From the NCBI RefSeq assembly GCF_010119195.1, contig NZ_WRXL01000005.1:124001-188000 (forward strand): DNA of 64,000 nt. Reading direction: 5' to 3'. Position numbers and translations under genes: made by a program. This DNA comes from Haloarcula salina. Its GTDB lineage: Archaea; Halobacteriota; Halobacteria; Halobacteriales; Haloarculaceae. The notes below the pieces were generated by a model, which was not told where the DNA came from, ran no database searches, and worked only from the letters and a program-made list of their open reading frames with translations. Positions 1 to 64,000 of the stretch are shown here, piece by piece. Position 1 is the first letter of the stretch. Each line of letters begins with the position of its first letter.

Positions 1-216
1 AGATTTGTCGGACCACAGGCCACCGGGGAACGTGTCTCCGTCGGCGACGCCACACACAACGGCTGGAAGCGTGCTGACCAGGCCGGCCAGCCACCGAGAT
101 CGACCAGCTCTCACGTGGGGTTAACTACTGATTACTTAATAGCGGAAGAACAGAATCACGACCAAGACCTGGGCCTGTTAGCAGTTCCGGGAGTCCGCGG
201 TCCACGAGGGTAATAT

Positions 217-2007
217 ATGGGTTACGAGACAGATATTGAACAGGGACTGTTCGACAGCTACCAGTTTGCGAACCGCGACTTACAAGAGTATCTGGTCATC
301 ATACTCGCCGGGTTCCTGGTGCTCGAGAGCGGGATATTCCTCACCATCCAGCCGGTGACGGGTTACGAGACATCGCTCGTGAACGCTCTTCCGCAGTCTT
401 TCTGGTTCCTGTTCTACGCGGTCCTAGCGGGTGGGATCCTGACGCTGATCGCCGCAGCAGTCACAGGATCGGGGTACTGGCGACACGGGATCGCCATGGT
501 CATCGCGAACTACGCGCTGTACTTCTTCCTTCCGAAAGCGCGCGGATATCGGTTTTATGGGCAGGGAACCGCCGACGCTCTGCGCCACTTCGGAGACGTG
601 AAAGCGATCATCGACACAGGGTCGCTGCCCGGCATCTGGTATCCCGGCGAGCACGTACTAATGGCAGAGATGACAATGCTGGGCGTCCCGATGTCCGCGA
701 TTCCCTACGTCACCGCCCTGCTGTTTACCGTGCTCCAGATCGTCGGAATCGGTATCCTCGTGCGCACGATTTCGGGAAAACGAGGGAGTCTGGCGGCTGG
801 GCTAGCGGCCGGGAGTCCCCTGGTTTACACCACGTTCCACCTGTCGAATCATCCAGCGATGAACTCGTTCATGCTGATTCCGGTGTTGCTTGGGCTTGCG
901 GAGCTCTATCGACGGAGCAACGACAACGAGTATCTCATCCTCTTTCTCCTCATCGGCATCTTCGTCATCTACTCGCATCCGATGACGACGCTGTTCATGG
1001 TCGGACTGCTGTTGCTCACGGCCGTCTACTCGGGCGTGTTCGGTCGGCTATCGACCGCACCAATCAGGCAGCTGAGTCCGAGAGTCGGCGTGGCGTTTCT
1101 CCCACTGTTGTTCGCCTGGCTGACGAACTTCGGTCAGACGCGACAGGCAATTGCAAAAGTCGCGGCCACGCAGAACGACGCGACCCCCGCGGCGAGAGAG
1201 CTACAGAAGGCCGGTTCGGTAGAGTTCACCCTCCCGCAGCTCGTCAACAAGTTCGTCACGCTGTACGGGTCGACGACCATTTACTTCGCCGTTGCCGGGC
1301 TGTTTACCCTGTTGACACTGTACTGGTTCCTCTGGCGAGGGCCCCGATACGACTGGGGGCTCGGGACGAGCCACTTCGTGGCCGGACTAGTCATCGCCGC
1401 GACCTTCCTGCTCGGGAACCTCATCGTCAAAGGGATAATCCGCGCGAACCGGTATTCGCTCCTGTTCTCCGCGGTCCTGGTGGCACTGGCGCTCGTCTAC
1501 TGTGCCAGTAACCGGTACTCGACTGTTACAGTCGCACTGACCGCGCTCGTGTTACTGAGCGCGGGGCTCGCAGCCGGAGCGGCTTACGAGCCAAACAACC
1601 ACATGACGTACGCCGAGTACGACGGGACCCAGTTCATGGCGACCCACGACGACCCCGGCGTGCCGATCCACTCGATGGACACGTCACACAAGATGGAGGC
1701 GTTCGTCCTCGGACGGAATCACCCGCAGTACTACCCGATGAGTTTCAGTATGAACAATAATCTCCCGCGAAACCTCGGGTACTATAGCGAGGACATCACG
1801 GCCGCGGACACGTTCGGGCGGAGCTACGTCGTGACGAAGACTCACGACACCGAACAGCACACCGCCTCGTACTACACGGCCCAACAGCAGGAGTACCTCT
1901 TCAGGTACGGCGAGGAGAGTCTCGCCCGAATCGACAACGACCCGACGGCCAACAAGGTTTACACGAACGGCGGGTTCACTGGTTGGTCCGTGTCGCCGGA
2001 GAACTGA
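217..2007 (+). CDS. Polytopic membrane protein of a surface-glycan locus, GT-C-like
   Basis: A 596-residue protein with about a dozen hydrophobic segments spread over residues 20-460, followed by a soluble tail of about 130 residues (from about 465) that probably faces outside. The first large loop holds an acidic patch (DALRHFGD, near residue 120), a position where GT-C membrane glycosyltransferases often keep catalytic acids. I recognise no named family, so transfer of lipid-linked sugars is inference from topology and neighbours. Two glycosyltransferases follow on the same strand. The ATG follows an AT-rich stretch (about 125-140) that could hold the promoter. It could instead be a polymerase or ligase of the glycan pathway. 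Confidence 0.7.
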   Translation: MGYETDIEQGLFDSYQFANRDLQEYLVIILAGFLVLESGIFLTIQPVTGYETSLVNALPQSFWFLFYAVLAGGILTLIAAAVTGSGYWRHGIAMVIANYALYFFLPKARGYRFYGQGTADALRHFGDVKAIIDTGSLPGIWYPGEHVLMAEMTMLGVPMSAIPYVTALLFTVLQIVGIGILVRTISGKRGSLAAGLAAGSPLVYTTFHLSNHPAMNSFMLIPVLLGLAELYRRSNDNEYLILFLLIGIFVIYSHPMTTLFMVGLLLLTAVYSGVFGRLSTAPIRQLSPRVGVAFLPLLFAWLTNFGQTRQAIAKVAATQNDATPAARELQKAGSVEFTLPQLVNKFVTLYGSTTIYFAVAGLFTLLTLYWFLWRGPRYDWGLGTSHFVAGLVIAATFLLGNLIVKGIIRANRYSLLFSAVLVALALVYCASNRYSTVTVALTALVLLSAGLAAGAAYEPNNHMTYAEYDGTQFMATHDDPGVPIHSMDTSHKMEAFVLGRNHPQYYPMSFSMNNNLPRNLGYYSEDITAADTFGRSYVVTKTHDTEQHTASYYTAQQQEYLFRYGEESLARIDNDPTANKVYTNGGFTGWSVSPEN

Positions 2008-2067
2008 TCGACGGAGCATAGTGAGGCACTAACTTTACTGAGGTATCGAGAAGCTACGGGTACCTTG

Positions 2068-3024
2068 ATGTCGAAACCGCTAGTGAGCGTCGTAATCCCG
2101 ACATACAAACGGCCGGACAGGCTCCGGCGCGCGACGCGCAGCGTCGCTGACCAGACGTATCCGAACATCGAACTCATCGTCGTCGACGACCACTCGCCCC
2201 AGCCGGCGGCCGATACGCTCGCAAACGAGTCCTTCGACGACCTCGATCTCGTCTGCCTTCGCCACGAGGAAAACCGCGGTGCGAATCAGGCACGAAACAC
2301 CGGCATACGCGAAGCAGACGGTGAGTATATCGCGCTGCTCGACGACGACGACGACTGGCGACCGGAGAAAATCAGTCGGCAGGTCGACGTGTTCGAGAAC
2401 TCGGATGAAGACGTCGGTGTGGTGTATACCGGCTGTGAGTACGACTACGGTGACTACACGCGCGACGTGATTTTCACCTGCGAGGGAGACGTGACCGAGG
2501 ACCTCCTCGTGGGGAAATCGTTCGGAGAGTTCTCGACGCTAATGGTCCGAACGGACGTCGTCTTCGAAGCGGGTCTCCCGGACGAGCGATTCCCGAGCTG
2601 GCAGGACCGGGAATGGCTGATCCGACTGTCACAACACACCAAATTTCGCGTCATCCGTGAGCTACTGACGCGACGCCACTGCCCGGAGGGAGAAGAGCGG
2701 ATCAGCAACAACTACACCGAGAAGCGAGACGTGTCGTTTCCGCTGCTGGTCGAGAAACACCGTGACCTCGCGAAGAGTCACGGCCGCAAATACGAACGGG
2801 CGTTTCTCGCGTCGCTGCTGTTCATCCTCGGACAGGAAGCGCTCCGCAATCGGTTCTACGGGGATGCCAGAAAGCAGTTGCTCAAGTCGGTCTACTACTA
2901 CCCGTTCCACACCGATCGTCTCGTATACGCGCTGGTCGCGCTCGGCGGCAGACTCAGCTACGAGCCCGCACGCCTGGCTGTGCGAACGCTGCACGCAATC
3001 AGCAACGGGACGGTAACTGAGTGA
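2068..3024 (+). CDS. Glycosyltransferase family 2
   Basis: A GT-A fold enzyme that would transfer an activated sugar to a glycan or lipid carrier at the inner membrane face. The N-terminus has the family opening VSVVIPTYKRP (about residues 5-15), then VVDDHS and a run of aspartates, LLDDDDDW (about residues 90-97), that supplies the DxD metal and nucleotide-sugar site. The C-terminal third, after the catalytic domain, is alpha-helical. An ATG at 2068 directly follows an in-frame TTG, and I prefer the ATG. It starts 60 bp after the polytopic membrane protein. The acceptor and donor cannot be told from sequence. Confidence 0.88.
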   Translation: MSKPLVSVVIPTYKRPDRLRRATRSVADQTYPNIELIVVDDHSPQPAADTLANESFDDLDLVCLRHEENRGANQARNTGIREADGEYIALLDDDDDWRPEKISRQVDVFENSDEDVGVVYTGCEYDYGDYTRDVIFTCEGDVTEDLLVGKSFGEFSTLMVRTDVVFEAGLPDERFPSWQDREWLIRLSQHTKFRVIRELLTRRHCPEGEERISNNYTEKRDVSFPLLVEKHRDLAKSHGRKYERAFLASLLFILGQEALRNRFYGDARKQLLKSVYYYPFHTDRLVYALVALGGRLSYEPARLAVRTLHAISNGTVTE

Positions 3025-3280
3025 GCAATCGAATGCGAGTGGCGCCGCAGTCCCGCTGTTATGGCGGAAATGTTCAACGAGTAGGAGTTGGTTTACAATA
3101 TCGTTCGCTGGTCTGTCCACCAGACAGCATGGAAGACGACGGATGGCGACGCAGGACGCGAAGGTCGCGAGGCAGCCGACGGTCAGAAGGGCTGAAACGC
3201 GGCGGCGATCGAACCCCCGGAGAGCCAATGAAACGGGCCACTCGAACCGATACGGGCGAGTCCACACTGTGGAGGGGTGA

Positions 3281-4444
3281 ATGACCGTGACGACGCTCTG
3301 GTACTTCATCGGTGCGCTCGTCGTCGGGGGAGCCGAACGCACGCTGATCGACTTGGCGAACGAGGTCGACCACGACGAGTACGACGTGACTATCTGGACG
3401 ATCTTCTCGACGAACCCGCTCGAATCAGAACTCTCCCCCGAGGTGACCGTCAGGAGCCTCACGGACGCCGGCCGTCTCGAAAATGGAGTGATCGCCGGCG
3501 TCGAGACGCCGCTCGCGTACGTCCTCGCTCCGATACGGTTCTGGCTCGCAGTCCGGCGCGAGGACCCCGATATCATCCAGTCGTTTCTCTTTTACGGCAA
3601 CGTGATCTCGCGGATTGCCGGCCTCCTCTGTTCTGCGACCGTGATCACCGGCGTCAGGTCGGTTCCGGACTCCGATCCGCTTGCACGGCGCCTCATCGAC
3701 CGGGTGACGATGTCTCTCTCGGACGGGATCGTCTCGAATTCGACAGCGGGTCGAGAGTTCGTAATCGACCGCGGGGCGGATCGCGACGACGTATCGGTCG
3801 TGTACAACGGGCGCGATATCGAGACGTACAGGACTGCGGAGCCCGCGGCGGTACGTGAGGAACTGGATCTGCCGGCGGAAGCGACCGTCGTCGGGACCGT
3901 CGGCCGTCTGCTGGAGCGAAAGGGCCACTACGACCTGCTCGACGCCTGGCCCGAGATCGGTACGGAAATCCCCAACGCCCACCTCGTCTTCGTCGGTGAC
4001 GGGCCGGAGCGCTCGGGTCTCGAACGCCGCGCAGAGGAGTTAGGCTGTACCGAAACGGTCCACTTCCTCGGCACACGCCAGGACGTCCCCGCACTGTTGA
4101 ATGCGATGGATCTGTTCGCCTTCCCCTCGCACTTCGAGGGACTTCCGGGTGCGGTCATCGAGGCGATGGCCGCCGGACTGCCGATCGTCGCGACACCGGT
4201 CGACGGCAATAGCGACCTCATCGAGGGCTATCGGTCGGGACTCTTCGTCGACGTCGAATCTCCCCAGCAGATCGCGTGGGCGACGATTCGTCTGGACCAG
4301 AATCCGGATCTCGCCGAGTCGCTGGGGTCGACCGCCGCGGAGCGAGCGGCCCGCGAGTTCACGATCGCATCGATGGTCGACGGATTCGAGTCGGTGTATC
4401 GTCGCGTCCACGAGCCCGCGGCCGAAGAGTCCGTGTATAGCTAG
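3281..4444 (+). CDS. Glycosyltransferase family 4 (GT-B)
   Basis: A 387-residue GT-B retaining glycosyltransferase. The C-terminal domain carries the family hallmarks: GTVGRLLERKG at about 205, FVGDGPER, FLGTRQDVP, and the EX7E-type segment around FEGLPGAVIEAMAAG near 290. The N-terminal acceptor domain has the glycine-rich GALVVGGAER loop at about residue 11, common to these enzymes. It probably adds a sugar to the surface glycan made by this locus. A 256-bp stretch without a convincing gene separates it from the upstream GT2. A GGAGG ribosome site lies just before the ATG. Confidence 0.9.
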   Translation: MTVTTLWYFIGALVVGGAERTLIDLANEVDHDEYDVTIWTIFSTNPLESELSPEVTVRSLTDAGRLENGVIAGVETPLAYVLAPIRFWLAVRREDPDIIQSFLFYGNVISRIAGLLCSATVITGVRSVPDSDPLARRLIDRVTMSLSDGIVSNSTAGREFVIDRGADRDDVSVVYNGRDIETYRTAEPAAVREELDLPAEATVVGTVGRLLERKGHYDLLDAWPEIGTEIPNAHLVFVGDGPERSGLERRAEELGCTETVHFLGTRQDVPALLNAMDLFAFPSHFEGLPGAVIEAMAAGLPIVATPVDGNSDLIEGYRSGLFVDVESPQQIAWATIRLDQNPDLAESLGSTAAERAAREFTIASMVDGFESVYRRVHEPAAEESVYS

Positions 4445-4493
4445 CGATTCCCGGGCCGACGTCACGACGGACGTTCCTGAAAGGGTAGCGACA

Positions 4494-4503
4494 GTATATT
4501 TTA
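4494..4503 (+). promoter_or_regulatory. TATA box for the first beta-helix-like protein
   Basis: The AT-rich element GTATATTTTA is centred about 30 nt upstream of the ATG at 4528. This is the spacing expected for a near-leaderless haloarchaeal transcript. Confidence 0.6.
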
Positions 4504-4527
4504 CTAGGGCTGTGCGGAGTACAGTGT

Positions 4528-5823
4528 ATGGCCGAGGATACTTCGAATCACGGGTACCAGCGCCCGGACCGCGGGGCACAGGATTGGCACGTCCCGCTCA
4601 ACGAGAACTTCGCTCGAATCGACACAGACGTCGAAATCAAAGACGCCGCTGAGAACCGGAGCGACTACGAACCCAAAGAGGGTGCGAAGTTCCTCGCCAC
4701 CGATACGAGACGCATTTTCCTGGGTGACGGGAACCAGTGGCTCGAGTTCGGGAGCGCGGCGGGTCGCGAAACCGTGATCTCGTTGGGGGACGGCAACGCA
4801 ACCGCGACCGTAACGAGTGACGGGACGATCATCGCCCGCCCCGGCCAGCTCCAGGCCGCTATCGACGCCGCAACCACGGGTTCCGAATTCGGGCAGCGAC
4901 CCACACAGACCGTGCGGATGGTATCGGGCGAGACATACGAGACACAGGAGACCGTCCGGGTGAGACGCGGTGTTCGTCTCGAGTGCAACGGAGCGAAGGT
5001 GGTTCCGTCGGGCGACTTCGATGTGTTCGAACTCGTCCGGGACACGCAACTGGTCGACCCGTTCGTCGACACGCGGGACATGGGCTGGAGTTCGACGCAG
5101 ATCGTCATCGGTCCAGAAGATGCACAGAAACTCGACACCGCCAACCGTGCGTGGGTGAAAGACGCGTATCTCCTCGCCGATGCCGGAAGCGGAATCGGAA
5201 TCCAGTTCCGCGGCGGCTCGAAACCGTGTTCGATGCAGGTCGCGACAGGGACACTGAACGGGTTCGACCGAGCGATCGACTTCTACGCCACCGGAGAGAA
5301 CACCAGCGGGCAGGGAAGCTGGTCGAACGGCAACCAGTTCTGGGGCCGAATTCAGGACTTCCGAATCGGCATCAGTATGCGTTCGGAGGGGGCGGCGGTG
5401 AGCGGTAACACGGTTCGAGTCCAGGCCCAGACCAACGGGAACGTGAGCGAGTGGCTCTGGAAGATGGACCGCGACCCGAGAGAGCAACGCAACGACAACA
5501 GATACGTAATGAACGGCAACACCGTCTTCGCACACCCTTGGGACGTCTCGGGGTATCAGAACAACAACGAGTATTACTCGGACAGCGACCGCGATCCGCC
5601 GATCTGGCTGATCGGTCGCGGCAAGCGGTACGGAAACTCCCTGATCGACCTCAGCGGTGTTCGCGGGAACCAATATCTGGTCAACAACTCGGACAATCCC
5701 CTTCGGAACGGTATCTTCACCGCCCACGGCGGGTTCGTCGTCGGGACCTCACAGTTCGAGATGAACCCGGCGTACCAGCAGAACGACAGCCGGGTCTGGC
5801 ACCACGAGTCGCGGAACTCGTAG
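4528..5823 (+). CDS. Beta-helix-like surface or tail-fibre-like protein, copy 1
   Basis: A 431-residue protein without a signal peptide. The N-terminal block (about residues 18-75) has DWHVPLNENFARIDTDVE followed by KFLATDTRRIFLGDGNQW, a layout resembling phage or virus tail-fibre attachment domains. The rest is rich in short beta and Asn/Gly turn motifs typical of right-handed parallel beta-helix (pectate-lyase-like) proteins, for example VRLECNGAKVVPSGDF. It is clearly paralogous to the 419-residue protein encoded at 6763-8022. It may bind or process surface glycan. No catalytic residues are identifiable and the activity is unknown. Confidence 0.75.
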   Translation: MAEDTSNHGYQRPDRGAQDWHVPLNENFARIDTDVEIKDAAENRSDYEPKEGAKFLATDTRRIFLGDGNQWLEFGSAAGRETVISLGDGNATATVTSDGTIIARPGQLQAAIDAATTGSEFGQRPTQTVRMVSGETYETQETVRVRRGVRLECNGAKVVPSGDFDVFELVRDTQLVDPFVDTRDMGWSSTQIVIGPEDAQKLDTANRAWVKDAYLLADAGSGIGIQFRGGSKPCSMQVATGTLNGFDRAIDFYATGENTSGQGSWSNGNQFWGRIQDFRIGISMRSEGAAVSGNTVRVQAQTNGNVSEWLWKMDRDPREQRNDNRYVMNGNTVFAHPWDVSGYQNNNEYYSDSDRDPPIWLIGRGKRYGNSLIDLSGVRGNQYLVNNSDNPLRNGIFTAHGGFVVGTSQFEMNPAYQQNDSRVWHHESRNS

Positions 5824-5919
5824 CTCCACCTGGTTCAGACGGGGTATATGATGCAACCCGACGAGTCAGTATTTGAGTAGAGAACGTATTCTCATGTCCG
5901 TTGTCCGGGATTCGCTTGC

Positions 5920-6752
5920 ATGGGTATTGGGGGACTCCTCCGTGACGTCACGACGACTCGATCGGTCCTGACGGGACTCAGAAATCCCGGCGAACTGTAT
6001 CACTTTCTGCGATCGGTCCGGTTCCGGCGTTCGGACCCGACAGCACGGGCGAGACGCCTGCAAGAAGAGTTCCAAAAAGCGTCCAGTAATATGGCGCTGG
6101 CAGACCTTCTCGGAACGAGCGCCCGGGAAGTTCAGACGTATTTCGACGAGTTCGAGGCAGATGTCAAGCCACACGTCGAGTCCTGCCGACGCGCGTTGAC
6201 GACAAGCCGTTCGCGATCGGTGGTATCGAAGTGGAAGCGCCCGTCCTCTACGCGGCACTCAGGACAGTTCGCCCCGAGTCGGTCGTCGAGGTCGGTGTGG
6301 CGAACGGCGTCTCGTCGTATTACATCCTCGCCGCGCTGGAGCGAAACGGCAACGGCGGGACGCTCACAAGCATCGACCTTCCGAAGTACGAGAACGACCA
6401 CACAGGGGAGTGGGACGAATCCGCAGGAGCCTGGATTCCGACGGGGCGAGACGTCGGATGGATCGTCCCGGACGAGTATCGCGACCGGTGGGAGATGCAG
6501 ATCGGAAACATGAACGATCTTCTCCCGGTGGAACTCGGCAGCCGAGGGGTCGATGCGTTGGTCTACGACGGTCCGAAGCGGTACTCTGTCCGGAAACGGG
6601 CGTTCGATACGGTCGCCGCCCGTGTGGGCGGGTGTCTGTACTTCTGTGACGATATCGCATGGAACGTCGCTTTCGAACGGTTCGCCACTGAGAACCCGTT
6701 ACGGTGGGACACCTACGGAAACACCGGGGTCGCCGTAACCCTCGAAGTATGA
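5920..6752 (+). pseudogene. Class I SAM-dependent methyltransferase-like gene, frameshifted
   Basis: The reading frame that starts at the ATG at 5920 encodes a plausible N-terminus (about 90 residues, to VKPHVES), then loses protein-like character. Continuity resumes in the frame one base earlier, reading RVDDKPFAIGGIEVEAPVLY and then the SAM-binding motif VVEVGVANGVSSYY (6279-6320). A single-base deletion near 6180-6195 explains this. The downstream part could restart at a GTG at 6231 and give a 173-residue protein. The methyltransferase family often modifies sugars or surface carbohydrates. This is either a recent pseudogene or a sequencing error. It converges with the gene ending at 6763. 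Confidence 0.65.
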
Positions 6753-6762
6753 GCGACGACCG

Positions 6763-8022
6763 TTAGTTGATCGAGTCGTCGTGCCACATCCGGCTGTCGC
6801 TATTTGGCTGGTACGACGGCGGGTGCGAGAACTGGCTCGTCCCGGTCACCTTGCCACCGTGGTAGGTGAAGATGCCGTTCCGGTCGGGGTAATCGGAGTT
6901 GTTGACGATGAACTGATTGCCCAGCGTCCCGGACAGGTCGACCATCGAATTGGCGTAGTTCTTGCCTTTGCCGAGGTACCAGATCGGGGCCCGGCGGTCG
7001 CCGCCGTCGTTATAGTCGTTGTTCTCCATGAACAGGGACGTGTCCCACGGGTACACCAGCATGGTGTTACTACCTTTCACGTAGGAGTTGTCGCCCCGCT
7101 GGCTCTCCGAGCGCGGATCGTCTTCCATGTACCAGAGCCACTCGCTCACGTCGTCGGTGGGCTGGACCATGAGGCGGAAGACGTTGCCCGAGACTTCCGC
7201 GCCCTCGGACCGGTGGTTCACGCCGATACGGAAGTCGGTGAGGGTGCCGTAGAACCGGTTGCCGTTGGACCAGTCGCCCTGCCCGCTGGTGTCGCTTCCG
7301 TTCGCGTAGCAGTCGATGCCGATGTCGAATCCCGAGATGGACCCGGACGCGACCTGCATCGAACACGGGCTGGAGCCACCGAGGAACTGAAGGCCGATGC
7401 CTTCGCCCTTGTCGCCGAGGAGATACGCGTTCTCGACGGCCGCACGGTTAGCCGGTTCGATCTTCGACGCGTCGCTCGCGCCGACTACGACCTGGGCGGA
7501 GTCCCAGGAGACCGGCCGGGTGTCGATGAACGGGTCGACGAGTTGGGTCCCGCGGTACATCTCGATGACGTTGAAGTCACCGTCGGGGACGATGCGAGCG
7601 CCGTTGCACTCGAGTCGGACGTTCCGACGGAGCTTGATCGTGTCCGAGGGGAAGTAGTTCTCGCCGGAGACGAGCTTTACCGTTCGGCTCGGACCCTGTG
7701 CCCACGTGTGTGATTTCGACGCCTGATCGATGACCGACTGGACGTCGCCCGGTGGGGCGATGAGCGAGCCGTCGTCGGCCTCGGAGACGGAGGAATCGCT
7801 CGCGCTGAGACTGCCGATTCGGTTCCAGTTGCTCCCGTCACCGATGTAGACGGTTCCCGTGTCGGTGGCGAGGAACTTCGAACCGGCTCTGGGATCGTAC
7901 TGGCCGATGTTCGACTCGGCGTCGCGGAGTTCGACGTGCGTGTCGAGCTTGTCGAAGTTTTCGTTGAGCGGGACGTGCCAATCGAGTGTACCCTCTGCGG
8001 GCGTAGTGTATCGTTCTGCCAT
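6763..8022 (-). CDS. Beta-helix-like surface or tail-fibre-like protein, copy 2
   Basis: A 419-residue paralogue of the protein encoded at 4528-5823. It shares the N-terminal DWHVPLNENF block, the GDGSNWNRIG segment, VRLECNGARIVPDGDF, GGSSPCSMQVASGS and the C-terminal NNSDYPDRNGIFTYHGG region, so the homology is end to end. It begins 9 bp downstream of the stop of the CBM6 lipoprotein gene on the same strand and is almost certainly co-transcribed with it. The CBM6 protein could anchor or present it at a carbohydrate surface. No signal peptide is seen, so export would need a partner or a non-classical route. Confidence 0.75.
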   Translation of the reverse strand: MAERYTTPAEGTLDWHVPLNENFDKLDTHVELRDAESNIGQYDPRAGSKFLATDTGTVYIGDGSNWNRIGSLSASDSSVSEADDGSLIAPPGDVQSVIDQASKSHTWAQGPSRTVKLVSGENYFPSDTIKLRRNVRLECNGARIVPDGDFNVIEMYRGTQLVDPFIDTRPVSWDSAQVVVGASDASKIEPANRAAVENAYLLGDKGEGIGLQFLGGSSPCSMQVASGSISGFDIGIDCYANGSDTSGQGDWSNGNRFYGTLTDFRIGVNHRSEGAEVSGNVFRLMVQPTDDVSEWLWYMEDDPRSESQRGDNSYVKGSNTMLVYPWDTSLFMENNDYNDGGDRRAPIWYLGKGKNYANSMVDLSGTLGNQFIVNNSDYPDRNGIFTYHGGKVTGTSQFSHPPSYQPNSDSRMWHDDSIN

Positions 8023-8031
8023 TGTTCTGTG

Positions 8032-10227
8032 TTACTGAGTACCCCCGTACCCACCCATTCCGTATCCCTGTTCGCCGAAGTCGTCCACGGTGGAACCGGA
8101 CTCCGTCGCCGTCTCGGTCGGTGTCGGCGTCGCTGTCTCCGTTTCAGTCGGCGTCGCTGTCTCCGTTTCAGTCGGCGTCGCTGTCTCCGTTTCAGTCGGC
8201 GTCGCTGTCTCCGTCTCGGTCGATCCCGATTCGAGGAGTTCGAACCAGTTGAAGTCGATTCCAGAGCCGGCGGCCTTTACTCGGATCGAGTGTTCACCGC
8301 CGGACGAAACCGTCACGTCGCGGAGCGTCGCGGTCTCCCAGGCGGTCCAGTCGCCGGTGGTCGGCACGTCGATAGTCCCGACCTGCGTCCCGTCGAGCGA
8401 GACCGCGAGCTGTCGGCCGCTTCGCGGAGTCGCGACGCGGACGCTGAGGTCGTAGGTCCCCGCCGGAATCTCGGCGGTGTACTGGAGCCACTCGCCGTCC
8501 TGGAAGTAGCCGACGTTGTATCCGCCGGAGACGTCCTGCGTCTCCCGGATGTCAACGTCACCGTCGCGGTAGCTCGTGTCGTACTCGTTGCCGGCTGACG
8601 TGTCGTGGTAGGCGACTCCTTCACCGCCTTGGTCGTAGTCTTCCGCCTGGATTCGGCCGGGAAGCGCCGGGAGGTTGGAAGACTCCGTATCGACCTCCTT
8701 GAACTCGGCATAGTTGAAGTCGATGCCGGAGCCGATCGCTTCGACGCGTAGCACGTGTTCGCCGTCGGCGTCGATAGATACGTTCTCGACGACAGCCAGT
8801 TCCCACGTCGTCCAGCCGCCGGTGTTGGGAACGTCCACCGTCGCCAGTTCCTGTCCGTCGAGAGAGAACTTGAGCTGACGATCGGACCGAGTCGTTGCGA
8901 CTCGGACGCCGAGATCGTACGTGCCAGGCGAAACGTCGGCGGTGTACTCCAGCCACTCGCCGTCCTGGAAGTATCCGACGTTGTACGTTCCCGACGAATC
9001 CTGTGTCTCCCGGATGTCGACGTCACCGTCGCGGTAGCTCGTGTCGTACTCGTTGCCCGTCGATGTGTCGTGGTACGCGGTTCCCTCGCCGCCGAGGTCG
9101 TAGTTTTCGGCCTCGAAGCGGCCCGGAATCGTCACCGGGGATCCGCCGTGGGGCCCCTGCGTATCGAGCGCGTCGAACTCGATCCAGTTGAGTTCGATCC
9201 CGGAGTCGAGCGCTTCGACCCGGAGAGCCGTTTGCTCGTCGAGATCGATGGAAACGTCCGAGAGCGTAACCGTCTCCCAGGTCGTCCAGTCGCCGGTGTT
9301 GGGCACCTCGACTGTTCCGAGCGTCTGATCGCCAAGCGTCAACCGTAGTTTACCGCCCGAGAACGGCGACGAGACGCGAACGCTGACATCGTAGGCTCCG
9401 GCCGTCACATCCGTCGTGTACTCGAGCCACTCTCCCGACTGGAAGTAGCCGATGTTGTAGCTCCCGGACTCGTCGCCAGTTTTGCGGATGTCGACGTCAG
9501 TATCACGGACGTTCAGGCCGTAGACGTTCCCGCTCGAAGTGTCGTGATAGCCCATTCCCTCGCCACCAACGTCGAAATTCTGGGCCTGGATTCGGCCGGG
9601 AATCGAAGCCACAGTCCCCTCGTAGGGTGACTGGGATTGCGTCGTGGTGTACTCTGTCGAGAGGTTCAGATCGTACGCGCCACCGCCTCGACTCAGGTCT
9701 AGTACCTGTACGTAGTGCGTACCGGCGGTCGAGATAGATTCCGGGATGTAGACCGGAACGTTCGGTCGGGCGTACGCCTGCGAGACGAGTTCACCCTCTG
9801 GATCGAAGAAGCCGAGTGCGGTCAGACCGGCCTCGCCGGTCGACTTGTACGAGATGGTCAGGTCGGTCGCGTCAGTTGCCTGGAAGGCAAACAGATCAGA
9901 CGCGCCGGGCGCGAGCGTCGTCGAAAGCGGTGCGTCGAAATCGATCGTCCGGACAGACCTCGCGACCGAACCGAGTTCGGCGATTTCCGTAACGTCCGTC
10001 GCGGCCACCTGTTCGGTGACCGCGGGGCTGCCACCGTACCCGAAGCCAGCAGCCGCTCCACCGGTAGTAGGACCACCATTACCGGCACAGCCGGCAAGTG
10101 AAGTCGCGGCCAGCCCCGCCAGTTTCAGGCAGGTACGGCGGTTAATAGGGGTTTTCGCCGTCGATCGATCGTCATCCTGCAACGATTCGTCAGTTGTATG
10201 CGAGCGATTCTGTTCTGTGTTCGTCAC
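8032..10227 (-). CDS. Secreted lipoprotein with three CBM6 modules
   Basis: A 731-residue exported carbohydrate-binding protein. A twin-arginine motif (R30-R31) and lipobox LAGC (Cys47) predict Tat export and lipid anchoring. Residues about 95-190 resemble a PPC-type beta-sandwich. Three CBM6 repeats follow at about 208-355, 366-505 and 515-655, each with the pattern PGRxxAxNYDxGGEGxxYHD and a GYFQxGEWLEYT block. A Thr/Glu/Pro linker of 8-residue repeats and a short GYG-rich tail end the protein. There is no catalytic domain, so binding or display is the likely role. The start codon is GTG at 10227. The gene heads an operon with the second beta-helix-like protein. Confidence 0.85.
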   Translation of the reverse strand: MTNTEQNRSHTTDESLQDDDRSTAKTPINRRTCLKLAGLAATSLAGCAGNGGPTTGGAAAGFGYGGSPAVTEQVAATDVTEIAELGSVARSVRTIDFDAPLSTTLAPGASDLFAFQATDATDLTISYKSTGEAGLTALGFFDPEGELVSQAYARPNVPVYIPESISTAGTHYVQVLDLSRGGGAYDLNLSTEYTTTQSQSPYEGTVASIPGRIQAQNFDVGGEGMGYHDTSSGNVYGLNVRDTDVDIRKTGDESGSYNIGYFQSGEWLEYTTDVTAGAYDVSVRVSSPFSGGKLRLTLGDQTLGTVEVPNTGDWTTWETVTLSDVSIDLDEQTALRVEALDSGIELNWIEFDALDTQGPHGGSPVTIPGRFEAENYDLGGEGTAYHDTSTGNEYDTSYRDGDVDIRETQDSSGTYNVGYFQDGEWLEYTADVSPGTYDLGVRVATTRSDRQLKFSLDGQELATVDVPNTGGWTTWELAVVENVSIDADGEHVLRVEAIGSGIDFNYAEFKEVDTESSNLPALPGRIQAEDYDQGGEGVAYHDTSAGNEYDTSYRDGDVDIRETQDVSGGYNVGYFQDGEWLQYTAEIPAGTYDLSVRVATPRSGRQLAVSLDGTQVGTIDVPTTGDWTAWETATLRDVTVSSGGEHSIRVKAAGSGIDFNWFELLESGSTETETATPTETETATPTETETATPTETETATPTPTETATESGSTVDDFGEQGYGMGGYGGTQ
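8111..8222 (-). repeat. In-frame 24-nt tandem repeat encoding a Thr/Glu/Pro linker
   Basis: About 4.7 copies of a 24-nt unit, with three identical copies at 8135-8206 and diverged flanking copies. Each encodes eight residues (TETETATP type). The repeats form a probably O-glycosylated spacer between the last CBM6 domain and the tail. Copy number may vary between strains. Confidence 0.85.
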
Positions 10228-10248
10228 AGTGCGGTAGTTCCTGGTTAC

Positions 10249-10257
10249 TCTTTTAAT
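10249..10257 (-). promoter_or_regulatory. TATA box of the CBM6/beta-helix operon
   Basis: On the minus strand, ATTAAAAG lies about 27 nt upstream of the GTG at 10227. This fits a leaderless transcript and supports that start codon. Confidence 0.6.
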
Positions 10258-10448
10258 GGTTGTTCCCTGGTGGGTTCCCTTGAGGTATCACAGAATCCAG
10301 GTGGATATTCTTGCGTACCAGTCTTTATTGAACGTTAATCCGAAATGTAGTCGCTCGAGAGACCGATAATGAGTTATTACCCGTTCAGAGTTGGCAGTAA
10401 GCTTTAATTACAGGCGTGTGAGTTGGCCTGTCGATACCGTCCCGTGTG

Positions 10449-10961
10449 TCAGTCTTCGGTTGGATTTTCGATGCCGACCCGACAACGCTGTCGAAGCGAC
10501 GACTTGTCCTCTGTCAGGCAGGACAGCGAAACGAGCGAGTCCTCGTCCAGTAACGACGTCTGGAACGTGGCGTGATCGCCGATGTCCATCCCGCTGTACA
10601 GGACCCGTGAAGTCTCATACTCCACGGGTTCGCCGTCGGTCGGCCGACCCAGACTCGTCTCGTGATGCGAGACGGTCACCTGAAAGCGCAGTTCGCGGTA
10701 CTGGGTTCGCAACTCAGTCGCCGCTGCCGTGGTGATCGACCCCGCCGACTCCGCGAGGAGGTCTTCGTGGTCCGAGACGACCGACGTTCCATTCGCATCG
10801 ACCGCCGCGATTTCACGTCGTTCAGACCCGGGTTCGGGGACCGCGATGAGACGCTTGGCGACGATCTGGCCCTGATTGACCCGCTGCAACCACTGGAGCA
10901 ACTGCTCGACCGACGGAACCGATACGAGCGCACTGCCGGTCAGGAACGTTCGTCGCTTCAT
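10449..10961 (-). CDS. Uncharacterised small protein with twin-arginine-like N-terminus
   Basis: A 170-residue protein starting MKRRTFLTGSALVSVP, which resembles a short Tat signal without a lipobox. The rest has no domain I recognise and is moderately acidic with no further membrane segment. A GAGGTGA ribosome site precedes the ATG. It lies 49 bp downstream of the flippase gene on the same strand, so it is probably co-transcribed and may act in surface assembly. The function is unknown. Confidence 0.65.
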   Translation of the reverse strand: MKRRTFLTGSALVSVPSVEQLLQWLQRVNQGQIVAKRLIAVPEPGSERREIAAVDANGTSVVSDHEDLLAESAGSITTAAATELRTQYRELRFQVTVSHHETSLGRPTDGEPVEYETSRVLYSGMDIGDHATFQTSLLDEDSLVSLSCLTEDKSSLRQRCRVGIENPTED

Positions 10962-11010
10962 CTCGTCACCTCGATATGTGTGCGTCGCGTGTTTTGTGTT
11001 ATCATTGACA

Positions 11011-12519
11011 TCATCCTGCGAGGGTGTCGACGATCGATTCGAGGTTCTGCTTCACTTCCCAGTCGAAGCTGACCATGAACGTAATCGAGAGGACGGCATA
11101 GGTGACGATACCGACGAGTACCAGTATGGCGAACTCGGCGATCGGTGCGTTGAGGTCCACGGTTCGATAGACGTACGTCACCGCTGCACCCATCCCGAAA
11201 CTCGCGACCAGCGGATACCCGATCTCTCGGAGAATCTCTCGTGGCGAGGAATCGACCGTTCTGGCAATCAGGTAGATGTCGATGGGCATCATCGGGAATA
11301 TGTAAATGCCCGTGATGAGTGCGGCCGTTCCTTCGATACCGTACGCCATCGTCACCGGATAGATGAATATCGCGATCAGCAAGACCCGGAGCGCCGAGAG
11401 CTTCGCGATGTAGTCTGGGCGTCCGATAGCCTTCCAAATCGGACCCATCGTCGCACCCATCGACCGTAGTAATCCATAGACGGCCAGCAGTTGCATAACT
11501 CGGATCATCGGCCGATACTCGGGCGTGAAGAACGCCTCGACGAACGCCGGCGCGACTGCTGCAATACCGACAGCCGCGGGGAACGAAGCGAACGTCGTCA
11601 TCCGAAGCGTCTGCAAATAGCCGGCCCTGAGTTTCTCGGTGTTGTCTTGGACCTTCGAATACGCCGAAAAGGTGACGCTCGAAATCGTGTGCGTGATCTC
11701 GGTCGCCGGCGCGTTCGACAGTCGGTACGCGAGCTGGTAAAACCCAAGCGCGCTCGCCATGAGCGCCCAGCCGACGAATGCGTCGTCTCCCTGGCTGTAC
11801 AGGAAGTACAGGATAGAGTTTGCAGTGATCCACTTGCCAAACCCGAGGCGTCGCCGCGCGATATCGGCCTCGAAGGCCGGCCACGGCCGGAAGCCGTCGG
11901 CGAGATACGAGACGGCGAACCGGGTCAGATCGCCCGCGATATATCCGAACGCGAGCGCGTAAACGCTCGGATCGTACAGGGCGTATCCGACCGTGACGAG
12001 GAAGTACGCGGCGGCACCGCTCACCCTGTAGACGAACTCCTTGTGGAAGTCGAGGCTCTTTTTGAAGTAGACGACGGCCGGGTTCTGGAGGCCGACGACG
12101 AGCGGCGAAAGCGCAATTACTCTGACGACGCCCGTCGCCGCCGGTTCGGCGAACAGTGCCGAGATGTAGGGCGCGCCGAAAAACAGTACCACGAAGATTA
12201 CCACTCCGCGAACCGTCTCGATCGTCCAAGCGGTGTTGAGTTCCTCGTCGACGTTGTCCTCCTCGGCCTGGATCAGAGCGTCCTTGACGCCGAGTTCCGA
12301 GAACTTCTTCAGCGAAGAGAGGATCAACAGGGCGATACCCATCAGACCGAAGGCGCGCGGCGATATCAGCGAGGCGACGATGACCAGGAGCAAGAGTTCG
12401 AGACCGCGCTCGGTGACGTTCATCACGCCGACCCAAACGCCGCTTTTCACCGCCTGCTCCATGACGTCGTCGCCGTACGGAAGCAGCCGTCGTAGTAGTT
12501 CTTTCAATTTATCTATCAT
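11011..12519 (-). CDS. Polysaccharide/oligosaccharide flippase (MATE/Wzx-like)
   Basis: About 502 residues with 12-14 membrane helices, starting with an amphipathic MIDKLKELLRRLLPYG segment. The arrangement and the early ERGLELLLLVIVASLISPRAFG helix are typical of polysaccharide flippases that move lipid-linked glycans across the membrane. The predicted start is the ATG at 12519. Upstream in-frame codons to 12609 lack coding character. With the neighbouring glycosyltransferases and nucleotidyltransferase, it completes the synthesis, flipping and assembly set. The exact substrate is unknown. Confidence 0.85.
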   Translation of the reverse strand: MIDKLKELLRRLLPYGDDVMEQAVKSGVWVGVMNVTERGLELLLLVIVASLISPRAFGLMGIALLILSSLKKFSELGVKDALIQAEEDNVDEELNTAWTIETVRGVVIFVVLFFGAPYISALFAEPAATGVVRVIALSPLVVGLQNPAVVYFKKSLDFHKEFVYRVSGAAAYFLVTVGYALYDPSVYALAFGYIAGDLTRFAVSYLADGFRPWPAFEADIARRRLGFGKWITANSILYFLYSQGDDAFVGWALMASALGFYQLAYRLSNAPATEITHTISSVTFSAYSKVQDNTEKLRAGYLQTLRMTTFASFPAAVGIAAVAPAFVEAFFTPEYRPMIRVMQLLAVYGLLRSMGATMGPIWKAIGRPDYIAKLSALRVLLIAIFIYPVTMAYGIEGTAALITGIYIFPMMPIDIYLIARTVDSSPREILREIGYPLVASFGMGAAVTYVYRTVDLNAPIAEFAILVLVGIVTYAVLSITFMVSFDWEVKQNLESIVDTLAG

Positions 12520-12725
12520 GGTCTCGACCACAACTCCTCGTGGCGCGTCCAACGGAGCCGATATACGTGGGTTACTGCGGTACGCCCACGCTTCGCTCCC
12601 GTCACACACCCTTCCCGTACAGTACTCACGTTGGTAGAGCGTTCGGGTACTATCTGTTTGTTATGCTCGTTGTAACCCTGTTGTCGATGGGGACTGATCC
12701 GTCGCGGGCGGCCGGGCATAGTCGG

Positions 12726-13865
12726 TCACTGCCCACTGGCGGTGAGTAGTTCACCGTTCTCGACCATCGCCTCGAGTGGGTTGTCGTCGATCTCGAGCGG
12801 GAAGTCTACTCTCCCGCACCGACGCGCGGACTCCCAGCACCCGAAGATCAGTTCGGTCGCCTGAAGCGCGTTATCCGCCGAGAGTTCCGGCGAGCGACCG
12901 GTATCGAGAGCGTCGACGACATCCGCTATCGCGCGGTCGACGAAGGTCTCCGGTCTGGCGGTCTCGACGGACACTCCCGGGAGACGGGTCGAGAGTTTCT
13001 GTCTGGCGGCGTCGAAAATGGATTCACTCGGGCCGTGTACGTCTTCACCGCCCGTGTCGACGGTCCGCCACTTCCCACCAGACTGGATGCGAAGCGGGGC
13101 GTCCGAGCCGCCGATCTCGATGATGCCGTCGTCACCGAGGAGACGCATTTGACAGTCGACGATTCCGCCATCTCCCGTTGAAGCGAGTCCGTTGACGCCG
13201 TTCGTGTACTGCCACTGTGCGATGGCCTGGTTCTCGTTGTGCGCGCCGAACTGCACGTTCTCCTCGCTGTATTCGATACCGGCCATCACCCACTTCGCCA
13301 CGGCCTGATCGGTGAAGAACCCGCAGAGGTCGAACAGGTGCGAACCGTAATCGAACAGGTTTTTCCCGCCGAGTTCGATTCGGTCGAGCGAGCCGATCGT
13401 TCCCCCGTCGAGGCGTTTCTTGGCCTCGCGGAACGGTTTCCCGAACCGACGCTGGTGATTGAAGGTGAGCTGTATGCCGGCCCGTTTGCATGTCGAAGCC
13501 ATTCGCTGACAATCGGCCCACGTCGTCGCCATGGGCTTCTCGCAGTGGATTGCGTCCATGACCCCGGTCTCCGCGCAGGAAACGACGACGTCCGCGTGAA
13601 CGTGCGGTGGGACACAGACGCTCACGATATCCGGTTCGATCGCCTCGAGCATCTTCACCGAGTCTGTGTACACGTTGTCGTCGGGGATATTCCACCGTTC
13701 AGCGAACTGCCGAGCGTTCTCCGGGATGATATCGGCACAGGCAGTGAGCGAACACGAATCGAGCCGACTGTATGCGCCGGCGTGTCTGTAGGCCATCGCG
13801 AATCCGTCAGTGTCCGGGTCGTCGGGATTTGCACCGGTCCCGACGACTGCGACAGTGTAAGTCAT
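12726..13865 (-). CDS. Gfo/Idh/MocA family oxidoreductase
   Basis: About 379 residues. The N-terminal Rossmann fold begins VAVVGTGANP, and the family motif CEKPMATT (about residue 120) contains the conserved EKP lysine used in NAD(P)-dependent sugar or inositol oxidoreductases. The C-terminal alpha/beta substrate domain contains LGGKNLFDYGSHLFDL, which includes the conserved H of this family. The start chosen is the ATG at 13865 (MTYTVAVVG). The enzyme probably modifies a nucleotide-linked sugar for the glycan made here. Its exact substrate cannot be inferred. Confidence 0.88.
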   Translation of the reverse strand: MTYTVAVVGTGANPDDPDTDGFAMAYRHAGAYSRLDSCSLTACADIIPENARQFAERWNIPDDNVYTDSVKMLEAIEPDIVSVCVPPHVHADVVVSCAETGVMDAIHCEKPMATTWADCQRMASTCKRAGIQLTFNHQRRFGKPFREAKKRLDGGTIGSLDRIELGGKNLFDYGSHLFDLCGFFTDQAVAKWVMAGIEYSEENVQFGAHNENQAIAQWQYTNGVNGLASTGDGGIVDCQMRLLGDDGIIEIGGSDAPLRIQSGGKWRTVDTGGEDVHGPSESIFDAARQKLSTRLPGVSVETARPETFVDRAIADVVDALDTGRSPELSADNALQATELIFGCWESARRCGRVDFPLEIDDNPLEAMVENGELLTASGQ

Positions 13866-14412
13866 CGATGGATGTGGGGCGAGGGGCCCCAATAGTAGTA
13901 ACCTCGTACTGTGGGACGGACTGACGGCCCTCGATAGCACCCACCCGGCCCAGTCGCTTCCGATAGTCGAGCGAATCCGCCGTCACTCGACTCGAACTTC
14001 CGGTAAGTTCGGTGGCCGTTCCGTCCATCGAAATTCGGGGGGTTAAACAGCTGCTAACTGTCGGCGAAAGTGAGAAGCGAGGACTGAATGACCGCCATGG
14101 GTGTCGATGGCTGGAAGGATTCCGCCGATAGCTCTCTACCTGGCAACGCTGGACCGGGCTGGCGAGCGGAGTCAGCTAAAAACGACCTCTCTCTTCATAT
14201 CATGGTTGGACAGACGGCGAAACCGCTCGACTGGGCAAGGGCCACAGTCCGAGTGGAGTGGTACGTTCAAATCCGACAATCGGCTCGAAGTATGCCATAA
14301 CTACTAAACCCGCCTTCCGACGGAATACAAACGAAATGGTACCTCGCTGTCGTCAAGATGGTTCGCGTGAGACTGTCGGACGGGTCTACGACGGTCACTC
14401 AGGCTATCGATA
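13866..14412. other. Intergenic region, no gene recognised
   Basis: About 550 bp between the divergent starts of the Gfo/Idh/MocA oxidoreductase and a 62-residue membrane protein. Short open frames exist (for example 14088-14300) but lack haloarchaeal amino-acid bias. It probably holds promoters for both flanking genes. No repeat or RNA signature was seen. Confidence 0.6.
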
Positions 14413-14601
14413 ATGGCTGACGAGTCGTCGTCCACGAAAGATTCACCTCCTATCGAGGAATCGGAGCAAGCGACACGCCGGACCGTTCTGTATCTCGTTC
14501 TCACCGCACTCTCGTTCGTCATCGCTCTCCTGTTCGAGCGGGAGCTATTCTATCGCGGGTACGGTGAAGGCGGATACGGGAACGATGACTACGGCGGTTG
14601 A
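14413..14601 (+). CDS. Small single-pass membrane protein with GYG-rich tail
   Basis: A 62-residue protein with an acidic N-terminus, one hydrophobic helix (about residues 24-41, LYLVLTALSFVIALLF) and a C-terminal tail, YRGYGEGGYGNDDYGG. The tail resembles the GYG-rich end of the CBM6 lipoprotein encoded at 8032-10227. This suggests a shared sorting, adhesion or assembly signal, but that is inference from composition. I do not recognise the family. It stands alone between divergently oriented glycan genes. Confidence 0.6.
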   Translation: MADESSSTKDSPPIEESEQATRRTVLYLVLTALSFVIALLFERELFYRGYGEGGYGNDDYGG

Positions 14602-14703
14602 ATAACTGAACCGCTGCTGTTCTCTGGAGCAGTCACGTTCTTCGCTTAGTATCGGTCGAGCGGTTCACTCCGACGGCTGGCCGGACGTGACTGTCCGTCA
14701 TCA

Positions 14704-15519
14704 TTACTCCTGAACAAGCTTGGGTTTTCGCTCGGTTCCGACTTCTACCTCTGTGGGTCGATCCGGCACCGTGCTCGGTCGCTGAGAGCTATCGAGGAGT
14801 CCCTTGATCCGACCGGCTGTCTTCGCGATCGTCCCACCGGCCTGTGTGACGGTCGCCATCGGCGTTCGTCGCACGTAGTTGAGGGGGTCAGACGCCTCAC
14901 AGAGTACGCACAGTAACTGCTCTCGTAGCGGAACGTCTCGTTTCGACCAGTAGTAGGGCGACTTCGTCTCGAGCTTGTACTGCTTCCGCCAGTAGTCAGT
15001 CATCGAATTCGCGTAGGGATGCTCCACCACAAGCTCTGGATCGTAGCGGATGTCGAACTCCTCTGTGACTCGGGACGCGAGTTCCTTCTCCTCGTGGCCC
15101 CATCCCATCTGCTCGTCCCAGCCACCGACCGTCTCGAACACCGTCCGGTGTACGCCCATGTTACAGCCCCAGAAGTGGTTGACGTAACAGGGTTCGTCAC
15201 CCCAGTCGTAGTGGTTGGTAAAGTGCCGTGAGAAGAGATCGTCGAACGGGTGAACGGTCCGGCCGGCGTACGCCGCCTCGGTCTGGAGGACGTCCCGGGC
15301 TCGCTCGAGATATCCGGATTGCGGCCGGGAGTCGTCGTCGAGAAAGACAAGTTTGTCCGTCGTCGCTCGTTCGATGCCTGCGTTTCGGGCCGCGGTCACC
15401 GGGCTTTCGTCACAGACGATGACCTCGTAATCGTCGAACGCATGATGATCGAGAACCTGTATCGCTTCTATTTCATCGCGCGACTTCAGCGTCGCAATAA
15501 TAACACTGACGGAAACCAT
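14704..15519 (-). CDS. Glycosyltransferase family 2
   Basis: A 271-residue GT-A enzyme. The N-terminus reads VSVIIATLKSRDE, then VIVCDESPVTAARNAGIE and LVFLDDDSRP (DxD-type metal site, about residues 75-83). The later GWDEQMGWGHEEKEL block matches the ED/Q-type catalytic region of family 2 enzymes. It probably extends the surface glycan. It is followed by convergent or isolated small genes rather than an obvious operon. Confidence 0.88.
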   Translation of the reverse strand: MVSVSVIIATLKSRDEIEAIQVLDHHAFDDYEVIVCDESPVTAARNAGIERATTDKLVFLDDDSRPQSGYLERARDVLQTEAAYAGRTVHPFDDLFSRHFTNHYDWGDEPCYVNHFWGCNMGVHRTVFETVGGWDEQMGWGHEEKELASRVTEEFDIRYDPELVVEHPYANSMTDYWRKQYKLETKSPYYWSKRDVPLREQLLCVLCEASDPLNYVRRTPMATVTQAGGTIAKTAGRIKGLLDSSQRPSTVPDRPTEVEVGTERKPKLVQE

Positions 15520-15603
15520 GTGAGGCCCTTGTACAAATCAGTTCTCGGGAATCGGGTATTAGTATACTCTGCTTGGTACAGGTAAGGGGTGTATTCGTCA
15601 GGC

Positions 15604-15879
15604 TCACGCCGGCATGGAAGCGATGACTGACTGCACCCACGAGACCATCGCGTAGATGAACACGACGAAGCCGCCCATCGAAATCCACCGGAGGCGCCTG
15701 TGATTTGGTGGTCGGTCCCCATCGGGATTGCTAAATTCGACGGCCAGCAAGAATCCACCGTACCCGAGGAGGTAAAACAGCAGCGGGCTCCCGAGACCGA
15801 AGAATACCATCCCGCCCACCGTCAGAGCGAGCCACGCGACGAAGAACAGCACGAAGTGTTTGATCCATGCAGCACTCAT
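15604..15879 (-). CDS. Small membrane protein of unknown function
   Basis: A 91-residue protein with three hydrophobic segments (about residues 7-27, 30-47 and 66-86) and a basic cytoplasmic loop, PNHRRLRW. I recognise no family. Codon bias and hydrophobic pattern support a real gene. It lies between the GT2 at 14704 and the YdjM-type protein, on the same strand as both. A role in membrane glycan assembly is possible but unproven. Confidence 0.55.
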   Translation of the reverse strand: MSAAWIKHFVLFFVAWLALTVGGMVFFGLGSPLLFYLLGYGGFLLAVEFSNPDGDRPPNHRRLRWISMGGFVVFIYAMVSWVQSVIASMPA

Positions 15880-16053
15880 ACTCGATTCGTCTCGATCAGA
15901 GGGTTTTGTTATGCCACTACTATAGTAGCCATTGAAGTCCAGTGTACACCGACCACACGGCTATGGCTCGATCGGTGTGTAAATCGTCTCAATTGGGACT
16001 ACAGCGTCTTGGCCGAGCGGGCGTGACCTGAATACCGGTCGTCAGGTCAGTCG

Positions 16054-16638
16054 TCAACGATGCAGCCATCTGGTGGGCACTCGCTTACTGACCATGTTCC
16101 ACCCTGGGGCCCCGTCTGCGACCCAGAGTGACAGCGCTGCCGAGAGGAGCAGAAACTCGAAGAGGACGAACCACACCGTCCGGGGATCGGCGAGCAACGC
16201 TTGATACTGTCCGAAGTAATGACGCACGTTGGCGAGAAATCCGCCGTAAGAACTGGTCTGCTTCGGCGCGATCGGCCAGAGAAACACCCGGTACGCCGGC
16301 GCACTTCCGGACGTGATCGTTCCGTACACCGCGTCCTGTGGAAGGTGGAGGAGATAGCCGGCTCCGAAGGCAGTTCCGAATTCTATCCGATCGAGATGTC
16401 GACTTATTAAGAGTACTACCATCGTCAGCGGAACGGCGACAAAGATCGAGTGGGCGACCGAGACGCCGGACGGGAATACGTGAAAGAGCCAGCTCGCTGG
16501 TTTGTCGACCATGTCGGGGAACAGTGCTCCGAAGAGGAGCGCGTAACCTTCGACGGCGTTCGGAGGCCGTCGACGGGTCGCTCGGACAGCCACCGAGTAG
16601 CAGATGTAGCTGACCGAGAAGTGCTCCCACGGCCACAT
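16054..16638 (-). CDS. YdjM/DUF457-type membrane-bound metal-dependent hydrolase
   Basis: A 194-residue integral membrane protein. The N-terminal region MWPWEHFSVSYICYSV, then GALFPDMVDKP and VAHSIFVA, matches the conserved His/Asp pattern of the LexA-binding YdjM/DUF457 family, proposed to be membrane metal-dependent hydrolases. Another histidine pair lies at GYLLHLPQD. Its start codon overlaps the stop of the nucleotidyltransferase gene by one base, so the two are translationally coupled. The physiological substrate is unknown. Its place in glycan loci suggests processing of lipid-linked intermediates. Confidence 0.75.
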   Translation of the reverse strand: MWPWEHFSVSYICYSVAVRATRRRPPNAVEGYALLFGALFPDMVDKPASWLFHVFPSGVSVAHSIFVAVPLTMVVLLISRHLDRIEFGTAFGAGYLLHLPQDAVYGTITSGSAPAYRVFLWPIAPKQTSSYGGFLANVRHYFGQYQALLADPRTVWFVLFEFLLLSAALSLWVADGAPGWNMVSKRVPTRWLHR

Positions 16639-17417
16639 TAATCGGTACTTGGCGACGTAGGCTCGGACGGTAGTTGTTCCCCGCCGTCGGGTGTCGGCGT
16701 CGGTTTCTCGTCCTGGAGCCGACGTTCAGCGGCGTCACGGTCTTCAGGGTAGCCCACGTCGATACGCCAGCCGTCGAGTCGAACCGCATCGATGGTGCGA
16801 CCGCTCTCCATCAGCAGGTCGATCGCGTCGCTAAGTTCGTACTCGCCGCGTTCGGAAGGTTGAACGAGGTTGCATGCCTCGAAGATCGCCGGCGACAGCG
16901 TATAGAATCCGGTCATGACAAGATTGGACGGCGGATCGTCGGGCTTCTCGACGACGTTGACGATCTCGCCATACTTGTTCGTCACGCAGACGCCGTACCG
17001 CGACGCCTCCGATTCGGGAACTTCCTCGACGAGGAACGCGCAATCGACCCGCTGCTCCTGCTGTCGTTGCACGACGGTATCGAGGTTCCCTCGGAAGACG
17101 TTGTCCCCGAGCATCAGCATGAAATCGTCGCCGATCTCTGACTCGGCCTGTAACAGCGCGTCAGCAAGTCCGTCGGGTTCCTCCTGCTCGACGTAGGTTA
17201 TCGGAACCCCATCGAAGTGGTCACCGTAGTGGTCGATGATCTGCCCTTTCTGGTATCCAACGACGATAACGAGTTCTTCCGCGTCGAGAGAGACGAGTTC
17301 CTCGAGACAGTGCGTCAGGAGCGGACGCCCGTCGATTTCGACGAGTGCTTTTGGAATCTCATCGGTCAGCGGACGGAGGCGTGTTCCCTTGCCAGCCGCG
17401 AGAACTACTGCTTTCAT
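16638..17417 (-). CDS. Sugar-1-phosphate nucleotidyltransferase (RmlA/AglF-like)
   Basis: About 259 residues, starting MKAVVLAAGKGTRLRPLTDE, the nucleotide-binding signature of glucose-1-phosphate uridylyl- or thymidylyltransferases. PKALVEIDGRPLL (the lysine binds the phosphate sugar) and MLGDNVF (metal-binding Asp) follow. It activates a hexose phosphate for glycan synthesis in the cytoplasm. I chose the ATG at 17417, because upstream in-frame residues do not fit. The first gene of a two-gene unit with the YdjM-type protein. UTP or dTTP specificity is not decidable here. Confidence 0.9.
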   Translation of the reverse strand: MKAVVLAAGKGTRLRPLTDEIPKALVEIDGRPLLTHCLEELVSLDAEELVIVVGYQKGQIIDHYGDHFDGVPITYVEQEEPDGLADALLQAESEIGDDFMLMLGDNVFRGNLDTVVQRQQEQRVDCAFLVEEVPESEASRYGVCVTNKYGEIVNVVEKPDDPPSNLVMTGFYTLSPAIFEACNLVQPSERGEYELSDAIDLLMESGRTIDAVRLDGWRIDVGYPEDRDAAERRLQDEKPTPTPDGGEQLPSEPTSPSTD

Positions 17418-17525
17418 CGTGTGCAGGGACCCCCAGTACACCCATTGTAATGGTGCTACTAATGCCAGACCATACCGTGCTATTCGTTCAGGTCCGACAC
17501 TGTCGAAACGGATCTCGTTCGGGAA

Positions 17526-17726
17526 CTACCGCCGGAGATCACACAGCGAGTCGGAGTGAATGACGATGAACTCCTCCTCACCGAGCTGAGATTCGTGTTC
17601 TGGCAGAAAAATCAGTTGCGAATCGGTAGACGATCTGACGACCGTAAGCTCCTCCATCTCGTATCCGAGATCTGCCTCCCAGTCGGGATCTGTCGGCATC
17701 TCTTCCCACTCCTCTGTCGTCATCAT
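17526..17726 (-). CDS. Small acidic haloarchaeal protein of unknown function
   Basis: About 66 residues from the ATG at 17726 (or the adjacent 17723). The N-terminus MMTTEEWEEMPTDPDW is very acidic. The second half, ELTVVRSSTDSQLIFLPEHE, looks like a small beta-rich domain. I recognise the style of haloarchaeal small-protein families but cannot name this one with confidence. It stands alone at the edge of a gene-poor stretch. Confidence 0.5.
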   Translation of the reverse strand: MMTTEEWEEMPTDPDWEADLGYEMEELTVVRSSTDSQLIFLPEHESQLGEEEFIVIHSDSLCDLRR

Positions 17727-18897
17727 GCCGAGAACACTCCAGCGGTGGAGGATCGCGTACCATTTCGGGGGGCTGTGCGCGCACACACGTCATCAGATCG
17801 GAGGGCCATAGTCGATAAGATCATATTAAGTGATTCTTTATCCATCCTATCCACCTGTCCAATATCAGGCATATGATCGAAAGGAATAATTACTGTATTA
17901 AAGATTGCGTCCGGAAGGGCAGATTTGTTATCTGAATAGTATCGATATACTTACCAGCTATCTAGCAGAGCGAGAGAGGCAGATATTTCTACAATTGGTC
18001 ACGATCGCATTGGTAATATGTTATTACTGCCAGGAAATACGCCACAAATCCGAGATTTAGTCGGGGCCAGCGTGGCCCACAATCGCCTCGAAATGGCGAT
18101 CGTAGGTCCTCAATGCAAGCAGAACGATGCCACAGGAAACGATAGAGAGGAGAAATGACTCTGCCGGTCACGGTGGTCACAAAACCGGAATGGAGATGGA
18201 AACCGCCTCTTCATCGACGGTAAGCTCCGATGTGAGGAAATAACACGACTATAACAATACAGACCCCCGCCTACTATGGAAATGGAGAGGGCAGTTACCC
18301 GACACCCACAACACACCGGCCCAATCCTTACCACCCCCCTCAGGGACGCTCGTGCCCTGTAACAGTCGCTGTCGACTCGGACGCTCTCTCCACGTCAGCG
18401 GGTGTGTCGGATCGGTAACCCGATCCACCCGTGTTCTACTCCGCTCGTGAGTGAATACTAAGCAAGAGTGCGAGAATCGTACGAACAGGGACTGTGTCTC
18501 GATGTCGAATCGGTTATCCGAGGCACGCTGTCGAAGTCGCTCACGGCGACGACAACCGTTGAGCCCGTGGCGTTTGACCGCCGAAGCGGACATTGGGACT
18601 ATATCGCGCGCACGAGAAGGGAAGAGACGTGGCTTTCGCAGAAGTGGCACGGTTTCGTCGCAGAGTCAGTTTGACAGCCAGCTGATTACTCGAATCGTGT
18701 CCACGCACCGATCACCCTCGAAGCCACTGAAAGTCACCCTCTGCTCGCGTGACATCGGTGTGATCCGTGTATACCACGTTTCAATGGGTACGATAGAATC
18801 TTCGGCGACGCACCAACGAACCCCACCGCCGAGAACACGCCGACTACTCAGAATATGAACTCAATTACTAAACCGGCGTAAGGGCACATGTGGGTGT
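17727..18897. other. Gene-poor, partly AT-rich stretch
   Basis: About 1.17 kb with no convincing gene. The part from about 17810 to 18250 is visibly AT-rich compared with its neighbours. Open frames such as 18249-18650 and 18451-18858 are dominated by Arg/Ser and lack the acidic haloarchaeal bias. No tRNA, terminal inverted repeat or transposase motif was found. It may be a decayed region at the boundary of the glycan island. Confidence 0.55.
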
Positions 18898-19017
18898 ATG
18901 CCGGAGCATATCTCTGACAGCGAAATGGAACGAATCGCAGAGTTCGCGACCACTCCGATGTACAAACGGTCGCCGGATCAGTTGCTCCCCGACGGGGCAG
19001 CTGACGACGACGAGTAA
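18898..19017 (+). CDS. Haloarchaeal microprotein, 39 residues
   Basis: A short gene starting at an ATG at 18898. It encodes MPEHISDSEMERIAEF, then ATTPMYKRSPDQLLPD and an acidic end. The helix-forming SDSEMERIAEFA segment and the MYKRSPDQLLP motif resemble small conserved haloarchaeal proteins I have seen next to unrelated genes. The function is unknown. Haloarchaeal codon use and an acidic C-terminus support translation. It is convergent with the DUF7344 regulator. Confidence 0.6.
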   Translation: MPEHISDSEMERIAEFATTPMYKRSPDQLLPDGAADDDE

Positions 19018-19066
19018 CGCATCCCTCAGGGGGGTGACGTCTTTTCGATTCTCCACCGCCACCAGC

Positions 19067-19621
19067 TCACGGCTCACCGATCTCGAACGAGCTATCGTTT
19101 CCACCTCGCCACCGGTAGATCCCGTGGACGATCGAGAGAAGTAGGAACGAGGAGATGACGATCGTTCCCAGCGCGATCGGAGTGAGCGCGGTAAACGGAG
19201 GGATTCCCGCGACCACGCCAATCAACAGGAGTGCGTTGACGAGCGCAACGGCACCGTAGTACCGAAACCACTCGACGTCGTCGTCGCCGTTACTGATGAA
19301 CGGCTCGACCTCGGGCGCGTCCTCGCGTAGCGAGATCTCGCCGGTATCCGCGTCGTACGTTATCAGACCAGCCTCCTGTAGCTTCGGAGCATGTGTCTGA
19401 TACAGCGAGACGTACACGCGCTTTCGCGCCTGCGAGGACAGGTCTGCTACTGTCGTGTCGTTCTCCCAAGCGGCCAGTTCCTCAGCGAGATCGGTCAGCT
19501 GGACCGGCTGGTCCTGCTGGCGGAGATAGTACAGCGTGTACCGCCGCCTCGAGCTACTGAGGATATCGAACATCTCGTCGCGCGATAGCTCTGTGTCTTC
19601 CTCTACCATCGGTTCGCTCAT
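19067..19621 (-). CDS. DUF7344-type winged-helix regulator with membrane anchor
   Basis: A 184-residue protein. Residues about 15-100 form the haloarchaeal wHTH-like domain: MFDILSSSRRRYTLYYLRQQ, LTDLAEELAAWEN and YVSLYQTHAPKLQEAGLI. Two membrane helices follow (about 122-140 and 145-165). This domain layout is typical of haloarchaeal membrane-tethered transcription regulators. Targets are unknown. It stands alone, with no partner gene on the same strand nearby. Confidence 0.78.
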   Translation of the reverse strand: MSEPMVEEDTELSRDEMFDILSSSRRRYTLYYLRQQDQPVQLTDLAEELAAWENDTTVADLSSQARKRVYVSLYQTHAPKLQEAGLITYDADTGEISLREDAPEVEPFISNGDDDVEWFRYYGAVALVNALLLIGVVAGIPPFTALTPIALGTIVISSFLLLSIVHGIYRWRGGNDSSFEIGEP

Positions 19622-20250
19622 GACCTCGGTTGCTGCGTTGGTTTGTGTTCAGGCCGCGAAATGGGCATACGTACACGAAACCCGGGGTACCGTTTTGTTA
19701 CACCCCCGTTACCCGACATACCTGGAGTAAGAAATTGTTACTTGCGTGTCGGTGTATGGGCAGTCTCGTCAGCAGAATGCGCAGTCGCCAACTAATTCGA
19801 CCCACCATCTGTGAGAGAAAGCCGCCATCAGCATCGAAGTACTATCCGCACTCCTCACAGGGTGTGACGTGAAATTGGACGACTGCTCGCTGCAATCGGT
19901 CAGACCGATCGGGACCGAATGGGACTTTAGGGAGAATATAAACCCGGAATCCCCGAGGTGCTCCTCGTTTTTCTCTCGGAATCCGAAAGTGGCCGTTTCG
20001 TCGAGTGCAGGGGGCGAAGCCCGACATAAACGTCGATCCTCTGGCGGTCGAGATCGTCCGTGATGGGGTGGCGTTGTCGAGAGCACCGATCCCGTCAGCC
20101 GATCCGGTATCGACTTGAACCCTCCGAGGATCGGTTGCATCGGCGCGTCGTCCCGGTACTCCGTCAGTCGTAGTCTACACAGGAAGACCGCCGTCGCGGT
20201 GCTATTCAGTTATCCGCGTATCCACGAACCGGTAGGAGGGCGCTATGCGA
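19622..20250. other. Intergenic region, no gene recognised
   Basis: About 630 bp upstream of the DUF7344 regulator and downstream of the HalOD1 gene. Open frames such as 19769-20140 lack haloarchaeal bias and recognisable motifs. Nothing resembling an RNA gene or mobile-element end was seen. Confidence 0.55.
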
Positions 20251-20514
20251 TCAGTTCGGCGAAATCTCGATCCTGTCACTGTTCTGAATATGGACGTGAT
20301 AGCCGCTGTAGGTGAAACTGATCTGAATACTCGAACCGGTGTAGCTGGCGACGATCTTGTCGAGCGCTTCGGGGTCGACCTGTTCGTACAGCGGCGGGAG
20401 GTCAGTCTCCGCGACGTGCTGTTGCGCCGCGATAGTCGAGACGATCGCTTCGCTCGGAGATTCGTGCTGCTCTGCCCAGAAGACGGTCTGTGTCTCGTTC
20501 CACTCCAAACTCAT
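20251..20514 (-). CDS. HalOD1 output-domain protein
   Basis: An 87-residue stand-alone HalOD1 domain: PSEAIVSTIAAQQHV, LPPLYEQVDPEALDKIV and the ending GYHVHIQNSDRIEI. The family is restricted to haloarchaea and appears as an output or protein-interaction module of signal-transduction proteins. It lies upstream of, and on the same strand as, a DUF7344 regulator gene and is preceded by a large receiver-GAF-Bat regulator that ends nearby. Signal partnership between them is inferred. The function of the domain itself is not established. Confidence 0.8.
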   Translation of the reverse strand: MSLEWNETQTVFWAEQHESPSEAIVSTIAAQQHVAETDLPPLYEQVDPEALDKIVASYTGSSIQISFTYSGYHVHIQNSDRIEISPN

Positions 20515-20530
20515 TGTATTTCGGAACGAG

Positions 20531-20550
20531 ATACTCCCTTATCAGAGTAT
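20531..20550. promoter_or_regulatory. Inverted repeat at the HalOD1 gene promoter
   Basis: A perfect 6-bp inverted repeat (ATACTC and GAGTAT) with an 8-bp spacer lies 17-36 bp upstream of the HalOD1 start codon, where the minus-strand TATA element CTGATAAG would be. It is a candidate operator. Confidence 0.45.
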
Positions 20551-20584
20551 GTGCTACTAGACTAGGTATCCAGTATTGGGTAGG

Positions 20585-23500
20585 CTAGCTATCTAGATCT
20601 TTGGCAGCCAGCCCTTCCGTGAACAGCTGTTCGAGGAGCTTCCGAACAGCCACCCTGAGGTGGTGGCTGAACGTCGGCTGGGAGATGTCGAGCGTGTTTG
20701 CGATCTCCTGGCCAGTTCGTTCTCGGGGCGACTGGTAGAACCCGCTGTAGTAGGCCGCGAGCAACACTTCGAACTGACGCGGGGTCAGCTGTGACGTGAG
20801 TTCGGCCTGGAACGACTCGCGCGTCTGGACGCCCCGCTCGCGCTTGTATCGGCTGACGAGTTCGATGTCCGGACACGAGCGACGCAATTCGGAGATAAAC
20901 TGTCGGACGTCGACGGTCTGTGGGACTTCGAGGTGGATCTCGAGCGTCTCGCCGTCCGATCGGATCAATTGCGGAGCACCGCCCTGTTCGGCGATCGTCA
21001 GTGCAAGCTGTCCACCTGCTACCGTGGCTTCGAAGAGCGAGCTGTCCTCGGTGTCAGTCAGGCACTCGAGTCGCTCGAGTCGCGGCAGTGAGTCGGCGCT
21101 CGCCAGGACCGAGTCTCTCTCCCCGTCGGTACTGAAGAACACGGTGCACGTATCGCTCTCCTGTGGAACGATTCCCTCGAAAGTCACCGTCGCGTCGACG
21201 GTACCGGCGATCCGGTGGAGGATGTCGTCGGACTCCGTCGCCTCGAGCTGGAGTTCGACCGCGTGATTCGCGACGAGTCCCTGTTTCGTCTCGATACTGT
21301 TGATAGCGTACCCGACCGTCTCGCTCACCTCTTCCAGCACCGACTGCGTCGGAAGGTCGAAGACGTCCCGGGACTTCGCGTACGCGGTGAGGACGCCGTA
21401 CGATATCTGCTGATACGTGATGGGAATGCTGACAACGGACTGATAGCCCCGCTCGAGGAGGCGCCGGCGCCACCCGCCGCCGCGGAGACCGTCGGCGACG
21501 TTGTTGTCGAGCGTCTGTTCAGCCGTACGCGCCGTCTGGATCGCGGGTGGGGCCGGCGACTCGCCAGTGGGCGAGCGTGACTCTTCGAGGAAGCCGCGAT
21601 CCGTTCCGGCCCACGTCCGCGGTGTGATCCGCTCGTCGTCGGCTTCGTACTCGCCGATCCACGCGAACGAGCAGATGTCGGACGCGACGAGTTGGTCACA
21701 GACTGCCTGTTCGATTTCCGGTCGGCTGTCGGCTCTGAGCACCTGCTCGTGGATCTTCTGACTCATTTCGGTCAGGCGATTCATCCGCTCGAGCTGGACC
21801 GTCTGTCGTTCGAGTTCGTGCTGGCGGTCCTCGAGCTCCGTCTCGTAGTTCAATCGGTCGAAGGCAGTTCGAATCGTCGCCCCGAGGAGTTCGGTGATCC
21901 GACGTGTCTGCGCATCGAAGGTCCCGCCGATCTCGTCTCCGGCCCGGAGGACGCCGTGATCTCCGAGCGGGACCAGTACCGCCTTTCCGTCCAGGCCGGG
22001 ACCGTCCCCGGATGTGTCGATCTCCGACCCGTCCTCGACGATTATCGTCTCCTCGGTGAAGAAGGCCGAACTCACGAGGCTGTCACCGTCTGCCGGAATC
22101 GCGTCGTTCGACGGCGTGTCGTCCGCGGTCGCCGCAAGCGGGCGAAACGAATTCGTGTCGCTGTCGAACCCGTACAGCACTACGTCCGGTAAATCGAGGA
22201 GGTTCCGGGCCCTGTTGACGGCGATCTGCGCCGCCTCGGCCTCCGAGGTGACAGCCAGCAGATCGGTCGCCGTCTCGTAGAGATGGGTGAACCCCTCCTC
22301 GGCACGCTGAGTCTGGAGTTCGTTGCTGATCCACTTCCCCAGCAGATCCACGAAGGTGATGTCCCAGTCCGAGACAGTGTCGCTTGCGGACTCCGTCCCG
22401 TAGAAACAGAACGTCCCGTAGATCGTGCCACCGACCGTGAGCGGCGTTCCGAGGTACCGCGTAATACCGCTGTCGGCGAGGGTCCCGTCCGCGAACTGCT
22501 CGTCCTCGTCGAGGTCCTGGAGGACGAGCGTCTCCTCGTTCGCGACGGTCTCCTCACACGGTGTGCCGGACAGTGGTATGGATCCACCCGAGTAGATCGT
22601 CTCGTCGGGCGTCTGGAGGACTTCGAACGTGTACTCCGATCCGTTCACGCGAGACAGCGTCGCGAACTCCATCCCGAGAACGCGCCGGCCGATCTCCATG
22701 AGATCGCCGATCTGCTCGGGCAGCGACTTCTCGCGCGTCGTGAACACCTCGGTGATCGTTCGAAGCACCTCTTCGCGATCCTCGAGTTCGGAGCGCGTCG
22801 CCGTCGAGAGCAGTCCGTCAGCGACGATCTCCGCGAGTTCCGTGAGGATCGTCTGTTCCGCCTCGTCGAAGGCGAAGGATGAATCCGCGTAGATCGCGAT
22901 TACGCCGTGGACCGACCCGGCGTACTGGATCGGAAGGGCGATCATCGATCGGAGGCCGTACTCGTCGGCGAGCACGTGCCACTGTTCGAATCCCGGGTCG
23001 GAGTTGATCTCCGCGGCAATCTGTGGGTCACCGGTAGTCAGCGCTCGATCACACGGCCCGCCGTCGAACACCGACTCGCCGTAGCGGTCGACCAGTTCCC
23101 GAACGTACTCGGTTGCGTCACCGCCGCCGGCAGTCGGAACGATCGTACCGGACTGTTCGTCGCGTTCACCGATCCATGCGAACTGGTACGTCTTCGAGCG
23201 CGTCAGGATATCGCAGACGGCCTGCTTGATCTCCGCGGCCGTAGTCGCCCGGAGCACCTGTCGGTTGATCTCCCGAAACAGCGAGTTGATCCGGGACAGC
23301 CGAGCCGTCTCAAGACGGAACCGGTACGATTCGACGGCGTTCTCGATCCGGTTTGCGAGTACGGCATATTGTTCCGGCCCTCCACCTTTCACGAAGTAAT
23401 CAGTGACACCGGCCGAGACCGCTTCGCTGGCCAGTTTTTCGCTCCCCTGACCGGTCAGCAGGATGAATGGGAGGTCGCCGTTGGTCTGGCGGACCGTCTC

Positions 23501-23758
23501 GACGAACTCGATGCCGTTGGCCGACGGCATCTCGTAGTCCGAGACGATGCAGTCGATGGAGTCGCTTTCGGACTCGAAGTACCGCAGTGCGTCGTCGACA
23601 CTCGCCGCCTCGACGACCTCGATCCGGTCGCTTTCGTGTTCCAGAAGCGTCGAGGCCGTTCGACGGAAGTCCTCGTAGTCGTCGACCAGTAGCACCGTGA
23701 TCACCGACGCCTTCGCGTTGCCGTCGGTCGGTGCGGTCCCAGCGGCCAGCTTCCGCAT
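20585..23758 (-). CDS. Response regulator with GAF domains and Bat-type HTH output
   Basis: About 1057 residues. An N-terminal receiver domain has ITVLLVDDYEDF, IDCIVSDYEMP (phosphoacceptor Asp), ILLTGQGS and the conserved Lys in YFVKGG. At least three GAF-type sensor domains follow, each with INYQ-style or IPIQYAGSVHGVIAIYA segments. The C-terminal 200 residues form a bacterio-opsin-activator HTH: LTPRQFEVLLAAYYSGFY and GQEIANTLDISQPTFSHHL. It probably senses a small molecule or redox or light cue and controls transcription. The start is the ATG at 23758. Bat-like output is known from Halobacterium, but targets here are unknown. Confidence 0.9.
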   Translation of the reverse strand: MRKLAAGTAPTDGNAKASVITVLLVDDYEDFRRTASTLLEHESDRIEVVEAASVDDALRYFESESDSIDCIVSDYEMPSANGIEFVETVRQTNGDLPFILLTGQGSEKLASEAVSAGVTDYFVKGGGPEQYAVLANRIENAVESYRFRLETARLSRINSLFREINRQVLRATTAAEIKQAVCDILTRSKTYQFAWIGERDEQSGTIVPTAGGGDATEYVRELVDRYGESVFDGGPCDRALTTGDPQIAAEINSDPGFEQWHVLADEYGLRSMIALPIQYAGSVHGVIAIYADSSFAFDEAEQTILTELAEIVADGLLSTATRSELEDREEVLRTITEVFTTREKSLPEQIGDLMEIGRRVLGMEFATLSRVNGSEYTFEVLQTPDETIYSGGSIPLSGTPCEETVANEETLVLQDLDEDEQFADGTLADSGITRYLGTPLTVGGTIYGTFCFYGTESASDTVSDWDITFVDLLGKWISNELQTQRAEEGFTHLYETATDLLAVTSEAEAAQIAVNRARNLLDLPDVVLYGFDSDTNSFRPLAATADDTPSNDAIPADGDSLVSSAFFTEETIIVEDGSEIDTSGDGPGLDGKAVLVPLGDHGVLRAGDEIGGTFDAQTRRITELLGATIRTAFDRLNYETELEDRQHELERQTVQLERMNRLTEMSQKIHEQVLRADSRPEIEQAVCDQLVASDICSFAWIGEYEADDERITPRTWAGTDRGFLEESRSPTGESPAPPAIQTARTAEQTLDNNVADGLRGGGWRRRLLERGYQSVVSIPITYQQISYGVLTAYAKSRDVFDLPTQSVLEEVSETVGYAINSIETKQGLVANHAVELQLEATESDDILHRIAGTVDATVTFEGIVPQESDTCTVFFSTDGERDSVLASADSLPRLERLECLTDTEDSSLFEATVAGGQLALTIAEQGGAPQLIRSDGETLEIHLEVPQTVDVRQFISELRRSCPDIELVSRYKRERGVQTRESFQAELTSQLTPRQFEVLLAAYYSGFYQSPRERTGQEIANTLDISQPTFSHHLRVAVRKLLEQLFTEGLAAKDLDS

Positions 23759-24247
23759 GCGTGAGTCTATCGTGCGAAGCCAGTATAAACATGTGACTTG
23801 AGACGCCACCGGCAGAGTCGGACCGACGCCGACGGTGGGGTGATACAAGCGTCGTGAGTCGCCCGAGAGAAGCACGTGCGCAGTGCCGGATTTCAACAAT
23901 ACATTTGGAGGGCAGTATGTATATCGAACTGGTATTTGTGCGCGTCTTGCTCGACGCCCGTGATCGTGGCAATACCGTCTGCCCCGAGTCAGCAGCCGCG
24001 GAACACGATCGGGTCAACCATCACACGAGGGCCCGGACAGCTAGTATCCATATTTTATTGAAAATCAAATGGTAACTAATAGGTTATCTTTCATCAGGAC
24101 GATCCCGGTCTGCAGGACGCTATTTCCAGTTCCGAGCACGCTCAGCCAGAGTCGCCGTGAAACGACGCCTCGGTGGACATAGAGTTATTGATATGTGAAT
24201 AGTTACGTTGGTAATCAGTCATGTCTTCGGAGCGGTGTGCAACGTCG

Positions 24248-24297
24248 GTGTGTGACGCTTGTCGGGGCAAGCTATTTTACCACCAGTCGTGTCACAC
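24248..24297. promoter_or_regulatory. Candidate GTGTG/CACAC operator at the adenine deaminase promoter
   Basis: GTGTGTGAC at 24248-24256 lies just upstream of the TATA box, and GTGTCACAC at 24289-24297 lies between the TATA box and the expected transcription start. This is repressor-like geometry. The same GACACAC/GTGTGTC theme recurs in the intergenic regions of the purine/selenium island downstream. Confidence 0.45.
24272..24279 (+). promoter_or_regulatory. TATA box upstream of ade leader ORF
   Basis: CTATTTTA is centred about 29 nt upstream of an ATG at 24305. Transcription would start near 24302 and make a leaderless message that begins with a 32-codon ORF ahead of ade. Confidence 0.55.
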
Positions 24298-24304
24298 AGT
24301 GCCT

Positions 24305-24403
24305 ATGAGACACGCACTTCGAGCCGAGAACGCGGCGCGCACGACGTTTCAACCGAGCACGCCGTCGAGCGGGTCGCGGACTCGGGTTCCGACTGGCCGA
24401 TGA
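24305..24403 (+). CDS. Possible 32-codon leader ORF overlapping the ade start
   Basis: It starts at an ATG where the leaderless transcript should begin and ends with TGA overlapping the ATG of ade (ATGA). The peptide is basic and not acidic like typical haloarchaeal proteins, so it may matter as a translated leader for coupling rather than as a product. It is also possible that it is a chance frame. No homologue is recognised. Confidence 0.3.
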   Translation: MRHALRAENAARTTFQPSTPSSGSRTRVPTGR

Positions 24404-26058
24404 CGGTCGATACGCTCGTCTCGGGGACTCTCGTAAATGTCCACACGGGGACGCTCGAACGACGACACGTGGCCGTCGACGACGGTGAGATCGTCGCGCT
24501 GGAAGCGCGTCCCGCCGACCGGCGCGTCGAAGCGAACTACGTCGCGCCGGGACTCATCGACGCCCACATGCACGTCGAGTCGAGCATGGTGACGCTCCCG
24601 GAGTACGGCCGCGCGATCGTGCCGCGGGGGGTCACCAGCGTGATCCACGACCCCCACGAGATCGCGAACGTCCTCGGAGAGGCGGGCGTCCGTGCCGTCG
24701 TCGAAGACGCAGAGAAGACGCCGCTGAAGGCGCGGTTCACCGTCCCGTCGAGCGTTCCCGCGACCGATCTGCAGGACGCCGGGGCGACGCTCGACGCCGA
24801 CGCGGTCGCGTCGCTGCTCGACCTCGAACGGGTCGTCGCCCTCGGCGAAGTGATGGACATTCCCGGATTGCTGGCCGGCGACGACTCGGTCCACGCCAAG
24901 GTCCGGGCCGCGCGCGAGCGCGGACTCACCGTCGACGGCCACATGCCGGGCGTCTCCGGGTCGGACCTCCACGAAGCGGCCCGGTCCCTCGACACCGATC
25001 ACGAGAGCATCACGCTGGCGGAGGCCCGCGAGCGCGCCGACCTCGGCGTCCGCGTCTACCTTCGAGAAGGGTCCTCGAGCAAGAACCTCGTCGACCTCCT
25101 GCCGCTCGTCGACGCGGTCGACAGCCGGCGGCTCTCACTGTGCACCGACGACCGGGAGGTCGTGGATATCGTCGACCACGGCGGCGTCGAGGACGCGATC
25201 CGGACGGCAATCGCCGAAGGTGCCGACCCGGTCGAGGTCGTCCAGATGGCCACGCTCAACACGGCAGAGAGCTACGACCTCCCGTTCGGACGGGTCAAAC
25301 CCGGCGCGCCGGCCGACCTCGTCCTGTTGTCCGACCTCGAAACCTGGTCAGTCGAGCACGTCATGGTGGACGGGGAACTCGACCCGACGGCCGACGAAGC
25401 GGCGACGGCGACTACGGACCTCGCGACGGACACCGTCACTTTCGATCCGGTGTCCGCTGGTGACTTCGCCCTCTCCTCGGCAAAAGACGCCGCGACCACC
25501 ACCGTCCGCGTCATCGACGCCGTCGGCGGCCTCCAGACCGACCGAATGGAGACGGAAGTGCCGGTCGAAGACGGAACGCTCGTCCCGCCCGCTGACGAGG
25601 ACATCCTGTCGCTGGCCGTCATCGAGCGCCACGGCGGTGACGGCGGCATCGGCCGCGGGTTCGTCCACGGCCTGGGCCTGGACCGCGGCGCCATCGGATC
25701 GACGGTCGCCCACGACGCGCACAACTGCGTGGTTGCGGGCGCGGACCGCGACGCGATGGCCCGCGTGGCGAATCACCTCCGGGAGATCGGCGGCGGCATC
25801 GCGGCGTACGATCCCGCGAGCGACGTACTGGCGTCGCTCGCGCTCCCCGTCGCCGGCCTCATGTCCGACGAACCGATCACGGCCGTCTACGAGGGCTACG
25901 AGGCCGTCGAGTCGGTGGCCGACGACATGGGGCTGGTCGACAGCGGGCTGATGGAGCTGTCCTTCCTCGCGCTCGAAGTCATCCCCCACTACCGGCTGAC
26001 GAACAGGGGGCTGGTCGACGTCGAGGCCGCGACGCACGTCGACGTGCTGGTCGAGTGA
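24400..26058 (+). CDS. ade: Adenine deaminase
   Basis: About 552 residues, starting MTVDTLVSGTLVNVHTG. It deaminates adenine to hypoxanthine with release of ammonia. The amidohydrolase metal site is seen in DAHMHVESSM (about residues 53-62), then HDPHEIANVLGE and the DGHMPGVSG block (about 180). The late segments ALPVAGLMSD and LSFLALEVIPHYRL are signatures of the Ade-type enzyme, distinct from adenosine-deaminase-like ADAs. I chose the ATG at 24400 because earlier in-frame codons are not protein-like. The product feeds purine oxidation, which fits the molybdenum hydroxylases 20 kb downstream. Confidence 0.93.
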   Translation: MTVDTLVSGTLVNVHTGTLERRHVAVDDGEIVALEARPADRRVEANYVAPGLIDAHMHVESSMVTLPEYGRAIVPRGVTSVIHDPHEIANVLGEAGVRAVVEDAEKTPLKARFTVPSSVPATDLQDAGATLDADAVASLLDLERVVALGEVMDIPGLLAGDDSVHAKVRAARERGLTVDGHMPGVSGSDLHEAARSLDTDHESITLAEARERADLGVRVYLREGSSSKNLVDLLPLVDAVDSRRLSLCTDDREVVDIVDHGGVEDAIRTAIAEGADPVEVVQMATLNTAESYDLPFGRVKPGAPADLVLLSDLETWSVEHVMVDGELDPTADEAATATTDLATDTVTFDPVSAGDFALSSAKDAATTTVRVIDAVGGLQTDRMETEVPVEDGTLVPPADEDILSLAVIERHGGDGGIGRGFVHGLGLDRGAIGSTVAHDAHNCVVAGADRDAMARVANHLREIGGGIAAYDPASDVLASLALPVAGLMSDEPITAVYEGYEAVESVADDMGLVDSGLMELSFLALEVIPHYRLTNRGLVDVEAATHVDVLVE

Positions 26059-26194
26059 GTGCGGTCCACGATAGGGCGATCCAGAAATTTCACGCACTTA
26101 GGTCGTGAATCGCCAGCGGTCGGCGTGACGAGCCGTGGACAGTGCGTACACACAACGTCAAACACTATTACGGCGAAGTGTGAAACGGTCGCTA

Positions 26195-26833
26195 ATGGCT
26201 GCTTCGGGCTGTAAGATAGAGACGGTCATCGAGAAGTACGGACTGGGATCGGCTGATCCGGTCTACGACTCGTTGAACGAGGGATTGCTCGCCCGCTGGA
26301 CGGGGGCAGACGGCCGCTCGGCCGAGGGGTATCGCTCGCTGACGGCGTGGTTCAACAGACGCCTCCTCAAACGGGTCTACGACGAGCACGGGCGCGAGTC
26401 GCTGGACGCCCGCGTCGAGAGCGACTACGAGACGCTCCGGGGCGACGACGACCTGCGCCGCGAGGAACTCGTCGAGAGCCTGCGCGTCGACGGAATCCCC
26501 GGAGGCGATGTCGTCGACGACATGGTCTCGTGGGGGACGATGCGAACCCACCTCAACGACTGCCTCGACGGCGAGAAGGCCACCCGGCCCGCGGCGACGG
26601 ACTGGGAGCGGGACAGCGTCGAGACGGCCAAGGACGTGGCCCGGCAGAAGACCGAGTCGGCGCTGTCCTCGCTCTCGACGAAAGGCGAGGTGGACGGCGA
26701 CGACGCCGATATCGAGGTCCAGATCCAGCTCAGTTGCCCGGACTGCCCCACTCGCGTGCCATTCGACGTGGCACTGGAGCGCGGGTACGTCTGCGAACAG
26801 CATCGCCGACAGCGCTCCACGAACCAGACATGA
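26195..26833 (+). CDS. rdfA: Rod-determining factor RdfA
   Basis: About 212 residues of the haloarchaeal RdfA family, which in Haloferax is needed for the rod cell form. The N-terminal part reads SGCKIETVIEKYGLGSADPV and LNEGLLARWTG. The middle has SLTAWFNRRLLKRVYDEHGR. The C-terminus has a Cys/His motif, CPDCPTRVPF with VCEQH, that could bind zinc. The start is the ATG at 26195. The stop overlaps the start of the SMC-like gene by 4 bp (ATGA), which shows tight coupling. The molecular role is not known, and DNA- or septum-related control of shape is inferred. Confidence 0.85.
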   Translation: MAASGCKIETVIEKYGLGSADPVYDSLNEGLLARWTGADGRSAEGYRSLTAWFNRRLLKRVYDEHGRESLDARVESDYETLRGDDDLRREELVESLRVDGIPGGDVVDDMVSWGTMRTHLNDCLDGEKATRPAATDWERDSVETAKDVARQKTESALSSLSTKGEVDGDDADIEVQIQLSCPDCPTRVPFDVALERGYVCEQHRRQRSTNQT

Positions 26834-28617
26834 CCTGGCACGTCGACATCGAGCGGATCGCCGGTATCCTCGACGGCGCGGCGACGCTCGACCCGGGGTT
26901 GAACGCCGTCAGGGGGTCGAACTGGCAGGGCAAATCGAGCTTCATCGAATCGATCAAGGTCGCGCTCGGCACGTCGACCGAACTGACCGAGGGGGCCGAC
27001 AGCGGCCGAGTCCGCCTCGACACGCCGGACGGAACGTACGACGTGTCGCTCGCGCGCGAGGGCGGGACCGTCCACCGCAGCGGGACGCCGTACCTCACCG
27101 ACGAGTACGACACCATCCGCGCGGCCCTGTTCGCGTGCCTCGACGAGCGTAACGAGGTCCGCCGGGCCGTCCGCGAGGGCGAGAACCTCGAATCGGTGCT
27201 CATGCGACCGCTCGACTTCCAGAACATCGACGAGCAGATCGCGGCGCTCCGGGGCGAGCGCGAGCAGATCGAGACGGAGCTCTCGCAGGCCCGCGAAGCC
27301 AAGAAGCGCCTACCGACCGTCCAAGAGCGGGTCACACGGCTCGAAGACGAACTGATCGAACTGCGCGAGAAGCGCGAGGCGGTGGCGGCCAGCGACGAGG
27401 ACGAGGGCTCGGAGTCCGTCCAGCGTCAGCTGAGTCAGGCCCGGACCGAGCAGAGTCAGGCCCGGAACCGCGTCGAGCGCCTCGAGGGAAGCGTCGAGCG
27501 GACCGAGGAACGCCTCGCCGAGCGGCGGGCGGACCTCGATTCACTCGAAATCCCGGAGTACACCGACGTCGAGGCCCGCCTCGAAGACGCACGGGACGCG
27601 CTCGAACAGGTGGAGCGCGACGCCGAAGTGCTCCAGTCGGTGTACTCCGCGACGGAGATGGTCCTCTCCGAGAACCGACTCGACCTCATCACCGACGTGG
27701 AGCGCGACATCGAGGGGGACAGTCTGACGTGCTGGACCTGCGGCGGGGAGACGACGCGGTCGGACCTGGAGGCTCGGCTCGACGCCCTCGGCGACCGGCT
27801 CACTGAACTGCGGGCCCGCAAGGAGTCTCACCGCGACACCGTCGAGGAACTGGAGACCCAGCGCGAGGAGATCAGCCAGGCGCGCCGACGCGAGTCCGAC
27901 CTCGAAGACGAGATCGCGGACCTCGAGGAGACGCTGGCGGACCGCGAACAGAGCCTCGAAGCGGCCAGGAACCGCCTCGAAGAGGCGACGGAACGCGTCG
28001 AGGAACTCGCGGAACGCGTCGACGAGACGGTCGAGGAGCGCTCGGACGTCGAGAGCGAGATCAAGTACCGCGAGGCCGAACTGGAGGACGCCGCCGACGA
28101 ACTCTCACAGCTGGAGACGCGCGCGGGTCGCGTCGAGGAACTCGAGGCCGAACTCGGGTCGGTACGCGAGGAGCTGTCGGCGTTGCGCAACCGGAAGGAC
28201 CGCATCAAACACGAGGCGCGCGACGCCTTCGACGAGGCGATGCGGGAGATCCTCTCGCGGTTCGACACCGGGTTCGAGACCGCACGCCTCACCGCCGACT
28301 TCGAGGTCGTCGTGGCCCGCGACGGCCGCGAGGCCAGCCTCGACGCGCTCAGCGAGGGCGAACTCGAACTCATCGGCTTCGTGGCGGCGCTGGCCGGCCG
28401 CGAGTCCTTCGACGTCGCCGAGACGGTCCCGCTGTTGCTGGTCGACGGCCTGGGCGGCCTCGACGACGACAACCTCCACACGCTCATCGAGTACCTCCGC
28501 GGGCGGACGGAGTACCTCGTGTTCACCGCCTACCCGGAGTACACCGCCTTCGACGGCCGGGAGATCGATCCGACCGAGTGGGAGGTCGCCAACGAGTCCC
28601 CTGCCACGGCGGACTAA
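26830..28617 (+). CDS. Archaea-specific SMC/Rad50-related ATPase (RdfA partner)
   Basis: About 595 residues. The N-terminal ATP-binding half has the Walker A-like GSNWQGKSS (about residues 34-42). Long coiled coils (about 125-290 and 320-480) flank a CWTCGG motif near residue 300 that resembles a Rad50 zinc hook. The C-terminal half has the ABC signature LSEGE (about 504) and Walker B LLLVDGLGG (about 535). Proteins of this type sit beside rdfA in many haloarchaea. It likely forms a rod-shaped ATPase that acts on DNA or chromosome organisation linked to cell shape. The ATG overlaps the rdfA stop. Confidence 0.88.
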   Translation: MTWHVDIERIAGILDGAATLDPGLNAVRGSNWQGKSSFIESIKVALGTSTELTEGADSGRVRLDTPDGTYDVSLAREGGTVHRSGTPYLTDEYDTIRAALFACLDERNEVRRAVREGENLESVLMRPLDFQNIDEQIAALRGEREQIETELSQAREAKKRLPTVQERVTRLEDELIELREKREAVAASDEDEGSESVQRQLSQARTEQSQARNRVERLEGSVERTEERLAERRADLDSLEIPEYTDVEARLEDARDALEQVERDAEVLQSVYSATEMVLSENRLDLITDVERDIEGDSLTCWTCGGETTRSDLEARLDALGDRLTELRARKESHRDTVEELETQREEISQARRRESDLEDEIADLEETLADREQSLEAARNRLEEATERVEELAERVDETVEERSDVESEIKYREAELEDAADELSQLETRAGRVEELEAELGSVREELSALRNRKDRIKHEARDAFDEAMREILSRFDTGFETARLTADFEVVVARDGREASLDALSEGELELIGFVAALAGRESFDVAETVPLLLVDGLGGLDDDNLHTLIEYLRGRTEYLVFTAYPEYTAFDGREIDPTEWEVANESPATAD

Positions 28618-28719
28618 CTGTCGATGTGACATCTGCGTTTTCTGAGCGTATACGAAAACGTTAGTCGAAGGATTGCGCTATCCGACACGTATTTGTAAAC
28701 TACAGCCGACGGTTTTCAT

Positions 28720-29655
28720 ATGATTGTTAGCGCCGCCTTCGGCCAGCTGACGGACGTGCTCGACGGCATCGAATCGTCCGCCGTCGAGATCCAGCGCGTC
28801 GAAGTCCCCGAGCGAGAGATGGGCGACGAAGCGGAACTCACCGCGGAGATGACGGTCAGCGTGCCCGCCCTGCCAGGACTGTCGCTGGGCGAAGACGTCT
28901 CGATCGACGGGGATTCCCTCGACAGCGACGGGCGAATCGAGATCGACCTGTCGGTCACGGTCCCAGCCGACGCAGAGGTCGCCGCCGAGTACGGACTGGA
29001 CGAAGAGCCCGGAAGCGGGCGGTCACCACAGTCCTCGGTCCCGGCGTACAAGGACCCAGAAGCGCTCGCGGCCGTCTACGAGGAGTACGGCACGTTCCCG
29101 GAGATGACGGAGGCGCTCGACGTCGACGTGACCTCCGAGACCGTCCGCCGGTACATGGTCGAGTACGACATCCACGATCCGACGGACAACACGCCCCATC
29201 CCGGCGAATTCGAGTTCGCGTCGACCGGGTCGGACGACGACGCGACCGAGGCGGACGGGGCCGACACGACCGGGGAGACTGCCGCTGACAGCGTCGACGC
29301 TTCGCCGGACGGTGACGGGAGCGAGCAGGCCGAAAGCGCCCAGACGAGCGAACTCGGACGGCGCTCCGTCGCGGCACTGCTCACCGAATCCGACGGACAG
29401 GGACGCGACGATAACCTCGTCGCTGACGGTATCGGCATCTCGGAGAGCCTGACCGTCGCAGACCTCGCGACGGCCGTCAATCGGGCCGACTCCGTCCACG
29501 AAGTCACCCGACAGCTGGGGATGAGTCGCGGGAACACTCGTCGACTGTTACGCGAACTCGACCTCGTCACGTTCGTCACCCATCCGCTCGGCGCCTCGCA
29601 GATAGCCGTCTCAGAGGCGGAGATCAAGCGCCGCATCGACACCGCGAGTTCCTGA
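28720..29655 (+). CDS. Haloarchaeal protein with helix-turn-helix motifs
   Basis: A 311-residue acidic protein. The N-terminal part (about 1-90) is beta-rich and reads like an assembly or ligand domain (AELTAEMTVSVPALPG). A first HTH-like segment follows at about 110-150, VYEEYGTFPEMTEAL to TSETVRRYMVEYD. A second lies near the C-terminus, SVHEVTRQLGMSRGNTRRLL (about 265-284). Between them is a disordered Asp/Glu/Ala/Gly linker. It stands 102 bp after the SMC-like gene on the same strand, so it may be part of the RdfA module as a DNA-binding partner. I cannot name the family. Confidence 0.65.
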   Translation: MIVSAAFGQLTDVLDGIESSAVEIQRVEVPEREMGDEAELTAEMTVSVPALPGLSLGEDVSIDGDSLDSDGRIEIDLSVTVPADAEVAAEYGLDEEPGSGRSPQSSVPAYKDPEALAAVYEEYGTFPEMTEALDVDVTSETVRRYMVEYDIHDPTDNTPHPGEFEFASTGSDDDATEADGADTTGETAADSVDASPDGDGSEQAESAQTSELGRRSVAALLTESDGQGRDDNLVADGIGISESLTVADLATAVNRADSVHEVTRQLGMSRGNTRRLLRELDLVTFVTHPLGASQIAVSEAEIKRRIDTASS

Positions 29656-29758
29656 CGACCCAGCCGACCACTCGGCGCCGGCGTCTCGGTCTGGGATCCG
29701 ACCGGAGGGGATCCGCCGGTAGCTATGCGTTCAGATAATTTCCACTCACGCGGAAGAA

Positions 29759-29768
29759 CTATTAATTT
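29759..29768 (+). promoter_or_regulatory. TATA box for the zinc-ribbon protein gene
   Basis: CTATTAATTT lies about 26 nt upstream of the ATG at 29789, consistent with leaderless transcription. Confidence 0.65.
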
Positions 29769-29788
29769 GTGCGCAGATTAGGACACAA

Positions 29789-30616
29789 ATGGCGACGATT
29801 CGCGTTCGCGACTGGACGAAATCGCAGATAGAGAAGATCAGAGACGCCGAATCGCACTCCTCGCACGACTCGGTCATCAAGTCCCTGCTGAAAGACCGCA
29901 AACTGGCCCAGCACGTCGACGACCCCGTCCCCCGGCCGGACGATTCTGCCGCCGAAGCCGCGGCCGAGAAAGCGGCTACCGACAAGCGCTTCGAGGACCT
30001 GACCGTCCTGGCGGAACTACGACGACCGGACAACGGCGTCGTGTTCCTGTGGTGTCCAAACTGCGGCAACGAACTCGCCCACCTGACCGTCGACGCGGCC
30101 TTCACGCTCTCCGTCTTCGAAACCGAGTGCCAGCGTTGCCTCACTCACCTCGATAGCCACGCCGTGGTCGCCATCGAGATCGGCTACCCAATCGAACAGA
30201 AACTCACGGACGACCTCCTCCAGTCCGATCTCAAACGCTGCGTCCTCGACTACTGGGATCGGACCATCAAGCACGCCGACGACACCGACGAAGACCTCGA
30301 TCACCTTGTCTGGCAGTTCGACCAGTACCGCCGCGATTTCTCCTGGGAGTGGCCCGCCGACAGGCCCGTCGTCGGCCTCGATCCCGGTACCACCTACCAC
30401 GACACGCGGACGGGCGAGCACATGCGGGTCATCGAACCCGTCACCGACAACCGCAACGTCTTCGACGCCCGTCAGGTCCTGCGTTACCCTCGAGACGCCG
30501 ACCCCGAAGCGGCCGATCCCGAGATCCTCGATCCCGCGGACATCGTCCACCTGATCCGGGGCAGGCGATTAGTTCCGGCGGAGTCGGATTCGAGAGAAGT
30601 ACCGACCGCGGAGTGA
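29789..30616 (+). CDS. Zinc-ribbon protein with RHH-like N-terminus
   Basis: A 275-residue haloarchaeal protein. The first 40 residues, MATIRVRDWTKSQIEKIRD to HDSVIKSLLKDRKLA, resemble the beta-strand plus helices of ribbon-helix-helix DNA-binding proteins. A CPNCG...CQRC four-cysteine zinc ribbon follows at about 87-116. The C-terminal half is acidic without a recognised domain and includes PGTTYHDTRTGEHMRVIE. It has its own promoter. The make-up suggests a DNA-binding regulator or plasmid-style factor. Its target and function are unknown. Confidence 0.65.
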   Translation: MATIRVRDWTKSQIEKIRDAESHSSHDSVIKSLLKDRKLAQHVDDPVPRPDDSAAEAAAEKAATDKRFEDLTVLAELRRPDNGVVFLWCPNCGNELAHLTVDAAFTLSVFETECQRCLTHLDSHAVVAIEIGYPIEQKLTDDLLQSDLKRCVLDYWDRTIKHADDTDEDLDHLVWQFDQYRRDFSWEWPADRPVVGLDPGTTYHDTRTGEHMRVIEPVTDNRNVFDARQVLRYPRDADPEAADPEILDPADIVHLIRGRRLVPAESDSREVPTAE

Positions 30617-31095
30617 CCGTCACCGGACGCCGTGGACCGGCAGGAAATCGACGTGGCAAGTCCGGCAAGCGACGATCCCGTACTGGTCAGAGCAAGTCCG
30701 ACGTTCGCCACAGAGTTCACATTGCGATTCCCCGGCCCCATCGCTTCGCCGCGCGGGGCTTCCCTTCGATTCGCGTCTCCGCTTCAGCGATCCGATCATT
30801 CTCTGTTGGGTCTCCAGCGGTACCGGCTTAAATATCTTTGTTAGTAAAGAAAGATCAGGTAGGAATTGACAGACGGGATGGAATTAGTGCCTAACGTGGA
30901 TGTTAGTTGAGAAAATATAAGGAATATGCAGTATACACCAGACGCTTATGGCGTTTGTTGAAAACAGTTATCAGCGGGTAGTCCCGCGTTTCGCACCGTG
31001 AACACGTCGGTTCGATACAGGACTCGGACGGCTGCCGTCCGGCATTGGTCCCGCTGCCCGAACGCACACGCTCGGACACAACGGAGGGTCGTTCG
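30617..31095. other. Intergenic region upstream of the NadE-like gene
   Basis: About 480 bp without a convincing gene. The part 30825-30960 is AT-rich and contains TTAAATAT and AAATATAA (30913-30920). A tiny 17-codon ORF from an ATG at 30948 sits about 30 nt after the second element and could be a leader. No RNA or mobile signature was seen. Confidence 0.5.
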
Positions 31096-31944
31096 GTGAG
31101 CCACGCGAAACACCCGCGAACGCTCAAACTGCCCCGCGAGGAGAACGGACTCGCCACGTCGAAACCCGCGGTCAGGCGGGTCCAGGAGCTGCTGCCGGCG
31201 TTCCTCGAGGACACCGTCGTCGAGGCGGAGGCGAACGGCCTCGTCGTGGCGCTCGACGGCGGAGTCGAGACGACCGTCGCGGCCGCGATGGCCGTCGACG
31301 CCGTGGGGGCCGAGCGGGTCACCGGACTCGTCGTTCCGGTCCAGTTGAGCGAGGAAGCGCCCGCGCGGACCGCCGAGGCGGTCGCGTCGATGCTGGAGAT
31401 CGAGCACCACCGACTGCAGCTCCAGCCGGTGCTGGCCGCGTTCCAGAGCGTCGTCGGCGAGACCGGCCAGCCCACCGACGACCTCGTCGCGATTCGAAAC
31501 GCCAGCGAGCGGCTCCGAATGGCCTGTACGTACTACGTCGCCAACACCACGGGCAAGCTCGTCGTCGGGACGGTGAACCGGACCGAGCGGCTGCTGGGTT
31601 CCGTGGCCAAATACGGCGAGAACGGCGTGGACGTGGACCTGTTCGGCGACCTCTATCGGACCGAACTGCGGTCCGTGGCCGAGGACATGGAAGTCCCGTC
31701 GGACATCATGGACCGGTCGACGACCCGGTTCGACTACGCCGACCGGAGCGACGCCGAGGAACTCGGCATCGAGCCGACGACGCTCGACAGCCTCCTCCAC
31801 TTCGCGGCCGACAGGCAACTGTCGGCGGCGGAGACCGCGGATCGGGTCGGCGTCGACCCGAGCGTCGTCAGGCGGACCGTTCGCTGGTGCTCGCAGACTC
31901 GCCACAAGCGCCACACCCCGCCGAAACCGTCGATGGCGAACTGA
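31096..31944 (+). CDS. NAD synthase-like protein with altered ATP pyrophosphatase loop
   Basis: About 282 residues from the GTG at 31096 (an ATG at 31045 is an alternative). It resembles the NadE ammonia-dependent NAD synthase fold. The PP-loop position, normally SGGxDS, reads DGGVETT here. Later segments, RLRMACTYYVANTTGKLVVG and FGDLYRTELRSVAEDM, follow NadE (AN..G....GT, D..P....K..V). The C-terminal 40 residues contain an HTH-like ETADRVGVDPSVVRRTV. It may be inactive as a synthase or use another substrate. Family membership is likely, activity uncertain. Confidence 0.68.
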   Translation: MSHAKHPRTLKLPREENGLATSKPAVRRVQELLPAFLEDTVVEAEANGLVVALDGGVETTVAAAMAVDAVGAERVTGLVVPVQLSEEAPARTAEAVASMLEIEHHRLQLQPVLAAFQSVVGETGQPTDDLVAIRNASERLRMACTYYVANTTGKLVVGTVNRTERLLGSVAKYGENGVDVDLFGDLYRTELRSVAEDMEVPSDIMDRSTTRFDYADRSDAEELGIEPTTLDSLLHFAADRQLSAAETADRVGVDPSVVRRTVRWCSQTRHKRHTPPKPSMAN

Positions 31945-32053
31945 GCGGACGGTCGAGTCAGACCGGCGACACGCCCCGCGAACCCGTCTGCGACGATCTG
32001 TGTGGGTCTGCGGACACCACAATTATCACGCTCTCTCGCGGACGTTCAGGTCC

Positions 32054-32248
32054 ATGCAGGCCGACCCGCAGGAGATCGTCAGGACCGGCGACCGACTGCT
32101 CGCGGCGTACCCGGAGCTGTTCACCGAGCAGTACGCCGCGAACGAACGGGTCGTCGAGCGCCTCGTCGGCATGGAGTCGTTTCGCTCGCGGTCGCGTCTC
32201 ACCGGCTACATCACTCGCGAGAAACGGGCGCAGGACGCCACCGGGTGA
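32054..32248 (+). CDS. Divergent eS17-like ribosomal protein paralogue
   Basis: A 64-residue protein resembling archaeal ribosomal protein eS17. The order of blocks is conserved: a TGxxLLAAYPELFTEQYAANE segment (canonical is Y..x..F.xDFxxNK), the VERLVGMESFRSRSRLTGYITREKR end (canonical N-ESK-VRNRIAGYVTRK). But the N-terminus and many residues differ from the usual MAIKP start. Canonical haloarchaeal eS17 genes usually sit elsewhere. This may be a second, stress- or condition-specific copy or a domesticated non-ribosomal paralogue. A TATA-like ACAATTATC lies about 25 nt upstream of the ATG. Confidence 0.6.
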   Translation: MQADPQEIVRTGDRLLAAYPELFTEQYAANERVVERLVGMESFRSRSRLTGYITREKRAQDATG

Positions 32249-32261
32249 CGCCCACCCCCCT

Positions 32262-32295
32262 GACACACGCGCCACAGCCGCAGCACACACGTGTG
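32262..32295. promoter_or_regulatory. Candidate GACACAC-type operator upstream of the MtaD-like gene
   Basis: GACACACGC at 32262-32270 matches the half-site found upstream of the xdh operon and of the PLP-enzyme gene, and the palindrome CACACGTGTG occupies 32286-32295. They lie about 45-80 bp upstream of the TATA element CTTTATGT at 32340-32347. Confidence 0.45.
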
Positions 32296-32371
32296 GCGCT
32301 GGCGACCGTCGCGGCGGCGGGCCCTGTCGCGAGGACGTTCTTTATGTACCGCGGCCCGTGTTGCACGACGT

Positions 32372-33706
32372 ATGTTGCTCACTGGGACCGTCGTCGCGGA
32401 CTCCTCGACCGTCTACCCGGACGGGGCGGTCGTCGTCTCCGGCGACCGCATCGAAACGGTCGGTCCGCGGCCGGAGATCGAACCGCAGTACCCCGATCAC
32501 GACCGGCAGTCTTACGACGTGCTGCTGCCGGGCCTGGTCGGCGGCCACGTCCACTCCGTCCAGAGCCTCGGACGGGGCATCGCCGACGACACCGAACTGC
32601 TGGACTGGCTGTTCGACTACATACTCCCGATGGAGGCCTCGCTGTCGGCCGAGGAGATGGAAGTCGCGGCGAAACTGGGCTACCTGGAGATGCTGGAGAG
32701 CGGGACCACGACGTGCATCGACCACCTCTCGGTCGCTCACGCCGACCGCGCCTTCGAGGCGGCGGGCGAGATCGGCATCCGCGGCGTGCTCGGGAAGGTG
32801 CTGATGGACCAGCGCTCGCCAGACGGCCTGCTCGAGGACACGCAGGCCGCGCTGGACGAGTCCGAACGGCTCATCACGAAGTACCACGGCTCCTTCGACG
32901 ACCGCATCCGCTACGCCGTCACGCCCCGCTTCGCCGTCTCCTGTACCGAGGAGTGCCTCCGCGGCGCGCGCGAACTCGCCGACGCCTACGACGGCGTGCG
33001 CATCCACACGCACGCCAGCGAGAACCAGAGCGAGATCGAGACGGTCGAAGACGACACGGGGATGCGCAACATCCACTGGCTCGACGAGGTGGGACTCACC
33101 GGCGAGGACGTGGTGCTCGCCCACTGCGTCTGGACCGACGAGAGCGAGCGCGAGGTGCTGGCCGAGACGGGCACGCACGTCACGCACTGCCCGTCCTCGA
33201 ACATGAAGCTCGCGAGCGGCGTCGCGCCGGTCTGGGACTACCGCGACCGCGGCATCAACGTCGCGCTCGGCAACGACGGCCCGCCGTGTAACAACACGCT
33301 CGACGCCTTCACCGAGATGCGACAGGCCAGCCTCCTCCAGAAGGTCGACCGGCTCGACCCGACGGTGACGCCGGCGAGCGAGATCTTCGAGATGGCGACC
33401 ATCAACGGCGCGAAAGCAGCCGGCTTCGAGAAGCTCGGGGCCCTCCGGGAGGGCTGGCGCGCCGACATCGTCGGCCTCGACACGGACCTCACGCGCGCCA
33501 CGCCGCTGCACGACGTGCTCTCGCATCTCGTGTTCGCCGCCCACGGCGACGACGTGCGCTTCACGATGGTCGACGGGACCGTCCTGCAGGAACACGGCGA
33601 GGTGACCGCAGTCGACGCCGACGCGGTCCGCGAGCGGGCGTCCGAGCTGGGACTGAACATGGACCTCGAAGACGCTCGGGAGTCCGCCCAGGAACAGAAG
33701 CCCTGA
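32372..33706 (+). CDS. MtaD-like amidohydrolase (nucleobase/nucleoside deaminase)
   Basis: About 444 residues of the TRZ/ATZ amidohydrolase family, which includes 5'-methylthioadenosine/SAH deaminase and guanine deaminase. Metal ligands are visible in GGHVHSVQSLGRG (HxH, about 65-67), HTHASEN (about 213), AHCVW (about 252) and NDGPPCNN (Asp, about 303). The helix EMLESGTTTCIDH is a family hallmark. The gene has a leaderless-type promoter and a candidate CACAC operator. It probably deaminates a purine base or nucleoside that enters the purine pathway of this island. Exact substrate unknown. Confidence 0.85.
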   Translation: MLLTGTVVADSSTVYPDGAVVVSGDRIETVGPRPEIEPQYPDHDRQSYDVLLPGLVGGHVHSVQSLGRGIADDTELLDWLFDYILPMEASLSAEEMEVAAKLGYLEMLESGTTTCIDHLSVAHADRAFEAAGEIGIRGVLGKVLMDQRSPDGLLEDTQAALDESERLITKYHGSFDDRIRYAVTPRFAVSCTEECLRGARELADAYDGVRIHTHASENQSEIETVEDDTGMRNIHWLDEVGLTGEDVVLAHCVWTDESEREVLAETGTHVTHCPSSNMKLASGVAPVWDYRDRGINVALGNDGPPCNNTLDAFTEMRQASLLQKVDRLDPTVTPASEIFEMATINGAKAAGFEKLGALREGWRADIVGLDTDLTRATPLHDVLSHLVFAAHGDDVRFTMVDGTVLQEHGEVTAVDADAVRERASELGLNMDLEDARESAQEQKP

Positions 33707-33744
33707 GCGGCGGCCGCGGATACAGTCGCTGCCGCTCGCCGGCC

Positions 33745-34656
33745 TCACCCGAGTCGCGTTCGGAACCGCGAGGCGAGCCAGTCGCTCAGGACGACCAGCC
33801 CGAAGACGGCGGCGATGGCCGTCAACAGTTTCTGGTACTGCAGGCGCTGGATGGTGACGACGAGGTAGTAGCCGATGCCGCCGGCCCCGACGAAGCCGAG
33901 GATCGTCGCCGAGCGGATGGTGCACTCCCAGCGGTACAGCGTGTAGGAAGCGACGGTCGCGGTCACCTGCGGGACCATCCCGTGACAGACCGCCTGGAGC
34001 CGCGTCGCGCCGCCGGCCGCCACCGCCTCGGTCGTCATCGGGTTCGTGTCTTCGAGGAAGTCGGCGTACAGCTTCCCGAGGACCCCGGCGTTGTGGACCG
34101 CCAGCGCGAGGACGCCGGCGAAGGGGCCGAGCCCGATGGCGGTGACGAACAGGAAGCCCCAGACGATGCCCGGCACGGAGCGGAGGAAGCTGAGGACGGT
34201 CCGGCTGACGCGGTAGACGCCCTTCCCCGCGGCGATCCGCGCCGGGGACGCGTTCGCGTACAGCGGGCCGCGGTGGGTGACCGTCGCGGCGCTGGTCACC
34301 GCGAGCGGGACGGCCAGCGCGACGGCCAGTACGGTCCCGACGACGCTGATGGCCAGCGTCTCGACGACGGCCCACAGCAGACCGTCGCGCACGGTTCGAC
34401 CCAGCAGGTAGTCGCGGCTGGTATCCGGCGGCAGGCCCTCGGCGACGAACGCCAGCATCTGCTCGCGCGCGCCGGGCGAGGCGAGCGCCATCGGGTCGAC
34501 CTCCGCGATCCACGCGGCGACCAGAAGGACGAGACAGCCGGCGAGCAGCGTCGTGAGGCGACGCTTCGAGGCCAGCGGCTCCGTCTCGTACTCGTCCCCG
34601 GCCACCGACGGACCGAGACCGGCCTCGGCCGACGACCCGGTGCGCTCCTCAGGCAT
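33745..34656 (-). CDS. phnE: Phosphonate-type ABC transporter permease
   Basis: A 303-residue PhnE-family inner-membrane permease with about six helices. The EAA-like loop appears near ALVPEGMVPQ-type [16 protein letters not shown] (about 215). It completes a PhnD-PhnC-PhnE importer, with its start overlapping the end of the ATPase gene by 8 bp. The family imports phosphonate, phosphite or phosphate. No C-P lyase or phosphonatase lies in the window. The natural ligand in this island is therefore open. Confidence 0.85.
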
Positions 34657-35479
34657 ACCAGCGGACCTGCGTTCGGGACTCCTCCCCGTCCTCGGTCGGT
34701 TTCGCCGCCCCGTGCTGCCGTCTGCCAGCCGCCGACCGACGGCCGTCCGGTGTCGACGCTCCGGCCGCGAACAGGTCGTCGAGCATCCCGTCCGTTACCT
34801 CGGCGGCGGGCTCGTCGAAGCGAACGCGACCGTCCGCCAGGCCCACTATGCGCTCGAAACGCTCCAGGGCCAGACCCACCTCGTGGAGGACGGTGACGAG
34901 CAGTTCACCGTCGAGGACGCCGTCGAGCACGTCGACGACGTTGGCGCGGGAACTGGGGTCTAAGTTCGCCGTCGGCTCGTCGGCCAAGACCACTGGCGCG
35001 TCCCGGACGAGCGCCCGGGCGAAGGCGACGCGCTGGCGCTCGCCGGCGCTCAGGGTCGCGGCGCGGGCGTCTGCCTTCCCCGCGAGTCCGACGGCGTCGA
35101 GCAGTTCGAGTCCCGGTTCGGGGTCGCGCGGAACGAGGGGTTCGAGAAAGCCACGGAGCCACGAGCAGTCGCCGACGCGGCCGCTGAGGACGTTCGCGAG
35201 CGCGGTCCGGCGGTCGACGAGCGTCTCGCCCTGGTAGGCGAGCGTCACGTCCGCGCCGGAGACCGGAGCGCCGCCGAGCGTGATCGCCCCCTCGTCGGGC
35301 GTGAGCGCGCCGCTCGCCAGCCGGAGGAGCGTCGTCTTGCCCGCGCCGGAGGGGCCGACGACGGCGACGCGCTCGCCGGGGGCGAACCGCATGGACACGT
35401 CCGACAGCGCCGCCTCGCCGTCGAATCGCTTGGATACGCCGTCGAAGACCAGCTCCCGACCGGCCGTCGACTCAGCCAT
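34649..35479 (-). CDS. phnC: Phosphonate-type ABC transporter ATPase
   Basis: A 276-residue ABC ATPase. Walker A is GPSGAGKTT (about 43-51), the signature is [15 protein letters not shown] (about 147) and Walker B is [12 protein letters not shown] (about 170). Its order between PhnD and PhnE and the [16 protein letters not shown]-terminus identify PhnC. It powers the import carried out with the adjacent permease. It starts 6 bp after the PhnD stop, which shows a tight operon. Confidence 0.9.
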
Positions 35480-35485
35480 CCACGC

Positions 35486-36376
35486 TCACCCCGACGCCTC
35501 CGTCTCCGTCCCGGTCTCGATCCCGGCCATCTCGACGGCGTCGTCGAGCGAGGCGAAGTCGTCGTGGCTGACCTCGACGTAGCGGTCGACGTTCTGCTGG
35601 TCGAGGATGTCAGCCTCCTCCGTCGAATCGAGGCTCGTGAACGCCCGGCGGACCTCGTCCGCCGTCGCCGCTTCCATCGACGGCGCGACGGCCCACGGGT
35701 AGTCGGGAAAGCCCGGTGTCCGCCAGATTTCCCGGACGCCCGTCACCGCGTCCTCGGCGACGAGCGCGTCGTATATTCGGGCGTTCAGCGCGCCGACGGT
35801 CCCGGTCGACCCGGCGACGGTCTTGGCCGTGGCGTCGTGTGCGCCGACGTGCGTCACCTGCTCGAACGCCGTTTCGGGGACCAGGTCGTGTTCCGTCCGG
35901 AGGTAGTACGTCGGCATCACCGTCCCGCTGGTGGAGATGGGGTCGCCGAACACGAGGTCGAGGTCGCCCGCGTCTGCTGCCACGTCGTCCATTCCCTCGA
36001 TGTCGGCGTCCGCGCCGACGACGAACGCGGAGTGCCACAGCGTCTCGCCGTCCTTCGACCCGACGACGACCGGCTCCGCGCCGGCCCGATGGTGGGCGAG
36101 AACGTACGAGACGCCGCCGTAGTACGCGAGGTCGACCTGCTCGGCGACCATCGCCTGGACCATCCCCGCGTAGTCCGCGGCGGTCCGGAGGTCGACCGAC
36201 GCGCCGAGTTCGGATTCGAGATAGGACGCGAGCGCCGTGTTCTGCTCGATGGCAGTATCGGGGTCCACGTCGGGAACCACACCGACGGTCAGCGTCGGCC
36301 CGCTCGTGCTCCCCAGACAGCCCGAGAGCGACAGCGCTGCGGCTGTCCCCAGAAAGCCGCGTCTCGTGGTCTGCAT
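35486..36376 (-). CDS. phnD: PhnD-type phosphate/phosphite/phosphonate-binding lipoprotein
   Basis: A 296-residue periplasmic-type binding protein. Twin arginines (R5-R6) and the lipobox SLSGC (Cys20) predict Tat export and lipidation. The PhnD family block VGVVPDVDPDTAIEQNTALA, LAYYGGVSYVLAH and the VVPDVDP opening are present. First gene of the PhnDCE operon. A GACACAC-N10-GTGTGTC inverted repeat lies 43-66 bp upstream, the same motif as at xdh and hydantoinase genes. The ligand could be an oxyanion other than phosphonate. Confidence 0.88.
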   Translation of the reverse strand: MQTTRRGFLGTAAALSLSGCLGSTSGPTLTVGVVPDVDPDTAIEQNTALASYLESELGASVDLRTAADYAGMVQAMVAEQVDLAYYGGVSYVLAHHRAGAEPVVVGSKDGETLWHSAFVVGADADIEGMDDVAADAGDLDLVFGDPISTSGTVMPTYYLRTEHDLVPETAFEQVTHVGAHDATAKTVAGSTGTVGALNARIYDALVAEDAVTGVREIWRTPGFPDYPWAVAPSMEAATADEVRRAFTSLDSTEEADILDQQNVDRYVEVSHDDFASLDDAVEMAGIETGTETEASG

Positions 36377-36418
36377 GTGCTACTCGCTGGCGTGGCGAGC
36401 GGCTTGAAGCTTTCGTGG

Positions 36419-36442
36419 GACACACCGGCCGGCCCGTGTGTC
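36419..36442. promoter_or_regulatory. Candidate operator, GACACAC-N10-GTGTGTC, at the PhnDCE promoter
   Basis: A perfect 7-bp inverted repeat with a 10-bp spacer, 43-66 bp upstream of phnD and just upstream of the likely TATA element (36403-36414). It matches the repeat at the LLM oxidoreductase, xdh and hydantoinase genes. Confidence 0.5.
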
Positions 36443-36460
36443 GCGTCGCTTCCGCACCGG

Positions 36461-36841
36461 TCAGTCGTTCGCGGCGATGGCCTCGATCTCGACGCCGACC
36501 CCCTTCGGGAGGTTCGCGACCTCGACGGCGCTTCTGGCCGGCGGTTCGTCGTCGAAGAACCCGGCGTAGGTGTCGTTCATCGCGTCGAAGTCCCCGATGT
36601 CGTCGAGGAAGACCGTCACCTTGAGTACGTCGCTCATGTCCAGTCCCTCCTCGTTCAGGACCGCTTCGACGTTCGAGAGCGACTGCTCGGCCTGGACCTC
36701 GATCGGTTCGTCGTCGAGCAGTTCCCCCTCGGGCGTCAGCGGGATCTGGCCGGCCGTGAACACGAGGTCGCCGTTCGTCGTCGCCTGGCTGTACGCGCCG
36801 ACGGCCGCGGGGGCGTCGTCGGTGCTGATGACGCGCTTCAT
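36461..36841 (-). CDS. ridA: RidA family enamine/imine deaminase
   Basis: A 126-residue RidA/YjgF/UK114 protein that hydrolyses reactive enamines or imines such as 2-aminoacrylate to keto acids and ammonia. The family motifs GAYSQATTNGDLVFTAGQIP and NVEAVLNEEGLDMSDVLKVTVFL are seen, with the catalytic Arg in the PPARSAVEVANLPKGV segment. I chose the ATG at 36841. It fits a pathway in which a PLP lyase releases 2-aminoacrylate, for which the PLP enzyme at 59936-61195 is a candidate. Confidence 0.92.
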   Translation of the reverse strand: MKRVISTDDAPAAVGAYSQATTNGDLVFTAGQIPLTPEGELLDDEPIEVQAEQSLSNVEAVLNEEGLDMSDVLKVTVFLDDIGDFDAMNDTYAGFFDDEPPARSAVEVANLPKGVGVEIEAIAAND

Positions 36842-36919
36842 ACGCCGTCGTACCGCCAACAGCATCTTAAAATCACTCCCTCCGGTCCCCACTCGACAGA
36901 CCCTGGCGAGTCCCGGCGG

Positions 36920-37573
36920 CTACTCCGTGGCGTCTCGCAGGTCCGCTTCGGTGTCGACGTCGCGCCGGACGCCGGGGTCGTCGACGTCGAGGAACCGAAC
37001 CCCGTCCTCGTTCTCGATGAGGTCCCGCCCGCCGCGGTCGCCGGAGACGTCCGCGAGCGCGTCGAAGTATCGTCGGTCGAACAGCACGGGGTTGCCGCGC
37101 TGGCCGTCGCGGCGCGGGACGACGATGGCACCCTCGCCCGCCCGGTACGCCGCGACGATGCGGTCGACGGTCTCGGGGCTGACGAACGGCATGTCTCCGA
37201 GCAGGAAAACCGCGGCGTCCCAGCCGTTTTCGCGAGCGAAGGCGACGCCGCAGCGGACGGAGGTACTCTGGCCCTCGGCGTAGTCGTCGTTGTACCGCAC
37301 CGAGAGCGAGAATCCGTCGAGCGCCGCGCCGACTGCCTCAGCCTCGTGGCCGACGATTACGACGGCGTCGTCGAGTCCCGACGCGCACGCGGCCTCGGCG
37401 ACGTGACGGACCAGCGGCGCGCCGTCGACCGACGCGAGCAGTTTGTTGTCGTCCCCGTACCGAGAGCTGTCGCCGGCGGCGAGGACGACGCCACCGACCG
37501 TCGAGCGGTCGGGTCCCGTCATCGGCACGGCTCCCGACGGGCCGCTCCGCGACGGTCCCCGGCCATCAGTCAC
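36920..37573 (-). CDS. MocA-like molybdenum-cofactor nucleotidyltransferase
   Basis: About 217 residues (or 200 from a later ATG). The nucleotide-binding motif VVLAAGDSSRYGDDNKLLA (about 28-46) and LLGDMPFVSPETVD (metal site, about 120) identify the MobA/MocA family that joins CMP or GMP to molybdopterin. Its neighbours, YqeC upstream with an 8-bp overlap, YqeB, SelD and the hydroxylases, point to cytidylyl transfer for molybdenum hydroxylases. In E. coli the equivalent mocA (ygfJ) also sits with xdhD and yqeBC. Confidence 0.82.
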   Translation of the reverse strand: MTDGRGPSRSGPSGAVPMTGPDRSTVGGVVLAAGDSSRYGDDNKLLASVDGAPLVRHVAEAACASGLDDAVVIVGHEAEAVGAALDGFSLSVRYNDDYAEGQSTSVRCGVAFARENGWDAAVFLLGDMPFVSPETVDRIVAAYRAGEGAIVVPRRDGQRGNPVLFDRRYFDALADVSGDRGGRDLIENEDGVRFLDVDDPGVRRDVDTEADLRDATE

Positions 37574-38342
37574 CAGCCTCCGGTGCCGGGGTCCCGACGG
37601 GTTCGCAGACGCCCGTCTCGAAGGAGGTGACGACGCCCCGCGAGAACCGATCTGTCCGTGCCAGCGCGTGGTCGAGCACGGCGCGAGCGGTCGCTCGCCG
37701 CTCGGTCGTGTCGGCCTTGTTCACCAGCGGGACCACGGACGCCGACGACGGAACGTTCCGGCGGCCGCCGTCGGGGTGTGCGAGCACCTCCCCGACGGCC
37801 TCGGCCGTGATGGCGTCGCCAACGTCGAAATCGGTGAGCGCGGCGACGCGCTCCGGGCGGTGGACCGCGTCGGTCGTCAGCGGCTCGCCGACGGCCGCGA
37901 CCGAGGCCACCGGCACGACGTGCGTCGCCGCGCCGGGAACGACCGGCTCGTCCTCGCCCGGCGCTTTGAACTCGCGGCGGCGCGCGCCGTCGGCCTTCAC
38001 CAGCAGCCGGTCGAAGACGCCGCTGTAGTACACCGACCGCAGGAACTCGGGGTCGAACCCGCGGACCTTCTCCGCGGCGCGCTCGGGGTCCGCCACCCAC
38101 TCGCGGGCGAAGGCGAGCGGCGGATCGCGGTCGGAGATGACGTACGGGTAGCCGTCGCGGACGGTGAGCGTCAGGGGGAGGTCGGGCGGGGGCGGCATCG
38201 CCGTCGTCGTCGTGTAGCCCACGTCGAGGCCCTCGCGAGCGCCCTCGGCGGCCAGTTGCCCCATCGCGGTCTTCTTCCCGCCGGCCCCCACGAACGCGAC
38301 GAGCGCGCGGGCGTCGATTCCCAACGCGTCGGTCAGTCGCAT
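37566..38342 (-). CDS. yqeC: YqeC family selenium cofactor protein
   Basis: A 258-residue protein of the YqeC family (putative selenium-dependent hydroxylase accessory factor). Its N-terminus has the P-loop-like FVGAGGKKTAMGQLA (about 17-31). The segments LLVKADGARRREFKAPGEDE and HVVPVASVAAVGEPLT are hallmarks of the family. Together with YqeB and SelD it marks genomes that make the labile selenium cofactor of molybdenum hydroxylases. A leaderless promoter (38365-38372) lies 26 nt upstream. The gene is divergent from tusA-selD. Confidence 0.9.
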   Translation of the reverse strand: MRLTDALGIDARALVAFVGAGGKKTAMGQLAAEGAREGLDVGYTTTTAMPPPPDLPLTLTVRDGYPYVISDRDPPLAFAREWVADPERAAEKVRGFDPEFLRSVYYSGVFDRLLVKADGARRREFKAPGEDEPVVPGAATHVVPVASVAAVGEPLTTDAVHRPERVAALTDFDVGDAITAEAVGEVLAHPDGGRRNVPSSASVVPLVNKADTTERRATARAVLDHALARTDRFSRGVVTSFETGVCEPVGTPAPEAGD

Positions 38343-38364
38343 GCGATAGCTCGCTCACACAGCC

Positions 38365-38372
38365 ACAAATAG
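38365..38372 (-). promoter_or_regulatory. TATA box of the yqeC-mocA operon
   Basis: On the minus strand, CTATTTGT is centred about 26 nt upstream of the yqeC ATG at 38342, as expected for a leaderless transcript. Confidence 0.6.
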
Positions 38373-38436
38373 CTCTCGCCGCCACAGCCGCCGTGTCGCC
38401 GACAGCGTTTTTGCGACCGGGCGGCACGTGTCCGGT

Positions 38437-38682
38437 ATGGCTCGCGTGGACGTTCGCGGCGAGATCTGTCCCCGACCGGCACTCATCGTCCGCCGGGAAC
38501 TCGCCGACCTCGAACCGGGGGACACGCTCACCGTCCGGGGCGACTACCCGCCGGCCGAGCGGAACCTCCGCCGGATGTGTACGACTCACGGCTTCGACGT
38601 GTCGGCCGTCGACACCGACGACGCCGACGAGTTCGAACTCCGACTGCTGGTGACCGAGATGTCGTCGCTCCCGGAGCGGTGA
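38437..38682 (+). CDS. tusA: TusA-family sulfur/selenium carrier protein
   Basis: About 81 residues of the TusA/SirA/YedF family. The catalytic cysteine lies in the conserved segment DVRGEICPRPALIVRREL (about residue 10), the CPxP motif. These proteins carry a persulfide or, in Se-linked relatives such as YedF, take part in selenium handling. It begins 94 bp from the divergent yqeC gene and ends 2 bp before selD, so it is co-transcribed with selD. Selenium delivery is the likely role, but sulfur transfer cannot be excluded. The ATG at 38437 is chosen over an in-frame GTG at 38428. Confidence 0.88.
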   Translation: MARVDVRGEICPRPALIVRRELADLEPGDTLTVRGDYPPAERNLRRMCTTHGFDVSAVDTDDADEFELRLLVTEMSSLPER

Positions 38683-38684
38683 CG

Positions 38685-39758
38685 ATGGCGGGCGACGGCG
38701 CGGAGGACGAAACGGCCGAGGCGGACACCCCTGTCGACGGCGACCCGTCCGACGAGCCGCGTCTGACCGAGTACGCGGAACTGCACGGCTGTTCCTGCAA
38801 GGTCGGTCAGAGCGACCTGGACGCGCTGCTCGCCGACGCCGGCCTCGACGACGCCCGCGACGACCTGCTGTTCGGCGTCGGCGAGGACGCCGCGGCCCGC
38901 CGGCTCACCGACGACCTCGCGCTGGTCTCGACGGTGGACTTCTTCACGCCCATCGTCGACGACCCCTACGACTTCGGCCGGGTCGCGGCCTGTAACGCCG
39001 CGAGCGACGCGTTCGCGACGGGCGCGACCGACAACCTCGACTGCCTCGTCGTCCTCGGCCTGCCACGCGAACTGACCGACAGCGCGGCCCCGATCCTCGC
39101 CGGCATGGCCGACGCCCTCGACGCGATGGGCGGCGGCGTCGCGGGCGGCCACACCATCATGAGCCCGTGGCCGTTCGCCGGCGGGGCCGTCACCGCGACG
39201 GCACACCCCGACGCGCTGCTCACGGCGCAGGGAGCAAGACCTGGCGACCGCCTCTACCTGACGAAACCGCTCGGGACGCAGCCGGCGATGGGCGCGACGC
39301 GCGTCTCCGACGGGGAGTTCGTCGAGACCGTTCGGGGGGCCGCGGACCGCCCGCTCGACCGAATCGGCGCGGACGCGGTCGCGTGGATGACCACGCCGAA
39401 CCGCGACGCGGCGCTGGCCTGCCGGGAGTTCGCGGCCGCCGCGACCGACGTGACCGGCTTCGGCCTCGCCGGCCAGAGCCGCGTCCTCGCCGAGCGGTCG
39501 GGCGTCGGCGTCGAACTGACCCACCTCCCGGTCATCGCGGGGACGACAGAGCTCTCCCGACTGTTCGGCTACGGCCTGACCGTCGGCGAGAGCGCCGAGA
39601 CCAGCGGCGGACTGCTGGTCACAGTCCCACCGGACGCGGCGGCCGATCTCGAAGCAGCGTTCGACGGGGCAGGGGTGTTCTTCCGCCAAGTCGGTCGCGT
39701 CACCGACGGCAGCGGCGTCACCGTCGACGACCCGACCGTCGAGCCGGTCCGCCGCTGA
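38685..39758 (+). CDS. selD: Selenide, water dikinase (selenophosphate synthase)
   Basis: About 357 residues of the SelD/PurM-like fold. The catalytic segment HGCSCKVGQSD (Cys36/Cys38 and Lys39) corresponds to the GCGCK loop of known SelD proteins. The ATP and metal ligands follow in GVGEDAAARR and FTPIVDDPYDFGRVAACNA. It makes selenophosphate from selenide and ATP. No selenocysteine or selenouridine genes lie in this window, so the product probably serves the selenium-dependent hydroxylases through YqeB/YqeC. It follows tusA by 2 bp. Confidence 0.95.
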   Translation: MAGDGAEDETAEADTPVDGDPSDEPRLTEYAELHGCSCKVGQSDLDALLADAGLDDARDDLLFGVGEDAAARRLTDDLALVSTVDFFTPIVDDPYDFGRVAACNAASDAFATGATDNLDCLVVLGLPRELTDSAAPILAGMADALDAMGGGVAGGHTIMSPWPFAGGAVTATAHPDALLTAQGARPGDRLYLTKPLGTQPAMGATRVSDGEFVETVRGAADRPLDRIGADAVAWMTTPNRDAALACREFAAAATDVTGFGLAGQSRVLAERSGVGVELTHLPVIAGTTELSRLFGYGLTVGESAETSGGLLVTVPPDAAADLEAAFDGAGVFFRQVGRVTDGSGVTVDDPTVEPVRR

Positions 39759-39833
39759 GCGTTCGTAGGAGTTGTCTACTGCCGTTCAGGAAGGTCCTAA
39801 CTACGGTACCGGATCGCGCGGCGGAGCGACCCC

Positions 39834-41414
39834 TCAACGCAGGCGGAGCGCCGCCTCCAGGACGCCGCCGCCGAGACAGAGCGCCTTGTCCGAGATCTTC
39901 GTCGGGTCGACCGACTCGCCGCGGGGGTCCACGTCGCCGAGTTTCGTCCCCGCCGAGACGTCGAGGCCGCCGTGGACGAGGCCGCGGACGAGGCCGTCGA
40001 TCTCCGTCTCGACCGGGCTGTCGCCCACGTGCCCGACCACGTCGCCCGCGGCGACGGAGTCCCCGATGCCGACGGTCGGCTCCCACCGACCGTCCGCCGG
40101 CGCGCGGAGCACGCGTTCGTGCGTGTACCCGCGGCGCTCGCCGGGCTCGCCGTCGTAGGCGCTCGCGGTCCCCTCGTAGAACACGCGGCCGAGTTCGTGC
40201 CCGCGGTCCGTCTCCACGACGGCGTCTACGTCCGCGCCGGCCTCAAAGCCGGGCCCCATCCCGATCACCACGTCGGCGTCACCGCGCCGCGTTCCGGTGT
40301 CGAACTTCCCTTTCGCCATGATGGCGTCGACGAGGAGCCCGGCGTCGAGTTCGTCGGCGACCGCCGCGTCGGGGTCGACGAGAACCGGCACGTCCCCGTC
40401 GGCCAGGACCGCGATCGCCTCGTCGATGTCGTCGACTCGCCGGCCGGTGACGCCCTCGACGGACACCTCGCCCTCGTACAGCGCCGCACCGAACGCGACC
40501 GCCCGGCGGACGACCGTCGGGCGCTCGACCTCCGTCACGACGACCGGGTAGCCCGCTCTGTGGAGGCGGTAGACGACGCCGCTTCCGAGGTCGCCGCCGC
40601 CGCGGACGACAGCGAGGTCGTCGAGGTTCAGGTCGGTGGCGCGCTCGCCCGTCGCGTCGTGTCGGTCCATGCTGACCTCCGCGAGGATGGAGAGCGCGAC
40701 CGCGGCGGGGCCGCTCCCGCCGAGGTCGAGGCCCACTGGCGTCCGGACGCGCGCGAGGTCGCGCCGGGCGTAGCCCCCGTCGGCGAGCGAGTCGAGGACG
40801 TGGTCGGCCTTGGTCTCGCTGGCGACGAGGCCGACGTAGCCCGCGCCGCCGTCGAGCGCCGCGGCGACCGCATCTCGGTCGAACGTGCCGCTCCGCGTGG
40901 CCACGGCGACTGCGGTCTCGCGACCCATCGGTAGGTCTCGGAGTTCGTCGCCGTAGTCGCCGTGAATCACGTCGGTGTCCTCGGGGAACGCCTCGGGGTC
41001 GGCGTAGTCCTCGCGGTCGTCGACGACGGTGACGGCGTAGCCCAGACGCTCTGCCAGCGGTGCGAGGTCGGCGCTGATGTGGCCCGCGCCGGCGACGTAG
41101 AGGCGCGGCCGGCCGCGGACCCGGTCGACGAACACGTCCATCTCGCCGCCACAGACCATCCCCGTGTTCCCGCCGGGTTCGAGTTCGTACGTTCGGACGC
41201 CCGGCTCCTGGTCGCCGGAAAGCACCGCGCGGGCGTCCTCGACGGCGAGGTGCTCGACCGTCCCGCCTCCGATGGTCCCGTGCGTGTCCTCGGCCGTGAC
41301 GACCATCTTGTCGCCCACGTCCCGCGGGGCGCTCCCGTTCTTGCGAACGATGGTCAACAGCGCGGCCGGTTCGCCGCGCGCGGCCAGGGCGTCGAGGCGC
41401 TCGAACAGGCTCAT
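39834..41414 (-). CDS. XdhC-YqeB fusion, selenium/molybdenum cofactor insertion factor
   Basis: A 526-residue two-domain protein. Residues 1-250 are XdhC/CoxI-like, with LLTIVRKNGSAPRDVGDKMV and THGTIGGG, then the Rossmann segment LYVAGAGHISADLAPLAERL. Residues about 263-526 are YqeB, with VRGGGDLGSGVVYRLHRAG, LLVDAIMAKGKFDTGTRR and VIGMGPGFEAG. XdhC matures molybdenum hydroxylases by handling and sulfurating the cofactor. YqeB marks the selenium version. The fusion puts both steps in one protein. It overlaps the DsrH-like gene by 4 bp and ends the four-gene DsrE-DsrF-DsrH operon. Confidence 0.92.
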   Translation of the reverse strand: MSLFERLDALAARGEPAALLTIVRKNGSAPRDVGDKMVVTAEDTHGTIGGGTVEHLAVEDARAVLSGDQEPGVRTYELEPGGNTGMVCGGEMDVFVDRVRGRPRLYVAGAGHISADLAPLAERLGYAVTVVDDREDYADPEAFPEDTDVIHGDYGDELRDLPMGRETAVAVATRSGTFDRDAVAAALDGGAGYVGLVASETKADHVLDSLADGGYARRDLARVRTPVGLDLGGSGPAAVALSILAEVSMDRHDATGERATDLNLDDLAVVRGGGDLGSGVVYRLHRAGYPVVVTEVERPTVVRRAVAFGAALYEGEVSVEGVTGRRVDDIDEAIAVLADGDVPVLVDPDAAVADELDAGLLVDAIMAKGKFDTGTRRGDADVVIGMGPGFEAGADVDAVVETDRGHELGRVFYEGTASAYDGEPGERRGYTHERVLRAPADGRWEPTVGIGDSVAAGDVVGHVGDSPVETEIDGLVRGLVHGGLDVSAGTKLGDVDPRGESVDPTKISDKALCLGGGVLEAALRLR

Positions 41415-41656
41415 ACGAACGATTTGACCTCCTGTTCGACCAGCAGTTCGACCACCCGGTCGTAGGAGATCGGTTCGACATCCGGGGGGAGGTCGACCCC
41501 GCGAACGCTCACGTCTCTCGCGACGGCGGAGACCTGCGCGTCCACGTCCGGCGTCAGGTAGACGCCGTCCTGGATCAGGACGACGTGGGCGTCGGGGTCG
41601 CCCGCGGCGGTTCGCAGTCCGATTTCGGCCATCGGCTCGTCGATGAGATAGAGCAT
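41411..41656 (-). CDS. DsrH/TusB-like protein
   Basis: An 81-residue protein with the DsrH/TusB pattern: MLYLIDEPMAEIGL and VVLIQDGVYLTPD. In bacteria TusB works in the TusBCD sulfur-relay complex. Here it is the third of three DsrEFH-like genes. It starts 2 bp after the DsrF-like gene and overlaps the XdhC-YqeB start by 4 bp. No cysteine is conserved in this chain, as is usual for the TusB/C members, so it would act structurally. Confidence 0.75.
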   Translation of the reverse strand: MLYLIDEPMAEIGLRTAAGDPDAHVVLIQDGVYLTPDVDAQVSAVARDVSVRGVDLPPDVEPISYDRVVELLVEQEVKSFV

Positions 41657-41658
41657 TA

Positions 41659-42012
41659 TCAGAAGTCCAGCGTGTGGTCCGCGTCGCGGATGCGGGCGGC
41701 GACGCGGTCGCCCGGCCACACCGCCACGTCGTCGGCGATGTCGGCTTCGTCTACGTCGCGGGCCGCCATCGCGGCGGCGTCCGCGACCATGGTCCCGTCC
41801 TGTTCCACGAGGTCCGCGACGTGGCCCGTCATGTTCAGCGCGTCCCGGTCGACGGCCTCGCGCGCGCCGTAGACCCCGTCCTGGGTGAACACGACCGTCA
41901 CGTCGTGCAGGTCGAACCCGGCCGCGACGCCGCGGGCCGCTCGCAGGCCCTCGGGAACGTGGACCCGACCGTACGGGGCGCGGGTCAGCATGACCACCAC
42001 GTCCCGCTTCAT
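41659..42012 (-). CDS. DsrF/TusC-like protein
   Basis: A 117-residue DsrE-fold protein beginning MKRDVVVMLTRAPYGRVH, with VTVVFTQDGVYGAREAVD in the middle. It matches the TusC/DsrF member of a DsrEFH trimer. It overlaps the DsrE-like gene by 4 bp (ATGA). It is likely one chain of a heterotrimer with its neighbours. The presence of all three next to selenium cofactor genes rather than tRNA-thiolation genes is unusual. Confidence 0.8.
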   Translation of the reverse strand: MKRDVVVMLTRAPYGRVHVPEGLRAARGVAAGFDLHDVTVVFTQDGVYGAREAVDRDALNMTGHVADLVEQDGTMVADAAAMAARDVDEADIADDVAVWPGDRVAARIRDADHTLDF

Positions 42013-42380
42013 AGCGAGACCACCCGGTCGGCCTCGCCGAGGATGTCCGCGAGATCGGGGAGCAAGCCCACCTCGACGCCGTCGGGATAGTCCGCGTCGG
42101 CGTCGATGCCGCGGGCGTCGACGCAGAGCCCGCAGCAGATGACCTCCGCGCCGTCCGCGACCAGTTCCTGGAACTTCGCCGTCGGCATCTCGTCGTACAG
42201 CCCCGAGTCCGAGCAGTCCGGAAACGACTGGTCGGCAACCGGGACGAGCGCGCCGTCGAGGTAGTGGAAGTACATCACCTCGTGGCCCGCGTCCAGCGCC
42301 GCCCGCCCGAGTTCGTAGGCGGTGCGCCAGCGCTCGCTGTCGAAGGGCCCGCCTGTCAGGAGGAACCCGATGTAAGCCAT
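42009..42380 (-). CDS. DsrE/TusD-like protein with a cysteine site
   Basis: A 123-residue protein beginning MAYIGFLLTGGPFDSERW and having the motif VICCGLCVDARGI (about residues 84-96), where a cysteine equivalent to the catalytic Cys of TusD/DsrE is expected. It likely accepts a persulfide or perselenide from TusA and passes it on. First gene of the DsrE-DsrF-DsrH-XdhC/YqeB operon, all genes overlapping or nearly so. Its substrate is not known from sequence. Confidence 0.8.
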   Translation of the reverse strand: MAYIGFLLTGGPFDSERWRTAYELGRAALDAGHEVMYFHYLDGALVPVADQSFPDCSDSGLYDEMPTAKFQELVADGAEVICCGLCVDARGIDADADYPDGVEVGLLPDLADILGEADRVVSL

Positions 42381-42456
42381 GGTGTCGGTTTTCGGAGAAT
42401 CGGTCTTAACGCTTCCCCCGACACAGGCAGGGCACGACGTGGGAGACTGCGGGTCG

Positions 42457-44922
42457 TCAGTCGTCGCCGTCTCGCGCGTCGAGCGCGGCCCGCAGGTCCT
42501 CGTCGGTGAACGGCAGCTCGGTCAGGCGGACGCCGACGGCGTCGCGAATGGCGTTCGACAGCGCCGGCGGCACGCCGTTGGTCGGGAGTTCGGCGATGGA
42601 CTTCGCGCCGAACGGCCCCGTCGGCTCGTGCGTCTCGACGAGGATGGTCTCCATCGGCGGGTGGTCCGTCGTCCGGGGCATCCCGTACTGGCGAAAGCCC
42701 TGCACCTCGGGGTTGCCCTCGCCGTCGAACGAGAGGCCGCCGCTGGTGGCGTATTCGAGGCTCATGTGTTCGCCGCCCTCGATCTGTCCCTCGACCAGCG
42801 CGGGATTGATGGCGACGCCGCAGTCGGCGGCGAACACCAGTTTGTTCAGGTCGTACTCGCCGGTCTCCTCGTTCACCGTCACGTCGACGAACTGCGCGCC
42901 GTAGGGCGGCGGGCTCTCGTCGGTCGAGTGGTTGCCGTCGCCGAGGATGTGCTCGCGCTCGTCGTCGCCGTACGTCGCCTCGTAGCCGATCTCCTCCAGC
43001 GAGACGCGGTTCCCGGTTTCCTCGCTGTACACCGCGCCGTCGCCGGTGTCGAGGACCTCCGGTGGTTCGTCGAGCAGCGTCGCGCCCCACTCCAGCAGTC
43101 GCTCCTTCGCGTCCTCGGCGGCGTTTTTGACCGCGCGACCGCTGATGTAGGTCGTCGAGGAGGCGTACGCGCCGTAGTCGAACGGCGTCAGGTCCGTGTC
43201 GGCGGCGACGACGACCACGTCTTCGGGGGGACAGCCGAGCACCTCCGCGGCGATCTGCGAGAACATCGTGTCCGCGCCCGTCCCGGTGTCGACGCCGCCG
43301 ACCTGGAGGTGGAAGCTCCCGTCCTCGTTCATCTTCACCTGCGCCGCACCGAGTTCCTTGCCGGCGACGCCGCTGCCCTGGGCGATGAGGGCCATGCCGA
43401 CGCCGCGGTGGCGGTGATCTTCATCTGGCTGGTCGAGGTCGTCGTAGCCGATGGCCTCCTTCCCGCGTTCGACGCACTCGCGGATGCCACAGGAGCGAAT
43501 CGTCCGCTCGAACCGGTCGTCGTCTTTCAGGATGGCGACGCTGCGGTCGAGGTCGCCCTCGCGGACCGCGTTCCGCAACCGGAACTCGATCGGATCGAGG
43601 CCGAGGCGGCGGGCCACCTCGTCCATGTGGGACTCGACCGCGAAGTGACCCTGGGGAGCGCCGTAGCCCCGCATCGCCGCACCCATCGGGAGGTTCGTGT
43701 GGACCACGTCGCCCGAAAAACGGACGTTGGGGACCCGCGGGTAGATGGGGAGCGGTTTCGTCCCGACGTTGTTCGCGACGGTCATGCCGTGCGTGCCGTA
43801 GGCCCCCGAGTTCGACAGCGTGTAGAGGTCCATCGCCTCGATGTCGCCCTCCTCTGTGACGGCGGTCTTCATCCGCATCCGCATCGGGTGCCGGAAGCGA
43901 AGCGCGGTGAACTCCTCCTGCCGGGTCATCTCCAGTTTGACCGGGCGACCGGCCGCGAGGTGGAGCGCGAACGTGATCGGCTCGATGGCCATCTCCTGTT
44001 TCGAGCCGAACCCCGCGCCGATTCGCGGTTTCGTCACGCGCACGTCGCGGATGGGCACGTCGAACAGGTGCGAGATCTGCCGGCGCGTGTGGAACGGCAC
44101 CTGCGTCGCCGTGATGAACACGTGGCGGTCGTCCTCGTCGGTGTAGGCGATGGTGGCGTGGGGCTCCGGGACGCAGTGGGACTGGTACGGCGTCTCCCAC
44201 TCCGTCTCGACGACGTGGACGCCCTCGCCGGCTTCCGCCGCGTCGAACGCCGCGTCGACGTCGCCCAGTTCCCCCTCGAAGTGCGATTCGAGGTTCCTCG
44301 CGTAGTCCGCGCCCGATTGCTTGTTCTCCACGTCGTCCGTCTCGAACAGCTGGGGGGCGTCCTCGTCTAGCGCCGCCTCGGGGTCGAACACCGCGTCGCG
44401 TTCGCGATACTCGACTTCGACTTTGCGGGCCGCCCGGTCCGCTGTGTCGGGGTCCTCGGCGGCGACGGCCGCCACCGGGTCGCCGACGAACCGAACGTGC
44501 TCGCGCAGGACGGTCAGGTCCCACGGGCTCGGTTCGGGGTAGGACTGGCCCGAGCTGGAGTACAGCGTGTCCGGGACCACGTCGTCGAACGGCGTGATGA
44601 CCGCGTAGACGCCGTCCATCGCCTCGGCGGCGCTGGTGTCGACCGACTCGACGTGGCCGTGGGCGATGTCGCTGCGCACCACTTTGCCGTGGGCGAGGTC
44701 CGGAAAGCGGTCCCGGTAGTCCGCCGTGTAGCGGGCCTCGCCGGTGACGATCTGTCGCGCGTCGTCTTTCTCCTCGTCCGTCGTGATGGCCTCTCGCTCG
44801 TCCGGTGCCTTCCGGTCCGGTTCTCTCGCCGCGCCCTCCACCGTTCCGCCGGTGGCCTCCTCCTCCGCCCGTACGCCGTCGGGTCCGTCGTCGAGGTCCG
44901 ATGCGTTGTCCGAGTCGCTCAC
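42457..44922 (-). CDS. Molybdopterin-binding subunit of a molybdenum hydroxylase, copy 1
   Basis: An 821-residue large subunit of the xanthine dehydrogenase family. A 50-residue acidic N-terminal tail precedes VTGEARYTADYRDRFPD. Cofactor-binding regions are PRIGAGFGSKQEMAIEP, AAMRGYGAPQGHFAVESH and QGSGVAGKELGAAQVKMN. The catalytic glutamate is in GAKSIAELPTNGVPPALSNA near the C-terminus. It lies immediately downstream of its FeS partner (4-bp overlap). Selenium-dependent purine or related oxidation is inferred from SelD, YqeB and YqeC. No FAD subunit is nearby. Confidence 0.92.
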   Translation of the reverse strand: MSDSDNASDLDDGPDGVRAEEEATGGTVEGAAREPDRKAPDEREAITTDEEKDDARQIVTGEARYTADYRDRFPDLAHGKVVRSDIAHGHVESVDTSAAEAMDGVYAVITPFDDVVPDTLYSSSGQSYPEPSPWDLTVLREHVRFVGDPVAAVAAEDPDTADRAARKVEVEYRERDAVFDPEAALDEDAPQLFETDDVENKQSGADYARNLESHFEGELGDVDAAFDAAEAGEGVHVVETEWETPYQSHCVPEPHATIAYTDEDDRHVFITATQVPFHTRRQISHLFDVPIRDVRVTKPRIGAGFGSKQEMAIEPITFALHLAAGRPVKLEMTRQEEFTALRFRHPMRMRMKTAVTEEGDIEAMDLYTLSNSGAYGTHGMTVANNVGTKPLPIYPRVPNVRFSGDVVHTNLPMGAAMRGYGAPQGHFAVESHMDEVARRLGLDPIEFRLRNAVREGDLDRSVAILKDDDRFERTIRSCGIRECVERGKEAIGYDDLDQPDEDHRHRGVGMALIAQGSGVAGKELGAAQVKMNEDGSFHLQVGGVDTGTGADTMFSQIAAEVLGCPPEDVVVVAADTDLTPFDYGAYASSTTYISGRAVKNAAEDAKERLLEWGATLLDEPPEVLDTGDGAVYSEETGNRVSLEEIGYEATYGDDEREHILGDGNHSTDESPPPYGAQFVDVTVNEETGEYDLNKLVFAADCGVAINPALVEGQIEGGEHMSLEYATSGGLSFDGEGNPEVQGFRQYGMPRTTDHPPMETILVETHEPTGPFGAKSIAELPTNGVPPALSNAIRDAVGVRLTELPFTDEDLRAALDARDGDD

Positions 44923-45515
44923 GGCTCGCCCCCCGAGCAGTCACAGCCGCCGGGCGGACAGCCAGAGTCGAGCGTGCCGCCGGCCGCGGTGTCAGGCGGT
45001 GGGTCTCCGTCGCTCGGCGGCCCGCCGTCGGTCGCCACCGCCCGGTCGACGTCCATCCGATCGGCGGCGTCCAGCACCGCCTCGACGATCTTCTTGTATC
45101 CGGTACACCGACAGAGGTTGTCCGAGAGCGCCTCGCGGACCTCCTGCTCCGTCGGATCGGGGTTCTCGTCCAGTAGCGCCTTCGAGCGCATGATCATCCC
45201 CGGGATACAGAAGCCACACTGCAGCGCGGTGTTGTCCACGAAGGCCTGCTGGACCGGGTGCAGGTCGTCCTGCTCGCCGAGTCCCTCGATGGTCTCGACC
45301 GATGCCCCTTCGGCTTTCGTCACGGGCGTCACGCACGACAGCGTCGGGTCGCCGTCGACGTGGACCGTACAGAAGCCACAGGCCCCGGTATCACACCCGC
45401 GCTTCGCGCCGGTGTAGCCGTTGGCCCGCAGCACGTCCAGGAGGGAGTCGGACTTCGACGCCTCGAACGTCTCCGTCTCGCCGTTTACTTCCAGTTCGAT
45501 TTGCATATGGCTCAT
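44919..45515 (-). CDS. [2Fe-2S] subunit of a molybdenum hydroxylase, copy 1
   Basis: About 198 residues from the ATG at 45515 (MSHMQIE; 45506 is an alternative). The first cluster motif is KRGCDTGACGFCTVHVDG with a later Cys at TLSC, and the second is QCGFCIPGMI with NLCRCTGYKK. Both are complete. The standard subunit ends near residue 155. An extension of about 40 residues ends in a cysteine-rich tail, GCPPGGCDCSGGEP. It pairs with copy 1 of the large subunit. It carries electrons from the Mo site to an unknown acceptor. Confidence 0.92.
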   Translation of the reverse strand: MSHMQIELEVNGETETFEASKSDSLLDVLRANGYTGAKRGCDTGACGFCTVHVDGDPTLSCVTPVTKAEGASVETIEGLGEQDDLHPVQQAFVDNTALQCGFCIPGMIMRSKALLDENPDPTEQEVREALSDNLCRCTGYKKIVEAVLDAADRMDVDRAVATDGGPPSDGDPPPDTAAGGTLDSGCPPGGCDCSGGEP

Positions 45516-45609
45516 CAGCTCGCTGACTATATCGGCTACGTGACGCCCAGAACCGTAAATAGCTATCGCGGACAGTGGCTCGCACACGGGAATCTGTGAC
45601 CGCCGTCGG

Positions 45610-48099
45610 TCAGCGCTCGTCCAGTTTCTCGCGAATCTTCGCCGCGGTAATCGGCATCTCCTGGATACGGACGCCCACGGCGTCTCGGACGGCGTTCGAC
45701 AGCGCCGGCGGGACCGTGTTCGTCGGCACCTCTGCGACGGACTTCGCGCCGAACGGGCCGGTCGGTTCGTGGGTCTCGACCAGGATGGACTCGATGGGCG
45801 GCGTCTCGGTGGCCGACGGGAGGTGGTACTCGTCGAAGTCCGAGACCTCCGCGCGGCCCTGGTCGTCGAGCGTAATACCCTCGCTGACGGCCAGCTCGTA
45901 GCTCATGTGGTTCGCGCCCTCCACCTGGCCCTCGGCCATGCCGGGGTTGATGGCGACGCCGCAGTCGACGGCGACCGCGAGCTTGTGCACGTCGAACTCG
46001 CCGGTCTCCTCGTCCACCGTCACGTCCACGAACTGGGCGGCGAAGGGCGGCGGGCTCTCCTCGGTGCAGTGGGTCCCCTTCCCGAGGATGTGCTCGCGCT
46101 CCTCGTCGCCGTAGGCCGCCTCGTAGCCGATGTCTTCGAGCGTGACGGAGTCGCCGGTCGCCTCGCTGTACACCGCGCCGTCGCCGGTATCGAGGTCCGC
46201 GACGGGCTCGTCGAGCATCCTGGCCCCCCACTCCAGGATCCGCTCCTTCGCGTCCTCGGCGGCCTTCTTGACGGCCATCCCGCTGATGTAGGTGGTCGAG
46301 GAGGCGTACGCGCCGTAGTCGAACGGCGTCACGTCCGTGTCCGAGGAGCGGACGACGATCTGGTCCTCGTCGCAGCCGAGCACCTCGGCGGCGATCTGGA
46401 GGAAGGCGGTGTCTGCCCCGGTTCCGATGTCGACGCCGCCGACCTGGAGGTGGAAGCTCCCGTCCTCGTTCATCATGAGCTGGGCCGCGCCGAGCTCGTC
46501 GCCGGCGACGCCGGTCCCCTGGGCGGACAGCGCCATGCCGACGCCGCGGTGCAGGTGATCTTCATCGGGCTGTTCGATGGCGTCCCAGCCGATGGCCTCC
46601 TTGCCGCGTTCGATGCACTCGTCGAGCCCACAGGAGCGGATGCGTCGCTTCGCGCCCTCGCCGCCCATCATCCCGGCGATCTCGTCTAAGTCGCCGACCT
46701 CCATGTAGTGGCGCTGTCGGAACTCGACGGGGTCAAGATCGAGGTCACGCGCCACCTCGTCGAGGTGGCCCTCCAGCGCGAGCGTCCCCTGCGGTGCGCC
46801 GTAGCCCCGCATCGCGCCGGTCTGGGGCGTGTTCGTGTGGACGATGTCGGCCTCGAAGTGGACGTTCGGGACCTTCGAGTACAGCGGCAGCGGCTTGCTC
46901 CCGACGTTGCCCGCGACGGTCATGCCGTGGCTCCCGTACGCGCCGGTGTTCGACAGCGCGTAGATGTCGATGGCCTCGATGTCGCCGTCGTCGGTGACGG
47001 CGGTCTTCGCCTTGACTTTCATCGGGTGGCGCGAGCGCATCGCGTAGAACTCCTCCTCGCGCGTGGCCTCGTACAGCACCGGGCGGTCGGTGGCGAGCGA
47101 CAGCGCGAGCGGAATCGGCTCGACGACCATCGCCTGCTTGCCGCCGAACCCGCCGCCGACGCGCGGTTTCTTCACCCGGATGTCACGGATGGGGATGTCG
47201 AAGAGGTGCGCGAGCTGTCGGCGCGTGTGGTTCGGGACCTGCGTGCTGGTCACGAGGACGTGGCGGTCGTCCTCGTTCCGGTAGGCGAGCGACGTGTGCT
47301 TCTCGACGTTGGCGTGGGACTGCCGGATGGTCACCCACTCCGTCTCGTGGACGTGCACGTCGTCGCCCTCGAAGGCGCTCTCGGGGTCGCCGAGTTCGCC
47401 CTCGATGTTCGCCATGCGGTTGCGGTCGTAGTCGTGGCCGACGATCTCGTTCTCGACCTCCTCGTCGCCGAACAGCTGCGGCGCGTCCGCGTCGAAGGCC
47501 GCCTCGGGGTCGGTGACGTAGTCATACTCCTCGTATCGGACCTCGACGGCGTCGGCGGCGGCCCGGGCCGTCTCGGCGTCCTCGGCGGCGATGGCCGCCA
47601 CCGGGTCGCCGACGTAGCGGACGTGCTCGGTCAGGACGTGCATGTCCCACGGGCTCGGCTCGGGGTAGGACTGGCCGGCGCTGGTGTACTTCGCGTCGGG
47701 GACCGCGTCGGAGTCCGGCGTGAGGACGGCTTCGACCCCGTCCATCGCCTCGGCCGCGCTCGCGTCGATGTCGGTCACGCGGCCGTGTGGAATCTCGCTA
47801 CGGACGACCGCCGCGTAGGCGAGGTCCGGGTAGCGCTCCTCGTAGTCGGCGGTGTACTTCGCCTGCCCGGTGACGAGCTTGCGGTCGTCGTACTTCTCCG
47901 CGCGCTGTGAGACGCTGTCGCGCTCGCCCGGCGCGAGGTCGTTGTTCGCCGGCTCGTCCCACTCGAAGGGGTACTGCTCCAGTTCGGCGAGGTCCTCGGC
48001 GGCGTCGGACTGCGAGGCCGTCCCGCCGTCCGTCTCGGCCCCGTCGGCGTCCGTCTCCGCTCCGTTCCCGTTCGCCCGCGTGTCGGCGTCGTCACTCAT
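45610..48099 (-). CDS. Molybdopterin-binding subunit of a molybdenum hydroxylase, copy 2
   Basis: About 829 residues from the ATG at 48099. It is clearly paralogous to the copy at 42457. It has a long acidic N-terminal tail, then VTGQAKYTADYEERYPD, PRVGGGFGGKQAMVVEP, GAMRGYGAPQGTLALEGH and the catalytic Glu in GAKSVAEVPTNTVPPALSNA. Full-length with no in-frame TGA, so no selenocysteine. Its start overlaps its FeS partner by 8 bp. The substrate (xanthine, hypoxanthine or another N-heterocycle) is not decidable by reading. Confidence 0.92.
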   Translation of the reverse strand: MSDDADTRANGNGAETDADGAETDGGTASQSDAAEDLAELEQYPFEWDEPANNDLAPGERDSVSQRAEKYDDRKLVTGQAKYTADYEERYPDLAYAAVVRSEIPHGRVTDIDASAAEAMDGVEAVLTPDSDAVPDAKYTSAGQSYPEPSPWDMHVLTEHVRYVGDPVAAIAAEDAETARAAADAVEVRYEEYDYVTDPEAAFDADAPQLFGDEEVENEIVGHDYDRNRMANIEGELGDPESAFEGDDVHVHETEWVTIRQSHANVEKHTSLAYRNEDDRHVLVTSTQVPNHTRRQLAHLFDIPIRDIRVKKPRVGGGFGGKQAMVVEPIPLALSLATDRPVLYEATREEEFYAMRSRHPMKVKAKTAVTDDGDIEAIDIYALSNTGAYGSHGMTVAGNVGSKPLPLYSKVPNVHFEADIVHTNTPQTGAMRGYGAPQGTLALEGHLDEVARDLDLDPVEFRQRHYMEVGDLDEIAGMMGGEGAKRRIRSCGLDECIERGKEAIGWDAIEQPDEDHLHRGVGMALSAQGTGVAGDELGAAQLMMNEDGSFHLQVGGVDIGTGADTAFLQIAAEVLGCDEDQIVVRSSDTDVTPFDYGAYASSTTYISGMAVKKAAEDAKERILEWGARMLDEPVADLDTGDGAVYSEATGDSVTLEDIGYEAAYGDEEREHILGKGTHCTEESPPPFAAQFVDVTVDEETGEFDVHKLAVAVDCGVAINPGMAEGQVEGANHMSYELAVSEGITLDDQGRAEVSDFDEYHLPSATETPPIESILVETHEPTGPFGAKSVAEVPTNTVPPALSNAVRDAVGVRIQEMPITAAKIREKLDER

Positions 48100-48664
48100 C
48101 GCAGCCACCCCCACAGCAGCCACCCGCGTCGGCGGGCTTTCCCATAGCCGTGTCGTCTGCCGGTTCGCCACCGATCGGCCGGCCGCCGTCGGCGGCGACG
48201 CCCTCCTCGCGCATCCGACCCGCGGCGTCCAGCACCGCCTCCACGGGCTTCTGGTAGCCGGTGCAGCGACAGACGTTGTCGTCGAGCGCCTCGCGGACCT
48301 CCCGCTCGGTCGGATCGGGATTCTCGTCGAGCAGCGCCGTCGCCTGGACGATCATCCCCGGAATGCAGAAGCCACACTGGACGGCGAAGTTGTCCACGAA
48401 GGCCTGCTGGACCGGGTGCAAGTCGTCCTGCGTGCCCAGCGACGCGACCGTCTGAACGTCGCTGCCCTCGGCCTCGGTCGCAGCCATGCCGCAGGCCATG
48501 CGGACATCGCCGTCGACGAACACCTTCGACGCGCCGCAGGTGCCGCCGTCGCAGCCGCACTTCACGTCGATGTGGCCGTGCTGTCTCAGTACCGTCGCCA
48601 GGTCCTGCTCGGACCCGGCTTCCACTGTCGTCGTCTCGCCGTTTATCGTGAGTTCGATGTCCAC
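48092..48664 (-). CDS. [2Fe-2S] subunit of a molybdenum hydroxylase, copy 2, with altered cluster
   Basis: About 190 residues from the GTG at 48664, which has a GGAGG ribosome site on the minus strand. The N-terminal cluster motif is VKCGCDGGTCGASKV. The second half of the CxxxxCxxC pattern carries Ser where the third Cys is expected, while an extra Cys precedes the first. The second cluster (QCGFCIPGM, NVCRCTGY) is normal. A C-terminal tail ends in GGCCGGGCDE, again cysteine-rich. The altered cluster may have lower potential or a different ligand set. Confidence 0.9.
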   Translation of the reverse strand: MDIELTINGETTTVEAGSEQDLATVLRQHGHIDVKCGCDGGTCGASKVFVDGDVRMACGMAATEAEGSDVQTVASLGTQDDLHPVQQAFVDNFAVQCGFCIPGMIVQATALLDENPDPTEREVREALDDNVCRCTGYQKPVEAVLDAAGRMREEGVAADGGRPIGGEPADDTAMGKPADAGGCCGGGCDE

Positions 48665-48966
48665 GGAGATCCCTCCGGTGCGCCGTTGGCACACCAATCG
48701 TAGCCGTTGAACGTCGGTGCACACCCGAGCGCACGATGACAGTGCGACGAATGTATCACTCGGTTCAGTCGGTCCGATAGCTGTCGTCTCTATGCTGGGT
48801 GGTACCGGCCCATATAGCTATGGTCCACAGGCGGGCCCCACCGTGGCGACTGGCGACCTGGAAGGCCGACACGGGCGGCGAGGCCGGAGACGGGGGGAGA
48901 CACACGCCTGCGTGTGTCGTGTGCCACATTTGCGAGGAGGGCGCACACACGGCCGGAGGGGGCCGG
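48665..48966. other. Intergenic region upstream of xdh copy 2, with operator candidate
   Basis: About 300 bp. On the minus strand, CTATATGG at about 48812-48820 is a TATA candidate and implies a leader of about 125 nt before the GTG at 48664. The inverted repeat at 48899-48918 lies roughly 85 bp upstream of it. No gene seen. Confidence 0.5.
48899..48918. promoter_or_regulatory. Perfect 9-bp inverted repeat operator candidate
   Basis: GACACACGC and GCGTGTGTC with a 2-bp spacer form a perfect inverted repeat. The half-site is identical to those at 32262-32270 and 61330-61338. Another GCGCACACAC occurs at 48941-48950. It lies upstream of the copy-2 hydroxylase operon. Confidence 0.55.
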
Positions 48967-50199
48967 TCACTCGGCGGCCTTCGTCCGGACGGCTTCGAGG
49001 AGGACCTCTGCGCCGGTGACGACGTCGTCCCACTCGGTGAACTCGCTCTCGCGGTGGCTGATGCCGTCGACGCTCGGAACGAAGATCATGCTCGTGGGCG
49101 TGATCTTGTTGAGGTAGTTCGCGTCGTGGCCCGCGCCGCTGACCAGCCGCGTGTACTCGCAGCCGACCGTCTCGGCGGCGTCGACGACGGTGTCGATGCA
49201 GTCCCGGTCGAACGGGTCCGCGTCGACGCGCATGATCTGCTCGACCTCGTAGTCCAGGCCCTCGCGCTCGGCGGCGTGGGCGATCTCTCGCTCGATTCGC
49301 TCGACGGCCGCGTCGACCGCCGCGTCGTCGTACGAGCGGAAGTCGAGCGTGAACTCCACCCGCTCGGGGATGACGTTGATGGCGTTCGGCCACACGTCGA
49401 CGCTGCCGACCGTGCCGACGAGGTCCGTGCCCTCCGTCGCGGTGATGCGCCGGACGGCCCGCGTCACGTCCGCCGTCGCGACGAAGGCGTCGTGGCGCAT
49501 GTCCATCGGCGTCGGCCCGGCGTGGTTGGCCTGTCCCTCGAAGGTGACGTTCAGCCAGGAGAAACCGAACACGCCCTCGACGGCGGCGACGGGGAGCCCC
49601 TGCTGTTCGAGGAACGGTCCCTGTTCGACGTGCAACTCGAAGTAGCAGTGGAGGTCAGCGGCCTCGCAGGGACCGTCCCCCTTGTAGCCGATGCGCTCCA
49701 GTTCCTCGCCGAACCGCTTCCCGTCCTTGTCCTCGCGAGCGTACGCGTAGTCGAGGTCGAACACGTCGCAGTAGACGCCGCTGCCGAGCATGTCCGGCTG
49801 GAAGCGCACGCCCTCCTCGTTGCTCCAGGCGACGACCTCCAGCGGGCGTCGCGTCGTCTCACCGGCGTCGTTGAGCGCCTCGATACATTCGAGCGCTCCG
49901 AGGACGCCCACGACGCCGTCGTACTTGCCGCCGTTGTACTGGCTGTCGATGTGCGAGCCGAACAGGACCGGGTCCGCGTCGTCGTCTCGTCCCTCGCGGC
50001 GGCCGAAGATGTTGCCCATCTCGTCGAAGCGCACGTCGAGGCCGGCCTCGCTGAGCCACTCGACGAGCGTGTCGCGGGCCTCCAGGTTCGCGTCCGAGAG
50101 GCTGGGGCGATTGACGCCGCCGTTCTCCGTCGCGCCGATCTCGCTGAACGCCTCGAAACGACGGCTGAACCGCTCGCTGTCGATGCTGACCTGTGCCAT
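48967..50199 (-). CDS. M20-family amidohydrolase (allantoate/N-carbamoyl amino acid type)
   Basis: About 410 residues. Metal-ligand motifs of the M20 peptidase-like amidohydrolases are present: FGSHIDSQYNGGKYDG (about 85), AWSNEEGVRF (about 125), HVEQGPFLEQQG (about 190) and a dimerisation-domain segment NHAGPTPMDMRHDA. The family includes allantoate amidohydrolase (AllC), N-carbamoyl-L-amino acid hydrolase and YgeY-like enzymes. In this setting it would split a ureido acid made by purine-ring opening. The TATA candidate is at 50226-50234. Confidence 0.85.
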   Translation of the reverse strand: MAQVSIDSERFSRRFEAFSEIGATENGGVNRPSLSDANLEARDTLVEWLSEAGLDVRFDEMGNIFGRREGRDDDADPVLFGSHIDSQYNGGKYDGVVGVLGALECIEALNDAGETTRRPLEVVAWSNEEGVRFQPDMLGSGVYCDVFDLDYAYAREDKDGKRFGEELERIGYKGDGPCEAADLHCYFELHVEQGPFLEQQGLPVAAVEGVFGFSWLNVTFEGQANHAGPTPMDMRHDAFVATADVTRAVRRITATEGTDLVGTVGSVDVWPNAINVIPERVEFTLDFRSYDDAAVDAAVERIEREIAHAAEREGLDYEVEQIMRVDADPFDRDCIDTVVDAAETVGCEYTRLVSGAGHDANYLNKITPTSMIFVPSVDGISHRESEFTEWDDVVTGAEVLLEAVRTKAAE

Positions 50200-50330
50200 T
50201 GGGTAGCTGTTCCGGGGCGCGCTCTTGAATATTTCGCCGCCCCCGACGGCCGCCCCGTGTCTCACTTGCGGCCGCGACACAGACGCAAATCACCGAAAGA
50301 GCCAAACGGCTATTCCGCAAGAATGGGGGT

Positions 50331-52043
50331 ATGACGACAGCCAGTAGCACGTCCCTCGCCTTCCGGGACGCGCGCGTCCTGGACGGGAGCGGCGCGGCCG
50401 CGTTCGCCGGGAGCGTTCGCGTCGCGAACGGACGCATCGACGAGATCAGCGACGAGCCGCTCGACGCCGAGCGAGTGATCGACCTCGGGGGCGCGTATCT
50501 CGCCCCCGGGTTCATCGACATGCACGCTCACTCGGAACTGCGACTGTTCGAACACCCCGAAGCGCCGGAGAAACTGACCCAGGGCATCACGACTGAGGTC
50601 CTCGGCCAAGACGGAGTGAGCGTCGCGCCGATTCCGGCCGACCTCACGGCCGAGTGGGAGGAGCGCGTCAAGTCCCTCGACGGCGAGATCGACGGCCGGT
50701 GGCCCTGGCACACCGTCGCGGGCTATCTCGACGAACTCGAAGCCGCCGAGCCGGCCGTCAACTGCGCGTACTACGCACCCCACGGTAACATCCGGTCTCA
50801 GCTCGCCGGGTTCGAAGACCGCCCGCTCAGCGACGAACGCGTCGTCGCCGCCGGACCGGTGGACGCCCCGCACCTCGAACAGGAAGCGGCCGACGGCGAG
50901 GCGGCTCCGGGGGAGTTGGAGGCGCTCCGCCGGGAGCTCGCGGTCGCGCTCGACGAAGGCGCGTTCGGCATGTCCAAAGGAATGATCTACCCGCCCAGTT
51001 CCTACGCCCGCGACGACGAACTGGAGGCGCTCGCCACCGTGCTCGCCGAGCGCGACTCGTTCATGATCTCGCACGTCTGGAACGAGACTGACCGCGTTGT
51101 CGAGTCCATCGAGCGCTACCTCGACATCTGCCGCCGGGGCGGCTGTCACGCTCACGTCTCGCATCTCAAGGTCGGCGGCAAGCGGAACTGGGGGCGGTCC
51201 GAGGCCGTTGTCGACCTGTTCGACGAGGCCGTCGAGCGCGGCCAGCGGGTCACCTTCGACCAGTATCCCTACACCGCCGGGTCGACGATGCTCACCGCGC
51301 TCCTCCCCCCGTGGGCGAGACAGGGCGAGTCCGAGGACATCCGTCACCGCCTGCACTCGGCGGCGGTCCGCGAGCGCATCGCCGCGGACATCGACTCGGC
51401 GAGCGACTGGGACAACCTCGCCCGCGCGGCCGGGTCGTGGGAGAACATCCTCATCACGCAGACCGGCAGCGGTCGCTACCAGGGCGAGACGCTCGCGTCC
51501 GTCGCCGCGGCGATGGACCGCGAGCCGGTCGACGCGATGTGCGAACTGCTCGTCGAGGAGGACCTCGACGTGACGATGGCCGACTTCATCATGTCCGAGG
51601 AAGACATCCAGCGCTTCCTCGCCGACGACCGCGGGACGTTCTGTACCGACGGCATCTTCGGCGGCAAGCCCCACCCGCGAGCCATCGGAACGTTCGGTCG
51701 CATCCTCGAACGGTACGTGCGCGAGCGCGACGTGCTCTCCCCGGAGCTGCTGGCCTACAAGGCGGCCGGCCACCCGGCCGATATCCTCGGCCTCGACGAC
51801 CGGGGCTACGTGCGCGAGGGCTACGTCGCCGACCTCGTCGCCTTCGACCTCGACGCTGTCGCGGCGAACGCCACCTACGAGGACCCGTTCCAGTTCACCG
51901 ACGGCATCGAGTACGTCCTCGTCGGCGGCACGGTCGCCGTCGCGGACGGCGCGCCGACGGGGGCGCGAAACGGGAGCGTCTTGCGCTCGCACGAGGAGTG
52001 GAACGGGGCGAACCGGCCCACCCTGGACCGCGCCGCCGAGTGA
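50331..52043 (+). CDS. N-acyl-D-amino-acid deacylase-like amidohydrolase
   Basis: A 570-residue member of the D-aminoacylase branch of amidohydrolases. The metal site is seen in PGFIDMHAHSELRLFEHP (about 60-77) and GITTEVLGQDGVS. Further motifs are MSHVWNETD-type ISHVWNETDRV and HVSHLKVGGKRNWG. The C-terminus has DLVAFDLDAVAANATYED. It hydrolyses N-acyl bonds of D-amino acids or related cyclic or acyl ureides. It is divergent from the M20 amidohydrolase, with GTGTC...GACAC half-sites between them. Confidence 0.85.
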   Translation: MTTASSTSLAFRDARVLDGSGAAAFAGSVRVANGRIDEISDEPLDAERVIDLGGAYLAPGFIDMHAHSELRLFEHPEAPEKLTQGITTEVLGQDGVSVAPIPADLTAEWEERVKSLDGEIDGRWPWHTVAGYLDELEAAEPAVNCAYYAPHGNIRSQLAGFEDRPLSDERVVAAGPVDAPHLEQEAADGEAAPGELEALRRELAVALDEGAFGMSKGMIYPPSSYARDDELEALATVLAERDSFMISHVWNETDRVVESIERYLDICRRGGCHAHVSHLKVGGKRNWGRSEAVVDLFDEAVERGQRVTFDQYPYTAGSTMLTALLPPWARQGESEDIRHRLHSAAVRERIAADIDSASDWDNLARAAGSWENILITQTGSGRYQGETLASVAAAMDREPVDAMCELLVEEDLDVTMADFIMSEEDIQRFLADDRGTFCTDGIFGGKPHPRAIGTFGRILERYVRERDVLSPELLAYKAAGHPADILGLDDRGYVREGYVADLVAFDLDAVAANATYEDPFQFTDGIEYVLVGGTVAVADGAPTGARNGSVLRSHEEWNGANRPTLDRAAE

Positions 52044-52169
52044 GCGGGGCGGCGCTCGCGTTGTGGGGGACGCTCGTGCGGTGGCGGTCGCCAGTGCAGT
52101 GGCGACCGCTCACGTCAGTCGACTCCCGCCGTCGATCCGCTGAAAAAACACCGCGAACCGCGTGGACCC

Positions 52170-53324
52170 TTATTCCGGCACTTCGCCGTCGACGCCCTCG
52201 ACGAAGCTGCTCATCTCCTGAAACAGGAACTCGTCGCTCTCGCCCTCGAACTTCGAGCCGGCCCACACGTCGAGTTCGTCGTCGAGGATCTGCTGTTCGG
52301 TCTCTGCGACCGTGTCCTTGACGTCCTGCGGGACCTGGGGCCCCCACTCGTCGAGCGCGGGGAGGTTCGTCTCCATGCCGCCCCAGAAGGCGTCCGACTC
52401 CCAGGAGCCGTCGTGGACCGCCGAGACCGCCGGGTCGTAGAACTCCTCCCAGTTCCAGACCGGAGAGATGAGGTAGTTCTCGCCGCCGAACTCGCCCATC
52501 GGCGCGTTGTAGCCCGAGGCCCACACGCCCGCGTCGGCCGCGGCCTTGACCGCGGCGGGCGAGTCCTGCTCTTGGGAAATCACGTCACAGCCCTCGTCGA
52601 TGAGGGAGTTCGCCGCCTGCCGGGCGGTCGGCGGGTCGAACCAGGCGTTGACCCAGCGGATCTTGAACGTCGCTTCGGGGTTGACCGAGCGCGCGCCGAG
52701 CACCATCGCGTTGATGGAGCGGACGACCTCCGGAATCGGGAACGCCCCCACGTACCCGATGGTGTTGTTTTCCGTCACCATGCCGGCGGCCTGGCCCGCC
52801 AGGTAGCGCGGCTCGTAGATGCGGCCCATGTACCGCCCCATGTTCTCGCGGGTGCGATAGCCCGTGGCGTGCTCGAAGTAGGTGTCGGTGTACTGCTCGG
52901 CCACGTTGAACATCGGGTCCTGATACCCGAACGTCGTCCCGAAGATGACGTCCGTCTCGCCCTGGGCGTACTGCTCGAAGACGCGCTGTGAGTCTCCCGG
53001 CGCGACCGCCTCCGTGTACTCCGTCTCCAGCCAGTCGTACTTCTCGTCGACGGCCTTCCGGCCCTCGTTGTGCGCCCAGGACCACCCCAGGTCGCCGACT
53101 TCGGAGATGTAGACCCACGCGGCGTTGACCGTGTCCATGCCGGACCCGCCGTCGCCGCTCGTCGCGGTCCCGCCCGAACCGTCGGACGAGGTCCCGCCGT
53201 CGCCGCCCGAATCGGTGCTCCCGCTGCCACCGTCGCCGCCGCTACACCCGGCGAGCGCGGCGACACCCGTCGCCCCGAGGCCGCTCAGTATCTCGCGTCG
53301 CGAAATCGTGCGTTTGGAATCCAT
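52170..53324 (-). CDS. BMP-family nucleoside-binding lipoprotein, copy 1
   Basis: A 384-residue BMP/PnrA-type receptor for a nucleoside ABC importer. Twin arginines (R9-R10) and lipobox LAGC (Cys27), then a Ser/Gly/Asp linker of about 30 residues. The BMP domain shows WVYISEVGDLGWSWAHNEG and YVGAFPIPEVVRSINA. It is closely similar to copy 2 (53509-54675). It would deliver purine nucleosides to the adjacent ABC transporter. Direct repeats of the motif GACAAA[T/C]GCGCCA lie upstream, shared with the divergent ABC promoter region. Confidence 0.88.
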   Translation of the reverse strand: MDSKRTISRREILSGLGATGVAALAGCSGGDGGSGSTDSGGDGGTSSDGSGGTATSGDGGSGMDTVNAAWVYISEVGDLGWSWAHNEGRKAVDEKYDWLETEYTEAVAPGDSQRVFEQYAQGETDVIFGTTFGYQDPMFNVAEQYTDTYFEHATGYRTRENMGRYMGRIYEPRYLAGQAAGMVTENNTIGYVGAFPIPEVVRSINAMVLGARSVNPEATFKIRWVNAWFDPPTARQAANSLIDEGCDVISQEQDSPAAVKAAADAGVWASGYNAPMGEFGGENYLISPVWNWEEFYDPAVSAVHDGSWESDAFWGGMETNLPALDEWGPQVPQDVKDTVAETEQQILDDELDVWAGSKFEGESDEFLFQEMSSFVEGVDGEVPE

Positions 53325-53402
53325 GAGTGGACTGGGTGGGTATTGCGTAACCGCTCACTTAAGAATATCTTATTGATGTCGCCATATCTGGAACAAATAA
53401 CG

Positions 53403-53431
53403 GACAAATGCGCCATATATTCGACAAAATG
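53403..53431. promoter_or_regulatory. Repeated GACAAA motif upstream of BMP copy 1
   Basis: GACAAATGCGCCA at 53403-53415 and CGACAAAATG at 53422-53431. Both recur, in the other order, at 54872-54893 upstream of the ABC operon (there GACAAACGCGCCA). This suggests a shared regulator for the importer. Confidence 0.5.
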
Positions 53432-53508
53432 CGGAAATTCGTACCGATAGTCAGGAATATATCGCGTCCAACTGGGGAAAACAGCCGAGTTCGAGCGGGT
53501 CGGCGTTC

Positions 53509-54675
53509 TCAGCTCGGCACTTCGCCCTCGACGTTCTCGACGTAGCTCCCCATCTCCTGGAAGAGGAACTCGTCGCTCTCGCCCGCGAACTGCGAGTCGG
53601 CCCACACGTCCAGGTCGCCGCCGACGATGGCCGACCGGGACTCGGCGACGGAGTCGACGACGTTCTGGGGGACCTCCGGGCCCCAGTCGTCCAGGCTACA
53701 GATGCCGGCGTCGAGGCCCTCCCAGTAGGCGTCGGCCTCCCAACTGCCGTCTTTGACTGACTGGATCGTCGGCCCGTAGAACTCCTCCCAGTGCCAGATG
53801 GGGGAGGTGAGGTAGTTGTCGCCGGCGATGTCGCCCATCGGCGCGTCGTAGCCCGTCGCCCAGACGCCCGCGTCGGCCGCCGCGCGGAGGGCGGCCGGCG
53901 AGTCCTGGTGCTGGGCCATCACGTCGACGTTCTCGTCTAAGAGCGCCTTCGCCGCCTCGCTCTCGGTCGGCGGGTCGAACCAGGAGTTCGTCCACCGCAC
54001 CTTCGTCGTCACCGCGTCGTTGACCGAGGCCGCCCCGAGCGTGAAGGCGTTGATGCCCCGGATGACCTCCGGAATCGGGAACGCCGCCACGTACCCCAGC
54101 AGGTCCGTCTCCGTCACCATGCCGGCGGCCTGGCCGGCCAGGTATCGGGCCTGGTAGATGCGGCCCATGTACCGCCCCATGTTCTCGCGGGTGCGATACC
54201 CCGTGTTGTGCTCGAAGTAGGTGTCGGTGTACTGCTCGGCCACGTTGAGCATCGGGTCCTGGTAGCCGAACGTACACCCGAAGATGATGTCGGCGTCGCC
54301 CTGGGCGTACTGCTCGAAGACGCGCTGGGAGTCCCCCGGCGCGACCGCCTCCGTGTACTCCGTCTCCAGCCAGTCGAACTGCTCGGCGACGGCCTTCCGG
54401 CCCTCGTTGTGCGCCCAGGACCACCCCAGGTCGCCGACCTCGGAGTTGTACACCCACGCGGCCTTGACAGAGTCCATGCCGGACCCGCCGTCGCCGCTCG
54501 TCGCGGTCCCACCGGAGCCCTCCGTGTCTGTACTCCCGCCGCCGGAGTCCGTGGCCCCGCCGTCTCCGCCGTCGCCTCCGTCTCCGCCGCTACATCCGGC
54601 GAGGGCCGCGATCCCCGTCGCCCCGAGTCCTCGCAGTACCGCTCGTCTCGTCCGTGCATGTGTCTTGTCAACCAT
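53509..54675 (-). CDS. BMP-family nucleoside-binding lipoprotein, copy 2
   Basis: A 388-residue close paralogue of copy 1, with twin arginines (R10-R11), lipobox LAGC (Cys28), a Gly/Asp/Ser linker and the same BMP signature segments WVYNSEVGDLGWSWAHNEG and YVAAFPIPEVIRGINA. Both are on the minus strand in tandem, and the ABC importer is divergent from copy 2. Two receptors for one importer suggest two ligand ranges, or gene dosage. A TATA candidate CTTTTAAG lies at 54707-54714. Confidence 0.88.
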   Translation of the reverse strand: MVDKTHARTRRAVLRGLGATGIAALAGCSGGDGGDGGDGGATDSGGGSTDTEGSGGTATSGDGGSGMDSVKAAWVYNSEVGDLGWSWAHNEGRKAVAEQFDWLETEYTEAVAPGDSQRVFEQYAQGDADIIFGCTFGYQDPMLNVAEQYTDTYFEHNTGYRTRENMGRYMGRIYQARYLAGQAAGMVTETDLLGYVAAFPIPEVIRGINAFTLGAASVNDAVTTKVRWTNSWFDPPTESEAAKALLDENVDVMAQHQDSPAALRAAADAGVWATGYDAPMGDIAGDNYLTSPIWHWEEFYGPTIQSVKDGSWEADAYWEGLDAGICSLDDWGPEVPQNVVDSVAESRSAIVGGDLDVWADSQFAGESDEFLFQEMGSYVENVEGEVPS

Positions 54676-54871
54676 TAGCTAACCGACGAATTATTCCGGG
54701 AAGAGAGACTTAAAAGATGGTGTTCGCGCAGGTATCGCCCCGCCGTCTGTCGACCGTGCCGGTGGAACGGACGAGTGAGGGAAATGTGGGGCGAATCTGT
54801 CGCCGTGTCCAGACAGCCGTCCTCCGGTCGGAGCGAATCGCCGACTGTGTCGCCGGTGAACGGCGGAGGAG

Positions 54872-54893
54872 CGACAAAATGACAAACGCGCCA
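54872..54893. promoter_or_regulatory. Repeated GACAAA motif at the ABC importer/BMP promoter
   Basis: CGACAAAATG (54872-54881) overlaps GACAAACGCGCCA (54881-54893). Both elements occur upstream of BMP copy 1. They lie about 73-95 bp upstream of the importer ATPase start and about 200 bp from BMP copy 2. Confidence 0.5.
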
Positions 54894-54966
54894 CAGTGGT
54901 GCGGAACTTGGTCAGTGGAAACAGTTATACCCGTACATTATGGATACCCGGTCAAGAACACAGCGC

Positions 54967-56631
54967 ATGTCGGAAAACACCACTCTCAGGATGGAGGGGA
55001 TCCTGAAGGAGTTCCCCGGGGTCGTGGCGAACGACCACGTCGACCTCTCGGTCGAGCGCGGCGAGATCCACGGCCTGCTCGGGGAGAACGGGGCGGGGAA
55101 GAGCACGCTCATGAAGATCCTCTACGGGCTCTACTCCCAGGACGCCGGTGACGTCTACTTTCAGGGGGAGCGTCTGGACCTCGACTCCCCGCAGGACGCC
55201 ATCGACGCCGGCATCGGGATGGTCCACCAGCACTTCATGCTGATTCCGCGCCTGACCGTCGCCGAGAACGTCGTCCTCGGCGAGCGCGAGCCGGCGACGG
55301 TGTTCCGGGACGACGCCGGCGAGGAGAGCTGGCTGCCGGCGTCGATTCGGAACAACGGCCTCGTCCAGTCGCTGGCCGGTACCTTCTCGCTCGGACTCGA
55401 CGTGCCCGAACAGCGCATCCAGGAGCTGGCCGACCGCTACGGCTTCGACATCGACGTGAGCGCGAAGATCTGGGAACTGGACGTGGGCCAGCAACAGCGC
55501 GTCGAGATACTCAAGGCGCTGTATCGGGACGTCGACCTGCTCATCCTCGACGAGCCGACGGCCGTCCTCACGCCGACCGAGGCCGAGCGGCTCTTCGAGT
55601 CGCTCGAACGGCTGACCGACGAGGGACTGTCGATCATCTTCATCACGCACAAGCTCAAGGAGGTCGACGCGGTCGTCGACCGGGTGACGGTCCTGCGGGA
55701 AGGCAAGAACGTCGGAACAGCCGAGGTGTCGTCGGTCACGCGCGCCGACCTCGCGGAGATGATGGTCGGCCGCGAGGTGCTGTTCGAGATCGACAGAGAG
55801 GCCGTCGACCTCGGCGAACCGGTGTTGCGCGCCAGCGGCGTCAGCGCCGAAGACGACCGCGGCATCGAGGCGCTCTCCGGCGTCGACCTGACGGTCCGCC
55901 AGGGCGAGGTCGTCGGCATCGCCGGCGTCAGTGGCAACGGCCAGAAGGAACTCGCGGAGGTCATGGCCGGCATCCGCGACCCGACGGCGGGCGAACTGGT
56001 GGTCAGCGGGACCGACATCACGGGCGCGAAACCGAAGCGGTTCGTCGAGAACGGCGTCTCGTTCGTCCCCGAAGACCGACTGCGCTACGGCTGTGCGAAG
56101 GACCTCTCGGTGATGCACAACGCCACGATGAAGGACTTCGACGGCGCGGCCTTCGGCGACCGGGGGTTCCTCGACTACGGGAAACTCGAAGACTACGCCG
56201 AGACGCTGGTCGACGAGTTCGACGTGCGCGGCGTCAGAGACGTGACCGAGACGGACGCCGGGGACCTCTCCGGCGGGAACCTCCAGAAGCTGATCCTGGC
56301 CCGAGAGATCTACCGAAACCCCGATCTGCTCGTCGCGAACCAGCCTACCCGGGGCGTCGACGTCGGCGCTATCGAGTTCATCAGGGAGACGCTGCTCGAA
56401 CAGCGCAAGGAGGGGACCGGCATCATCCTGCTCTCGGAGGACCTAGACGAGATCTTCGACCTGAGCGACCGGATTCTCGTCGTCTACGAGGGCGAGTTCG
56501 TCCACGAGACCACGCCGGCGGAAGCCGACCGCGAGCGCATCGGCCTGGAGATGACCGGCGGCAGCGGCGACGAGTCGGCGTCTGATCCGACCGCCTCGCC
56601 CGCCGAGGTCACCCAGGAGAGTGAGAGCTGA
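54967..56631 (+). CDS. Nucleoside ABC importer ATPase (tandem domains)
   Basis: About 554 residues with two ABC domains, as in NupA/RbsA-like importers. The first has Walker A LLGENGAGKSTLMKI (about 42-56) and Walker B LLILDEPTAVL. The second has the degenerate-type GVSGNGQKELAEV and LSGGNLQKLILAREI. A C-terminal extension is Ser/Asp-rich. It drives nucleoside uptake with the two BMP receptors. I chose the ATG at 54967 over one at 54940. Its stop overlaps the first permease start by one base. Confidence 0.9.
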   Translation: MSENTTLRMEGILKEFPGVVANDHVDLSVERGEIHGLLGENGAGKSTLMKILYGLYSQDAGDVYFQGERLDLDSPQDAIDAGIGMVHQHFMLIPRLTVAENVVLGEREPATVFRDDAGEESWLPASIRNNGLVQSLAGTFSLGLDVPEQRIQELADRYGFDIDVSAKIWELDVGQQQRVEILKALYRDVDLLILDEPTAVLTPTEAERLFESLERLTDEGLSIIFITHKLKEVDAVVDRVTVLREGKNVGTAEVSSVTRADLAEMMVGREVLFEIDREAVDLGEPVLRASGVSAEDDRGIEALSGVDLTVRQGEVVGIAGVSGNGQKELAEVMAGIRDPTAGELVVSGTDITGAKPKRFVENGVSFVPEDRLRYGCAKDLSVMHNATMKDFDGAAFGDRGFLDYGKLEDYAETLVDEFDVRGVRDVTETDAGDLSGGNLQKLILAREIYRNPDLLVANQPTRGVDVGAIEFIRETLLEQRKEGTGIILLSEDLDEIFDLSDRILVVYEGEFVHETTPAEADRERIGLEMTGGSGDESASDPTASPAEVTQESES

Positions 56632-57731
56632 TGAACGTCGCCATCGACGTGAACGCCCGCGAGGACGTCCCCGCCTGGCTGGCCTACGGGACGCCAGTGT
56701 TCACCGTGCTGGCCGCGCTGGCGGTCAGCGCCGTCGCCCTCCAGTTGCTCGACGTGAACCCGCTCGCGGCCTACGCGACGATGTTCGTCGAGACGCTCAC
56801 CACGGAGTTCGGCCTCACCGAGACGCTCGTCAAGGCCGTCCCGCTGATCCTCACCGGCCTGGCGGTGTACCTCCCGCTGAAGGCCGGGCTGTTCAACATC
56901 GGGGCGGAGGGCCAGCTCATCGCCGGCGCGCTCGCCGGGACGTGGGTCGGGCTCAACGTCTCTCTGCCGGGCCTCGCGCTCGTCCCGCTGATGTTCGCCG
57001 CCGCGGCGGTCGCCGGGGCCGTCTGGGCCGGGATTCCGGCCTGGCTCCGCGCGAAGTGGGACGTCAACGAGATCATCACGTCGCTCCTGCTGACGTTCGT
57101 CGCGCTGGAGATCCAGAGCTACCTGCTCCGCGGGCCGATGCAGGGCGGGACGGGGAACTTCCCGCAGTCGGCGCGCTTCTCCGACGCGGCGACGATTCCG
57201 GAGCTGGCCTCGGGCGTCCACGCCGGTCTGCTGGTCGCCGTCGCGATGGTCGTCGTGACCTACGTCATGATGAACAAGACGCGGCTGGGCTTCGAGATCA
57301 CGTTCGTCGGATCGAACCACGAGGCCGCACAGCAGGCCGGCATGAGCCGGTTCAAGGTGTACCTGCTGGTGTTCGTGGTCGGCGGCGCGTTCGCCGCCAT
57401 GGGCGGAATCAGCGAGATCGCCGGGGCGCAGGGCCGCTATCGCGCCGCGTTCGAGCCGGGCTACGGCTTCACCGCCATTCCCATCGCCCTGCTCGGCCGC
57501 AACAGCGCTATCAAGGTGTTGCTCGCCGGGCTGTTCTTCGCGGTGCTGTTCGTCGGCGGGTCGAGCATGGAGGTGGCCTTCGGCGTGCCCGCGGCGCTCG
57601 TCGAGATCATCCAGGCGCTCGTCATCCTCTTTCTGATCACCGCGGAGTTCTTCAAGAACTACCGGGTCAGCCTCGACTTCGACCGCGGGCCGAGCGGCGC
57701 GGCGGTCGAGCCACAGGGGGGTGACGACTGA
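56631..57731 (+). CDS. Nucleoside ABC importer permease 1
   Basis: A 366-residue permease of the NupP/YufP family with about nine hydrophobic segments. Family features are GLAVYLPLKAGLFNIGAEGQ and RLGFEITFVGSNHEAAQQAG. It forms the membrane pore with permease 2. Coupled in both directions by TGATG overlaps. With BMP receptors and the tandem ATPase it forms a complete BMP-type importer for purine nucleosides. Confidence 0.9.
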   Translation: MNVAIDVNAREDVPAWLAYGTPVFTVLAALAVSAVALQLLDVNPLAAYATMFVETLTTEFGLTETLVKAVPLILTGLAVYLPLKAGLFNIGAEGQLIAGALAGTWVGLNVSLPGLALVPLMFAAAAVAGAVWAGIPAWLRAKWDVNEIITSLLLTFVALEIQSYLLRGPMQGGTGNFPQSARFSDAATIPELASGVHAGLLVAVAMVVVTYVMMNKTRLGFEITFVGSNHEAAQQAGMSRFKVYLLVFVVGGAFAAMGGISEIAGAQGRYRAAFEPGYGFTAIPIALLGRNSAIKVLLAGLFFAVLFVGGSSMEVAFGVPAALVEIIQALVILFLITAEFFKNYRVSLDFDRGPSGAAVEPQGGDD

Positions 57732-58711
57732 TGGTGAGCTTCCTCGCCGGCCTGCTCGACGCGACCGTGCAGGCGGCGACGGTCCTCCTGCTCGCCGGGC
57801 TGGGCGAACTCATCAGCGAGCGGGCGGGCGTGCTCAACCTCGGCGTCGAGGGGATGATGCTCGTCGGGGCGCTCGGCGGGTTCATCGTCACCGTCGTCAC
57901 CGGGAGCTACTGGCTGGGCTTCGCCGCCGGCATCGTCCTCGGGATGCTGCTCGCGCTGGTCCACGCCTTCCTCTGTATCACGCTGAAGTCGAACCAGGTA
58001 ATCAGCGGCGTCATGCTGACGCTCCTGGGGACGGGCATCACGACCTTCTTCGGGTCGGCCTGGGTCGAGGAGTCCATCGACGGTTTCCCGCAGATCGCGA
58101 TCCCGTTCCTCGTCGACATCCCGGTCGTCGGCGAGGCGTTCTTCCGCAGCACGGCGACGGACTACCTCGCGCTGTTCATGGTCGTCGTCGTCTGGTACTT
58201 CCTGAACCACTCGAACCTCGGGCTCGAGATGATCTCGGTCGGCGAGGACCCCGAGATGGCGGACACGATGGGCGTCTCGGTGTTCCGGCTGCGCTACCTG
58301 GCCGTCCTCATCGGCGGCGGCTTCGCGGGCGCTGCCGGGGCGCACCTCTCGCTCGCGTTCTCCCAGTTGTGGGTCCCGGGCATGACCGCGGGCCGCGGCT
58401 GGATCGCCGTCGCGCTGGTCATCTTCGCGCAGTGGCGGCCCCGCCGGATGCTCGTCGGCGCGTACCTGTTCGGCCTGCTCGACGCGCTCCAACTGCGCTC
58501 GCAGTCGCTGTCGCTGACGCTCGGCCCCGACGCGCCGCTGGCCTCGCTCGTCAACCCCGTCGTCGAGTTCCTGATGACGCCCCAGATCATGGGGACGTAC
58601 CCCTATCTGGCGACCATCGTCGTCCTCGCCTACGCCGTCATCCGGACCAAGAGCGACCGGCTCGCGGTCCCCTCGGCGCTGTTGCAGTCCTACAGCCGCG
58701 AAACGGACTGA
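57731..58711 (+). CDS. Nucleoside ABC importer permease 2
   Basis: A 326-residue permease of the NupQ/YufQ family. The segment ISERAGVLNLGVEGMMLVGA near the N-terminus is the family signature, and SNLGLEMISVGEDPEMADT lies midway. Its start overlaps the stop of permease 1 by one base (TGATG). Last gene of the importer operon. It is followed by an LLM oxidoreductase gene after a gap that contains a GACACAC...GTGTGTC operator candidate. Confidence 0.9.
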   Translation: MVSFLAGLLDATVQAATVLLLAGLGELISERAGVLNLGVEGMMLVGALGGFIVTVVTGSYWLGFAAGIVLGMLLALVHAFLCITLKSNQVISGVMLTLLGTGITTFFGSAWVEESIDGFPQIAIPFLVDIPVVGEAFFRSTATDYLALFMVVVVWYFLNHSNLGLEMISVGEDPEMADTMGVSVFRLRYLAVLIGGGFAGAAGAHLSLAFSQLWVPGMTAGRGWIAVALVIFAQWRPRRMLVGAYLFGLLDALQLRSQSLSLTLGPDAPLASLVNPVVEFLMTPQIMGTYPYLATIVVLAYAVIRTKSDRLAVPSALLQSYSRETD

Positions 58712-58762
58712 CTGACGGGCGGGCGCGACGTCACCGCCGAGCCACAGTCGACGCGAACCGTC

Positions 58763-58790
58763 GACACACACGCCACACAGACCGTGTGTC
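58763..58790. promoter_or_regulatory. Candidate GACACAC...GTGTGTC operator at the LLM gene
   Basis: GACACAC (58763-58769) and GTGTGTC (58784-58790), 14 bp apart, lie just upstream of the TATA box CTATTTAC (58810-58817). Similar spacing to the phnD site. Confidence 0.5.
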
Positions 58791-58809
58791 ACGTCCACGT
58801 CACCCAAAT

Positions 58810-58817
58810 CTATTTAC
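58810..58817 (+). promoter_or_regulatory. TATA box of the LLM oxidoreductase gene
   Basis: CTATTTAC is centred about 31 nt upstream of the ATG at 58845, which fits a near-leaderless transcript. Confidence 0.6.
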
Positions 58818-58844
58818 CCGCATTCTCTCAATCACGGGTGTCTC

Positions 58845-59879
58845 ATGAGCGACAGACAGGTCTTCGATAGAGGCGACCGCGTCGGGATCTACTTACAGGA
58901 CAAGCACTCCCTGGAAGCGAACGTCGAACTGGTCCAGTACGCCGAGGACCAGGGGATCGACGAGATCTGGCAGGCCGAGTCTCGCCTCGCTCGGGACGCC
59001 GTCTCGCCGCTGGGCGCGTACGCCGCCGTCACCGACGACATCAAGCTCGGGACGGGCGTCATCAACAACTGGACGCGCAACACGGCGCTGATCGCCCAGT
59101 CGATGAGCACGCTGGAGGAACTGGCCGGCCCGGACCGCATCATGTGCGGCGTCGGCGCGTGGTGGGACCCGCTGGCCGAGAAGGTCGGCATCGACCGCAG
59201 CGGCGCGCTCCGGGCGATGCGCGAGTGCGTCGAGGTGACCCAGGACCTCCTCGACATGGAGAACGTCACCTACGACGGCGAGTTCGTCCAGATGCGCGAC
59301 GTGGAACTCGACGTGGTCCACGGCGACGCCGGCCCCCGGACCGTGCCCGTCTACGTCGGCGGGACCGGCTTCAAGATGCTGGAGCTCACCGGCCACTTCG
59401 CCGACGGCGCACTCCTGAACTACCTCGTCAGCCCCGAGTACAACCAGAAGGCCCTCGACGCGCTGGAGACGGGCGCGGAGCGCGGCGACCGCACGCTCGA
59501 GGACATCGACCGCCCGCAGCTCGTCGTCTGTTCGATGGACCACGACGAGGAGAAAGCGCTGGACAACGCCCGCGAGCTCATCACGCAGTACCTCGGCCAG
59601 CAGCCCCACATCATGAAGGCCAGCGGGGTGAGCCAGGACCTCATCGACGAGGTGGGCGAGACCATCGGCGGCTGGCCGGCCGACCACGAGGACATCGAGA
59701 AGGGGATGCACCTCATCCCCGACGAGGTGGTCCACAAGCTCACCGCGAGCGGGACGCCCGAGCAGTGCCGCGAGAAGGTCCGCGAGTACGCTCAGAACGG
59801 CTGTCAGTGCCCCATCCTCTACCCGCTGGGCGACGACCGCGAACTGATGATCGACGAGTTCGCCGACGGCTACCTGTAG
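58845..59879 (+). CDS. LLM-class flavin (F420/FMN)-dependent oxidoreductase
   Basis: A 344-residue luciferase-like TIM-barrel oxidoreductase. Motifs include DEIWQAESRLARDAVSPL, IKLGTGVINNWTRNTA and a C-terminal GTPEQCREKVREYAQNG typical of F420-dependent LLM enzymes. The protein would reduce or oxidise a small cyclic or N-heterocyclic substrate with F420 or flavin as carrier. Its operator candidate ties it to the island. In the bacterial purine cluster a different flavoprotein, YgfK, does a ring-reduction step, so analogy is tempting but unproven. Confidence 0.85.
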   Translation: MSDRQVFDRGDRVGIYLQDKHSLEANVELVQYAEDQGIDEIWQAESRLARDAVSPLGAYAAVTDDIKLGTGVINNWTRNTALIAQSMSTLEELAGPDRIMCGVGAWWDPLAEKVGIDRSGALRAMRECVEVTQDLLDMENVTYDGEFVQMRDVELDVVHGDAGPRTVPVYVGGTGFKMLELTGHFADGALLNYLVSPEYNQKALDALETGAERGDRTLEDIDRPQLVVCSMDHDEEKALDNARELITQYLGQQPHIMKASGVSQDLIDEVGETIGGWPADHEDIEKGMHLIPDEVVHKLTASGTPEQCREKVREYAQNGCQCPILYPLGDDRELMIDEFADGYL

Positions 59880-59935
59880 TCGGCTGCGAGGCGGAGCCGC
59901 GACCCACGGTCCGTGTTACCCGACTGCAGTTCGCC

Positions 59936-61195
59936 TCAGTCGTCGGCCGCGGCTTCCTCGGCCGTGCCGTAGAGGTGTTCGACCTCCTCGATGTCGGGGT
60001 CGATGCGGTCGACGCCGCCCGTCGCTTTCTCGGCGCTCTCCGTGTCCTTCAGGCCGAAGCCGGTCGAGACGACGACGACCGTCTCGTCCTCGTCGACGAT
60101 GCCGCGGTCGAGGGCCGTCTGGACGCCGGCCACGGGCGTCGCGCCGGCGGGTTCGGAGTAGATGCCCTCGGTGCTTCCGAGCAGTTTCTCGGCTGCCAGG
60201 ATCTCGTCGTCGGAGACCAGTACGCTCGTCCCGCCGCTCTGTTCGAGCGCGCGGCAGGCCTTGACGGTGTTTCGCGGCCGGCCGACGGCGATGGAGTCGG
60301 CCACGGTGTCCGCGATGTCGTCCACGTCGTCGTGTTCGTGGAAGGCGTCGTGGATGGCCGACGCGCCCTCGGCCTGGACGCCGAGCATCTTCGGGTGGTC
60401 GTCGACGTAGCCCATGTCGTAGAACTCCCTGAAGCCCTTCCAGGCCCCGGCGATGGTGCAGCCGTCGCCCATCGAGAAGACGACCCAGTCGGGGACGTGA
60501 CCGCGGTCGATCGACTGGTCGGCGAGCTCGTGGCCGACGGTCCGCTTGCCCTCGACCTGGAATGGGTTGATGGCGGCGTTGCGGTTGTACCAGCCGTACT
60601 CCTCGGTCACCTGGACGCTGAGGTCGTAGGCCTCGTCGTAGCTCCCGTTGACGGCGAGCACGTCGGCGCCGTAGACGAGCGGTTGAGCGAGCTTTCCGGT
60701 CGGGGCATCGCCGGGGACGAAGATGCGACAGTCCATCCCGCCGCGGGCGGCGTAGCCCGACAGCGAGGCGGCAGCGTTGCCCGTCGAGGCGCAGGTGATG
60801 ATGTCGCGCCCGGCGTGTCTGGCCTTCGTGACAGCGATGGAGCTGGCGCGGTCCTTGAAACAGCCCGTCGGGTTGCGGCCGTCGTCCTTGACGAGCGTCG
60901 TGACCCCGAGCGCGTCGCTGAGGTTCGGCGCGTCGAAGAGGTCCGTCCCGCCCTCGTTGAGCGTCACCACGTCGGCGTCCTCCGCGACCGGGAGGAACGC
61001 CTCGTACTTCCACTGGCTCTCGATGGGACCGCCGAGGTCGCCGTCGAAGGCGTCGTCGATGGCGTCGTAGTCGTATTTCACTTCGAGGATGCCCTTGACG
61101 CCCTCGTGTTCCGGACAGGTGTAGATGACCTGGTCGGGATCGTACTCCGCTTCGCACAGCGTACACTCTAGCGTCGTGACTTGCTGCATGCCCAT
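59936..61195 (-). CDS. Threonine synthase-family PLP enzyme with zinc ribbon
   Basis: About 419 residues of fold-type II PLP enzymes. The N-terminal zinc-ribbon LECTLCEAEYD and YTCPEHEG matches archaeal threonine synthase (ThrC). The PLP lysine lies in PTGCFKDRASS (about residue 110). The glycine-rich phosphate loop is likely in CASTGNAAASLSGYAARGG. The ATG at 61195 sits 26 nt from a TATA candidate (61218-61224). Threonine synthase is the default call, but fold-type II lyases, such as diaminopropionate ammonia-lyase (YgeX), are related, and RidA and ureide enzymes nearby suit a lyase role. Confidence 0.75.
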   Translation of the reverse strand: MGMQQVTTLECTLCEAEYDPDQVIYTCPEHEGVKGILEVKYDYDAIDDAFDGDLGGPIESQWKYEAFLPVAEDADVVTLNEGGTDLFDAPNLSDALGVTTLVKDDGRNPTGCFKDRASSIAVTKARHAGRDIITCASTGNAAASLSGYAARGGMDCRIFVPGDAPTGKLAQPLVYGADVLAVNGSYDEAYDLSVQVTEEYGWYNRNAAINPFQVEGKRTVGHELADQSIDRGHVPDWVVFSMGDGCTIAGAWKGFREFYDMGYVDDHPKMLGVQAEGASAIHDAFHEHDDVDDIADTVADSIAVGRPRNTVKACRALEQSGGTSVLVSDDEILAAEKLLGSTEGIYSEPAGATPVAGVQTALDRGIVDEDETVVVVSTGFGLKDTESAEKATGGVDRIDPDIEEVEHLYGTAEEAAADD

Positions 61196-61217
61196 GGTGT
61201 AGCCCACGACAACCGGG

Positions 61218-61224
61218 TAAAAAA
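61218..61224 (-). promoter_or_regulatory. TATA box of the PLP enzyme gene
   Basis: On the minus strand, TTTTTTA is centred about 26 nt upstream of the ATG at 61195, favouring that leaderless start over 61189. Confidence 0.5.
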
Positions 61225-61329
61225 CAGTGCCGCCTCGCGCGCCGCGTGCGCCGGCGAGTGTGCGCCGTCAGCGCGCGTACCGGACGCCACACCCGACGAA
61301 TCGCCGGATGTGCGAGTGGCGGCACACGC

Positions 61330-61356
61330 GACACACGCCCCACACGGCCGCGTGTG
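61330..61356. promoter_or_regulatory. Candidate GACACAC-type operator upstream of the PLP enzyme gene
   Basis: GACACACGC (61330-61338) is identical to the half-site at 48899 and 32262. CACACGGCCGCGTGTG (61341-61356) forms a second, nearly perfect inverted repeat. They lie about 110 bp upstream of the TATA box of the PLP enzyme gene. Confidence 0.5.
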
Positions 61357-61379
61357 GATCCGAGCGGGCCGCGTCGCCG

Positions 61380-62720
61380 TCACAGCGGCCGGTCCAGGAA
61401 CGTCCCCCGTCCCGGCTCCGACCGGACCTCGTGGTCCTCGGCGACGACCTCGCCGCCGGCGATCACCGTGTCGACGCGGGCGCTCCAGCGCTCCCCCTCG
61501 TACGGCGTCCACCCGCCGCAGAACTCGAGGTCGTCGGCCGTCACCTCGTACTCGTCCTCGCGGAGGAGCGTCACGTCGGCGTCGGTCCCCACGCGGAGCG
61601 AGCCCTTTCGCGGGTAGACGCCTGCCGACCGGGCCGGCCCGGCACAGACCAGTTCGTTGAGTCGCGGCCAGGAGATCCGGCCCTCGTGGACGCCTTCGCT
61701 CGCGAGGAACTCCACCATCGTCTCGACGCCGGGGAGCCCGGCGTAGGGCTCCCAGATGTCGTCCCAGCCCCGTTCGCGGTTCTCGCGGTAGGTCGGGAAG
61801 TGGTCGGTTCCGACGATGTCGATGGTCCCGTCTCGGACCGCGTCCCAGAGCCGATCGACCTCGTCGGCGGACTTCAGGCTCGGATTGACCTTCAGGAACG
61901 GGCCCTTCGCGGCCACGTCGTCCTTCGAGAACGCGAGGTACTGCGGGCACGTCTCGAGCGTGACGGGGACGTTCGCACGGGACGCGAACCGACTGCCCTC
62001 CCGTGCCCCGCTCCCGCTGGAGATGTGGACGACGTGGAGCGGACAGTCGGCGTACTCGGCGAAGTAGCCCGCCCGGGAGATGCCGTCGAGTTCGGCCTCG
62101 ACCGGCCGAGAGTCCATGTACACGTCGGGGTCGTCGCCGTCGATGGTCGAGCGCGCATCGTCGAGCAGCCCCTGCGTCTCGCAGTGGACCCGGACCGTTC
62201 CGCCCGCCTCGCCCACCCGGCGCATCAGCCGGGCGATGGCCGCGTCGCTCGCCAGGTACGGGTCGGCGGTGAAGGTCTTGAAATCCGCCGTCCCCGCCTC
62301 GACGAGCCCGTCGACGTCGAGGTCGGGGTCCCGGACGTTGCCCGCGACGAGGCCGAAGTCGACGTGGGCCAGGTCGGCGCAGGTCGCGGCTTTCTCCCGG
62401 AGCGCCTCGGGCGTCGTCACCGGCGTCTGGGTCGGCAGTTCGACGACGGTCGTCACGCCGCCGGCGACGGCGCTGGCCGTCTGCGAGGCGAAGTCGATGC
62501 CGTCGGGAAAGAGGTCGTCGTCGTGCATGTGCGTGTGCACGTCGAGCGCGCCCGGGAGCGCGACCATGCCGTCGGCGTCGACGACGGTGTCCGCCGCTCC
62601 GGCGTCGGCCGCGGCGTCAGGACCGACGGCGTCGATGAGCCCGTCCGAGACTGCGATCGCCCCGCGCTCGACGCCCGCCGGCGTCACCACCCGCGCCCGC
62701 TCGACGAGGAGGTCCGTCAT
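61380..62720 (-). CDS. Allantoinase/hydantoinase-type cyclic amidohydrolase
   Basis: About 446 residues of the dihydropyrimidinase/hydantoinase/allantoinase family. Metal ligands: DVHTHMHDD (HxH, about 52-60), the carbamylated-Lys segment ADFKTFTADP (about 145), HCETQG (about 180), HISSGSG (about 235) and GTDHFP (Asp, about 315). It opens a cyclic ureide such as allantoin or a hydantoin. E. coli HyuA holds this position in the purine cluster. The next gene, SsnA-like, is divergent, and a GTGTGTG...CACACA site lies between them just upstream of the TATA box. Confidence 0.85.
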   Translation of the reverse strand: MTDLLVERARVVTPAGVERGAIAVSDGLIDAVGPDAAADAGAADTVVDADGMVALPGALDVHTHMHDDDLFPDGIDFASQTASAVAGGVTTVVELPTQTPVTTPEALREKAATCADLAHVDFGLVAGNVRDPDLDVDGLVEAGTADFKTFTADPYLASDAAIARLMRRVGEAGGTVRVHCETQGLLDDARSTIDGDDPDVYMDSRPVEAELDGISRAGYFAEYADCPLHVVHISSGSGAREGSRFASRANVPVTLETCPQYLAFSKDDVAAKGPFLKVNPSLKSADEVDRLWDAVRDGTIDIVGTDHFPTYRENRERGWDDIWEPYAGLPGVETMVEFLASEGVHEGRISWPRLNELVCAGPARSAGVYPRKGSLRVGTDADVTLLREDEYEVTADDLEFCGGWTPYEGERWSARVDTVIAGGEVVAEDHEVRSEPGRGTFLDRPL

Positions 62721-62755
62721 GCCCGAGACGGGGGCGCGCAGCGAGAAAACAGTTG

Positions 62756-62774
62756 GTGTGTGCGCAGTCACACA
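62756..62774. promoter_or_regulatory. Candidate GTGTGTG...CACACA operator between hydantoinase and SsnA-like genes
   Basis: GTGTGTG (62756-62762) and CACACA (62769-62774) form an inverted repeat between the divergent genes. The minus-strand TATA candidate TGTTTTCTC (about 62743-62751) is just beside it. Confidence 0.5.
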
Positions 62775-62833
62775 TCGGAGACACATCGGTGTTGGCGCGC
62801 CACGCCGGGCGGAGCGACCGCGTGCCGCGGATA

Positions 62834-62840
62834 GCTTTTA
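62834..62840 (+). promoter_or_regulatory. TATA box of the SsnA-like gene
   Basis: GCTTTTA is centred about 29 nt upstream of the GTG at 62866, so transcription starts at or next to the start codon. This supports GTG as the leaderless start. Confidence 0.55.
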
Positions 62841-62865
62841 GTCGCGCGGCGGTATCCTCGGACCT

Positions 62866-64000
62866 GTGATACTGAACGCAGGCACGCTCGTCACGATGAA
62901 CGACGAGCGCGAGGTCCGCTCCGAGGTCCACGTCGTCGTGGAGGACGGCGAAATCGTCGCCATCGAGGACGGCTACGCGTCTGGCGAGGACGCGGTCGAC
63001 GCCCGCGACGAGGTCGTCATCCCCGGGCTGGTGAACTGCCACACCCACATGTACGCGCTCCCGATCCGCGGTGCGCCCCTCGACGCCGCGCCCGAGAGCT
63101 TCTACGAGGCGCTCGTCGACATCTGGTGGAACGTGGACGAAGCGTTCACGGAGCGTGACGCCCGCCTCTCGGCGCTCGGTTCCTGTGCCGAGATGCTCGA
63201 GAGCGGCGTCACGACGTTCTGTGACAACTACTCCGGTCCGAACACGCTCCCCGGCGGCCTCGACGCCGTCGCCGAGGGCGTGGCCCAGACGCCGATCCGC
63301 GGGATGATAACGTTCGAGACGACGGCCCGCAACTCCGAGGACGAGGCGATGGTCGGCATCGAGGAGAACCAGCGGTTCGTCCGCGAGGGCGAGGACGACT
63401 ACGACCGGGTCTCGGGCCACTACTGCCTGCACACGCTGTTCACCAACACCCGACCCGTCGTCGAGGAGTGCGTCGACCGGGCGACCGACGACGACCGGCC
63501 GATCCAGATCCACCTCGAAGAGGGACTGGTCGACGTCCACGAGTCCATCGCCGAGTACGGGAAGCGGCCGGTCCCCGCGCTGGCGGACATGGGCTTCTTC
63601 GACGCCGAGGTCATCGCCGCCCACTGCGTCCACTCCACGGAGACCGAAATCGAAATCCTCGCGGACCACGACGTGAGCGTCGCGCACAACCCCTACTCGA
63701 ACATCAACAACGCTGTCGGCATCGCCGACGTGGAGACGATGGAAGCCAACGGACTGACCATCGGCATCGGCGACGACGGCTGGGACCCCGACATGTTCGA
63801 GACGATGCGCTCGGCGGTCGGCATCCACAAGCTGAAACAGAACAACCCCAGCGGCTTCGACATGGCCAAGGCCCTGGAGTGGGCGACGATCGGGAGCGCG
63901 GAAGTCCTCGGGATGGACGACGCGGTCGGCAGCGTCGAGGTGGGCAAGCGCGGCGACTTCGTCACGCTGGATCTCGGCCCGAACCCCGTCCTCGACGAAA
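62866..64000 (+). CDS. ssnA: SsnA-like aminohydrolase (3' end beyond the window)
   Basis: At least 378 residues from the GTG at 62866; the gene runs off the window. TRZ/ATZ metal site motifs are GLVNCHTHMYALPIRG, then HLEEG, AHCVHSTETE and GIGDDGWDPDMFE. The segments FETTARNSEDEAMVG, HNPYSNINNAVG and DMFETMRSAVGIHKLKQ align in pattern with E. coli SsnA (FETTDRNNG..., HNARSNMNNHVG, DMFEEMKFAFFKHR), a protein linked to selenium-dependent molybdenum hydroxylases. It would deaminate a purine or purine-derived base. Related guanine deaminase is an alternative. Confidence 0.82.
   Translation, partial: MILNAGTLVTMNDEREVRSEVHVVVEDGEIVAIEDGYASGEDAVDARDEVVIPGLVNCHTHMYALPIRGAPLDAAPESFYEALVDIWWNVDEAFTERDARLSALGSCAEMLESGVTTFCDNYSGPNTLPGGLDAVAEGVAQTPIRGMITFETTARNSEDEAMVGIEENQRFVREGEDDYDRVSGHYCLHTLFTNTRPVVEECVDRATDDDRPIQIHLEEGLVDVHESIAEYGKRPVPALADMGFFDAEVIAAHCVHSTETEIEILADHDVSVAHNPYSNINNAVGIADVETMEANGLTIGIGDDGWDPDMFETMRSAVGIHKLKQNNPSGFDMAKALEWATIGSAEVLGMDDAVGSVEVGKRGDFVTLDLGPNPVLDE

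Follow-up and report, generated by a model that had tools for sequence, protein, structure and literature searches.

Three small genes of the DsrEFH type precede the xdhC-yqeB fusion gene of Haloarcula salina, and we confirmed that this arrangement goes beyond chance, as it recurs in all 29 other yqeB-bearing haloarchaeal genomes found. Since the set is always coupled to this maturation gene and is known as a sulfur-passing complex, it is probably a carrier of selenium (or sulfur) in haloarchaea with a molybdenum-selenium (Mo-Se) enzyme. The delivery of selenium to the Mo hydroxylase centre is the least understood of the selenium pathways, and it is not settled whether selenium passes via selenophosphate on its way to the Mo centre of Se-dependent hydroxylases (PMC11448449). 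If our reading is true, the DsrEFH family reaches beyond tRNA thiolation and sulfur oxidation to the maturation of the selenium/molybdenum cofactor. The link of dsrEFH to yqeB is new and the carrier role is not previously described in the open-access literature searched, where nothing was found that connects DsrEFH to this pathway.

Layout of the locus

The window, i.e. the whole stretch of 64,000 nucleotides analysed here, is part of a 387.5-kb contig. The features of the locus are given below in window coordinates.

36920-37573, minus strand: mocA/ygfJ-like gene for a Moco nucleotidyltransferase (TIGR03310, 151.5 bits, below the cut-off of 186)
37566-38342, minus strand: yqeC, selenium cofactor biosynthesis (TIGR03172, 190 bits)
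38437-38682, plus strand: tusA, 81 aa, CPRP motif with Cys11 (PF01206, 64.4 bits)
38685-39758, plus strand: selD, selenophosphate synthetase, catalytic C36-S-C38-K (TIGR00476, 277 bits; PRK14105, 309 bits; both above cut-off)
39834-41414, minus strand: xdhC-yqeB fusion, joining a Moco chaperone domain to a domain for selenium-cofactor maturation; C88 and C513 are invariant (TIGR03309 (YqeB), 362.6 bits; XdhC Pfam domains PF13478 and PF02625)
41411-41656, minus strand: dsrH (TusB-like), 81 aa (PF04077, 27.2 bits, cut-off 24.4)
41659-42012, minus strand: dsrF (TusC-like), 117 aa (PF02635, 37.6 bits)
42009-42380, minus strand: dsrE (TusD-like), 123 aa, C83-G-L-C86 (PF02635, 69.7 bits)
42457-44922, minus strand: Mo-hydroxylase large subunit 1 of the xanthine dehydrogenase family, upstream of dsrE at a distance of 76 bp (PF02738, PF20256, PF01315)
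44919-45521, minus strand: 2Fe-2S subunit 1 (PF01799, PF00111)
45610-48171, minus strand: Mo-hydroxylase large subunit 2 (PF02738, PF20256, PF01315)
48092-48670, minus strand: 2Fe-2S subunit 2 (PF01799, PF00111)

Coordinates and profile matches bear out the original prediction that tusA lies 2 bp before selD and that this pair is convergent with dsrEFH-xdhC-yqeB; selD ends at 39758 and the fusion gene at 39834. The predicted overlaps along the minus-strand genes held in part: dsrE/dsrF and dsrH/xdhC each overlap by 4 bp, whereas dsrF and dsrH are separated by a 2-bp gap. The yqeC and mocA genes and the two Mo-hydroxylase pairs are members of the same locus. One flank of the window's cluster holds yqeC, the MocA-like gene, RidA and a PhnCDE-type ABC transporter, while on the opposite flank the two molybdenum-hydroxylase/2Fe-2S pairs are followed by further hydrolases.

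Identity of the DsrE, DsrF and DsrH proteins

Among the E. coli Tus subunits, each of the three proteins was best matched to its own counterpart by hhalign (DsrE-TusD 49%, DsrF-TusC 79%, DsrH-TusB 81%). The predicted model of DsrH (pLDDT 80) found TusB as its top fold match in the PDB (2d1p_C, prob 1.00, TM 0.76), followed by A. vinosum DsrH (2hy5_C). PDB sequence searches with DsrE and DsrF returned weak matches only, to YchN and to A. vinosum DsrE/DsrF (E 0.001-0.012); an AlphaFold model of DsrE, built from five sequences, was too poor (pLDDT 47) and was discarded. While the Pfam cut-offs are passed, the NCBI equivalogs TIGR03010/3011/3012 are not reached (27.5, 27.6 and 18.9 bits against cut-offs of 94, 49 and 89). 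Therefore, the label TusDCB-like, under which the genes had been predicted, is appropriate, whereas TusDCB would claim too much.

The set resembles the TusBCD/DsrEFH heterohexamer of E. coli and Allochromatium vinosum in its three small DsrE-fold proteins, the gene order D-C-B (corresponding to E-F-H), the tiny overlaps and the position of the reactive cysteine in the D/E subunit. It differs in its coupling to xdhC-yqeB, in its scores below the TusB/C/D equivalog cut-offs, in a host without TusE/DsrC, in a CGLC motif instead of the single Cys78 and in a DsrH that has no conserved cysteine. This motif, C83-G-L-C86, is invariant in 31 aligned haloarchaeal copies of DsrE and in the MAG copy L085, and C86 falls at the position of TusD Cys78 (aligned region LCVDARG versus ICVAAALRRG in TusD). 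DsrE is the sole subunit with conserved cysteines, as none was found in the aligned haloarchaeal copies of DsrF or DsrH. One active subunit suffices, since sulfur is carried by DsrE-Cys78 alone in DsrEFH of A. vinosum (PMC3397948).

A search of the window's genome with the DsrE Pfam family matched dsrE and dsrF as the only genes. The same genome holds a DsrE2-type gene together with two further tusA copies on contig C14.

Conservation across haloarchaea

YqeB exceeded the curated cut-off in 30 of the 391 Halobacteria genomes sampled. Strong matches to the DsrE of the window (E <= 2e-51) were found in exactly these 30 genomes, and SelD (E <= 1e-20) marked the very same ones, so that the proposed tie of DsrEFH to YqeB and SelD is upheld. 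Outside this group, the DsrE query gave weak matches only, the best being a 34-residue fragment (5e-14). The 30 genomes are spread over nine genera. Within the genus, TusA of the selD-linked type was confined to the 15 of 32 genomes that are yqeB-positive (119-171 bits; all others at most 22 bits). The DsrE protein was taken as query because haloarchaeal DsrH is divergent, which makes PF04077 (DsrH) a poor census profile (3 of 391 genomes matched).

In each of the 29 other yqeB-positive genomes, we inspected a region of 15-16 kb surrounding yqeB. The order dsrE-dsrF-dsrH-xdhC/yqeB, convergent with tusA-selD, was present at all 29 loci, and so were selD, tusA and yqeC alongside it. The original prediction had been staked on a co-occurrence of dsrEFH and yqeB in other haloarchaea, and the genes are linked at every one of these loci. 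A hydroxylase gene lies immediately upstream of dsrE at 24 of the 29; at the remaining five the core stands alone, with the hydroxylases several kb off in the four cases inspected. Other cluster genes are variable, with mocA found at 24, ridA at 17 and phnCDE at 12 of the 29 loci. The 4-bp overlaps of dsrE/dsrF and dsrH/xdhC occur at all 30 loci measured (29 genomes and Haladaptatus halobius). The locus is also present, in the same order, on the H. marismortui plasmid pNG700.

The distribution of the cluster is patchy and frequently plasmid-borne. Because the linked block is often on plasmids, the 30 genomes are not independent and their co-occurrence reflects co-inheritance in part; the partner genes vary between loci, and the block is therefore not simply frozen. 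The genes dsrE, dsrF, dsrH and tusA are under strong purifying selection (median dN/dS 0.083, 0.17, 0.21 and 0.24, respectively). DsrEFH was detected beside none of 76 bacterial yqeB loci (E 0.01), and thus the set looks haloarchaeal in the collections searched.

Missing partners and the probable link to selenium

The usual acceptor of the Tus/DsrEFH relay is TusE/DsrC. This protein (PF04358) was found in none of the 30 set-bearing genomes, while the E. coli control was detected. A role of DsrEFH in tRNA thiolation was rejected on this ground, in agreement with the predicted use distinct from the tRNA Tus relay. Moreover, the 2-selenouridine synthase YbbB (TIGR03167) and the archaeal Sec synthase SepSecS (TIGR03531) are absent from all 30 genomes, and by the two families searched SelD is an orphan there. 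SelD, YqeB and YqeC are present with a Mo hydroxylase, which is the gene complement of the third selenium trait (Se-dependent Mo hydroxylase). In C. difficile, the yqeB and selD deletion mutants behave alike on xanthine and urate (PMC11448449), supporting the view that YqeB and SelD belong to one pathway.

An XdhC-type Moco chaperone exceeded the cut-off in 121 of 292 haloarchaea, about 99 of which are outside the 30 genomes. These approximately 99 XdhC-positive, SelD-negative haloarchaea are without this DsrE set. The set therefore follows SelD and not XdhC, which argues for a selenium role and weakens a role purely in passing sulfur to Moco.

Candidate acceptor cysteines in XdhC-YqeB

Exactly two cysteines of XdhC-YqeB are invariant in 31 haloarchaeal sequences; C88 belongs to the XdhC domain, and C513 lies close to where the YqeB domain ends. 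A highly conserved cysteine of XdhC-like proteins has been proposed to transfer sulfur or to bind Moco (PMC2997495), and C88 may be its counterpart. The position of C513 is occupied by Ala in 60 and by Cys in 6 of 73 bacterial YqeB sequences. All four bacterial loci with yedF at most 200 bp from yqeB have Cys at this position, and Ala is found at the two with a more distant yedF; this correlation is suggestive only, because the loci are few and come from related Clostridia.

Relation to YedF and to earlier descriptions

The neighbour of selD in Enterococcus faecalis and in some Clostridia is yedF, which encodes a TusA-DsrE fusion (TIGR03527; FdhU in Campylobacter). YedF combines a CPxP TusA domain with a CGxC DsrE domain and is encoded beside selD in SDMH clusters. 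The same traits are found in the haloarchaea, with an invariant CPxP in TusA, CGLC in DsrE and tusA adjoining selD, where C36 and C38 of SelD are invariant in 31 of 31 sequences. The DsrE domain of YedF carries CGAC or CGTC, and CGLC fits this CGxC pattern. The haloarchaeal DsrE profile matched YedF better than TusD (85%), though over no more than 51 C-terminal columns. The parallel to YedF drawn in the original prediction thus gains from the common motif and from the adjacency of yedF and selD in the yqeB clusters of bacteria. In contrast to YedF, TusA and DsrE are encoded by two unfused genes and DsrF and DsrH are extra; the TusA of the window scores 32.2 bits against TIGR03527, short of the cut-off of 110. 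YedF has been reported absent from archaea (PMC5322559). With tusA beside selD, dsrE beside yqeB and the shared CGxC, the haloarchaeal arrangement resembles a split YedF to which DsrF and DsrH have been added, and the sequences suggest that TusA and DsrE are its equivalent.

Orphan-selD SDMH clusters have been described before on pNG700 of Haloarcula marismortui and in Enterococcus faecalis (Haft and Self 2008; Zhang et al. 2008), and the H. marismortui locus is the same as the one studied here. Its tusA-selD, XdhC-YqeB fusion, yqeC and mocA were already given in the passages found of these papers (PMC2276186, PMC2432076), whereas dsrEFH is neither given nor discussed in those passages.

Proposed mechanism and alternatives

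We consider the case evenly balanced that TusA and DsrEFH are chalcogen carriers dedicated to the neighbouring hydroxylases, whose labile Mo-Se cofactor they would help to make by loading XdhC-YqeB. The cargo, the order of transfer and the acceptor cysteine are what we infer from the gene arrangement and the conserved residues. As a working hypothesis, the relay would run from TusA over DsrEFH to XdhC-YqeB. Cys11 of TusA would carry a persulfide or perselenide, and DsrE, DsrF and DsrH would assemble in the manner of TusBCD, with DsrE, through C83-G-L-C86, as the one chemically active subunit that would receive the chalcogen from TusA. The molybdenum cofactor would be held by XdhC-YqeB, on which the loaded DsrE would dock to pass on its chalcogen; C88 in the XdhC domain, C513 in the YqeB domain or both are the probable points of transfer. 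SelD would supply or activate selenium as selenophosphate, and the finished cofactor would then enter the hydroxylase. In effect, TusA and DsrEFH would stand in for the bacterial fusion protein YedF. A more specific version is tentative and on balance doubtful: a perselenide relay from TusA over a heterohexameric DsrEFH to C513/C88 of XdhC-YqeB would deliver selenium directly to the chaperone-bound Moco and would supply the insertion step that is lacking from the third selenium trait. Coupling pairs tusA with selD on one strand and dsrEFH with xdhC-yqeB on the other, so that at least one other order would fit besides TusA-DsrEFH-YqeB. Bacteria with an SDMH produce the cofactor in the absence of DsrEFH (0/76 yqeB loci), and DsrEFH is hence not universally needed. 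The fixed gene set names cysteines that can be tested, namely C83/C86 of DsrE, C11 of TusA, C513 of YqeB and C88 of XdhC, and some haloarchaea are genetically tractable.

The other fitting order is the main rival, which we regard as unlikely. Here, TusA and DsrEFH would act before SelD, collecting reduced selenium in the form of perselenide, drawn from cysteine/selenocysteine or selenite, and delivering it safely to SelD, and XdhC-YqeB would use selenophosphate with no contact to DsrEFH. The 2-bp spacing of tusA and selD in the window, their adjacency in the loci inspected and the bacterial yedF genes directly adjoining selD agree with such a supply route, and Haft and Self placed the SirA/TusA-like family probably before selenophosphate synthesis (PMC2276186). 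However, dsrEFH is translationally coupled to xdhC-yqeB at every locus and not to selD-tusA, and the invariant, acceptor-type C513 of haloarchaeal YqeB also speaks against it. The cargo could also be sulfur, with DsrEFH in place of a cysteine desulfurase sulfurating Moco on XdhC and selenium added separately by SelD/YqeB. Precedents exist in Rhodobacter capsulatus, where the persulfide enzyme NifS4 loads XdhC-bound Moco (PMC2997495), and in DsrEFH and archaeal DsrE/TusA, which carry sulfur species in the cases tested (PMC3397948, PMC4175335). In R. capsulatus the donor is a cysteine desulfurase, the ligand is sulfur and there is no YqeB domain. Direct transfer and contact were demonstrated for the archaeal DsrE3A-TusA pair of Metallosphaera cuprina, a thiosulfate carrier (PMC4175335), but DsrE3A belongs to another DsrE group with Cys-X7-Cys and its host is a sulfur oxidiser without SelD or a Mo hydroxylase. 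As the set tracks selenium and not XdhC in the approximately 99 SelD-negative genomes, we find a sulfur cargo of this kind improbable.

The CGLC motif would also suit a CxxC reductase or a selenium-detoxification protein that keeps selenide reduced with no handover, and a DsrE-like UxxC family is known among prokaryotic selenoproteins (PMC9312934). Yet the conserved DsrF and DsrH partners and the TusBCD-like architecture point to transfer, which leaves this explanation very improbable. Hardly credible is a mere hitchhiking of dsrEFH as passenger on a mobile selenium/purine plasmid block. It would account for the patchy, often plasmid-borne cluster, but not for the strong purifying selection, the invariant CGLC and overlaps, and the retention of dsrEFH at 29/29 loci while other cluster genes vary.

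In one further genome (G130), YqeB and SelD are below the thresholds and the hydroxylase gene is kept. A 34-residue dsrE stump is followed there by out-of-frame sequence which, read by eye, resembles an internal piece of xdhC, and the core seems to have decayed jointly.

Position 513 of XdhC-YqeB (39834-41414), the fusion of a Moco chaperone with a selenium-cofactor maturation domain, is an invariant Cys in the haloarchaeal copies. In most bacteria YqeB carries Ala at this position, and Cys is found in the Clostridia where yedF, encoding a TusA-DsrE fusion, directly precedes yqeB.

Further features are as follows (L, separately read stretches; G, genomes):
33745-36376, PhnCDE-like ABC transporter within the selenium locus
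42457-48670, two Mo-hydroxylase/2Fe-2S pairs
L164:2277-2543 (G130:C102), putative cluster relic
L165:11534-11836 (G359), second TusA, GDYPPA subfamily
L167:736-1062 (G118), second TusA, GDYPPA subfamily
L077:2151-2396 (G183), second TusA, GDYPPA subfamily
L078:5854-9235 (G000:C14, same genome as the window), separate sulfur cluster

In G130, a dsrE stump of 34 residues is followed by sequence similar to an internal piece of xdhC, resembling a remnant of the selenium cluster. This genome retains a hydroxylase large-subunit gene despite the absence of both yqeB and selD. For the two hydroxylase pairs of the window, no FAD subunit was found among the genes examined.

The transporter occurs in 12 of the 29 related yqeB loci; PMC2276186 suggests selenate import for its H. 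marismortui counterpart.

The additional TusA genes of the three genomes, which share the GDYPPA subfamily with the first TusA, lie in the cluster neighbourhood, immediately adjoined by an ssnA-like amidohydrolase in G359 and G118. The separate sulfur cluster comprises tusA, a DsrE2-type protein, a second tusA, an FAD oxidoreductase and two adjacent short YedE/YeeE-like membrane proteins (assigned by eye).

GC content is lower on the left side of the window (about 0.57-0.62 at 1-24000 versus about 0.65-0.72 at 24001-64000), a step that suggests a composition boundary on the replicon.
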